A stretch of DNA of 36,578 nucleotides, taken from Anoxybacteroides tepidamans. Its GTDB lineage: Bacteria; Bacillota; Bacilli; Bacillales; Anoxybacillaceae. Where the stretch lies: assembly GCF_014201465.1 (NCBI RefSeq), contig NZ_JACHEP010000028.1, forward strand, positions 1 through 36,578. Direction: 5' to 3'. Below are positions 1 through 36,578 of this stretch, piece by piece. The translations under genes and the position numbers were made by a program. Below the pieces are notes generated by a model. The model ran no database searches. It saw only the letters and a list, made by a program, of their open reading frames with translations, and was not told where the DNA came from. The first letter of the stretch is position 1, and each line of letters opens with the position of its first letter.

Positions 1-95
1 AAGCGAACTTTAGTTGGAGGTTGCCTTTTTGTCCCTTCGTAAAAGTAAATTTATAGTTAAACAGTAAATTTAAAACATATATGCAACGCTAGTGG

Positions 96-905
96 CTTTT
101 CCCACTGGCTGTTTGCCTTTACGTTTTGGACTGTCACGAGTGTGTTTTTCCAATAAGAAATTTGCTGAAGCGCTTGGTCGTACGCAAATTGCCGTTCATC
201 TAAATCAAGTTCGCGTCCCGCTTCTTTGATCATTTGTTCCCGCTGCCATTCCCATTTTAACAGCCGGCTTATGTGCCAGCGCTCGCGATCAAAATGGGAA
301 ATCATTCGGTAAAAAATGCTATGGAACGTGCCGGTCACAAGTTGAGAAACGAAAGACGGGTGCATGCCCAGATATGTCAAAAGGCGGTCTTTCATTTCTT
401 TTGCCGCCTTTGTCGTAAACGTCACGAGCATGATCGAAGAAGGCGGAATGTTTTTTTCCGCGATCATATAGGCGGTTCTGGCCGTTAGCACACGCGTTTT
501 GCCGCTTCCAGCTCCTGCTAAAACGAGAAGCGGGCCTTCCGTTGTTCGCACCGCTTGCAGTTGGGCGGCATCGAGCGGAATGCCAGTTTCTGAAAGCGCA
601 CGTATATAGCCGGTTTCGAGATGGACGATTTTCGGTTTTTTTCTTTGAAAAGGAGAAGATGGCTGATAGGCGACCGGCATATTCCATTCATCAAGCAGCT
701 TACTTTCACCGGAAAGCGGACAGGCTAAACGGTGTTCGTGATAAAAATGCGGCTGCTTTTGCATGCCTAAGTATAGTTTGACCGGCTCGCCGCATGCGAT
801 GCAGGCGACTTGTCCGCGCAAGGCCGACTCGTATACGGCTTCATATTTTTCTCTCGCTAATTCGGAAAGGCGGATGACTTTTCCTTTGTACTTTGCCTGA
901 TCCAT
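96..905 (-). pseudogene. yjcD: UvrD/Rep-family helicase, N-terminal fragment (YjcD-like), truncated
   Basis: This is the amino-terminal third of a superfamily 1 DNA helicase. A Walker A motif (AGAGSGKT, about residues 130-137) follows a Q-motif region (LDAAQLQAV), and VTFTTKAAKEMK is motif Ia. The first 60 residues carry Cys pairs (CIACG and a later Cys/His stretch), a zinc-binding-like extension. Family members run to about 700-760 residues, but this frame stops at position 57 after 282 residues, and the last dozen residues (from about base 95 leftward) no longer look like helicase. All motifs after Ia are missing, so ATP hydrolysis and unwinding are lost. The B. subtilis gene yjcD stands at the same place before yjcF-yjcG-yjcH, so I infer an orthologue broken by a rearrangement or insertion at the left edge. 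Confidence 0.8.
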
Positions 906-1023
906 ATATGAAAATTCCCCTTTTCGTTTTCACACATCAATGTTCATCATAACAAAACATACGATAAGAAAAAAGGATTTGTTTATGATTAGTCGAATTT
1001 TATTAAAAAAGGGGGAGTGGAGA

Positions 1024-1251
1024 ATGTATACGCTATTTTCTCCATACGATTCGTTTTTTCACTATGTAAACCGACCGGTGCCGAATCATTTCGATTCATT
1101 TGTCACATTTCCGGTTATGCCTGTAAATGGCGTCGATCAATATCGAAATGCCTCCTCGTTTAAGCAGCCGCAGCGAAAAAAGAAGGAGCTGCTTTGGACG
1201 CTCGAAATGGAAATGTCAGGAAAAGAACAGAAGTTTGATGAGTATATATAA
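1024..1251 (+). CDS. Small hypothetical protein, 75 aa
   Basis: This is an unrecognised 75-residue soluble protein, rich in aromatic residues in its first half (SPYDSFFHYVNRP) and in Lys and Glu at the end. I chose ATG 1024 because a strong ribosome binding site (GGGGGAGTGG) lies just upstream; a longer reading from 940 has no such site. It is divergent from the truncated helicase and convergent with yjcF. The small gene yjcE sits at this place in B. subtilis, so it may be its positional counterpart, but I do not recognise the sequence. No signal peptide or membrane segment is visible. Confidence 0.6.
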   Translation: MYTLFSPYDSFFHYVNRPVPNHFDSFVTFPVMPVNGVDQYRNASSFKQPQRKKKELLWTLEMEMSGKEQKFDEYI

Positions 1252-1281
1252 GAGAAAGGACCGTATCGACATGCTACGGTC

Positions 1282-1713
1282 CTAAAGAGTTTTGATCATC
1301 GTGACGTGAGGAATGCCCGCATCGATAAACACGTCAGAAATCGTTTCGTATCCTAGCTTTTTGTAAAACGGTTCAGCATGTGTTTGCGCATTTAATTTTG
1401 CTTTCGTCACGCCATGTTCTTTTGCAAACTGCTCGATACGCTCCATGATGAGGCGGCCGGCGCCTTTGTTTCGATAGTCGGATAGCACGCAAATGCGTTC
1501 AATTTTGCCGATTGCTTCATCCAGCATGCGAAATCTTCCTGCCCCGACCGGCTTATTTTGGTCATAAAGAACGAAATGAACCGCTTCGTCTTCGAATGAA
1601 TCGACTTCTTCTTCCACTGGTACGTGCTGTTCCTCGACAAACACTTTTTGGCGGACAAAGAGGGCGTCCTGGTAAAGCGCTTCCTTTTCTTTTTTGCCAA
1701 ATACGACTACCAT
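1282..1713 (-). CDS. yjcF: GNAT family N-acetyltransferase (YjcF-like)
   Basis: This is a 143-residue cytoplasmic acetyltransferase of the GNAT fold, using acetyl-CoA with an unknown acceptor. The acetyl-CoA loop is visible as RICVLSDYRNKGAGRLIM, which carries the R/Q-x-x-G-x-G/A pattern, and it is followed by the beta5 region with AEPFYKKLGYE, the usual C-terminal GNAT signature. The start is taken at 1713 (MVVVFGKK), where AGAAAGGA gives a binding site; the frame can be read back to 1767, but that would overlap yjcG. The gene lies 7 bases after yjcG, so the two are probably co-transcribed. Length and order match B. subtilis yjcG-yjcF. The substrate cannot be told from sequence. Confidence 0.85.
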   Translation of the reverse strand: MVVVFGKKEKEALYQDALFVRQKVFVEEQHVPVEEEVDSFEDEAVHFVLYDQNKPVGAGRFRMLDEAIGKIERICVLSDYRNKGAGRLIMERIEQFAKEHGVTKAKLNAQTHAEPFYKKLGYETISDVFIDAGIPHVTMIKTL

Positions 1714-1720
1714 ATTATTT

Positions 1721-2233
1721 TTAGTCCTTTCTAAGATGGAATGTTTCATAAACGGTCCATGCGCCATCTTCTAGCTGATAAAGCAAATGGAAACGGTCGG
1801 CTGTTTCTTCAAAGCGCACCGTTTGCATTTTTAATTGCCCGTATACATCGAAATATTCTCCATCTGATAAATCGCGGCCGATTGTAATATGCGGAACAAA
1901 CGCATATTCCGGATGATCCGTAAAAATGCCGCTGTACAATTTTTCGCGCAATTGTTGAAGTGCTTCGTTCGGCTCTACTTTTAAATAAATGACATTGTTG
2001 ACCGGATAAAAAGAGCTGAATTTTGTAATTTTTAGCGGAATGACATCCGTTTTTGCGGCGATTTGCTGAAGTTCTTTTACGATCTTATCTATTTCGCTTT
2101 CATCCGCTTCAAACGCGCTTTTCAATGTAATGTGCGGCGGAATAAGCGCATAATGGCTATCGTAACGCTTTCGGTACGAATTGGCAAAATCTTGTACTCG
2201 TTTCGATGGAAAAATGACAATGCCGTATTTCAT
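1721..2233 (-). CDS. yjcG: 2H phosphoesterase superfamily protein (YjcG)
   Basis: This is a 170-residue member of the 2H phosphoesterase (2'-5' RNA ligase-like) superfamily. Both catalytic HxT motifs are present: His34-Ile-Thr36 (PPHITLKS) and His115-Ile-Thr117 (VPHITIGR), at the expected spacing of about 80 residues. Such enzymes act on 2',3'-cyclic phosphates or 2'-5' linkages in RNA or nucleotides; the substrate of YjcG is not known to me. The start has GGGAGGG six bases upstream. It is the first gene of a probable two-gene transcript with yjcF, and a TATAAT with an upstream TG (minus strand, 2266-2271) fits an extended -10 promoter. Confidence 0.88.
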
Positions 2234-2263
2234 CGGAATCCCTCCCTATATTGCGGTATTATT

Positions 2264-2276
2264 TAATTATAACAAA
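2264..2276 (-). promoter_or_regulatory. Extended -10 promoter for yjcG-yjcF
   Basis: On the minus strand TGTTATAAT is a consensus extended -10 element, ending about 30 bases before the yjcG start codon. No good -35 box is visible, which is common for extended -10 promoters. Confidence 0.5.
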
Positions 2277-2307
2277 ATTTTGAAAAACATTGTAGTGTAA
2301 CGTTTGT

Positions 2308-3036
2308 TTACAAAGCAAGAATATATGCAAGCGCACGAGGGAGATCCGGCTGCCAATATGTCCACGTATGATCGCCGGAAAATTCTTCATATTTGTAAGA
2401 AAATCCTTTTTGGACAAAACGATCATATGCTTTTCGATTTGGCGTAATAAAATCACGAACGTTTCCATCGGTTGTTTTGACATCGGTTTCTTTGTTGCCA
2501 ATCGAGTGATATATATGTAACAAATGCGGCTCAGAAAACTGTTCGATTTTTTCGAGAAGCGCTTTGTTGATATATGGTGATTGCATCGCGATTTTTCCGA
2601 ACGTATGCGGATAGGTGAGCCCTGCCAATAGCGAAACCGTCCCGCCAAGCGAATCTCCGATTAAAGCGCGCCCCATTCCCATTTCGTACGTGGGGAACTC
2701 TTGATCTAAATATGGAACGAGTTCATTTGCCAAAAATTTTAAATAAGCGGTATGTTTGCTTCCGTTTGGATGATATTTTTCGTAACGGTCATGGACATCT
2801 TTATACGGGATGCCGACGACAATCGTCCGGTCGATTTTCTGTTCCTCTATCAATTGCTCGACGACGCGGCCGACTTTTCCAAACATAAAATAATCTTTCC
2901 CATCTTGGGCGATGAGGAGGGAATATTTATAAAGGGGCGAAAACGTGCTTGGCAAATAAATAAGCAGCGTCACGTCTTCGTCGAGTTCACGGCTGTAAAT
3001 CGTTTGTTCGGTTATGATTCCTTTTTGTATGATCAT
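2308..3036 (-). CDS. yjcH: Alpha/beta hydrolase-fold esterase (YjcH-like)
   Basis: This is a putative esterase of about 242 residues in the enterochelin-esterase-like (esterase D) group. The nucleophile elbow is GDSLGG (G-x-S-x-G), set in ALIGDSLGGTVSLLAG, and the C-terminal catalytic His is probably that of SGDHTWTYW. No signal peptide is visible, so it is cytoplasmic. The start is placed at the ATG at 3036, seven bases after GGAGG; the adjacent upstream ATG (3039) is possible, and the longer reading to 3114 has no binding site. It precedes yjcG with a 74-base gap holding the yjcG promoter. The order yjcH-yjcG-yjcF is as in B. subtilis. The substrate is unknown. Confidence 0.82.
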   Translation of the reverse strand: MIIQKGIITEQTIYSRELDEDVTLLIYLPSTFSPLYKYSLLIAQDGKDYFMFGKVGRVVEQLIEEQKIDRTIVVGIPYKDVHDRYEKYHPNGSKHTAYLKFLANELVPYLDQEFPTYEMGMGRALIGDSLGGTVSLLAGLTYPHTFGKIAMQSPYINKALLEKIEQFSEPHLLHIYHSIGNKETDVKTTDGNVRDFITPNRKAYDRFVQKGFSYKYEEFSGDHTWTYWQPDLPRALAYILAL

Positions 3037-3295
3037 CATCTGCCCTCCGTAACGAGTGAAAAATTCGTATAATATTGTAACATATTTTCGGCAAAGTATG
3101 TCAGGTTCTATCATATGTGCTTTTAGTTACTGTTCTGTGTTTTTTTTTTTTGCGCTTGGAAGGTGTTTTTATTGCGCGTGTTACAAAGAAAAAGAGACTG
3201 AACCAGTCGGAAGAGGTGTTTTCATAAATTACACATTTGCGGAATAAATACATAATAAACAGTTTTAATATTGTATATTTTTAGACCATTTGATT

Positions 3296-3312
3296 TTGGC
3301 ACCGTTTTTGCG
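3296..3312 (+). promoter_or_regulatory. Sigma-54 (SigL) -24/-12 promoter
   Basis: TTGGCAC, five bases, then TTGCG: this matches the sigma-54 consensus TTGGCAC-N5-TTGCW at every invariant position (GG at 3298-3299, GC at 3310-3311, ten bases between). It lies about 113 bases before the permease start codon. Sigma-54 promoters need an enhancer-binding activator, and none is encoded in this window. I see no clear activator-binding repeat upstream. The rest of the 3037-3424 gap holds only AT-rich sequence and a long T-run near 3140. Confidence 0.75.
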
Positions 3313-3424
3313 AAAGAAAAAGGTGAAGCGCTTGTCAAAAGGGGGGGATGAGTCGTTGAGAAGGGGATAAGACAGAAGGATAAACTGGGAATTTTTTGCG
3401 AAATGAACATAGGGGGTGTATGAA

Positions 3425-4744
3425 ATGTGGAGTATGATCGGTCTTATCGGGGGACTTGGACTATTAATTTATTTGACGATGAGGGGAATGAATTTATTTA
3501 TCGCCGCACCGTTATGTGCGCTCATTGTTGCGGTATTAAGCGGACTTCCACTGTTTCCGCAGCTCGTCGGTGAAGGGGAAGCGAACTTCGTCGGCAACTA
3601 TATGGCCGGCTTTTCAGGATTTATTCAATCATGGTATTTAATGTTTTTACTCGGGGCGATTTTTGGAAAGTTGATGGAAGATAGTGGGGCGGCAGAAAGC
3701 GTTTCCAAATGGATTGTCGACAAAATCGGAGTAAAGCGGGCAGCATTGGCTGTGGTGCTTGCTTGCGCTGTATTGACGTATGGCGGCGTTAGCTTATTTG
3801 TTGTCGCATTTTCTGTGTATCCGATGGCGGTTAGCTTATTTAAGCAGGCGAATTTGCCGCGCCGTTTTATTCCAGGGGCGCTCGCGTTCGGCTCTGTTAC
3901 GTTTACGATGACATCTGCCGGCTCACCGGAAATTCAAAACTGGATTCCGATTGAATATTTAAAAACGTCTCCGTATGCCGGCTGGGAAGTGAGCCTTATG
4001 GTGGCGGTCTTTATGGCTGTTTTCGGCTATTGGTGGTTAAAGCGGATGATTATGAAAGCGATTTCAAATGGCGAACGGTTCATGGAAAGAGAAGGCGATC
4101 CGGTGGCGAGCGATAAAGCGTTACCTCATCCAATGGCTGGATTCATTCCGTTAATTGTCGTTTTAGTCATTTCTTTTGCGTTCCATAATTCACTAAAGCA
4201 GTCTGCACTCATTGTTGCACTGCTCGGCGGTGTGATCGCTGTGTACGCGCTCAACCGCAACTACTTCCAAAACTTTAGCGGGGCGCTTTCCGAAGGGACG
4301 CTCGGTGCGTTAATTGCGCTTGGCAACACAGCGGCTGTCGTCGGGTTTGGCGGTGTGGCGAAAGCGGTTCCAGCTTTTACGGAAGCAGTGCAGGCGATTA
4401 CAAATATCCCAGGAAGCCCGTTAATCGGCAGCGCGATTGCGATTAGCGTCATTGCTGGAATTACCGGTTCGGCCTCCGGCGGTCAGGCGATTGCGTTACC
4501 GTTGCTAGCACCTCACTACTTAGATATGGGGGTCAATCCAGAGGCGTTGCATCGCGTTGTTGCGATCTCATCAGGTGCTTTAGATTCTTTGCCACATAAC
4601 GGTTATGTCGTCACAACGATTCGGGCGATTTGTGGCGAAACACATCGCGATGCGTACGGCGCGGTTGGTGCGTTAACGGTCATTGTTCCTGCGCTCGGAA
4701 CGATTATTGCAATCATTCTTTTCTCGTTTGGACTAGGGATTTAA
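3425..4744 (+). CDS. GntP-family permease, probably for 3-hydroxybutyrate or a related acid
   Basis: This is a 439-residue integral membrane transporter with about 12 hydrophobic segments and no signal peptide, in the gluconate:H+ symporter (GntP) superfamily. The start is taken at ATG 3425, seven or so bases after AGGGGGTG; a GTG at 3416 overlaps the binding site. The stop is 19 bases before a 3-hydroxybutyrate dehydrogenase gene, so the two form an operon. In B. subtilis the related yxjC is followed by scoA, scoB and yxjF (3-hydroxybutyrate dehydrogenase), so the substrate is probably 3-hydroxybutyrate or another short hydroxy- or keto-acid. That inference rests on context. Transcription probably starts at the sigma-54 promoter at 3296-3312. 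Confidence 0.85.
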   Translation: MWSMIGLIGGLGLLIYLTMRGMNLFIAAPLCALIVAVLSGLPLFPQLVGEGEANFVGNYMAGFSGFIQSWYLMFLLGAIFGKLMEDSGAAESVSKWIVDKIGVKRAALAVVLACAVLTYGGVSLFVVAFSVYPMAVSLFKQANLPRRFIPGALAFGSVTFTMTSAGSPEIQNWIPIEYLKTSPYAGWEVSLMVAVFMAVFGYWWLKRMIMKAISNGERFMEREGDPVASDKALPHPMAGFIPLIVVLVISFAFHNSLKQSALIVALLGGVIAVYALNRNYFQNFSGALSEGTLGALIALGNTAAVVGFGGVAKAVPAFTEAVQAITNIPGSPLIGSAIAISVIAGITGSASGGQAIALPLLAPHYLDMGVNPEALHRVVAISSGALDSLPHNGYVVTTIRAICGETHRDAYGAVGALTVIVPALGTIIAIILFSFGLGI

Positions 4745-4763
4745 CATAGGAGGTTATGGCAGT

Positions 4764-5540
4764 ATGGTATGCGATCAAGTGATGTTCATAACAGGGGCGG
4801 CACAAGGGATCGGATTTGCAATTGCCAAGCGTTTTGCTGAACATGGAGCAAAAGTGATCCTTACCGATGTAAATGAAGAATGTGTGCAGGAAGCGGCGCG
4901 GCAGTTGAATGAACAAGGATTTGAAGCGACAGGTTTTAAATGCGATGTGACGGCGGAAGAGGAGATCAAGGCCGCCATTGAGAAAACGATGGCGAAATAT
5001 GAGCGCTTGGATATTTTAGTGAATAATGCGGGATTGCAACATGTAGCGCCAATTGAAGAGTTTCCAACAGAGAAATTTGAGCTGCTCGTTCGCGTCATGC
5101 TAGTGGCGCCGTTTTTAGCGATTAAATATGTGCTTCCTATTATGAAACAGCAACAATACGGCCGCATTATCAATATGGCGTCGATTAACGGATTGGTCGG
5201 TTTTGCCGGAAAAGCGGCATATAATAGCGCCAAGCACGGGGTGATTGGGTTGACGAAAGTAGCGGCGCTCGAAGGAGCACCGCATGGAATTACCGTCAAT
5301 GCGCTTTGTCCCGGCTATGTCGATACGCCTCTTGTCCGCAATCAGCTGGCGGATTTAGCCGCGACGCGTCATGTTCCGTTAGAAAACGTATTGGAAGAAG
5401 TCATTTATCCGCTCGTGCCGCAAAAACGGCTATTGTTGCCGGAAGAAATTGCGGATTACGCTCTTTTTTTAGCAAGTGATAAAGCAAAAGGCGTGACCGG
5501 TCAAGCGGTCGTCATTGACGGTGGATATACGGCGCAGTAA
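4764..5540 (+). CDS. 3-hydroxybutyrate dehydrogenase (short-chain dehydrogenase)
   Basis: This 258-residue cytoplasmic NAD-dependent enzyme is expected to oxidise D-3-hydroxybutyrate to acetoacetate. The Rossmann signature is TGAAQGIG (residues 10-17), NNAG lies near residue 87, and the catalytic Ser-Tyr-Lys set is in NMASINGLVGF and AAYNSAKHG. PGYVDTPLVRNQ after the active site is typical of this enzyme group rather than of generic reductases. AGGAGG lies ten bases before the ATG. It follows the permease directly, matching the permease and dehydrogenase ends of the B. subtilis yxjC-scoA-scoB-yxjF operon, but the two CoA-transferase genes are absent here, so acetoacetate activation must be encoded elsewhere. 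Confidence 0.88.
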   Translation: MVCDQVMFITGAAQGIGFAIAKRFAEHGAKVILTDVNEECVQEAARQLNEQGFEATGFKCDVTAEEEIKAAIEKTMAKYERLDILVNNAGLQHVAPIEEFPTEKFELLVRVMLVAPFLAIKYVLPIMKQQQYGRIINMASINGLVGFAGKAAYNSAKHGVIGLTKVAALEGAPHGITVNALCPGYVDTPLVRNQLADLAATRHVPLENVLEEVIYPLVPQKRLLLPEEIADYALFLASDKAKGVTGQAVVIDGGYTAQ

Positions 5541-5548
5541 AAAAATGC

Positions 5549-5577
5549 TTGCAAATTCTCGAAAAATCGTGTACATT
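5549..5577 (+). promoter_or_regulatory. Possible vegetative promoter for the metI-metC leader
   Basis: TTGCAA (5549-5554), a 17-base spacer and TACATT (5572-5577) form a plausible sigma-A promoter about 35 bases upstream of the S-box aptamer. Each box matches consensus at four of six positions. Confidence 0.45.
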
Positions 5578-5611
5578 GATAGAAAATCAGAAAATTCTAT
5601 ATAGTATTTCG

Positions 5612-5773
5612 TTCTTATCAAGAGAAGCGGAGGGACTGGCCCAGTGAAGCTTCAGCAACCAGCCAATTTTTTGGCCAGGTGCTAAATCCAGCGAATTGTT
5701 TTCAATTCGGAAGATAAGAAGAAGCACTTCTATCGGTCTGTAAAAGTCTTCTTCTTAAAAGAAGACTTTTTTT
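5612..5773 (+). promoter_or_regulatory. SAM-I (S-box) riboswitch with terminator
   Basis: The leader carries the S-box core: TTCTTATCAAGAGAAG, GGAGGGACTGGCCC, GTGAAGCTTCAGCAACC, then a GCCAATTTTTTGGC hairpin, GGTGCTAAATCC, and the closing strand GGAAGATAAGAA that pairs with the first arm. Downstream, AAAAGTCTTCTT (5742-5753) pairs over 12 bases with 5759-5770 and is followed by Ts: the intrinsic terminator. By the known mechanism, bound S-adenosylmethionine favours the terminator and shuts off metI-metC; at low SAM an antiterminator forms instead. Confidence 0.95.
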
Positions 5774-5799
5774 ATTTTACGAAAAGGGGAGAAACGTAG

Positions 5800-6903
5800 A
5801 TGGAAAAAGTAGAAACAGTGCTTGCGCAAATCGGAAATCGAAGCGAGAAAGTGACAGGGACGGTTAATCCGCCTGTTTATTTTTCAACGGCTTATCGCCA
5901 TGAAGGAATTGGACAGTCGACAGGGTTTGATTATATCCGTACCGGAAATCCAACGCGGAAAATCGTCGAAGAAGCGATTGCCAAACTCGAAGGCGGAGAC
6001 CAAGGGTATGCGTTTAGCTCGGGCATGGCGGCGATTCAAACGGTATTGGCGCTGTTTGAAAGCGGCGATGAGTTTTTAGTGTCCGCCGATCTTTACGGTG
6101 GTACATATCGGCTTTTTGAAAAAGGATGGAGAAAGTACGGATTGTCGTTTCATTATGTCGATTTTCGCGACATATCATTAGTGGAGAAATCGATTACAGA
6201 AAAAACGAAAGCGATTTTTCTGGAAACGCCGACGAACCCGCTTATGCAAGAAACAGACATTCGCGAAGTAGCCCAGCTTGCCAAGCGGTACGGACTGGTT
6301 CTCATTGTTGACAATACGTTTTATACGCCGGTCATCCAGCGCCCGATTGAACAAGGGGCGGATATTGTGATTCATAGCGCGACGAAATATTTAGGCGGCC
6401 ATAACGACGTGCTAGCCGGTTTAGTCGTTGCCAAGGGCGAGGAGCTTTGTCAACGGCTGGCGGAATATCATAATGCGATCGGCGCAGTGTTGTCGCCGTT
6501 TGATTCGTGGCTGTTAATCCGCGGAATGAAGACATTGGCCTTACGGATGAGACAGCATGAAGAAAACGCGCGGCGCATTAGCGAATTTTTAGCTTCTCAT
6601 GAAGATGTGACGGACGTATTGTATCCGGGGCGAGGCGGAATGCTATCGTTTCGCGTGCGCGAAGAACGATGGGTGAATCGCTTTTTACAAAGCTTACAAA
6701 TCATTACGTTCGCCGAAAGTTTAGGTGGGGTGGAAAGCTTTATTACGTATCCTGCGACGCAAACCCATGCCGACATTCCAGAAGAAATTCGCATCGCCAA
6801 CGGTGTCTGTAACCGCCTGCTACGCTTTTCGGTCGGCATTGAGCATGTCGAAGATTTAATTGCTGATTTGTCGCAAGCCTTGGAAAAAATGAAAGAGGTG
6901 TGA
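5800..6903 (+). CDS. metI: Cystathionine gamma-synthase / O-acetylhomoserine thiolyase (MetI)
   Basis: This is a 367-residue PLP-dependent enzyme of the Cys/Met metabolism family that joins an activated homoserine ester with cysteine (or sulfide) on the path to methionine. The PLP-binding lysine is Lys196 in IHSATKYLGG; SSGMAA near residue 75 binds the cofactor phosphate, and YIRTGNPT near residue 46 is the family substrate and PLP motif. The length fits B. subtilis MetI (about 370). It lies directly after the S-box leader and four bases before metC, so the two are one transcript controlled by SAM. Confidence 0.92.
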   Translation: MEKVETVLAQIGNRSEKVTGTVNPPVYFSTAYRHEGIGQSTGFDYIRTGNPTRKIVEEAIAKLEGGDQGYAFSSGMAAIQTVLALFESGDEFLVSADLYGGTYRLFEKGWRKYGLSFHYVDFRDISLVEKSITEKTKAIFLETPTNPLMQETDIREVAQLAKRYGLVLIVDNTFYTPVIQRPIEQGADIVIHSATKYLGGHNDVLAGLVVAKGEELCQRLAEYHNAIGAVLSPFDSWLLIRGMKTLALRMRQHEENARRISEFLASHEDVTDVLYPGRGGMLSFRVREERWVNRFLQSLQIITFAESLGGVESFITYPATQTHADIPEEIRIANGVCNRLLRFSVGIEHVEDLIADLSQALEKMKEV

Positions 6904-6907
6904 CGAA

Positions 6908-8086
6908 ATGGAAAAATCGTTTTCGTTTCAAACAAATTTATTGCATAACAAATGGAAAATCGATGAGCAGACGGGAGCTGTCAGTGTGCCGATCCAGCAT
7001 GCGTCGACGTTTCATCAAGCCGATTTTGATGAGTTCGGAAAATATGATTATAGCCGCTCCGGCAATCCGACGCGGGAAGCTCTGGAAGAGACAATTGCCG
7101 AACTGGAAGGAGGAGTGAGAGGGTTTGCTTTTTCTTCCGGTATGGCGGCGATTTCAACAGCGTTTTTGCTTTTGTCAAAAGGCGATCACGTTCTTGTGAC
7201 CGAAGATGTGTACGGCGGCACGTACCGGATGATTACGGAAGTATTAAGCCGTTTTGGCATTGAATACACGTTTGTCGATATGACCGATTTGCATGAAGTC
7301 GCTTCGCATATTCGCCCGAATACGAAAGTGATTTATGTGGAAACGCCATCGAATCCGCTGTTAAAAATTACCGATATTCACGGCATTGTGAAGCTGGCGA
7401 AAGCGAACGGTTGTTTAACGTTTTTAGACAACACATTTATGACACCGACCTTGCAGCGTCCGCTTGATTTAGGTGTCGATGTCGTGTTGCATAGCGCGAC
7501 AAAATTTTTATCAGGGCATAGCGATGTTGTGGCGGGGCTTGCGGTCGTGAAAGACAAAGAGCTTGCCGATCAGTTGTATAAATTGCAAAATGCGTTCGGC
7601 GCGGTGTTGGGCGTGCAAGATGCGTGGCTTGTGCTGCGCGGTTTAAAGACGCTTCACGTCCGCCTTGAGCAATCGGCCCAATCAGCGCTTAAAATCGCCC
7701 AATTTTTAGCGAACCATCCGAAAGTTGAGGAAGTGTATTATCCGGGGCTTTCGGATCATCCGGGCCATTCGATTCACCGGTATCAAGCGTCCGGGTTTGG
7801 CGCGGTGTTGTCATTTCGCTTAGCAGATGAAGAAGCGGTTCGCACGTTTGTGCAGCATGTGAAAATTCCGGTATTTGCGGTCAGTTTAGGGGCGGTCGAG
7901 TCAATTTTGTCATATCCGGCGAAAATGTCGCATGCGGCGATGCCGAAAGAAGAAAGAGAGAAGCGGGGAATTACCGACGGCTTGTTGCGCTTAAGCGTCG
8001 GGCTAGAAGCAGCGGATGATTTAATTGCCGACTTTGACAAAGCGCTTTCTTATGTCAAGACAAGGCCGGAAGCTGTTTCGCGATAA
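6908..8086 (+). CDS. metC: Cystathionine beta-lyase (MetC)
   Basis: This is a 392-residue PLP enzyme that cleaves cystathionine to homocysteine, pyruvate and ammonia, the step after MetI. The PLP lysine is Lys199 (LHSATKFLSGHSD), with SRSGNPTR near residue 50 and SSGMAA near residue 77. It starts four bases after metI stops, with AGAGGTG as binding site inside the metI end, so translation is probably coupled. It shares strong similarity with its neighbour, as expected of paralogues from an old tandem duplication. A strong terminator follows directly. Confidence 0.92.
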   Translation: MEKSFSFQTNLLHNKWKIDEQTGAVSVPIQHASTFHQADFDEFGKYDYSRSGNPTREALEETIAELEGGVRGFAFSSGMAAISTAFLLLSKGDHVLVTEDVYGGTYRMITEVLSRFGIEYTFVDMTDLHEVASHIRPNTKVIYVETPSNPLLKITDIHGIVKLAKANGCLTFLDNTFMTPTLQRPLDLGVDVVLHSATKFLSGHSDVVAGLAVVKDKELADQLYKLQNAFGAVLGVQDAWLVLRGLKTLHVRLEQSAQSALKIAQFLANHPKVEEVYYPGLSDHPGHSIHRYQASGFGAVLSFRLADEEAVRTFVQHVKIPVFAVSLGAVESILSYPAKMSHAAMPKEEREKRGITDGLLRLSVGLEAADDLIADFDKALSYVKTRPEAVSR

Positions 8087-8090
8087 CGGG

Positions 8091-8125
8091 ATATAAGGCT
8101 AGGTCTATATCGCCTAGCCTTATAT
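8091..8125. terminator. Bidirectional terminator between metC and the HD-domain gene
   Basis: ATATAAGGCTAGG (8091-8103) and CCTAGCCTTATAT (8113-8125) form a perfect 13-base stem with a nine-base loop. The right arm contains the stop codon of the convergent HD-domain gene, so one hairpin probably serves both transcripts. U-tracts are short. Confidence 0.7.
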
Positions 8126-8656
8126 AATGTCGTCGAGCCGTTCTTGTTGCAGTTGGCGGTCGACGAGTTCATCCAATTGTTTGATTTTTTTTAGAGCGAG
8201 CGCATTGTCGATTTTCCGGTAGTGATGTTTGCCGCCCGGCTCTTCATCGGCTTCGTCAGCCAGCTTAATAATCGCCTGTAACGGTTTTCGTTTAAATTCA
8301 CCTTCGGGAAGGTAAGAATCGGTGTGCAAAAGGATGGCGAGAGCGATTTCTTTGGCGTTTTTCGGATGCTCGCCTAAGCGGATAAGCAATTTATGCGCTC
8401 GTTCGGCGCCTTTAATGGCGTGAATGTCATTTTGTTTATATTGTTCGTAGTCCCATGTTCCGTTCGAGTACCATTCGTAGTGGCCGATATCATGCAAAAG
8501 TGCGGCTTTCGTTGCCAGATCGACATTGACGCTGTGTTGAAGGGCGAGCCGATACGCGTGATAGGCTGTCGCGATCGCGTGTGCAATACCAGACCGTTTC
8601 AAATACTTTTGCGCAATCGGATGGACAAACACGTCTGTCAGCGTGACGTATCTCAT
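8120..8656 (-). CDS. HD-domain phosphohydrolase
   Basis: This is a 178-residue cytoplasmic HD-superfamily protein. Metal ligands are visible as His33 (TAYHAYRLA), His55-Asp56 (LLHDIGHYEW) and a later Asp in KLADEADE. Such enzymes hydrolyse phosphate esters of nucleotides or similar small molecules; the substrate cannot be told. The start is placed at the ATG at 8656, eight bases after GGAGGGG; an ATG two codons earlier is too near the binding site. It is convergent with metC and shares its terminator. It is a single-gene unit. The gap from 8657 to 8964 holds no gene I can support. Confidence 0.82.
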   Translation of the reverse strand: MRYVTLTDVFVHPIAQKYLKRSGIAHAIATAYHAYRLALQHSVNVDLATKAALLHDIGHYEWYSNGTWDYEQYKQNDIHAIKGAERAHKLLIRLGEHPKNAKEIALAILLHTDSYLPEGEFKRKPLQAIIKLADEADEEPGGKHHYRKIDNALALKKIKQLDELVDRQLQQERLDDII

Positions 8657-8964
8657 CAACATCCCCTCCGTTTTACGTGTTTCTTTTCATCATATCACAA
8701 AAAGTGGAGCGAAGACAATGAGAGAGCATCACAGATAACGTTTTCAAAAGAAAAAATCGAAAGCATATATGAAGAATGATTTTTATTATAAAATATACCG
8801 ATCATTTCCTTCGCCAAACTGAAAACGGTTTGCTTGGGGTGTTTTTCAATCGTACTGTGCGGATTTTGTCATGAGGATGGAGATTTTGTTTTATACTCAG
8901 CCTAAATGGTATCCATTTTCCTAGAAGCGCCCCCCGCCTTCGCTTGGAGGCAGGAGTTTTTCGC

Positions 8965-9375
8965 TTAATCGTGATAATGGAGAATAGCTTGAGTGAATTC
9001 GGTAAAGTCGGTTAAATGACGCTCTAAAATGGCTTGTAAAATGTTTAAGTTAATCTGTTGGTAATCATGTACCGCTATGTTTCGGAATCCAACCATCGCT
9101 TTCATTTTTTGCGAAAGAGAAGAAGAGATAATCCCGTGTTCTTCTAATATGGAAAACGCGTCCCGGCTGTTTTGCGGAAGGCCTAGTTGTTTTTGAGCTA
9201 CAATGTGCATGGCGAGGTCAATGCTTGCTTCACACGCTCGCTGGAGATTGAGAATAATCGAATCTTGCTTTGTGTAGTTTTGCAAATGATTTGGGTTATC
9301 TTCGTATTCTTCACCGATGCGCTTCAAGCATCGTTCGATGATGCTAATTTTATTCAAAATCACATCATTTTCCAT
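8965..9375 (-). CDS. hepT: HepT-family HEPN ribonuclease toxin
   Basis: This is a 136-residue all-alpha HEPN protein. The catalytic motif R-x4-H-x-Y is exact: Arg98, His103 and Tyr105 in GFRNIAVHDYQQ, so the active site looks intact. In characterised pairs HepT is an RNase toxin held inactive when its nucleotidyltransferase partner adds AMP residues to the motif Tyr. Here the partner gene lies immediately upstream and overlaps by 11 bases, which fits translational coupling. The protein acts in the cytoplasm as an oligomer. The family assignment is firm; toxicity is inferred. Confidence 0.88.
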   Translation of the reverse strand: MENDVILNKISIIERCLKRIGEEYEDNPNHLQNYTKQDSIILNLQRACEASIDLAMHIVAQKQLGLPQNSRDAFSILEEHGIISSSLSQKMKAMVGFRNIAVHDYQQINLNILQAILERHLTDFTEFTQAILHYHD

Positions 9376-9772
9376 AAACAGACCCGCTTTCGCTTATTTT
9401 TTTTAAGATGACAGAACGCTCTTCGTTTAACTTAGCGTACATTTTAAACGCTTTTAACTCAAATTCCATTCGTTTTTTCTCATCTGAACAATAGATCGTT
9501 TTTCCGGTGTGGACGACTTGAGCCTGAAACACGGTGCTTGCTTGTTGAAGGTCGATAAGGTCTACTTCCCGTTTTAAGAGATTGGCGAGCTCTTGCGCGA
9601 TCATAAACAGTTCATATGGATCGAGCTGTTTTTCATCGCTCAAAAAAGCGATATCAACATCGCTGTTTGGACGGACCGTTCCGTTGACAGTGGAGCCGAA
9701 TAAATAAATGACAAACGGCGCTAATTTTTCTTTTAATACATGGACAATCGTTTCCTCCATCGTCTCGGCCAT
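9365..9772 (-). CDS. mntA: MntA-type minimal nucleotidyltransferase antitoxin
   Basis: This is a 135-residue minimal nucleotidyltransferase. The signature GSx10DxD is exact: Gly26-Ser27, then Asp38 and Asp40 (LFGSTVNG and SDVDIAFL), with a further acidic strand EVDLIDL at about 69-75 supplying the third metal ligand. In known MntA/HepT pairs this enzyme moves AMP from ATP to the HepT tyrosine and neutralises it. The start has AGGAGG seven bases upstream, and TATAAT preceded by TGG (minus strand, 9799-9804) is an extended -10 promoter. It is the first gene of the pair, overlapping hepT. Confidence 0.88.
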   Translation of the reverse strand: MAETMEETIVHVLKEKLAPFVIYLFGSTVNGTVRPNSDVDIAFLSDEKQLDPYELFMIAQELANLLKREVDLIDLQQASTVFQAQVVHTGKTIYCSDEKKRMEFELKAFKMYAKLNEERSVILKKISESGSVYGK

Positions 9773-9798
9773 GCCAATTCCTCCTGATCTTTTGTTTT

Positions 9799-9807
9799 AT
9801 TATACCA
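9799..9807 (-). promoter_or_regulatory. Extended -10 promoter for mntA-hepT
   Basis: On the minus strand the sequence reads TGGTATAAT, an extended -10 element about 27 bases before the mntA start. No clear -35 box is seen. Confidence 0.55.
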
Positions 9808-9873
9808 TAATTGCCGTTTATTCTAGACGTGGCATAAAGAAGGAGGGGGGAGAAATTTTTTTGAAAAAAGTCT

Positions 9874-9902
9874 TTGACAAATCACATGCTCGTCTATATA
9901 AT
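9874..9902 (+). promoter_or_regulatory. Consensus sigma-A promoter of the tRNA-Val gene
   Basis: TTGACA (9874-9879), exactly 17 bases, then TATAAT (9897-9902): a perfect consensus promoter, 35 bases before the mature tRNA, as expected of a strongly transcribed stable RNA gene. Confidence 0.88.
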
Positions 9903-9937
9903 AAAAGATGTGTTCGATAGAGCACAATGACAAATAT

Positions 9938-10010
9938 GATTCCGTAGCTCAGCTGGGAGAGCGCTACCTTGACAGGGTAGAGGTCGCTGGTTCGAGCCCA
10001 GTCGGAATCA
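9938..10010 (+). tRNA. tRNA-Val, anticodon GAC
   Basis: The cloverleaf is complete: acceptor arm GATTCCG/CGGAATC, D arm GCTC/GAGC, anticodon arm CTACC-TTGACAG-GGTAG with anticodon GAC at 9971-9973 (reads GUC/GUU, valine), and T arm GCTGG-TTCGAGC-CCAGT. The discriminator base is A at 10010. The 3' CCA is not encoded (TCG follows), so it must be added afterwards. The gene stands alone between a consensus promoter and a terminator. Confidence 0.93.
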
Positions 10011-10017
10011 TCGGAAG

Positions 10018-10049
10018 ACCCGAGTTCTATGAAAGAGCTTGGGTTTTTT
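10018..10049 (+). terminator. Terminator of the tRNA-Val gene
   Basis: ACCCGAGTTCT (10018-10028) pairs over 11 positions (two wobble) with AGAGCTTGGGT (10034-10044), followed by a run of six Ts. Confidence 0.85.
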
Positions 10050-10110
10050 ATTTTTCAAAAACTAACAGGGAAACCGCACATTTTGTCGAATAAGGACAGT
10101 AAGCTATAAT

Positions 10111-10838
10111 ATGCGAAGTGACTATATGTCCATTGACCACGACCGTTTGTTTAAAGAGTTGATCCAAACGTTTTTTGAGGAATTTATTGTTCTCTTTTTT
10201 CCAGCGATGCATGAGCATATTGACTTTCGCCATTTGTCGTTTTTATCGGAAGAATTGTTTACCGATGTAACGGCAGGGGAGAAGTATCGCGTTGATTTGC
10301 TTGTCGAAACGAAGTTAAAAGGGAAAGACGGACTTGTCATCGTCCATATCGAAAACCAAAGCGATGTGCAAACGTCGTTTCCTGAGCGGATGTTTATTTA
10401 TTTTAGCCGCTTGTTTGAAAAATATCGTAAAAACATTGTTCCCATCGCTGTTTTTAGCTACGATACAATCCGCGACGAACCTTCAACGTTTACTCTTCAA
10501 TTTCCTTTTGGCAACGTGCTCGACTTTCACTTTTTTACCGTCGAATTGCGCAAACAAAACTGGCGAAGCTACATCCGTAATGATAATCCAATCGCCGCTG
10601 CATTGTTAAGCAAGATGGGGTATACTGAAAGTGAACGAGTGGAACTGAAAAAACAATTTTTACGCATGCTTGTACGGATGGAATTGAAGAAGGGATGAAA
10701 CAAGTCATCAAGCAAGGAATGAGACAAGGAATGAAGTACCTTGTACAAACGATGGCGAGAAAAGGAATGAGCGTAAAAGACATTGCGAATGTAACGGATC
10801 TTGCAGAAGAAGAAGTGCAGCAGTTGTTGGAACAGTGA
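10111..10838 (+). pseudogene. Rpn-family nuclease (transposase_31-like), internally deleted and frameshifted
   Basis: This is a broken gene of the Rpn recombination-promoting nuclease / putative transposase family (PD-(D/E)XK fold). The first frame gives 195 residues: an N-terminal DRLFKELIQTFFEEF, then the nuclease core (YRVDLLVETKL with VIVHIENQSD) and a C-terminal FLRMLVRMEL. It then stops at 10696. The usual acidic helical linker is missing. The family tail, EEGMKQVIKQGMRQGMK then MSVKDIANVTDLAEEEVQQ, appears at once in another frame and ends at 10838. The simplest reading is a deletion of several dozen codons that also shifted frame. The two frames touch as ATGA at 10695, so a coupled second product is conceivable. 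An intact relative lies just downstream, facing the other way. Confidence 0.75.
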
Positions 10839-10858
10839 TGAGTTTGTCCAACATTCAT

Positions 10859-10918
10859 AACTGTCGTCGATTTCTAAGTGTGTAAAAACACTAGAGAATC
10901 GACGGCAGTTTGTTTTTT
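10859..10918 (+). terminator. Terminator after the broken Rpn gene
   Basis: AACTGTCGTCGATT (10859-10872) pairs with AATCGACGGCAGTT (10897-10910), and AGTGT with AACACT inside; TTTGTTTTTT follows. This is a strong intrinsic terminator. Confidence 0.85.
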
Positions 10919-10957
10919 CCATGTTGCCTGCCTAGTTGTATCGAATCGATATAAAAA

Positions 10958-10992
10958 CAAAAAAGCCAGCGTCCAAAAGCACTGACTTTTTT
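10958..10992. terminator. Bidirectional terminator upstream of the intact Rpn gene's stop
   Basis: AAAAAGCCAGCG and, across an eight-base loop, CACTGACTTTTT pair over about 12 positions, with A and T runs on both sides. On the minus strand it ends the 11001-11966 gene; on the plus strand it backs up the terminator at 10918. Confidence 0.75.
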
Positions 10993-11000
10993 ATTATGAC

Positions 11001-11966
11001 CTAGCTTTTCAACCGTTCTCGTACTTCTTCTTCTGTCATGTCCAATATATTAGCAATCTCCGCCACGCTCATTCCTTTTTCGCTCATTTTTCTAATCGTT
11101 CCCTTTATTCCTTCTTCTCGTCCTTTTTCCAATCCTTCTTTCAATCCTTCTTTCAATCCTTCTTCCCGACCTTGTTCTAATCCTTTTTTCAGCCCTTCCT
11201 TCAATCCTTCCTCCCGGCTTCCGCGAATGTTCGATAGCTGATCAAGCAGCCATTTTAGCCGCATTTCGTATGCGTAGCGGTTTTCCGGGTCAACGCTCAA
11301 ACTTTGCCATTCTTCTAAAGCTTCTAAAATTTCTTGTTCTGTCATCGCGATTCCCTCCAATTCGCGAAACATGTCTTCGTCCATTCGTTTTGTTCGGCTA
11401 TCCACCGCCGACAACATCGTCAGCCATGGCCATTCCGGCGATTGCTTCACTTCTCTCCGATATTTCTTCCATTTTACCATAAATTGTGACAAGTCGAGTA
11501 CATGAAATTCAAGGTGATCGCTCCAAAGAAATTGTTCTTCATCTTCACGGATGTGAAAGACGGTGTGGAAGCGGTCGGTTTCGTGCGGAAAGAGTGGATA
11601 GTTGAGGATGGCGATCATGATGGTCGGAGGAAGGGTGTCGTACCGTTCTCCTTTTGATAACGAAGATGAAAACAACCGCGCCCAATAGTACAGTAGCCGT
11701 TCCGGCATGCCGTATTGCGGGATGATTTGAATTTCGACGTGAATGCGTTCGCCGCGATTCGTGCGAACAATGACGTCTAGCCGTCCCGTTTTTCCGTCTT
11801 CTGTTTCTTTCGTCAGTTCGGTGTTTTCAAATTGCACATCGACGATGCGGTCATCGCCTGTCCGATGCAACAACGCGTTTAAAAACGCCATCGTAATCGA
11901 CTTTCGGCTCGGGTGTCCAAACAGCTGTTTAAACATAAAATCCATTTTTAAATCAAGATACTGCAT
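11001..11966 (-). CDS. Rpn-family recombination-promoting nuclease / putative transposase
   Basis: This 321-residue protein belongs to the Rpn / PDDEXK-transposase family, whose studied E. coli members are DNA endonucleases that raise recombination. The nuclease core sits near the start: DFMFKQLFGH, then GRLDVIVRTNRGERIHVEIQ, which gives the D-x(n)-ExQ variant of PD-(D/E)XK. The tail carries imperfect repeats of the unit EEGLKEGLKKGLEQGR (about residues 245-285), probably a flexible helix, and ends with a small HTH-like MSVAEIANILDMTEEEV. The start at 11966 follows AAAGGATG; longer readings lack a binding site. It appears intact, unlike its neighbour at 10111. No cognate partner is seen. Confidence 0.82.
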   Translation of the reverse strand: MQYLDLKMDFMFKQLFGHPSRKSITMAFLNALLHRTGDDRIVDVQFENTELTKETEDGKTGRLDVIVRTNRGERIHVEIQIIPQYGMPERLLYYWARLFSSSLSKGERYDTLPPTIMIAILNYPLFPHETDRFHTVFHIREDEEQFLWSDHLEFHVLDLSQFMVKWKKYRREVKQSPEWPWLTMLSAVDSRTKRMDEDMFRELEGIAMTEQEILEALEEWQSLSVDPENRYAYEMRLKWLLDQLSNIRGSREEGLKEGLKKGLEQGREEGLKEGLKEGLEKGREEGIKGTIRKMSEKGMSVAEIANILDMTEEEVRERLKS

Positions 11967-12205
11967 ACACTTCATCCTTTCATGACATATACACATTTAT
12001 TACACACGGGAAATATAGGAAATGCAAAAGTGGAAAATTGAATGTTGAGGCACATTTTTTGCGAAAATCGGCGGAAAAAAAACGGTAGGAAGAAAATTTT
12101 GTGGACTGAAAACTCAATTTTCGATGGGAAAGGAACATTTTTTTCGATAGGTGACAGGAAACGTTTAGTGACGTAAAATGACAGTAGTTTACAATAGGAA
12201 TTTTT

Positions 12206-12213
12206 GTTATAGT
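12206..12213 (+). promoter_or_regulatory. Possible extended -10 promoter of the hsd operon
   Basis: TGTTATAGT, 48 bases before the hsdM start, fits an extended -10 element; a TTTACA at 12188 is too close (14 bases) to be a good -35. The rest of the 11967-12260 gap is AT-rich and holds no gene I can support. Confidence 0.4.
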
Positions 12214-12260
12214 TAAAGTTGTAAAACGTGAAAAGTACAACAGTAGATGGAGGCAGTACG

Positions 12261-13748
12261 ATGGGAAAGTTAACGCTGCAAGAACTTGAATCTCATTTAT
12301 GGGAATCAGCGAATATATTGCGTGGTAGCATTGATTCTTCTGACTATAAAAACTATATTTTTGGAATGTTGTTTTTGAAGCGATTAAATGATGTATTTGT
12401 GGAAACAGCTGAGAGGATTGAAAGAGAAGAAGGGGAAGATTACGGTTGGTATGATCGTGATGAACATCAATTCTTCGTGCCTGAAAAAGCACGTTGGAGT
12501 TATATTCAATCCCATTCCCAAGACGTGGGGGCTGTGATTAATAAAGCTTTTGAATTATTAGAAGATGAGAACCCTTCTTTACAAGGGGTATTAGCGAATA
12601 TTGATTTTAACGATAAAGAAAAATTGTCCGATAAAACAATTCTTCAATTAGTACAACACTTCTCACAAATTGACTTACGCAACGAAAACTTATCAGAACC
12701 TGACATCCTTGGACGTGCTTACGAATATCTTATTAAGCAGTTTGCTGACGATGCAGGGAAAAAAGGCGGCGAGTTCTATACGCCAAGTCAAGTCGTTAAA
12801 TTAATTGTCAAACTCATTAAGCCTGAAGAAGGCATGCGTGTATGTGACCCAACAGCGGGATCTGGCGGGATGCTCATTCAATCCGTTGACTACATAAAAG
12901 AAAAAGGCGGCAATCCACGCAACATTACATTGCATGGACAAGAGAAAAACTTAAATACGTGGGCGATTTGTAAAATGAATTTGTTGCTTCATGGCTTAAG
13001 CGATCATGAAATTAAAAAAGGCGATACGATTCGTGAACCAAAACTATTAGACGAAAACGGCGAGCTTCTATTATATGATCGTGTCATTGCCAATCCTCCG
13101 TTTAGCTTGAAAAACTGGGGACGTGAAGAAGCAGAAGCAGACGAATTTAACCGTTTCCGCTTTGGTTTACCGCCAAAAAACGCAGGAGACTATGCGTTTA
13201 TTCAACATATGATTGCCACACTCAATGATGAAGGAAAAGCGGGAGTCGTCATGCCGCACGGTGTTCTTTTCCGTGGCGGAGCGGAAGGTAAAATCCGTCA
13301 AGGCATCTTAGAGGAAGATTTAATTGAAGCAATTATCGGTTTGCCAGCGAACCTTTTCTACGGAACAGGCATTCCAGCATGTATCCTTATCATCAACAAA
13401 AACAAAGAAGAACATAAAAAAGGAAAAGTTCTATTCATTGACGCATCAAAGGACTACCAAGAAGGAAAAAATCAAAACGTTCTTCGTGATGAGGATATTC
13501 AAAAAATCGTCAGCACATACGATGTATGGAAAGATGTCGACAAATACAGCCGTGTCGTTACACTAGAGGAAATTAAAGAAAACGAATACAACTTAAACAT
13601 CGCTCGTTACGTTGATACAACTGAAGAAGAAAAAGAGCAAATTGATGTGGCAGAAGCACTTCGCCAACTTCGCCAACTCGAACAAGAACGGGATAAAATT
13701 GAAAAGGTGATGTATGGGTATTTGAAGGAGTTGGGGTATGGTGAGTGA
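12261..13748 (+). CDS. hsdM: Type I restriction-modification system, DNA methyltransferase subunit
   Basis: This 495-residue M subunit makes N6-methyladenine at the site chosen by HsdS. Domains are the N-terminal HsdM helical domain (residues 1-150), then the methylase. Motif I is DPTAGSGG (196-203), which binds S-adenosylmethionine, and motif IV is NPPF (Asn278-Phe281), the catalytic loop. The start at 12261 has GGAGG seven bases before; the frame can be read back to 12228 but lacks a site there. It overlaps hsdS by 11 bases, so the operon is coupled. Length and motifs are complete. It works as an M2S methylase and as part of R2M2S. Confidence 0.94.
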
Positions 13749-14973
13749 ATGGAAAAATTGCTTATTAGGTGAAGTTGTTGAATATGCTAATGGCTCATCC
13801 TTTCCAAACGAGTTTCAAGGAAAAAAGAACGGGAAATATGATTTTTATAAGGTAAGCGACATGAATAATCCTAAAAACTCTGTATTTATGATAGAAGCAG
13901 AAAATACGGTTGATGATGAAGCTGTTGCAGAATTAAAAGCAAAAATTCATCCAAAGGACACTGTTATTTTTCCAAAAGTAGGGGCAGCACTTCTTACTAA
14001 TAAGAGAAGAATTTTATCTAAACCTTCTCTTTTTGATAACAATATAATGGGACTAAAAGCAAAAAAAAGTATTCTACCAAAGTATCTATACTATTTCATG
14101 TATACTATTGACTTTGGAAAATTTGTTCAATCAGGGGCGGTTCCTTCCATTAATAAAACGATTGTAGACAATCTCTCAATCAAGTTACCACCTTTGTTCG
14201 AACAACGCAAAATCGCAGCTATTCTCTCATCCGTCGATGAAGCCATAGAGAAAACCGAAGTCATCATCGAGCAAACGGAGAAAGTGAAAAAGGGGCTTAT
14301 GCAACAGTTGCTCACAAAAGGAATTGGACATACGAAGTTTAAAAAGACGGAGATTGGGGAGATTCCTGAAGAGTGGGAAGTGAAAGCCCTCGAAAATATA
14401 TCGAAATTTATTGATTATCGTGGTAAAACTCCAAAAAAAACAGAAAGAGGAATTAGACTAATCACAGCCAAAAATATTCGTGATGGATATATTAGTGATG
14501 AACCTATAGAATTTATTGCAGAAGAAGATTATGATTCATGGATGACAAGAGGCATCCCAGAATACGGTGATGTGTTATTTACTACAGAAGCTCCACTTGG
14601 AAACATTGCTCAGCTGAATATTCGAGAAAAGGTTGCGTTTGCTCAAAGAGTGATTATAATTCAGCCTATTATTGACAAACGATTTATGAAGTATGTATTA
14701 ATGGGAGAAAGGTTCCAAAATGAAATTGAATCACTTTCAACAGGTTCAACTGTGAAAGGGATTAAATCTAGTGTACTGAAGAAGGTAAAGATTCCAGTTC
14801 CTCCACTTGAGGAGCAAAGACGAATAGGCGCCATTCTAGAATCATTTGAAGGTAAGTTATTAACTGAAAAACAAAAGTTAGAAAGACTTAAATTCATTAA
14901 AATAGGTCTCATGCAAGTTCTTCTCACAGGCAAAGTTCGTGTCAAAGTCGATGATGAGGTGATGTCACAGTGA
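13738..14973 (+). CDS. hsdS: Type I restriction-modification system, specificity subunit
   Basis: This 411-residue S subunit holds two target-recognition domains (about residues 1-150 and 205-355), each followed by a conserved helical spacer. The spacers are visible as [20 protein letters not shown] (about 150-170) and [17 protein letters not shown] (about 355-371). The half-site length and sequence cannot be read from the protein. The two recognition domains are AT-rich and more diverged than the spacers, as usual for domains exchanged by recombination. It overlaps hsdM by 11 bases and hsdR by four, so all three are translated together. Confidence 0.93.
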
Positions 14974-17924
14974 CCACCGCAAGTGAATGGAATGAATTAA
15001 ATCTTGTGGAAAAACGTTTGATTCATCAGCTTCAAGAGTTGGGCTATGAACATGTACCAGGCTCAGCTCTTGAAGCTGAACGGGGCTCATTAAGCGAAGT
15101 CATTTTAAAGGAACGGTTAAGGAAAGCGATTCAGCGGTTAAATCCATGGATAGATGAAAATAACCTTGCCCGCATCATTTACAATCTGACTCACATTGAA
15201 GCGACGGGTCTCATGCAAGCGAATGAAAAGTTTCATGAGATGCTTGTGAACTATATTTCGATTCAACAAGATTTAGGAAAAGGGAAAAAGAATCAAACCG
15301 TTAAATTAATTGATTTTGATAACCCTTATAACAACGAATTTCTTGTTGTTGACCAATTCCGTATTCAAGATGCAAGAGGCACGATTCGCCCTGACGTTGT
15401 GATTTTTGTGAATGGATTGCCTTTAGTCGTGGTTGAATGTAAAAGCCCGACGCTGCAAGAAGATGCGCAAATTTCGAAAGCGGTTAATCAATTGCGCCGC
15501 TATCAAGAAACGCATGAGCAACTGTTCTACTATAACCAGTTTATGATTGCGACAAGCAATTATCGTGCGAAAGCGGGAACGATTGGCGCTAAAGTGCAAC
15601 ATTACAGCGAGTGGAAAGACCCTTACCCAAGAACGGTACCTGAACTTGGCGACTCCCCGACGAAACAAGACATCTTAGTCGCGGGAATGTTAGCGAAAGA
15701 AAACTTGCTTGATTTGATTCAGAACTTCATTGTCTTTGAAGTCGACGGCGGTCGGGTGATTAAAAAGATTGCCCGTTATCAACAATTCCGTGCGGTCAAT
15801 AAAGCAATTCATCGCATTTTACATGCAAAAACACCGAAAGACCGCGGCGGGGTGATTTGGCATACACAAGGTTCAGGTAAATCGTTGACGATGTTATATT
15901 TAGCAGTAAAACTTAGAAGAATCAAAGAGTTGCAAAATCCAACGATTGTCGTTGTAACCGACCGTAAAGACTTGGATGACCAAATTACAAAAACATTCCG
16001 TAAGTGCGGCTTTCCTAATCCACAACAAGCGGAAAGCGTCAAAGACTTGAAAAGGTTATTACAGCAAGGCCCTGGTTCTACAATTATGACCCTTGTGCAA
16101 AAGTTCCAACCAGACAAGGATCAAGACGAGTATCCAGAGCTTTCGAGATCGGAAAATATCTTTGTATTAGTTGACGAGTCGCACCGTACGCAATACAAAG
16201 GTCTAGCGATGAACATGCGGAAAGGCTTACCGAATGCATGTTATCTTGGCTTTACAGGAACGCCAATCGATAAAGAAGATAAAAGTACAACAAGAACGTT
16301 TGGCTCTTATATTGATAAATATACCATTGAACAAGCTGTGGACGATGGAGCAACCGTTCCAATCTTCTACGAAGCTCGAATGGTCAACCTTCATTTGCAT
16401 GGCGACTCATTAGACCGTTTATTTGATCGTAAATTTAGTGAATATAGTGAAGAAGATCGTGAACGGATTAAAAAGAAATATGCCAAGGAAGAAGCGATCT
16501 TAGCCGCGCCGAGCCGCATTGGACAAATTGCGTTGGATATTGTGGAACACTTTGAAAATTATATCCTGCCAAACGGTTTTAAAGCACAAGTAGTGGCGGT
16601 GAACCGTGAAGCGGCAGCCATTTATAAACAAAAGCTAGATGAACTCATTAACGGAAAATATGAAACAGCATTAATTATTTCAACAGGTCCTGAAGATAAA
16701 AACAATGAACTATTAAAAGATTACTCACTGTCCCGTGAGGAGGAAAAACAGTTAATTGAACGGTTCAAAAAGCCATTTGAGGAAGACAAACTAGCGATTT
16801 TAATTGTTTGTGATAAACTCCTAACAGGTTTTGACGCTCCAATCGAACAAGTGATGTACTTAGATAAGCCTTTAAAAGAGCATAACCTACTTCAGGCAAT
16901 CGCTCGTACAAATCGTACATATGAAGGAAAAACCTATGGACTCATTGTGGACTACTTTGGGGTATCAAAATTCTTGGAGAAAGCTCTTGCGATTTTCTCT
17001 AAACAAGATATTCAAGGGGCGCTACTCCCGATTGAAAGCGAATTGCCGAAGTTGAAACAAGCCCACCGAAAAGCGATGAGCTTTTTTGATTACATCAATC
17101 GAGATAATGCTGACGCATGCGTTCAAGTATTAGAGCCTGAAGATGTGCGGCATGAGTTTGAAAAAGCGTTTAAAGAGTTTTCCAAACGAATGGATATGAT
17201 TTTACCGAACCCTGAAGCTTCTCCATATGTAGAAGACTTAAAGTTTTTAGGTAAAGTACGGCAAATGGCCAAAACGTTATATCGTGACGAGCAAATGGAC
17301 ATTTCCGAATGTGGCGAGAAGGTGAAACAACTTATTGCGGAGCATCTATATGCAGAATCTGTAGAAGTCATCCATGAACCAATTGATATTTTGTCCAATA
17401 AGTTTGATGAACGGCTAGAAAAAGCACCATCGAAAGAAGCACAGGCGGCGGAAATGGAACATGCGATCCGTCATGAAATTAAAGTGAAGCTGGAAGAAAA
17501 CCCTGTTTATTATACGTCACTAAAAGAAAAGCTAGAGCAACTAATCGAAGCAAGACGGAAAAAGATGCTGGATATTGCGGAGTTAGTAGAAAAATTGCGC
17601 AACATGGTCAATGAAATGCGAAACGTCAACCAACAAGCGCAAAATCTTGGGTTCACACGAGAACAATATCCGTTTTATCAATTGTTCCAACAGCTTCTTC
17701 CAGACGAAGAACATAAAGATGCGATCGATGCGTTGACACATCTCGTAACGGACATTATTGCCGAGGAAAGCCAAGTTATTGATTGGGTAAACAAAGAGGA
17801 TGTGAAACGTGAAATGCGGAAGAAAATTAAGAAGCAGCTGCGGGCAAGTGTGATTCCTAAAGATCAGTTAGAAAACATAACACAACAGATTATGTCATTA
17901 GCGATGGTTCATTATAAACGATAA
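14970..17924 (+). CDS. hsdR: Type I restriction-modification system, restriction subunit
   Basis: This 984-residue R subunit cleaves unmodified DNA after ATP-driven translocation. The N-terminal PD-(D/E)XK nuclease has Asp142 (RPDVVIFV), Glu156 and Lys158 (VVECKSP). The motor has Walker A TQGSGKS (299-305), the DEAD-type box DESH (402-405), then FTGTPI (motif III) and a later ARTNRTYEGK (motif VI). The C-terminal 250 residues are helical and charged, for contact with HsdM. The start is GTG at 14970 inside the hsdS stop (GTGA), with GAGGTGA eight bases earlier. All motifs look intact, so the system is probably active. Confidence 0.94.
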   Translation: MTTASEWNELNLVEKRLIHQLQELGYEHVPGSALEAERGSLSEVILKERLRKAIQRLNPWIDENNLARIIYNLTHIEATGLMQANEKFHEMLVNYISIQQDLGKGKKNQTVKLIDFDNPYNNEFLVVDQFRIQDARGTIRPDVVIFVNGLPLVVVECKSPTLQEDAQISKAVNQLRRYQETHEQLFYYNQFMIATSNYRAKAGTIGAKVQHYSEWKDPYPRTVPELGDSPTKQDILVAGMLAKENLLDLIQNFIVFEVDGGRVIKKIARYQQFRAVNKAIHRILHAKTPKDRGGVIWHTQGSGKSLTMLYLAVKLRRIKELQNPTIVVVTDRKDLDDQITKTFRKCGFPNPQQAESVKDLKRLLQQGPGSTIMTLVQKFQPDKDQDEYPELSRSENIFVLVDESHRTQYKGLAMNMRKGLPNACYLGFTGTPIDKEDKSTTRTFGSYIDKYTIEQAVDDGATVPIFYEARMVNLHLHGDSLDRLFDRKFSEYSEEDRERIKKKYAKEEAILAAPSRIGQIALDIVEHFENYILPNGFKAQVVAVNREAAAIYKQKLDELINGKYETALIISTGPEDKNNELLKDYSLSREEEKQLIERFKKPFEEDKLAILIVCDKLLTGFDAPIEQVMYLDKPLKEHNLLQAIARTNRTYEGKTYGLIVDYFGVSKFLEKALAIFSKQDIQGALLPIESELPKLKQAHRKAMSFFDYINRDNADACVQVLEPEDVRHEFEKAFKEFSKRMDMILPNPEASPYVEDLKFLGKVRQMAKTLYRDEQMDISECGEKVKQLIAEHLYAESVEVIHEPIDILSNKFDERLEKAPSKEAQAAEMEHAIRHEIKVKLEENPVYYTSLKEKLEQLIEARRKKMLDIAELVEKLRNMVNEMRNVNQQAQNLGFTREQYPFYQLFQQLLPDEEHKDAIDALTHLVTDIIAEESQVIDWVNKEDVKREMRKKIKKQLRASVIPKDQLENITQQIMSLAMVHYKR

Positions 17925-17952
17925 AGCCTCCCACCAATCTAAGGGAGGCTTT
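17923..17952. terminator. Bidirectional terminator after hsdR
   Basis: AAAGCCTCCC (17923-17932) and GGGAGGCTTT (17943-17952) form a perfect ten-base stem over a ten-base loop, serving hsdR and the convergent metallopeptidase gene. Confidence 0.8.
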
Positions 17953-17958
17953 CGTCAT

Positions 17959-18687
17959 CTATAACGTTAATGTTGGACCATTTACACGCAACCATTCTTT
18001 TCTTTGTTCATAGTCCGACATGACAGATTTAATAAAACGCCAAAAATCATTGGAGTGATTTGGATATTTAATATGCGCTAATTCATGCACTAATAAATAA
18101 TCGATAATCGGCACGGGCGCCATCATAATTCTCCAGTTTAAATAAATGGCTCCCTCATTTGTACATGTTCCCCAGCGCATTTTTTGTTCTTTTAATTTAA
18201 TTTTAGTAGGAGTTACCCCCATCTTAGGGCAATACACTTTTAAGCGTTCCTGTAGTTTCATTTCCCCATGTTGAATGTACCAATCTTTGAAAGCATGTTG
18301 TAAACTAGCGATTCGCTCTTTTTCTGTGAAACGCAGTGGCACCGTGGCAATAAATTTACCTTGTTTAAACATAAGAGCTGGCTTTGTAACTTCTTCGCTT
18401 TTATATACTTTTAATCGATAGTGACGCCCTAAATAAGCAAATTTCTCCCCACTTACAAATTCTTTTGGAGCGGGGGGATCAGAAATTTGATTTAACGCCT
18501 GCCATTTATCAATAATCCATGGGGCTTTTTTATAAAGGATAGAATCTAAAAGTGTAGGCTCTATCCCCTCAGGAGCTACTACTTTTACTCCCTCCAACCA
18601 TTCAACAGATATCGTCACATCCCGCTTTTCTGGCTTATACTCTACTGCATAATCTATCGTTGTCCTGCCATATTGAAAGCTAGGCAT
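17959..18687 (-). CDS. YgjP-like zinc metallopeptidase-domain protein (DUF45 / M48-like)
   Basis: This 242-residue protein ends in a zincin domain: His201-Glu202-Leu-Ala-His205 (LLVHELAHIKYPNHS) with His211 as the likely third ligand, and RWGTCTNEGAIYLNWRIMMA just before it, the YgjP/WLM signature. Such genes often sit next to type I restriction operons, as here, where it is convergent with hsdR and shares its terminator. The function is unknown; a protease or a nucleic-acid-repair protease role (SprT/WLM relatives) is possible. AAGGAG lies 11 bases before the ATG. No signal peptide is seen, so it is cytoplasmic. Confidence 0.85.
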   Translation of the reverse strand: MPSFQYGRTTIDYAVEYKPEKRDVTISVEWLEGVKVVAPEGIEPTLLDSILYKKAPWIIDKWQALNQISDPPAPKEFVSGEKFAYLGRHYRLKVYKSEEVTKPALMFKQGKFIATVPLRFTEKERIASLQHAFKDWYIQHGEMKLQERLKVYCPKMGVTPTKIKLKEQKMRWGTCTNEGAIYLNWRIMMAPVPIIDYLLVHELAHIKYPNHSNDFWRFIKSVMSDYEQRKEWLRVNGPTLTL

Positions 18688-18884
18688 ATAAATACATACT
18701 CCTTTTGTTCTTTTGACTGTCTCCTATTTTATCCTTCAGAAAACAAAAGGTCAATCGGTGAACTAGTAATTTAAAAAAGAGGGAGAGGGAATCGTGCGTT
18801 AGAGACTTTATGCCGAATGACAAAAATTACTCCAAAGCATCCAGAAATATGCCTGCACTTAAGTTTTTGAGGTTACTTTTCTGT

Positions 18885-18894
18885 TATAATCGTT
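18885..18894 (+). promoter_or_regulatory. Extended -10 promoter upstream of the small decayed gene
   Basis: TGTTATAAT is a consensus extended -10 element. The leader it drives is interrupted 45 bases later by the 260-bp element at 18939-19198, after which a small gene with a good binding site starts at 19251. Between 18688 and this site nothing else is seen. Confidence 0.45.
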
Positions 18895-18938
18895 ATATAT
18901 ACGTTTTAACAGAAACATAGCTATGTTAAAGTTAGATG

Positions 18939-19198
18939 TGTATTTGCTAATTGAATTTTGAGCCACTCCGATTACATCCTTGTGAGCCACTTAAAAATTG
19001 ACAAATGGTAAATCTGGGGCGTCTTGACATGGAGCCTCTAGAGGCATGATTTCACTCGAAAGGCGACACATCAAGGTGTTTCGATAGGCAGCAAGCCTAT
19101 CATGCCTCTCACTCCATATCAAGACGGTGTTTTCGCAGGAAATGGAGTGGCTCACGTTTTTACGAGCGAAGTGGCTCAATTTTATGTTAGCAAAAACA
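18939..19198. mobile_element. 260-bp non-autonomous element with IS21-like ends (MITE-like)
   Basis: The two ends are inverted copies of one design: TGT(A/T)TTTGCTAA, eight variable bases, TTGAGCCACT, then 14 bases, then GTGAGCCACT. The spacing between the two GAGCCACT boxes is identical (24-base period) at both ends, which is the arrangement of IS21-family transposase-binding repeats, and the outer bases are TG...CA as in that family. The flanks are GATG on both sides (18935-18938 and 19199-19202), a likely 4-bp target duplication. There is no transposase inside. The interior is strongly folded (see the feature at 19020-19126). It sits in the leader of a small decayed gene. Confidence 0.75.
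19020..19126. repeat. Nested inverted repeats forming a three-way junction inside the 260-bp element
   Basis: CGTCTTGACATGGAG (19020-19034) pairs with CTCCATATCAAGACG (19112-19126), one mismatch. Inside, AGAGGCATGAT (19040-19050) pairs with ATCATGCCTCT (19099-19109), and within that two side hairpins are possible: TCGAAA/TTTCGA (19056-19061 with 19079-19084) and ATAGGC/GCCTAT (19084-19089 with 19095-19100). The result is a long stem closing two small hairpins, in DNA or RNA. Confidence 0.75.
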
Positions 19199-19250
19199 GA
19201 TGTTGATTTCTTATGGTTTTTATTAAACGGTTATTATCAAAGGTGATCTG

Positions 19251-19425
19251 ATGAAAAAATGGTTTAAGCAACTTCGCGCTCGACGAAAAATACAAAACTG
19301 CATTTTATTGGTTCATCACCACAACATGTACTTGACAAGCGGGGGATTTTCTTGAGCCGCCGTGTACGAAAAATCTGATTTACTGATTTTTCCTTATAAG
19401 TACAAAGAAGGCGTGTTCTGAAATA
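19251..19425 (+). pseudogene. Small basic protein gene, interrupted by an in-frame TGA
   Basis: An ATG at 19251 follows AAAGGTGATCTG and opens a 34-residue frame (MKKWFKQLRARRKIQNC, then LLVHHHNMYLTS) that stops at TGA 19353. The same frame goes on past the stop as AAVYEKSDLLIFPYKYKEG to a second TGA near 19420. A related stretch (HHNMCLTN, then GYEKSYRF) occurs at 31310-31380, so this is probably one small gene family with a nonsense change here. The protein is basic and has no known domain that I recognise. The remainder of the gap up to 19458 holds nothing else. Confidence 0.4.
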
Positions 19426-19458
19426 GTCAAGTACAACTTTCTGTGAAGAGCCAAAAAT

Positions 19459-21579
19459 ATGGATTTTTTAATTTATTTCGGTGTTGGAGGTTTAGATAAG
19501 GTGAGCTCACAATATAAGGACTTTAAAATCCTAGAAAATCTAGTGCAAAAGGAGAAGAAATTTTTTTCTTATTTTGAAAAATTACTTCAGGAAAATGGAG
19601 TTAGGTACGTCGTTGAGATTCTAAAAAATATAGGAATTGGAGTCAATGTTTATAATAATAGCCGTAGTAATAAATTGTATGAACGAATAATACAAAAACT
19701 AAGAGAAGTAGCTGAAAAAGAAGATTTAAAACTAGTGGAGGAATTTGAGTTTCAAATATCTATATTAAATCTTCTGTTTTCCTCTTTTTACAATCAGAAA
19801 ATATATAAAGAAATTAACTCTGAACCAAACGAATTTACTCTATATGGCTCAATAATAGCATTGGAGTTACTACTACGAGTAATAAAAGATCAAGTGTTTA
19901 ATAATGGGAAAAATCGAGCATTATATCCTTTTGAAATAACAATAGACAGAAATTACGGAAGAAAAATCAAAAATATTACAAAAATGTCCCCAAATGATCA
20001 AGTAGAGTTTATTGAATTAGTTACACAATCCTCTTCGAAAGTAATTGCTTTTCTGCAATTTTATTTATGTACTGGCATCGAAGAAATCGAAATTAATGAA
20101 GAAATACCAGTTGAGGTAATATATAAACTTTTGGATCATTATAGGCTAATTGATATACGCACTATTATTTATGATTTGTTTGAAGATTGGAAATTTAATC
20201 AATACAATATTAGCGTAAATGGAAAAGAAATTTCTGTTTTTCCTGTGGATAAAGATGAATACAAAGCAAAAAGGATATCTCTGAATCGATTCGATTTATT
20301 AAGATACAAATTTATGTATAGGCAGAATCGAGCAACAGATATTGATCATAATTCGAAGTTTCTTCCACCAAAGCAGTTTATTGATGAAATTGAAGTAACG
20401 GATTCGATAATTGCAGCACAATTATTTTTTAGTAATGATCTAGATGAGTTATGTGAGAAGGTAATTAAAGATGAGGAAGGGAAGGAAAAAGGTAAAGAAA
20501 GAGTTCCTTTAAATTGTTGGATTAGAGCTTATAATCTTATCCGCAAAGAGTGTGAAACATTTCTTACTAGCTCTCTATTTCCTGATAGTTTTTCTTTAAA
20601 TAAATGGTGTCTTGTTAAAAGTAAAGATGATTGGATAGAATTATTCACTAAATATGGAATTCCGAGAGATAAAGCTTCTATTATTATAAAGTATTTGACG
20701 TTTACAAGAGATTCCATAGATTTTTTTGATTGTCCATTTGTAAAAATAAAAGATCGGCTAATATTAATTCCTTCTTTGTGCGCGAGAATATCAGCATCAA
20801 CCTCCATTATTTCTAATCTATCGAAGAATGATTTTAATATTTCTTTTAAAGGTGATAATTTTGAAAAAACCGTCCGTTCTGCTGTAGAAGAAAAAGGAAT
20901 AGAACCAAAAAAGCTTTATTCAATAGTGAAAAAGGAAGAAAACAAAACTGATGAATATGAATGTGATATTGCGTTTTACCTTGGAAAAGATTTGTATCTA
21001 TGTGAATGCAAAGCATTTATTCAACCAAAAACATCTAGAGGTTTTTTCGAATTAGAGCATAAGAAGAAGGAAGCGTTAGCACAGTTTAAAAGAATAAGTA
21101 CTTATTATGAAGAAAATATAAAAGTTGTAAACAAAGAATTAGGTATGAATGAATATAAAAAACCTAAAAATGTTTACAAGATATTAATTATTACGCCAAT
21201 GTTAGGAAAAGAAGAACAGATAGATGAAACAACATTTATAGTTGATGCTTCAGCATTTAAAAGTTTCCTAGATAGGCAAAAACCTGCCCTAATCTTTAAT
21301 AATAAAAAATATGAACTAAGGAATACTCGTTTTGACCAATTATTTGATGGGGGGATATCTTCAAAAAAACTGATTAATTATTTAAAAAATCCACCATTAA
21401 TAGCTTTACAGAAGATAAGGCATTATTTTGTAGAACAGCAAGTCCCAATAGGCGATTATACTTTAAATAAATTATATTCATTAAAGTTGTTTGATGATTT
21501 TGTGACTTATAAAAACGATAACAATGATAATCTCATTAAGTTAATTAAATATATTCAGGATTTATATTCAAAAGCATAG
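19459..21579 (+). CDS. Large uncharacterised protein with a PD-(D/E)XK nuclease core
   Basis: This is a 706-residue soluble protein that I do not recognise as a named family. Residues 1-450 look mostly helical. Near residue 465 a restriction-endonuclease-like core begins: GDNFEK (Glu469 in the first helix), then Asp503 in ECDIAFYLG and Glu516-x-Lys518 in LYLCECKAF, the full E-D-ExK set. About 190 residues follow. The gene is more AT-rich than its neighbours and lies next to a type I restriction system and mobile elements, which suggests horizontal transfer and a defence or DNA-processing role; that is inference. The ATG at 19459 has only a weak binding site; GTG 19501 has GGAGG ten bases upstream and would give 692 residues. 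Confidence 0.75.
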   Translation: MDFLIYFGVGGLDKVSSQYKDFKILENLVQKEKKFFSYFEKLLQENGVRYVVEILKNIGIGVNVYNNSRSNKLYERIIQKLREVAEKEDLKLVEEFEFQISILNLLFSSFYNQKIYKEINSEPNEFTLYGSIIALELLLRVIKDQVFNNGKNRALYPFEITIDRNYGRKIKNITKMSPNDQVEFIELVTQSSSKVIAFLQFYLCTGIEEIEINEEIPVEVIYKLLDHYRLIDIRTIIYDLFEDWKFNQYNISVNGKEISVFPVDKDEYKAKRISLNRFDLLRYKFMYRQNRATDIDHNSKFLPPKQFIDEIEVTDSIIAAQLFFSNDLDELCEKVIKDEEGKEKGKERVPLNCWIRAYNLIRKECETFLTSSLFPDSFSLNKWCLVKSKDDWIELFTKYGIPRDKASIIIKYLTFTRDSIDFFDCPFVKIKDRLILIPSLCARISASTSIISNLSKNDFNISFKGDNFEKTVRSAVEEKGIEPKKLYSIVKKEENKTDEYECDIAFYLGKDLYLCECKAFIQPKTSRGFFELEHKKKEALAQFKRISTYYEENIKVVNKELGMNEYKKPKNVYKILIITPMLGKEEQIDETTFIVDASAFKSFLDRQKPALIFNNKKYELRNTRFDQLFDGGISSKKLINYLKNPPLIALQKIRHYFVEQQVPIGDYTLNKLYSLKLFDDFVTYKNDNNDNLIKLIKYIQDLYSKA

Positions 21580-21697
21580 GTGTATGGGATATTAATTTTA
21601 ATATTACGAAAAAAATTGTATTGATTATATTTATTGATTATATTGGATAGATAAAAGAATCGGCATTAAGGTACTCTTATTGTTTAAAATGTTAAAA

Positions 21698-23584
21698 CTC
21701 ATATTTCGCACCTTGGTAAAGCGGAGCGAGAGGATTTTTTATTCGTTTTTTTAGAAAAATTTTTAAACCAACACCACTAGTGATGACATCCTTTTTTTAC
21801 CATCGCTAGTTGTTCCTTATTTCATCAGACGTAAATACTCTCGTCCATCCCTAATCCTTGCAGAATCCTTCGCTGCTCGTACGTGAGCGGTTGGCCTAAT
21901 GCGCGTTGGATTCGTCCATCCGGCAGTTCCAACAGGACGACTCTGACATACCAAAACAATTGAAAAATCGCTTGTCCAGTCGGTCGGGTCAGTTTCCGTC
22001 CTCCCGCCCCCTTTAATGGGTGTTCCGGGGTGATGAACTGACGCACTCGGCACTGGAAAACACAGTAAATCGCCAAGGCCAACAGAAACAAATCACCCAA
22101 TACCGCGACCCGTTCCGGTTTTTTTACGTAAATCTCATCTGTAAAGAACAGGGCTTTCAAGAAAGAGAAGTTCATTTCCACCGAGATTTGACCTTTATAC
22201 AACTTCAAGATCTCTTTCGCATCCATCGGTTGACCTTTCCATTCCTCCGGAACGGTCGTGACAAGGACAAAGCTAGACGCTTTCCGTCTCTCCTGTTCCC
22301 ACGCAGTTTGGTCGAATTCCACGTTCAAGCGAAGGGCGTACAGCGTCTCCATGTCCGGTTCCGCCCCTTTTTTCGGACGTCCACGCCGTTTTTTCGGGCG
22401 CACGATCGCTTCGACCGACGCCTCGACGCGATGGAACCGGAGACGAAGGGACGTCTTTAGAGACGCTAGGGCTTGTTCCGCATCTTCCCGGCACGAAAAC
22501 AGACGGCTTTCCCACTGGGTTTGTTTCTGCCGAAGAAGCTCTGCTTCTTGGTTTCGTTCTTTTTCGAGCGTCTTTCCTTTTCGTTGGTCGAGCGCGCTGG
22601 ATTCAACGACAATCAACCGAACCGAATGACCTTCGTACGTCGATGTCGTTTCCCACACCCGATACGTGGCTCCGTTTTTCTCCGCTAAGGAGAATGGCTC
22701 GCTCCACGGCGTGTCTTGGGCATCCGCTTCGGCGAGCGCGGTTTTGACGATCCGAAGCGAAGAAGGACCTCTTGTAATCAAAAAGGCGTTGGCGGCCTTC
22801 GTTTGCGCCAGTGTGTCTTTCGTCATGGCGGCAGAATCGGCAACATAAATCCATTCCTCTTCGATCTTCGCCTGCTTTAGCTGTTTCTGCACACGGGACA
22901 ACACCTCGGGATTCCACCTCTTATCCGGCAGGTTGCCGTCGTGTACATCGCCATAAAACGGAATGCCATCCTCGTTGCCAATCAGCCCAAATCCGATCTG
23001 CTTTTGCCAACGATGATGCCGATTGTAGCCATGCGTAATCTGCAAGGCATCCGGTGAGGCCGATTCATACGTACCGTAAACCGATACATCGGTCGTATCG
23101 GCATGGAACACCCGAAGAGGGATGCCTTCTTTCTTGTAAATTTGCACGAGACAGGCCGAAAGAACCGCGTGGATATTGGCGTCGTACAGTCGATCCAGAT
23201 GGCGGGCGATCGCATCGTCGTTGAACCAAGAAGGGGAAAGCCCTGGCCGGATCAGCTTAGGCAAATCGATGTCATGCGCCCATCGTTCCATATGAACGAG
23301 TGCTTGCCGACCGCTCAACATATCCAAGGTGAGCAGCCAGACCACATCGCTGGCTCGGGTTTGGCATTGAGGATTCACAGGAACAAGACGGTCGATCAAC
23401 GCAGGGAGACCAAGATCCTTGAAAATGGTGCTTATTATATTCAAATAGGAATTTTCATAAATGGCACGGATTTGAATGCTCATGATGTAGCAACTCCTTT
23501 GTTTTCCTTGTGTTTCAAGGATTCATTATGACATGAAGATAAGAGAATAATCCCGATTTTTGTCGAGAGGGTGCGAAATGTAAG
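21698..23584 (-). mobile_element. Insertion sequence, IS1634-type (IS4 superfamily)
   Basis: One intact transposase gene is flanked by short imperfect inverted repeats, CTCATATTTCGCACC (21698-21712) and, on the other strand, CTTACATTTCGCACC (23570-23584), differing at two positions. The total is about 1.9 kb. I find no convincing target duplication at these ends, so the exact borders may be a few bases off. The left flank (21580-21697) and right flank (23585-23690) hold no gene. Confidence 0.75.
21825..23483 (-). CDS. IS1634-family DDE transposase
   Basis: This 552-residue transposase appears complete. The DDE residues are probably Asp129 or Asp132 (VFHADTTDVSVYG), Asp216 (WIYVADSAAM) and Glu435 (YKGQISVEMNFSFLK), the last in a Y-x2-Q-x3-E-x6-K arrangement like the IS4-superfamily YREK box with Gln in place of Arg. 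A basic stretch RPKKRRGRPKK near residue 365 lies in the insertion between the second Asp and Glu. It is the only gene of the element and is intact, so the element may still move. Confidence 0.9.
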   Translation of the reverse strand: MSIQIRAIYENSYLNIISTIFKDLGLPALIDRLVPVNPQCQTRASDVVWLLTLDMLSGRQALVHMERWAHDIDLPKLIRPGLSPSWFNDDAIARHLDRLYDANIHAVLSACLVQIYKKEGIPLRVFHADTTDVSVYGTYESASPDALQITHGYNRHHRWQKQIGFGLIGNEDGIPFYGDVHDGNLPDKRWNPEVLSRVQKQLKQAKIEEEWIYVADSAAMTKDTLAQTKAANAFLITRGPSSLRIVKTALAEADAQDTPWSEPFSLAEKNGATYRVWETTSTYEGHSVRLIVVESSALDQRKGKTLEKERNQEAELLRQKQTQWESRLFSCREDAEQALASLKTSLRLRFHRVEASVEAIVRPKKRRGRPKKGAEPDMETLYALRLNVEFDQTAWEQERRKASSFVLVTTVPEEWKGQPMDAKEILKLYKGQISVEMNFSFLKALFFTDEIYVKKPERVAVLGDLFLLALAIYCVFQCRVRQFITPEHPLKGAGGRKLTRPTGQAIFQLFWYVRVVLLELPDGRIQRALGQPLTYEQRRILQGLGMDESIYV

Positions 23585-23693
23585 ATACAATTGACAAATC
23601 ATTGAAGCTTTATTGTATTCGTCACGAGCCGACAGGGGAAGCGGATGAAAGCATAACAAATATTGCTGAATGTACAATCGATAATAAAACAGG

Positions 23694-23722
23694 ACGTGTC
23701 TAAACCGCAGGCACGTTTTTTA
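23694..23722 (+). terminator. Orphan terminator right of the insertion sequence
   Basis: CGTGTC (23695-23700) pairs with GGCACG (23710-23715) and is followed by six Ts. No gene on the plus strand ends before it now, so it is probably left over from a gene displaced when the insertion sequence came in. Confidence 0.55.
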
Positions 23723-23783
23723 TGTTTTTTCAACAATTTTATGTATTTTGTTTACTAATCAACAAATCGCTTCCATTTAACGA

Positions 23784-23811
23784 TTGAAGGGCTATTGAAC
23801 TTCTTTATAAT
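23784..23811 (+). promoter_or_regulatory. Promoter of the alcohol dehydrogenase gene
   Basis: TTGAAG (23784-23789), 16 bases, TATAAT (23806-23811). The same geometry and similar flanking sequence occur before the MFS remnant at 29803-29830, and the operator-like site follows directly. Confidence 0.65.
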
Positions 23812-23814
23812 AAT

Positions 23815-23845
23815 AAACAGATGTTCATTAACTATTAAATTGACG
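23815..23845 (+). promoter_or_regulatory. Operator-like site before the alcohol dehydrogenase (copy A)
   Basis: AACAGATGTTCATTAAC just after the -10 box matches sites at 26411-26446 and 29830-29867 (shared pattern ACAKATRTYYWTTAA). It is probably bound by the TetR-family protein encoded at 25820-26368; that link is inferred from the copy in the tetR promoter. Confidence 0.5.
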
Positions 23846-23866
23846 ATGAAAGGAAAGGTGGACGGT

Positions 23867-24931
23867 ATGTGTCAAAACGATCATGGAAAAATGCTCGTTC
23901 GTGCGCTTGCGGTGCCTAGCGCTAAAGCGCCGTTTGAACAAACGACGATTGAACGTCGAACATTGCGCCCAAACGATGTCCTTATTGATATTCGCTATGC
24001 TGGAATTTGCCATTCGGACATTCATAGCGCATATGATGAATGGGGTGGCGGAATTTTTCCGATGGTTCCTGGTCATGAAATTGCTGGGGTGGTAGCTGCT
24101 GTTGGATCGAACGTGACTAAATTCGCGGTGGGAGACCGCGTTGGCGTCGGCTGCTTCGTTGACTCGTGCGGGGAGTGCGAATATTGCCTCCGTGGCGAGG
24201 AGCAGTTTTGTACGAAAGGGGTTGTTGCGACATACAATTCGCTAGACTACGATGGCCAGCCTACATATGGCGGGTATAGCCAAAAAATCGTGGTAAAAGA
24301 AGATTTTGTCGTGCGGATTCCTAATGTTCTTTCGTTAGATGTCGCTGCTCCGCTGTTATGCGCTGGCATTACGACCTACTCGCCATTAAAAAAATGGGGA
24401 GCCGGTCCAGGGAAAAAGGTGGCGATTGTTGGGATGGGCGGACTTGGCCATTTGGCGGTTCAGTTTGCCCACGCCATGGGCGCTGAAGTTACCGTATTGA
24501 GCCAATCGCTGAAAAAGAAAGAAGAAGCGCTGGCTTTAGGGGCCGATCATTACTATGCGACGAGCGATCCGAATACATTCAAAACACTGGCAAACCAATT
24601 TGACCTTATGTTAAATACAGTATCGGCCAATCTAGATGTGAATGCGTATTTATCGTTGCTTCGCGTCGATGGCACGCTTGTCAATGTCGGTGCGCCAGCT
24701 AATCCAGATACGTACAATGTATTTTCTTTAATTATGCATCGCCGCAGCATTGCTGGTTCCCTTGTCGGCGGCCTTCGGGAAACGCAAGAGATGCTTGATT
24801 TTGCCGCTGAGCACGGCATTGTGCCGAAAATTGAAGTAATTCGCGCTGACCAAGTTGATGAGGCGTATGAGCGCGTTCTCCGCAGCGATGTCCGTTACCG
24901 CTTTGTCATTGATATATCGACATTATCGTGA
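23867..24931 (+). CDS. Zinc-dependent alcohol dehydrogenase (AdhA/YahK-like, cinnamyl-type)
   Basis: This 354-residue NAD(P)-dependent medium-chain dehydrogenase interconverts alcohols and aldehydes. Catalytic zinc ligands are Cys48 (AGICHSD) and His70-Glu71 (PGHEIAG); the structural zinc has four cysteines, Cys101, Cys104, Cys107 and Cys115. The Rossmann motif [11 protein letters not shown] lies in the second half. The start is placed at 23867 after AAAGGAAAGGTGG; in-frame ATGs upstream lack sites. It is the first of three genes (with a cupin and a DUF2255 protein). Aldehyde detoxification is likely; the substrate is unknown. A small relic of a second copy lies at 27675-27735. Confidence 0.9.
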
Positions 24932-24958
24932 CAAATTACGTCCGAAAGGAGAGAAAAA

Positions 24959-25369
24959 ATGGAAAATATCGAGATTATTCGCAATGGCGCACAGCCGTCC
25001 GCGAAAGGACAAGAAGAGTATTTTACCGGGAATGTCCGCATCGATCCGTTATTCCAAGAAAATGAATTTGCGCCTTACTTGGCCGCTTATGTCACGTTTG
25101 AACCGGGGGCACGTACCGCATGGCACACCCATCCGACTGGGCAAAGGCTGATCGTGACGTATGGAGTTGGCTGGGTGCAAGAGTGGGGCGGACCGATCAA
25201 AGAAGTGCGTGCAGGCGATGTCGTCTGGTTCCCGCCGGGCGTCAAACATTGGCATGGTGCGGCGCCGACGACGGCGATGACCCATATCGCGTTAACGGGG
25301 GTAGCGGACGGAAAAGGGGTTGAATGGCTTGAAAAAGTGAGCGATCAACAATATCGCCAGAACGAATAG
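24959..25369 (+). CDS. Cupin-domain protein
   Basis: This is a 136-residue single-domain cupin. The metal-binding motif 1 is [15 protein letters not shown] (two His and a Gln in place of the usual Glu region), and motif 2 is [12 protein letters not shown]. Similar small cupins near alcohol dehydrogenases and aldo/keto reductases are annotated as quercetinase-like or carboxymuconolactone-related, but the function is not known. AAAGGAGAG lies six bases before the ATG. It follows the dehydrogenase by 27 bases and precedes the DUF2255 gene by ten, so the three are probably one operon. Confidence 0.85.
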
Positions 25370-25379
25370 GGGTGAAAAC

Positions 25380-25751
25380 ATGGCGGCATGGTCGAAAGAG
25401 GAATTGCGCAAAATCGCTGATGCCGATGATCTTCATATTTCGCCGTTCCGTGAAGATGGCAAAACGTATGGAACGCCGACATGGATTTGGTCGGTTGTCG
25501 TTGGCGACTCCCTTTATGTGCGCGCCTACAATGGACAACAATCGAGTTGGTATCAGGCGGCCGTCAAACAGAAGGCGGGGCGGATTACCGTAGCCGGCAT
25601 GACGAAGGAAGTTGCGTTCGAACTAGTCGACGGGCCGATCAACGACTTGATCGATGACGCCTATCGGGAAAAGTACAAAGGGAGCCCGTATCTCCACTCC
25701 ATGATTGGAAGCCGCGCCCGTTCAGCGACGGTCAAGATTGTCCCAAGGTAA
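25380..25751 (+). CDS. DUF2255 family protein
   Basis: This 123-residue protein matches the DUF2255 pattern as I remember it: ISPFREDGKTYGTPTWIW then VVVGDSLYVRAYNG and SSWYQAAV, a small beta-rich fold like flavin-binding split barrels. No function is known. It starts ten bases after the cupin gene and ends the operon before a bidirectional terminator. AGGGGTGAAAAC is the ribosome binding region. Confidence 0.8.
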   Translation: MAAWSKEELRKIADADDLHISPFREDGKTYGTPTWIWSVVVGDSLYVRAYNGQQSSWYQAAVKQKAGRITVAGMTKEVAFELVDGPINDLIDDAYREKYKGSPYLHSMIGSRARSATVKIVPR

Positions 25752-25774
25752 ATTTTTTCAATAGTATAAGAAAC

Positions 25775-25812
25775 AAAACAAGCCGCCGATGTCAGCATCG
25801 ATGGCTTGTTTT
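25775..25812. terminator. Bidirectional terminator between the DUF2255 gene and tetR
   Basis: AAAACAAGCC (25775-25784) pairs with GGCTTGTTTT (25803-25812), with inner CGATG/CATCG pairing and a four-base loop. Confidence 0.8.
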
Positions 25813-25819
25813 GCGATAG

Positions 25820-26368
25820 TTAACCTAAATTCCGATCCAATAATCGTCCCGTTTGTTCGGCGATGACGCGCGCCGGAAGCGGCATGCCTTGCTTGAACCA
25901 CCATTCGACAATCCCGACGACGGCGGAGGCGAAAAATTGCAAGACAACGTTTTCGTCGAGCCCTTCGTTTTTTCCGCTTGACGTGTCGACTTCCGGCTTG
26001 AATTCCTCGATTACCAGCTGCAAAAACCGGCTGCGGAAATGCGGCGCCCCTTTGCTTGATAACATTGTCGAAAAAAATAACCGATGGCGTTCAAAATATT
26101 CGTACCAGATATAGTTTCCTTCCTCAAACGTCAGATCGGAAGCCTCGCGGCAGAGCTGCCGTAAATTGTCCATATGTTCTTCAATCAGTTGATCCAATAA
26201 ATCGTATTTGTCTGTGTAATGGAGATAAATCGTTCCTCTATTCACATTCGCCCGGTCGGCAATCTCTTGGATCGTAATGTCGTCAAACGGTTTTTCCGCC
26301 ATCAGTTCGATGACAGCGTTTTTGATGGCTTCTTGGCTTTTGATAATACGGCGGTCGATTTTGGTCAT
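25820..26368 (-). CDS. TetR/AcrR-family transcriptional regulator
   Basis: This is a 182-residue dimeric DNA-binding regulator. The N-terminal helix-turn-helix is at about residues 25-50 (DITIQEIADRANVNRGTIYL, then HYTDKYDLL), the classic TetR form. The C-terminal part (NYIWYEYFERHRLFF and VVGIVEWWFKQG) is of the TetR_C_33/C_8 type. The ligand is unknown. Its own promoter (minus strand TTGATT, 18 bases, TATAAT) contains a site like those before the alcohol dehydrogenase operon and the MFS remnant, so I infer that it represses itself and both of these. AAGGAG lies ten bases before the ATG. Confidence 0.9.
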   Translation of the reverse strand: MTKIDRRIIKSQEAIKNAVIELMAEKPFDDITIQEIADRANVNRGTIYLHYTDKYDLLDQLIEEHMDNLRQLCREASDLTFEEGNYIWYEYFERHRLFFSTMLSSKGAPHFRSRFLQLVIEEFKPEVDTSSGKNEGLDENVVLQFFASAVVGIVEWWFKQGMPLPARVIAEQTGRLLDRNLG

Positions 26369-26410
26369 AGTGAATTCTCTCCTTCACTGCCAATCATCTG
26401 TTCAAGCTAA

Positions 26411-26446
26411 ATTATAAACATATGTCTTTTAATGAATCAATGATGA
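26411..26446. promoter_or_regulatory. tetR promoter with operator-like site (copy C)
   Basis: On the minus strand TATAAT (26412-26417) with an 18-base spacer from TTGATT lies upstream of tetR. The spacer is the operator-like sequence; read on the plus strand, AAATTATAAACATATGTC and TTTTAATGAATCAATG closely match the site at 29830-29867. A repressor bound here would block its own promoter. The remaining gap to 26585 holds nothing I can support. Confidence 0.55.
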
Positions 26447-26585
26447 TTTTTATTAGGAAAGTGGCTGATATTGAACAACGAAGGTGCTAGAGAGATGAGA
26501 GGGGGAAACAAGCGGATGGAAAGGAAAAAGGATAGTTGAGATGCAAAGGGCGATGACCTTGGGCATCGGGTCGATCGATTTTCAA

Positions 26586-26621
26586 GAAAAATGAAGAGGC
26601 CAGCATATGAACTGGCCCTCG
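26586..26621 (-). terminator. Terminator of the AraC-family regulator gene
   Basis: On the minus strand GAGGGCCAG and CTGGCCTC pair around TTCATATG, followed by TTCATTTTTC. Confidence 0.7.
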
Positions 26622-26624
26622 CTT

Positions 26625-27539
26625 TTAAGCGTTGGCTCTTTCAGGATATTCGGACCGCAAATGTTTCGCATCTTCCTTCGGCGGTCGCCCGAATAGGCGG
26701 GAATATTCACGGCTGAACTGCGACGGGCTTTCATAGCCGACTTGAAAGGCGACATCAGCGGCATCCATTGCCTCTGTCAGCAAGAGCCGTCGAGCTTCTT
26801 GCAGGCGCAGTTGTTTTTGAAACTGGATCGGGCTCATCCCAGTGACCTCTTTGAAATGGCGATGGAGCGATGCCGAGCTCATATGAGACAAATCAGCCAG
26901 CTCTTCGATGCGAATCGGTTGACGATAGTGTTTCTTTATATATTCGATGACATGGTGAATTTGATGAGCATGGCTGTTTTGGACGGCCATTTGTTTGAGG
27001 ACGTCGCCATACGGACCGTGCAAAACACGGTACAAAATTTCTTTTTGGTAAATCGGTGCTAAGACGCCAATATCGTTTGGAGCGTCAAGCAAGCGGATGA
27101 GCCTGGTGACGGCATCAAGCAAATCAGGTTCAATCGCGCTGACAAACATCGCCCGCTTCGGTTTTTTCAGCGGACGAATGTTGCTTTCGGTGTGCTGCAG
27201 CAGTTCGATGATTTGATGGAGCACAAATTCCATCCGCAAGGCCAAATACGGCATCTGTTCGCTTGCTTCGACCACTTGGGAGATGACCGGCAAGTCGACG
27301 GAAGCGACGAGATAATGGGTCGGGTTGTACGTAAATCGTTCCCCCGCCAGCCACACATCTTTTCGGCCTTGCACAATCAGGCAAAACGATGGACGTTGGA
27401 CGCCGTGCTTCGGTGTTGTTGGATGCGATTCGCGAAACAGAAGAAGCGATGGAATCTCTGTTTCGTAAACCCCGTCCTTTCCTGCATGGCGCTCGATGAG
27501 CGACGCCAATTCATTTTGTTGCTCGATGATCGATTTCAA
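26625..27539 (-). CDS. AraC-family transcriptional regulator (AraC_N type)
   Basis: This is a 304-residue regulator. The N-terminal cupin-like ligand domain carries the AraC_N signature (ESHPTTPKHGVQRPSFCLI and VQGRKDVWLAGERF). The C-terminal 100 residues hold the two helix-turn-helices: RIEELADLSHMSSASLHRHF then the second with AADVAFQVGYESPSQFSREY. This subfamily is often found beside aldo/keto reductases and alcohol dehydrogenases, as here, where it is divergent from the first aldo/keto reductase and 223 bases away. The inducer is unknown. It has its own terminator. The binding site GGGGGAAAAACGG precedes the start. Confidence 0.88.
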   Translation of the reverse strand: MKSIIEQQNELASLIERHAGKDGVYETEIPSLLLFRESHPTTPKHGVQRPSFCLIVQGRKDVWLAGERFTYNPTHYLVASVDLPVISQVVEASEQMPYLALRMEFVLHQIIELLQHTESNIRPLKKPKRAMFVSAIEPDLLDAVTRLIRLLDAPNDIGVLAPIYQKEILYRVLHGPYGDVLKQMAVQNSHAHQIHHVIEYIKKHYRQPIRIEELADLSHMSSASLHRHFKEVTGMSPIQFQKQLRLQEARRLLLTEAMDAADVAFQVGYESPSQFSREYSRLFGRPPKEDAKHLRSEYPERANA

Positions 27540-27648
27540 CCGTTTTTCCCCCTTCCACTACAGTTATTTTACCTAAACCTTTTCCGTGACCGAAAGAGGT
27601 TTGAGAGGATTAGGCAATGATTTGCGAGGATTGTGATACCAGTTGTGA

Positions 27649-29631
<1,983 letters not shown>

Positions 29632-29802
29632 CGCTGCAGTGAGTGCTAGTGGAGTCAATGGCTGCTTTTTTGATCGCTGGATAGAAGTTGCCTATTCGGC
29701 GGTCCACTTTTTTGCCACGGCAAAAGTCGACGTTCGTCCCAACGATGATAGACATTTTCGATCATTTTGTTCATTAATAGGCAAATAGCGCTCATTTAAC
29801 CA

Positions 29803-29830
29803 TTGTAGCTGCCATGTTTCGACGTATAAA
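29803..29830 (+). promoter_or_regulatory. Promoter of the MFS remnant (duplicate of the dehydrogenase promoter)
   Basis: TTGTAG (29803-29808), 16 bases, TATAAA (29825-29830): the same box positions as at 23784-23811. The similarity reaches back about 50 bases (TTTTGTT, then CAAATMGC, CATTTAAC), so this is a shared module rather than chance. The rest of the 29632-29928 gap holds nothing else. Confidence 0.6.
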
Positions 29831-29867
29831 TTATAGACAGATATCTATTAATGGATCAATATCTATT
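29830..29867 (+). promoter_or_regulatory. Operator-like site before the MFS remnant (copy B)
   Basis: GACAGATATCTATTAATGG followed by ATCAATATCT; it contains a dyad around ATTAAT (ATCT/GGAT arms) and an outer AGATAT/ATATCT pair. It matches copy C at 26411-26446 nearly throughout and copy A at 23815 in its first half. Confidence 0.55.
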
Positions 29868-29928
29868 TTTGAGTGAAAACGGAACGAGCAGACCGCTTGA
29901 AGTGTTTCACTGAAAGGAGGCATGGTCG

Positions 29929-30218
29929 TTGGAACGGCTATGGACGAAACCGTTTTTTCTCATGACTGTCGCGACGCTGTTCCTCTTCACCGCCTTTTAT
30001 ATGCTGTATCCGACGTTGCCGCTGTTTATTAAGCAGATCGGCGGCAACGAAGCGCATGTCGGCTGGGCGACGGGGGTGTTATGCTTTCTGCTGTTGTGTT
30101 TCGCCCGTTCGTCGGCGCGCTGTCGGTTGCGGTTTCCTTCGTTTTGTTCAGTCTCTTTGGAAAACGTTTGCTAAAAAATAAAGAATCTTCTTTAGAAAGC
30201 AATTCTATTAAAAAATGA
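29929..30218 (+). pseudogene. MFS transporter, decayed: first two and last membrane segments joined
   Basis: A TTG start with AAAGGAGG eight bases before opens an MFS-type first helix (PFFLMTVATLFLFTAFYMLY, then LPLFIKQIGGNEAHVGWATG). The frame is then lost near 30080, consistent with one missing base, and the next frame gives MLSAVVFRPFVGALS, the start of helix 2 and loop. It jumps directly to VAVSFVLFSLFGKRLLKNKE, a last-helix tail, ending at 30218. Normal members are about 400 residues, so some 300 codons are deleted. It is 39 bases ahead of the third aldo/keto reductase, and a duplicated promoter precedes it. The product is non-functional, but the promoter may now drive the reductase. Confidence 0.75.
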
Positions 30219-30257
30219 TAGAGATTCACCAAATTATCGAAAGCGAGGATTGGTCAC

Positions 30258-31238
30258 ATGGAGTATGTGAAACTTGGAAATACTGGTTTGGACGTATCAC
30301 GCATTTGCCTTGGCGGGATGAGCTTTGGAATTGCGGACCGGTGGATTCATCCATGGGTGCTTGATGAGGAGAAAAGCCGTCCGATTATCAAAAGAGCGCT
30401 TGAATTAGGCATTAATTTTTTTGATACGGCCAATGTGTATTCCGGCGGAACGAGCGAGGAAATTTTGGGGCGGGTGTTAAAGGATTATGCCAATCGGGAT
30501 GAAATCGTCATCGCGACAAAAGTGTATTTCCCGCTGCATGAAGGTCCCAATGGCAAAGGCCTTTCGCGAAAAGCGATTATGCGTGAAATTGATAACAGTT
30601 TGAAGAGGCTAGGAACCGATTATGTGGACCTGTACCAAATCCACCGTTGGGATTACGATACGCCGATTGAAGAAACAATGGAAGCGCTGCATGACGTGGT
30701 GAAGGCGGGAAAAGCGAGGTACATAGGGGCCTCTTCGATGTATGCTTGGCAGTTTTTGAAAGCCAATTATACTGCGGAAAAACACGGTTGGACGAAATTT
30801 GTTTCAATGCAAAACCATTATAATCTTATTTATCGTGAGGAAGAACGGGAAATGCTGCCACTTTGCAAGGAAGAAAACATTGCGGTGATTCCGTATAGCC
30901 CTTTGGCGTCAGGGAGATTGACGCGCAATTGGTCGGAAAAGACGCATCGTTCGGAAACCGACCAAATTCAAAAAGCGAAATATGATGCTACCGCAGAAGC
31001 GGATCGGGCGATTGTTGAACGTGTTGCCGAACTCGCTGAAAAACGTGGCGTCAAGCGCGCGCAAATCGCTCTTGCTTGGCTGTTACACAAAGAACCGGTC
31101 ACCGCACCGATCGTAGGGGCGACAAACATTTCCCACCTAGAAGATGCGGTTGGCGCGCTATCGGTTTCATTAACGAAGGAAGAAATGGCATATTTAGAAG
31201 AGCCATATGTGCCGCATCCGATCGTTGGCCATCGGTAA
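30258..31238 (+). CDS. Aldo/keto reductase (YajO-like)
   Basis: This 326-residue NADPH-dependent reductase is complete. The tetrad is Asp56 and Tyr61 (FFDTANVYSGG), Lys88 (VIATKVYF) and His129 (LYQIHRWDYD). It shows the longer first loop (GIADRWIHPWVLDEEKSRP) typical of the YajO group, and the C-terminal TAPIVGATNISHLEDAVGAL. GCGAGG lies nine bases before the ATG, a modest site. It is the third reductase of the cluster and, lying right after the MFS remnant with no promoter of its own visible, is probably transcribed from 29803-29830. Confidence 0.9.
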   Translation: MEYVKLGNTGLDVSRICLGGMSFGIADRWIHPWVLDEEKSRPIIKRALELGINFFDTANVYSGGTSEEILGRVLKDYANRDEIVIATKVYFPLHEGPNGKGLSRKAIMREIDNSLKRLGTDYVDLYQIHRWDYDTPIEETMEALHDVVKAGKARYIGASSMYAWQFLKANYTAEKHGWTKFVSMQNHYNLIYREEEREMLPLCKEENIAVIPYSPLASGRLTRNWSEKTHRSETDQIQKAKYDATAEADRAIVERVAELAEKRGVKRAQIALAWLLHKEPVTAPIVGATNISHLEDAVGALSVSLTKEEMAYLEEPYVPHPIVGHR

Positions 31239-31248
31239 CTAGGGAGAA

Positions 31249-31302
31249 GAGGCTGTCTAAAAAGGTCGGTAAAATGGCCTTCTACGGGCAGCCTTTTTTT
31301 TT
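31249..31302 (+). terminator. Terminator after the third aldo/keto reductase
   Basis: AGGCTGTC pairs with GGCAGCCT, with an inner AAGGTC/GGCCTT stem, followed by ten Ts. This type of two-part stem ends many transcripts in Geobacillus-like genomes. Confidence 0.85.
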
Positions 31303-31307
31303 TGGCT

Positions 31308-31539
31308 TTTCACCACAACATGTGCTTGACAAATGATAGTTTTACTGAACAAGGGTATGAAAAAAGTTACCGGTTTACTTTTTTCTTCTAAACGTGCATG
31401 GGGATTCTCGTTGAATCGGTATTATGAAGGCGTAAAGGATGTTGAATGGGAGAATGAAAAAGGACGTTATATCATTCGCAATGTTCCTTTTCATCATCTT
31501 TGGCGAGGAGACCCTCACTTCAACGACCAAAGGGAGTAA
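31308..31539 (+). pseudogene. Relic of a small gene related to the one at 19251
   Basis: The stretch CACCACAACATGTGCTTGAC repeats 19316-19335 with one change, and the frame HHNMCLTNDSFTEQGYEKSYRF parallels the second half of the 19251 gene. A neighbouring frame (31333-31539) gives MKKVTGLLFSSKRAWGFSLN then RYYEGVKDVEWENEKGRY and ends FNDQRE. It has no known domain and no good binding site. It may be the tail of the same relic after a frame change, or an unrelated small gene. Nothing else is seen up to 31600. Confidence 0.3.
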
Positions 31540-31659
31540 GTGGGGGAGGAATCGCTTTTGTATGAGTAAAATGTTTGTGGGAGGAAGCTAAATCCCCTTC
31601 CCTATGTTTCAAGGGGAGGTTTCCTTGAAAAGAAAAGGATGAGCAAAAAAGATGCAAAA

Positions 31660-31820
31660 AGGACTCTCTTCCTGTATGGTGATAAGTGCCACCTAACCAC
31701 AAAGGAGGGAAGAGAGTCCTATGCAACAGTTTATCACAGGTGGACAAACATTAAAAGAGTTAGAAGCAGAATTGTTTTGGATGTTACAAAAAACTTATGG
31801 AGAAGTGCTTCAAAAAGTAG
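31660..31820 (+). mobile_element. 5' fragment of an ISLre2-type insertion sequence
   Basis: ATG 31721 starts MQQFITGGQTLKELEAELFW and MLQKTYGEVLQKV, which I recognise as the first 33 residues of an ISLre2-family transposase (normally well over 400). After that the frame continues as part of a PIN-domain gene, so the rest of the element is gone. The ribosome binding site AAAGGAGG (31701-31708) lies at the edge of a 13-base perfect inverted repeat: AGGACTCTCTTCC (31660-31672) with GGAAGAGAGTCCT (31708-31720). The outer border of the element is not clear. Confidence 0.65.
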
Positions 31821-32132
31821 AGGCTGGGGAATTTATTTTGCGTCTAACTCCCCTTGTGATAGCTGATGCTGTTGGGTATTAGCGTCTTTTTATGAAGCAG
31901 ACCATAAAGATATCTCAGATGCCTTGCTTAAATTTACGAATAGTTTTGGAGTGGAAGCGGAGGAAAAAGAAGTTGATCAACAAGCGCTTCGGGATTATGC
32001 CGAAAAAATGTGGACTTTATTGATGCTTATATAGCAGCACTTGCAAAAGCGAATCCACCTGAGGATGTAGTTACGTGGGATAAGCATTTCAAACGATTGG
32101 ATATTCGGCATGATCGACCAGAGAATTGGTAA
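31814..32132 (+). pseudogene. PIN-domain toxin gene, 5'-truncated with two frameshifts
   Basis: After the ISLre2 fragment the sequence encodes most of a PIN-domain ribonuclease of the VapC type: VEAGEFILRLTPLVIADAV, then after a missing base near 31874 WVLASFYEADHKDISDALLK and FGVEAEEKEVDQQALRDYAEK, then after a missing A in the A-run at 32003-32008 VDFIDAYIAALAKA with VVTWDKHFKRLDIRHDRPENW and stop at 32132. The first 30-odd residues with the first catalytic Asp are replaced by the transposase fragment. The later acidic residues (FIDAY, VVTWDKHF) are present. No antitoxin gene is seen. It is dead by three separate lesions. Confidence 0.75.
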
Positions 32133-32175
32133 ATTACGGAATATTGTTTTTGAATTTTGGCTTGATCTGTAGTAA

Positions 32176-32232
32176 AATGAAAGTGCTCTTGCATGGAGAT
32201 TCTCCTTTCGAATGTTTGATCGCACTTTCATT
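32176..32232. repeat. Inverted repeat of unknown role
   Basis: AATGAAAGTGC (32176-32186) and GCACTTTCATT (32222-32232) form an 11-base perfect stem; GGAGATTCTCC lies within the loop and AAAGGAGATTC just after. It may be the end of a lost insertion sequence. The rest of 32133-32377 holds nothing I can support. Confidence 0.45.
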
Positions 32233-32377
32233 CTAAAGGAGATTCGCATGCGAGAGCTATTTTTATGCTTAGGGTGATTTTATCTAGCACCACGGGTATA
32301 TTATATTCCTTACGTATTATTGAAAGACAATTCATTCACAGTCAAACTACTCGCTTCAAGAAGCCCTTAATTTGGGT

Positions 32378-33583
32378 TTAAACTGTCTGCAGAGCCTGCA
32401 ACACATCCGCTTTCAAGTCATCAATATGCTCGATGCCGACCGAGAATCTCACAAAATTGGACGGAATGCCAGCTGTTTGCATCTGCTCCTCAGTCATTAC
32501 TCCTTCCCACATCGCTGCTGTATGTACCACAAGGGAATCGATCCCTCCCAGACTCACAGCGTTAGTCGATAGCTTCAATGCAGCGACGAACCGCTGAGTT
32601 TCTTCATAACCACCTTTAATGGCAAAGGCAATCACTGCTCCGAACCCTCGCATCTGGCGTTTCGCCAGCTCGTGTTGCGGATGACTAGGAAGACCGGGAT
32701 AATACACACACTCTATCTGTGGCTGCTTTTCCAAAAACTCAGCTAACGCTAATGCGTTAGCGTTAATGCGTTCAATCCGCATCGGAAGCGTGCGCAGACC
32801 GCGCAATAATAGCCATGCGTCCATTGGGGAGAGGACGGAACCGATGGAAATATGTGTATGCCAAATACGCTCGGCTAATTCTTCACTAGTGCAGATAACA
32901 CCAGCTGTCAAATCATGGTGTCCACCTAAATATTTTGTTGCGCTGTGAATAACGATATCAACGCCTAGGTCGTGAGGGCGTTGATTGATCGGCGATGCGA
33001 ACGTGTTATCGGCGACGACGATAATTCCATGCGGGTGCGCCAACTCCACCACGGCAGCCAAATCTGTCAACACCAAAGTGGGATTAGCTGGTGTTTCCAC
33101 CATGATGAGCTTTGTGTTAGGCCGTATCGCTTCCGCAAAGGCGGTGATATCCGCTTGTTCGACCAGAGTCACTTCCACACCAAATCGCGGCAACATCTCA
33201 TCCATAATCTTGGCAGTACTCATATAGTGCCGCGTCTGCGCAATTACATGATCTCCTGCGCCGACTAGAGCTAAAATGGTCGTAGCAATTGCCCCCATCC
33301 CGGAGCCGGTTACCAGTGCCGTTTCTGTACCTTCAAGCTCAGCCATAATCTTCGCTACGCGCTCATGTACTGGATTACCATAACGTGTGTAATATCGGGG
33401 ATGACGAGGTGTTCCCGCCATTTCTGCGAATTCACTGGAATTATGTGCACGAAATGTAGCTGTATAATAGATTGGTGGTGTTACTGCCCCATCATTAGTA
33501 ACCCAATCATCGCCATGTACGACCAAGGTTTCGGTTCGAAGTCCTTCAAGATCCGGTTTCTCACGATGATTACGTTTGCTCAT
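32378..33583 (-). CDS. Cys/Met-metabolism PLP enzyme (cystathionine gamma-synthase/beta-lyase or methionine gamma-lyase type)
   Basis: This is a 401-residue PLP-dependent enzyme, homologous to but clearly distinct from MetI and MetC of this window. The PLP lysine is Lys217 (VIHSATKYLGGHHD), the phosphate-binding loop is TGSGMGA near residue 92, and YTRYGNPV near 65 is the family motif. In place of the usual SSGMAA it has TGSGMG. The reaction could be gamma-synthase, beta-lyase or gamma-lyase; sequence alone does not decide. AAAGGAG lies ten bases before the ATG. I find no S-box or T-box in its upstream region, so it is not under the SAM control of metI-metC. It stands alone among relics. Confidence 0.87.
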   Translation of the reverse strand: MSKRNHREKPDLEGLRTETLVVHGDDWVTNDGAVTPPIYYTATFRAHNSSEFAEMAGTPRHPRYYTRYGNPVHERVAKIMAELEGTETALVTGSGMGAIATTILALVGAGDHVIAQTRHYMSTAKIMDEMLPRFGVEVTLVEQADITAFAEAIRPNTKLIMVETPANPTLVLTDLAAVVELAHPHGIIVVADNTFASPINQRPHDLGVDIVIHSATKYLGGHHDLTAGVICTSEELAERIWHTHISIGSVLSPMDAWLLLRGLRTLPMRIERINANALALAEFLEKQPQIECVYYPGLPSHPQHELAKRQMRGFGAVIAFAIKGGYEETQRFVAALKLSTNAVSLGGIDSLVVHTAAMWEGVMTEEQMQTAGIPSNFVRFSVGIEHIDDLKADVLQALQTV

Positions 33584-34034
33584 TTACTCTTTCTCCTTTA
33601 CTTTTCTTAGATACTCGGCTAGATAAGAGTTTTTGGTAAAAACCGTTATCCATCTTTGTGACAAAGGGAGTTATTCTTAACTGAAATGTTCTACTTTCCG
33701 AAAGATTCTTACACTTTTTCTCATAACTACGTAATGATCAATGAAAATATCAAAGTTTTAAATAATGGTAACCCCCTCCCTTTAAAGTTTCACTCTCCCA
33801 TACTATTATCTTACAGTAACTTTATGAGAGCGGTTTTTGTGAGTTCTAAAGCTCCAATCATTTGATCGGTGGACTCTCGGCCATTTTTTCACTTTCCCCG
33901 TGATTTACCTTCATTAACTTTCGCATCACTCCTCAAAATCTCTTTGATAATATAGCCATCCCACGAACATAAGTCCGGTATGGGAAGTGACCATTGCATT
34001 CGTCTATCCAATTCGACACTTCGGCTGACCTCAC

Positions 34035-34142
34035 CTACTGGGGGAAGGGATGTTTCTCTTTATTATGTCTGTTTTTCCCTAGTGTATCAAGAAATGAAAT
34101 GGAAGGTAAAGTAGATTTTATGACGGATTCATGTATTTCCAT
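34035..34142 (-). pseudogene. Possible gene relic, unrecognised
   Basis: On the minus strand 35 codons from ATG 34142 read MEIHESVIKSTLPSISFLDT then LGKNRHNKEKHPFPQ and stop, and coding-like sequence goes on beyond the stop. I do not recognise it. In the wider gap 33584-34663 no intact gene is visible; the sequence looks decayed. Confidence 0.25.
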
Positions 34143-34334
34143 TATACTACATCTTTTCCTCGTCACCCTAAAATGTTCTTGATTTTTTGTGAATCGTACG
34201 TCTATCTAGCCTGTGCAATATTACGTTTTCGGTAGCGGTTTTTATGTTGAACTGATCCAAGAAAATAGCGACAAGCAATTAAAATGGTTATTAATAACTA
34301 TAAAATTATCCTAATCATTGATGGTGTTGCAAAA

Positions 34335-34425
34335 CTAGAGTAAAAACTCAAAATTGTGCATGAGTATGCATACTTCCTGCCACATCTGATGTTTCTGAAA
34401 AAATGCATCAATCGTATCGAGGATC
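34335..34425 (-). pseudogene. Possible transposase C-terminal relic
   Basis: On the minus strand the frame ILDTIDAFFQKHQMWQEV, CILMHNFEFLL, stop, FCNTIN reads like the end of a transposase, interrupted by a TAG at 34335-34337. The match is from memory of similar C-termini and is weak. Confidence 0.3.
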
Positions 34426-34663
34426 CCATTTCATACGAAATTAAAAATCATGATCGTGCCCACCCCCTTGGGATGCTTTTTTGGTAACTGTATATAATTT
34501 CTAATAAAGGTGGATTGCTCGCATCCTTTATTGTATGGATGATGCATTTTGCAACACATTCATTATTCGTAACCTGAACAGCACAGTCTATATAAGTTTA
34601 ATTATGTTTGTTACTGCTCGAGCGGCAGATATTCGACAGGTGACTAGGGCGATTGTCGACTAT

Positions 34664-35416
34664 TTACCCGTAAAGCCGCTTCGTATTAGCAACGGTCTTC
34701 ATTTTTACTGTTTCAACATCCTGATCGTACAAAGTTGCGACCGCTTGAACGGAGTGCGATAACAATAAAGGAGACGTCGGAATTCCGTGAAATGGGCCGG
34801 CAAATGGCCAAGGGCCATCTGTTTCTAAAAGAAGCCGCTCGATTGGAACATGGGACAGCAGCTTTTGATCGCGTTCGCGATAACAAACTTCTGGCGTGAC
34901 GGAAAGATAGTACCCGCATTGAACGAGCTGTTTTACAAGCGCTGGCTCTGCCTTTAGCCAGTGAAAATGGGCTTTTGTAATGGAATATTGTTGTAAAATC
35001 GCAAGAGCTGTTTGTACGCCGTCATATACCGCATGAATCGAAAGCGGCAAAGAAGCGGTAGCGGCGATATGTACAATTTGCTCAAACAAGTCACAGTAAT
35101 TGGAAAAGCGTGTTACTGCTTCTGCTGAATAGTATGGCAACCCGACTTCTCCGATCGCCGAAAGATGTGGACGCTCTTGTTCGACTAAACGCGTCCATTC
35201 ATTCCAGTCCGCTTGATTCGGAAGCGGCTGTTCCGGATGAAACCCAATGGCAGCATAGACGAAGGAGGGAAACCGTTGTTTTAACTCCAGCGTTTGATAA
35301 CTTGAACGCAAATCGGTAGAAACGGCAACGACACCGGTAATACCGGCTTCCTGCCATCTGTTGATCTGTTCATCAATGTTTGTGTATTGATCAAGATGAA
35401 TATGAGCATCAAGCAT
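34664..35416 (-). CDS. TatD-family metal-dependent hydrolase
   Basis: This 250-residue TIM-barrel hydrolase is of the TatD (metal-dependent DNase-like) family. Metal ligands are visible: His-x-His in MLDAHIHLDQ, Glu in IGEVGLPYY, His in SIHAVYDG, His in AHFHWLKAE, and Asp in LLETDGPWPF. Characterised relatives are 3'-5' exonucleases or other hydrolases; the function of this member is not known. Its length is at the short end of the family (about 250-260) and it looks complete. AAGGGTGAT precedes the ATG. It lies between two stretches of decayed sequence and may be the only old chromosomal gene in this part. Confidence 0.88.
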   Translation of the reverse strand: MLDAHIHLDQYTNIDEQINRWQEAGITGVVAVSTDLRSSYQTLELKQRFPSFVYAAIGFHPEQPLPNQADWNEWTRLVEQERPHLSAIGEVGLPYYSAEAVTRFSNYCDLFEQIVHIAATASLPLSIHAVYDGVQTALAILQQYSITKAHFHWLKAEPALVKQLVQCGYYLSVTPEVCYRERDQKLLSHVPIERLLLETDGPWPFAGPFHGIPTSPLLLSHSVQAVATLYDQDVETVKMKTVANTKRLYG

Positions 35417-36100
35417 TTGTTATCACCCTTTTTATTTTTATTTCTCGTTTTAGTAAAGATAGTGGAGTTTTAAGTATGCTTCTTTGATAAAAGTCGTGAA
35501 AACAGAGCTGACGACGATCAGCCTTGTTTTATCGCCGGAAAGTGGATTAATGATGGCAGCCGAATTCGCGCTGAACTGCCGCAAAAAGGATTTGGATTAG
35601 TACACACACCTGTCGAAAAACTGCCGGCAAAAAACGCAGTTGAATTTTCGATCATTTTATCATAGCGGCCGAGAAGACTCACACTTTGAAGCGTCGAGTA
35701 AGTGGGGATGAATCGGTCGCTTTTGGTTTGAAAAAAACTTTTGAATGACTTTCTTTTCACCATCTTTCCTCATAAATTATGGCACTCATATTTTCTTAGA
35801 TGAAGCAGAGGCATTTTCGTTTGCGACAAGGAAATACTCGTCCGCTTCCGAAACGAAAAAAGTATCTCGAAAGCTCTTTTCCAAGTTCATCAGCTGCATG
35901 CTATATATCATAGATGCAATTTGGAACTTTAACGTTTTCGTCTTTTATGGAGTAGGTATTTTTCGACTGTCTGGTGACCGAACAACACCGCTTCCAGACC
36001 AATGTCTATGAAGCGGTTGGTTGTTCCGTCCTCGTCACTCTCGGTGTATTAAATCGCACGCACATCCCTGTTTTAGTAGTCAAGAAACCAGTTGCATGAA
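35417..36100. other. Gene-poor stretch with possible coding relics
   Basis: No intact gene is visible between the TatD gene and the IS110 element. Two plus-strand frames look like carboxyl ends of lost genes: 35519-35665 (ending LPAKNAVEFSIILS) and 35971-36099 (ending LNRTHIPVLVVKKPVA, which recalls the end of universal stress proteins). I do not assign either. From 36100 to 36290 the sequence is AT-rich and without features I can support. Confidence 0.3.
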
Positions 36101-36298
36101 ACGATTTGTGCTTTTACCATATGTTTTGCTTATCATCTTTATTAAAAATCATTATTTCACTTATTAAAGAAATCGGGGTATTCTTAAGGAGCACTTATAA
36201 AATAAATTCAGCGCTAGTTCTGCTTTTCGGACTACTGCTTAGTCAAAAAGAGCATTCCTGTTAGAAAGGTTTTGGGGGACTTGAAAGAAAAAAGCCCT

Positions 36299-36345
36299 CT
36301 TGGTATGATGCAGGGGTACCAACAAACACCTATCATCAGACCAAG
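36299..36345 (+). promoter_or_regulatory. Hairpin over the IS110 ribosome binding site
   Basis: CTTGGT (36299-36304) pairs with ACCAAG (36340-36345), and ATGAT (36305-36309) with ATCAT (36332-36336), leaving a three-base bulge. The right arm takes in the first bases of the binding site AAGGAGG (36343-36349), so folding would hide the site. Confidence 0.55.
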
Positions 36346-36357
36346 GAGGACTCTACA

Positions 36358-36578
36358 ATGAATTGTACACAAAATCGCAAAATTGAACAAGTCACTGATC
36401 AAACATTAGTGATTGGAATGGATATTGCCAAGCAAAAGCATTTTGCAGCGATGGTGGACGCGCGGGGAAGGGAGCTGAAGAAACGGTTTCCGGTGTTCCA
36501 GTCAAGAGCCGGATTCGAGCAGTTCTATTCGTTGATTCAAGAGGCGATGAGGGAATTGGGCAAAACGGAAGTGATCGT
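36358..36578 (+). CDS. IS110-family transposase, 5' part (runs off the window)
   Basis: The first 73 residues of an IS110-family recombinase are present: after a short N-terminus (MNCTQNRKIEQVTDQTL) comes VIGMDIAKQKHFAAM, the first RuvC-like strand with the catalytic Asp of the DEDD set, then GRELKKRFPVFQSRAGFEQF. AAGGAGG lies eight bases before the ATG. The rest lies beyond the right edge. In this family an element-encoded bridge RNA chooses donor and target; depending on subgroup it is encoded before or after the transposase gene. The left border of the element is not clear. Confidence 0.85.
   Translation, partial: MNCTQNRKIEQVTDQTLVIGMDIAKQKHFAAMVDARGRELKKRFPVFQSRAGFEQFYSLIQEAMRELGKTEVI

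What the first reader, a model, noticed from the sequence alone, without database searches (positions are those of the whole stretch)
18939..19198. 260-bp non-autonomous element with IS21-like double binding sites and a folded core
Both ends carry the same two-box design (TGAGCCACT twice, 24 bases apart), with TG...CA termini and a GATG duplication on each side. The interior folds into a stem of 15+11 bases closing two hairpins. IS21-family elements are known for repeated transposase-binding sites at the ends; small derivatives of this kind with a conserved-looking structured core are not something I can name. The core may be only a palindromic filler, or an RNA or DNA structure with a job of its own, such as a terminator, a processing site or an attachment structure.
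Basis: partly seen in the sequence, partly recalled or inferred. Interest (0 to 1): 0.7.

Follow-up and report, generated by a model that had tools for sequence, protein, structure and literature searches.

The report
Shared priming hairpin of jumping genes
A small jumping-gene remnant in a bacterium carries a conserved folded DNA module that also rides in several unrelated families of bacterial jumping genes and looks like a single-stranded start site for the cell's RNA polymerase, possibly used to complete the second strand of transposon circles.

Summary
The element at 18939-19198 is real: a 260-bp MITE with IS21-type ends, 8 matches in its genome (6 full length), exact 4-5 bp duplications at 4 of those 6. 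The surprise is the core (19021-19125), which is not private filler. A covariance model finds it in 146 of 397 genomes of the order and 27 of 398 sampled over the phylum; the window's core has no Rfam match. It lies inside MITEs with IS21-like and ISL3-like ends and beside IS256, IS3 and IS110 transposase genes. All five families are on a published list of eight copy-out-paste-in (circle-forming) families. The stems covary. Wobble pairs show that the minus strand is the one that folds. There the 5' arm mostly reads TT[TG]A[CT]A, 17 bp, TGnTA[GA][CG]CT, and the duplex ends at -12. The opposite arm keeps the template bases that sigma region 4 contacts (-33, -31), even where the nontemplate base changes. 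Best reading: a single-stranded-DNA promoter (Frpo/sso-like) that lets host RNA polymerase prime second-strand synthesis of transposon circles. The module and its sharing are shown; promoter activity and the transposition role are inferred, with no experiment.

The parts
18935..18938 (.). GATG target duplication, left copy
18939..19198 (.). 260-bp IS21-like MITE
   Evidence: 8 matches in own genome, different duplications
18959..18967 (+). left end box 1 TGAGCCACT
18983..18991 (+). left end box 2 TGAGCCACT
19021..19125 (-). conserved core module; folded strand inferred to be minus
   Evidence: 109 bits with model R1 (this core was one of the 12 that built R1); covariation and wobble
19021..19034 (+). 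P1 arm; 3' (template) arm of the folded minus strand
19024..19029 (-). template-arm partner of the -35 element, TGTCAA on minus
   Evidence: near invariant
19035..19039 (-). internal loop, CCTCT on plus = AGAGG on minus
19040..19050 (+). P2 arm
19056..19061 (+). P3 arm, variable hairpin
19079..19084 (+). P3 partner arm
19086..19089 (+). P4 arm, small hairpin
19094..19099 (-). -10-like hexamer TAGGCT
19095..19098 (+). P4 partner arm (minus AGGC, positions -11 to -8)
19099..19109 (+). P2 partner arm
19101..19102 (-). TG of the extended -10
19112..19125 (+). P1 partner arm; 5' (nontemplate) arm of the folded minus strand
19117..19122 (-). -35-like hexamer TTGATA
19146..19154 (-). right end inner box TGAGCCACT
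19170..19178 (-). right end outer box TGAGCCACT
19199..19202 (.). GATG target duplication, right copy

Best explanation
The element is an IS21-type MITE. Its core is one copy of a widespread module carried by insertion sequences of several unrelated families. When the minus strand is single-stranded, the core folds into a duplex that imitates a sigma-A promoter: the 5' arm supplies the nontemplate -35, TGn and -10 bases, the 3' arm supplies the template bases, and the P2 duplex ends between -12 and -11. RNA polymerase would bind and start a short RNA templated by the junction and P3, which lie 5' of the 3' arm, and that RNA would prime the plus strand. A copy-out-paste-in element needs such a site if its circle passes through a single-stranded stage, most of all a 200-300 bp MITE on which ordinary lagging-strand priming would rarely start. 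Shown: the module, its sharing, covariation, the strand that folds, the promoter-like bases. Inferred: RNA polymerase binding, priming, the single-stranded circle, the benefit to transposition.
For: (1) The same core occurs in MITEs with IS21-like ends and with ISL3-like ends (8-bp duplications), beside IS256 and IS3 transposase genes, and downstream of IS110 transposase genes. On plasmid pNe-1 it lies 24 bp from the 3' end of a gene annotated by others as IS3 transposase. The ISL3-like assignment rests on ends and duplications only: the first bases GGCTCTTC and 8-bp duplications agree with elements around ISL3 transposase genes. (2) All five families are among the eight copy-out-paste-in families listed in PMC9333248 (passages read). 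(3) Covariation: 15 of 35 pairs with changes on both sides, 46 double-changed cells against 18.5 shuffled, 0 of 500 shuffles as high. P2: 153 double-changed cells against a shuffle mean of 34 and maximum of 49, in 53 of 57 cores (the four with fewer than 7 standard P2 pairs were dropped). (4) Wobble, read on the minus strand: G.T 67 against A.C 16 cells in P1+P2 of 57 model-found cores; 172 against 36 in 131 pattern-found cores, whose P1 was partly fixed by the pattern. (5) Promoter-like signature: best spacing 17 in 46 of 57, 16 in 6, 18 in 4, 15 in 1; TG in 54 of 57. In the 47 aligned at 17 bp: T-7 47 of 47, TG 46 and 45 of 47, purine at -16 47 of 47, while -9 is C 24/G 23. (6) Nontemplate -33 is T in 31 of 47 and -31 is T in 17 of 47, yet the facing arm keeps C (45 of 47) and G (45 of 47). 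PMC2613000 (passages read): sigma-70 E585 and R584 contact template bases at -33 and -31; at -12, -11 and -7 only nontemplate changes hurt; -12 is read as duplex, -11 to -7 as single strand. (7) In the 13 IS256/IS3-adjacent cases the predicted RNA runs antisense into the gene's 3' end (10) or away from it (3), never into its start; a primer fits better than a transposase promoter.
Against: No transcript, footprint or replication data. Bases -10 to -8 are far from TATAAT, and P4 pairs -11 to -8, so that hairpin must open. T-12 and A-11 were used to choose the 47 rows, and the spacing was chosen per sequence by best -10 score, so those counts are partly circular (T-7 and TG were not used for the choice of the 47). 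The Gram-positive TRTG motif wants T at -17; here it is T in 14 of 47, C in 33. Rows include close relatives. In one search one measure, further pair types, is not exceptional (60 of 500 shuffles reach it). Model R1 does not match the sso of pTA1060 or pTA1040 (best 5.4 bits). The single-stranded circle is my inference; PMC9333248 speaks of semi-conservative replication primed by a flanking 3'-OH. Relatives of carrier elements often lack the core, as do the complete IS21 and ISL3 elements inspected, so it is not essential. 30 of 118 named cores are unassigned and 27 match at one end only. IS1, IS30 and ISLre2 were not seen as carriers, nor searched for. Two transposase fragments of other families (IS4 in L189, IS1182 in L268) lie just downstream of a core on the plus strand, and an IS1182 fragment lies 308 bp from the core of L254; I explain the first two by MITE/IS110 context, not by a separate test.
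Confidence: 0.55

Rival explanations
1. The core is a structured RNA transcribed from the minus strand (a transposon-borne small RNA, or a 6S-like decoy of RNA polymerase).
For: Wobble asymmetry fits RNA as well as ssDNA. On the minus strand the core would be in sense downstream of the transposase gene in 7 of 7 IS3 and 3 of 6 IS256 cases.
Against: Near-invariant -35 template bases, TGn and T-7 at 17-bp spacing have no reason in an RNA except promoter mimicry. Orientation to the gene is mixed in IS256. No Rfam match for the window's core.
Confidence: 0.17
2. It is a single-stranded promoter that serves entry of DNA by conjugation or transformation rather than transposition circles.
For: Frpo does this on conjugative plasmids (PMC11541004, passages read). 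Nine plasmid records match one core used as query; 2 of the 9 are typed conjugative.
Against: The copies studied are mostly in insertion sequences and MITEs, and no transposase gene follows the predicted start in the 13 IS256/IS3 cases.
Confidence: 0.1
3. The core is an independent mobile hairpin that inserts into transposons.
For: Many different backgrounds; absent from relatives of carriers.
Against: No fixed boundary: the outermost P1 pairs vary and covary. A recombinant MITE (L017) shows exchange of ends and core. No empty/filled pair was found, but none close enough was available, so this is weak.
Confidence: 0.08
4. The core is a transcription terminator or insulator for transposons.
For: Stable palindrome beyond the 3' end of the transposase gene in 13 of 13 IS256/IS3-adjacent cases.
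Against: No U-tract seen at the core edges in the sequences read; conservation beyond what a terminator needs; three-way junction. No terminator scan was run.
Confidence: 0.06
5. Filler kept only by copying of recent MITEs.
For: Full-length copies in the own genome are 98-100% alike.
Against: Compensatory changes among divergent cores in several IS families.
Confidence: 0.01

Closest known systems
Frpo / ssi single-stranded DNA promoters of conjugative plasmids (PMC11541004, passages read)
   Same: A folded single strand imitates a duplex promoter with -35 and -10 so that host RNA polymerase can start.
   Different: Those lie ahead of leading-region genes of conjugative elements; sequence likeness was not tested. 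This module is about 105 nt and lies in insertion sequences and MITEs.
Single-strand origins (sso) of rolling-circle plasmids and ICEBs1 (PMC4595007, passages read)
   Same: Structured, work as one strand; many use RNA polymerase to prime the second strand.
   Different: Model R1 does not match the pTA1060 or pTA1040 sso; those sit on replicons, not on insertion sequences.
IS21-family MITEs
   Same: TG...CA ends, repeated end boxes, short duplications, no genes.
   Different: The core is not an IS21 feature: it is also in ISL3-like MITEs and with IS256, IS3 and IS110 genes.
IS110 bridge RNA and IS200/IS605 omega RNA (recalled)
   Same: Conserved non-coding structures carried by insertion sequences.
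   Different: Those belong to one family and guide its enzyme. Here one module goes with unrelated enzymes, and copies at different targets have nearly identical loops.
bcr1 structured repeats of the Bacillus cereus group (recalled, not tested)
   Same: Small structured mobile repeats in Bacillales.
   Different: Not compared here.

Membership tests
IS21-family MITE | TG...CA termini with repeated subterminal boxes | tested here: met
IS21-family MITE | short target duplication, different at each copy | tested here: met
   4 of 6 full copies exact (4-5 bp), 1 with 3 bp, 1 unclear
IS21-family MITE | same ends as an istA/istB element | tested here: inconclusive
   found for sister end types F3, F7, F8 next to istB; none with the F1 ends of this copy
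copy-out-paste-in IS families (list in PMC9333248) | carriers of the core belong to the listed families | tested here: met
   IS256, IS3, IS110 by transposase family; IS21-like and ISL3-like by ends; 57 of 118 named cores are one-end or unassigned, so exclusivity is not shown
single-stranded DNA promoter (Frpo-like) | -35 and -10 in the duplex of a folded single strand | tested here: met
   weakness: P4 pairs -11 to -8 and the inner -10 bases are not consensus
single-stranded DNA promoter (Frpo-like) | RNA polymerase starts RNA on the single strand | not testable with these tools
   no experiment
rolling-circle plasmid sso (pTA1060/pTA1040 type) | sequence and structure homology | tested here: not met
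   best 5.4 bits, unfiltered
rolling-circle plasmid sso (pTA1060/pTA1040 type) | orientation-specific conversion of ssDNA to dsDNA | not testable with these tools
   no experiment
Rfam RNA families | match to a curated model | tested here: not met
   window only: gathering search finds a SAM riboswitch and a tRNA; 18900-19240 at E<=5 none
IS110 bridge RNA | loops that match target and donor | tested here: inconclusive
   by eye: copies at different targets have nearly identical loops; no systematic match of loops to ends was made

The most novel reading that the evidence does not exclude
Insertion sequences of at least five unrelated families share a horizontally exchanged non-coding single-strand initiator: a folded-DNA promoter that recruits host RNA polymerase to make transposon circles double-stranded, so that copy-out-paste-in elements, and especially tiny MITEs, carry their own replication-priming site.
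Probability: 0.45. Interest if true: 0.92.

Novelty: new variant of a known kind. Interest (0 to 1): 0.8.

Why it matters
How the figure-eight of circle-forming insertion sequences becomes a double-stranded circle is left to the host in the passages I read, with no cis site named. A priming module shared across families would make that step testable and would explain how 200-bp MITEs circulate. To my knowledge no non-coding part exchanged between unrelated IS families has been described. My ten paper searches (open-licence papers only, most hits seen as listings) showed nothing that describes it. The covariance model gives a handle on such elements in 146 of 397 genomes of the order.

Tried and rejected
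Core as a regular part of complete IS21 elements: R1 found no convincing core inside the istA/istB elements among L058-L087 and L108-L127. Cores found there lie in MITEs, some inserted in or beside istA/istB genes (L088, L089, L119), or beside an istB fragment (L083); a 33-bit match 172 bp beyond istB in L122 was left open. Core in ISL3 elements: of 25 ISL3-transposase loci, one holds a partial match (45 bits, 62 bases, L318) that lies outside the element.

Plus-strand RNA: my first strand choice, dropped after the wobble counts. Double-strand promoter on the plus strand (TTGACA, 17 bp, TGATTT): rejected because the -11 A is absent (G in 43 of 47). Promoter for transposase: not supported in the 13 IS256/IS3 cases.

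Exact empty sites: blastn of one IS256 and two IS3 carriers against plasmids gave relatives at about 63-69% identity. Listed rows without the core: 30 of 30 shown (of 61 records), 13 of 21 records (7 others match only the core, 1 is the query itself), 25 of 25 shown (of 203). Too distant to show a precise junction.

The classifier is lenient (regular expressions and short blastn at E 0.01; 13 MITEs and one IS256 case, L192, were set by hand). It mislabels the Bacillus testis one-end cases, which lie next to IS3 orfA (by eye), so only its 61 both-end or gene-adjacent cases are relied on. The first classifier had a faulty ISL3 pattern and was replaced.

Full report
Observation. The 260-bp element, its TGAGCCACT boxes 24 bases apart at both ends, the TG...CA termini, the GATG duplication and the folded interior are in the sequence. 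The own genome holds 8 matches: six full length at 98-100% identity, one of 255 bp at 96%, one cut at position 174 by a contig end. Four of the six full copies have exact 4-5 bp duplications of different sequence. It is a mobile MITE of IS21 type. The own genome has no true IS21 istB. Relatives do, and sister MITE end types F3, F7 and F8 match the ends of istB-bearing elements.

The core leaves the element. In the genus, part of the query (85-194) matched other places at about 72% identity. Those are MITEs with other ends and, by eye, 7-bp duplications in three copies, around a core whose stems differ by compensating changes. In the family, 24 of 41 genomes have a match to the core, some over its first 29 bases only, with about eight kinds of surrounding ends, one of them (L049) next to what reads like an IS3 gene. 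L017 has the left end of one MITE and the core and right end of another, so ends and cores recombine.

Structure. Twelve cores fold in a similar way, though single-sequence folds of L041 and L042 differ in the interior: P1 of 14 bp, an asymmetric internal loop (5 and 2 nt), P2 of 11 bp, two hairpins. On alignment A1, 86% of cells pair, 15 of 35 pairs change on both sides, and 46 cells are double-changed against 18.5 shuffled, 0 of 500 shuffles as high. The number of further pair types is not exceptional (60 of 500). Sliding partners by 1-3 columns drops the covariation score from 0.319 to at most 0.144. In 53 of 57 divergent cores (those with at least 7 of 11 standard P2 pairs) P2 has 153 double-changed cells against a shuffle mean of 34 and maximum of 49.

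Spread. Model R1 (built from 12 cores, the window's among them) finds the core in 146 of 397 genomes of the order (81 of 135 genera, E<=0.001) and in 27 of 398 over the phylum (24 of 267 genera, E<=0.0001; the own genome and some of its order are among the 27). With one core as query, 9 plasmid records match, no phage record and no E. coli record; a second core as query matches no plasmid. Four viral contigs hold the pattern. One plasmid is labelled Aeromonas; I did not check that label. The window's core has no Rfam match. Other phyla were not searched.

Carriers. MITEs with ISL3-like ends (GGCTCTTCG..., 8-bp duplications) hold it in L190, L203, L207, L223, L259 and others; elements around ISL3 transposase genes in the family begin GGCTCTTCA, GGTTCATCA or GGGTCTTCA and often have 8-bp duplications, so the likeness is in the first bases and the duplication, and no transposase gene with the MITE ends was found. 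L235 is a 1457-bp IS256-family element with an 8-bp duplication and the core 57 bp from its right end; its transposase frame is partial (233 aa), while that of L195 is full length (416 aa, profile 2-336 of 338). Of 53 reading frames lying -20 to +130 bp from a core I scanned 30: 6 are IS256 and 7 IS3 transposases, and in these 13 the core lies beyond the 3' end of the gene. One IS4 fragment (L189, contig edge) and one IS1182 fragment (L268) also lie beside a core; L268 carries an IS110 transposase on the other side. L197 and L268 have IS110 transposases 265 and 269 bp upstream of a core. An IS1182 fragment lies 308 bp from the core of L254, and an ISL3 transposase 235 bp from that of L224. Of 118 cores in the 116 named stretches, 61 fall in the classes I rely on (34 IS21-like at both ends, 12 ISL3-like at both ends, 7 IS256, 7 IS3, 1 IS3-like at both ends), 27 match at one end only, 30 are unassigned. 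All five families are in the list of eight copy-out-paste-in families (IS1, IS3, IS21, IS30, IS256, IS110, ISLre2, ISL3) of PMC9333248, of which I read passages. Relatives of carriers without the core are common, so it is an optional passenger.

Which strand folds. Read on the minus strand, P1 and P2 of 57 model-found cores have 67 G.T against 16 A.C cells; in 131 pattern-found cores 172 against 36. A cruciform should show no bias, so the minus strand folds, as RNA or ssDNA.

Promoter-like signature. The 57 cores are 46 hits plus the 12 of A1, less one duplicate. On the minus strand the 5' arm reads TT[TG]A[CT]A in most, then 17 bp (46 of 57; 16 in 6, 18 in 4, 15 in 1), then TA[GA][CG]CT in most, with TG at the extended -10 in 54 of 57. 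In the 47 rows aligned at 17 bp (10 dropped), T-7 is 47 of 47 though outside the modelled stems, TG 46 and 45 of 47, -16 a purine in 47 of 47, -17 T in only 14, and -9 C or G about equally. T-12 and A-11 helped to pick those rows. In the model P2 ends at -12 and P4 begins at -11. The third and fifth -35 bases are T in 31 and 17 of 47 rows on the nontemplate arm, but the facing arm keeps C and G in 45 of 47 each. By PMC2613000 (passages read) sigma-70 contacts the template bases at -33 and -31 and reads -12 as duplex and -11 to -7 as single nontemplate strand. A hairpin in which both arms meet the polymerase explains a mismatch that keeps the contacted base; an ordinary double-stranded promoter does not. 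That Bacillus sigma-A does the same is assumed.

Mechanism. Frpo (PMC11541004, passages) and plasmid sso sites (PMC4595007, passages) fold so that RNA polymerase starts on single-stranded DNA. The simplest reading is that this module does so on copy-out intermediates and primes the complementary strand of the circle. Shown by sequence: module, sharing, fold, strand, promoter-like bases. Inferred: polymerase use, primer, single-stranded circle, benefit. R1 does not match the pTA1060 or pTA1040 sso, so it may work like an sso but is not filed as a member of those families. P4 covers -11 to -8 and must open; this is the main structural difficulty.

Novelty. Single-strand promoters are known. Their presence in insertion sequences, shared among unrelated families and kept in 200-300 bp MITEs, did not appear in my ten paper searches, which cover open-licence papers only. 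PMC12016507 (passages read) reports that IS5-type inverted repeats near a plasmid sso change its host range; that is a different thing.

Noticed in passing
L099 (G004:C169), reverse complement about 5802-7444: A 1643-bp insertion with 8-bp duplication CCTCTCAC sits in the core of a MITE at its P2/P1 boundary; its 422-aa frame looks like an IS66-type transposase by eye (no family search). In the own genome a copy breaks off at the same position at a contig end (L008), so the core may be a preferred insertion site.
   Followed up: partly
L018 / L099, flank of the MITE: Beside the MITE a frame reads ...SRYIHLNPVEA, typical (recalled) of Y1/RAYT-type transposases: the MITE seems inserted in such a gene.
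   Followed up: no
G000:C31:15227-15334: A ninth core in the own genome (109.8 bits) outside the eight matches of the 260-bp query; its end type was not looked at.
   Followed up: no
L017 / L098 (G006:C5): Recombinant MITE: left end of the window's type, core and right end of the TGTAAATTAGC type, no duplication seen.
   Followed up: partly
L197 (Alicyclobacillus sp. ALC3): Two identical cores in inverted orientation about 1.7 kb apart flank an aminotransferase gene beside an IS110 gene, like a compound transposon.
   Followed up: no
L122 (G007:C27), 1544-1649 minus: Weak core-like match (33 bits) 172 bp beyond an istB gene; might be a decayed core in or beside an IS21 element.
   Followed up: no
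window 5612-5720 and 9938-10010: SAM riboswitch (RF00162, 100.9 bits) and a tRNA.
   Followed up: no
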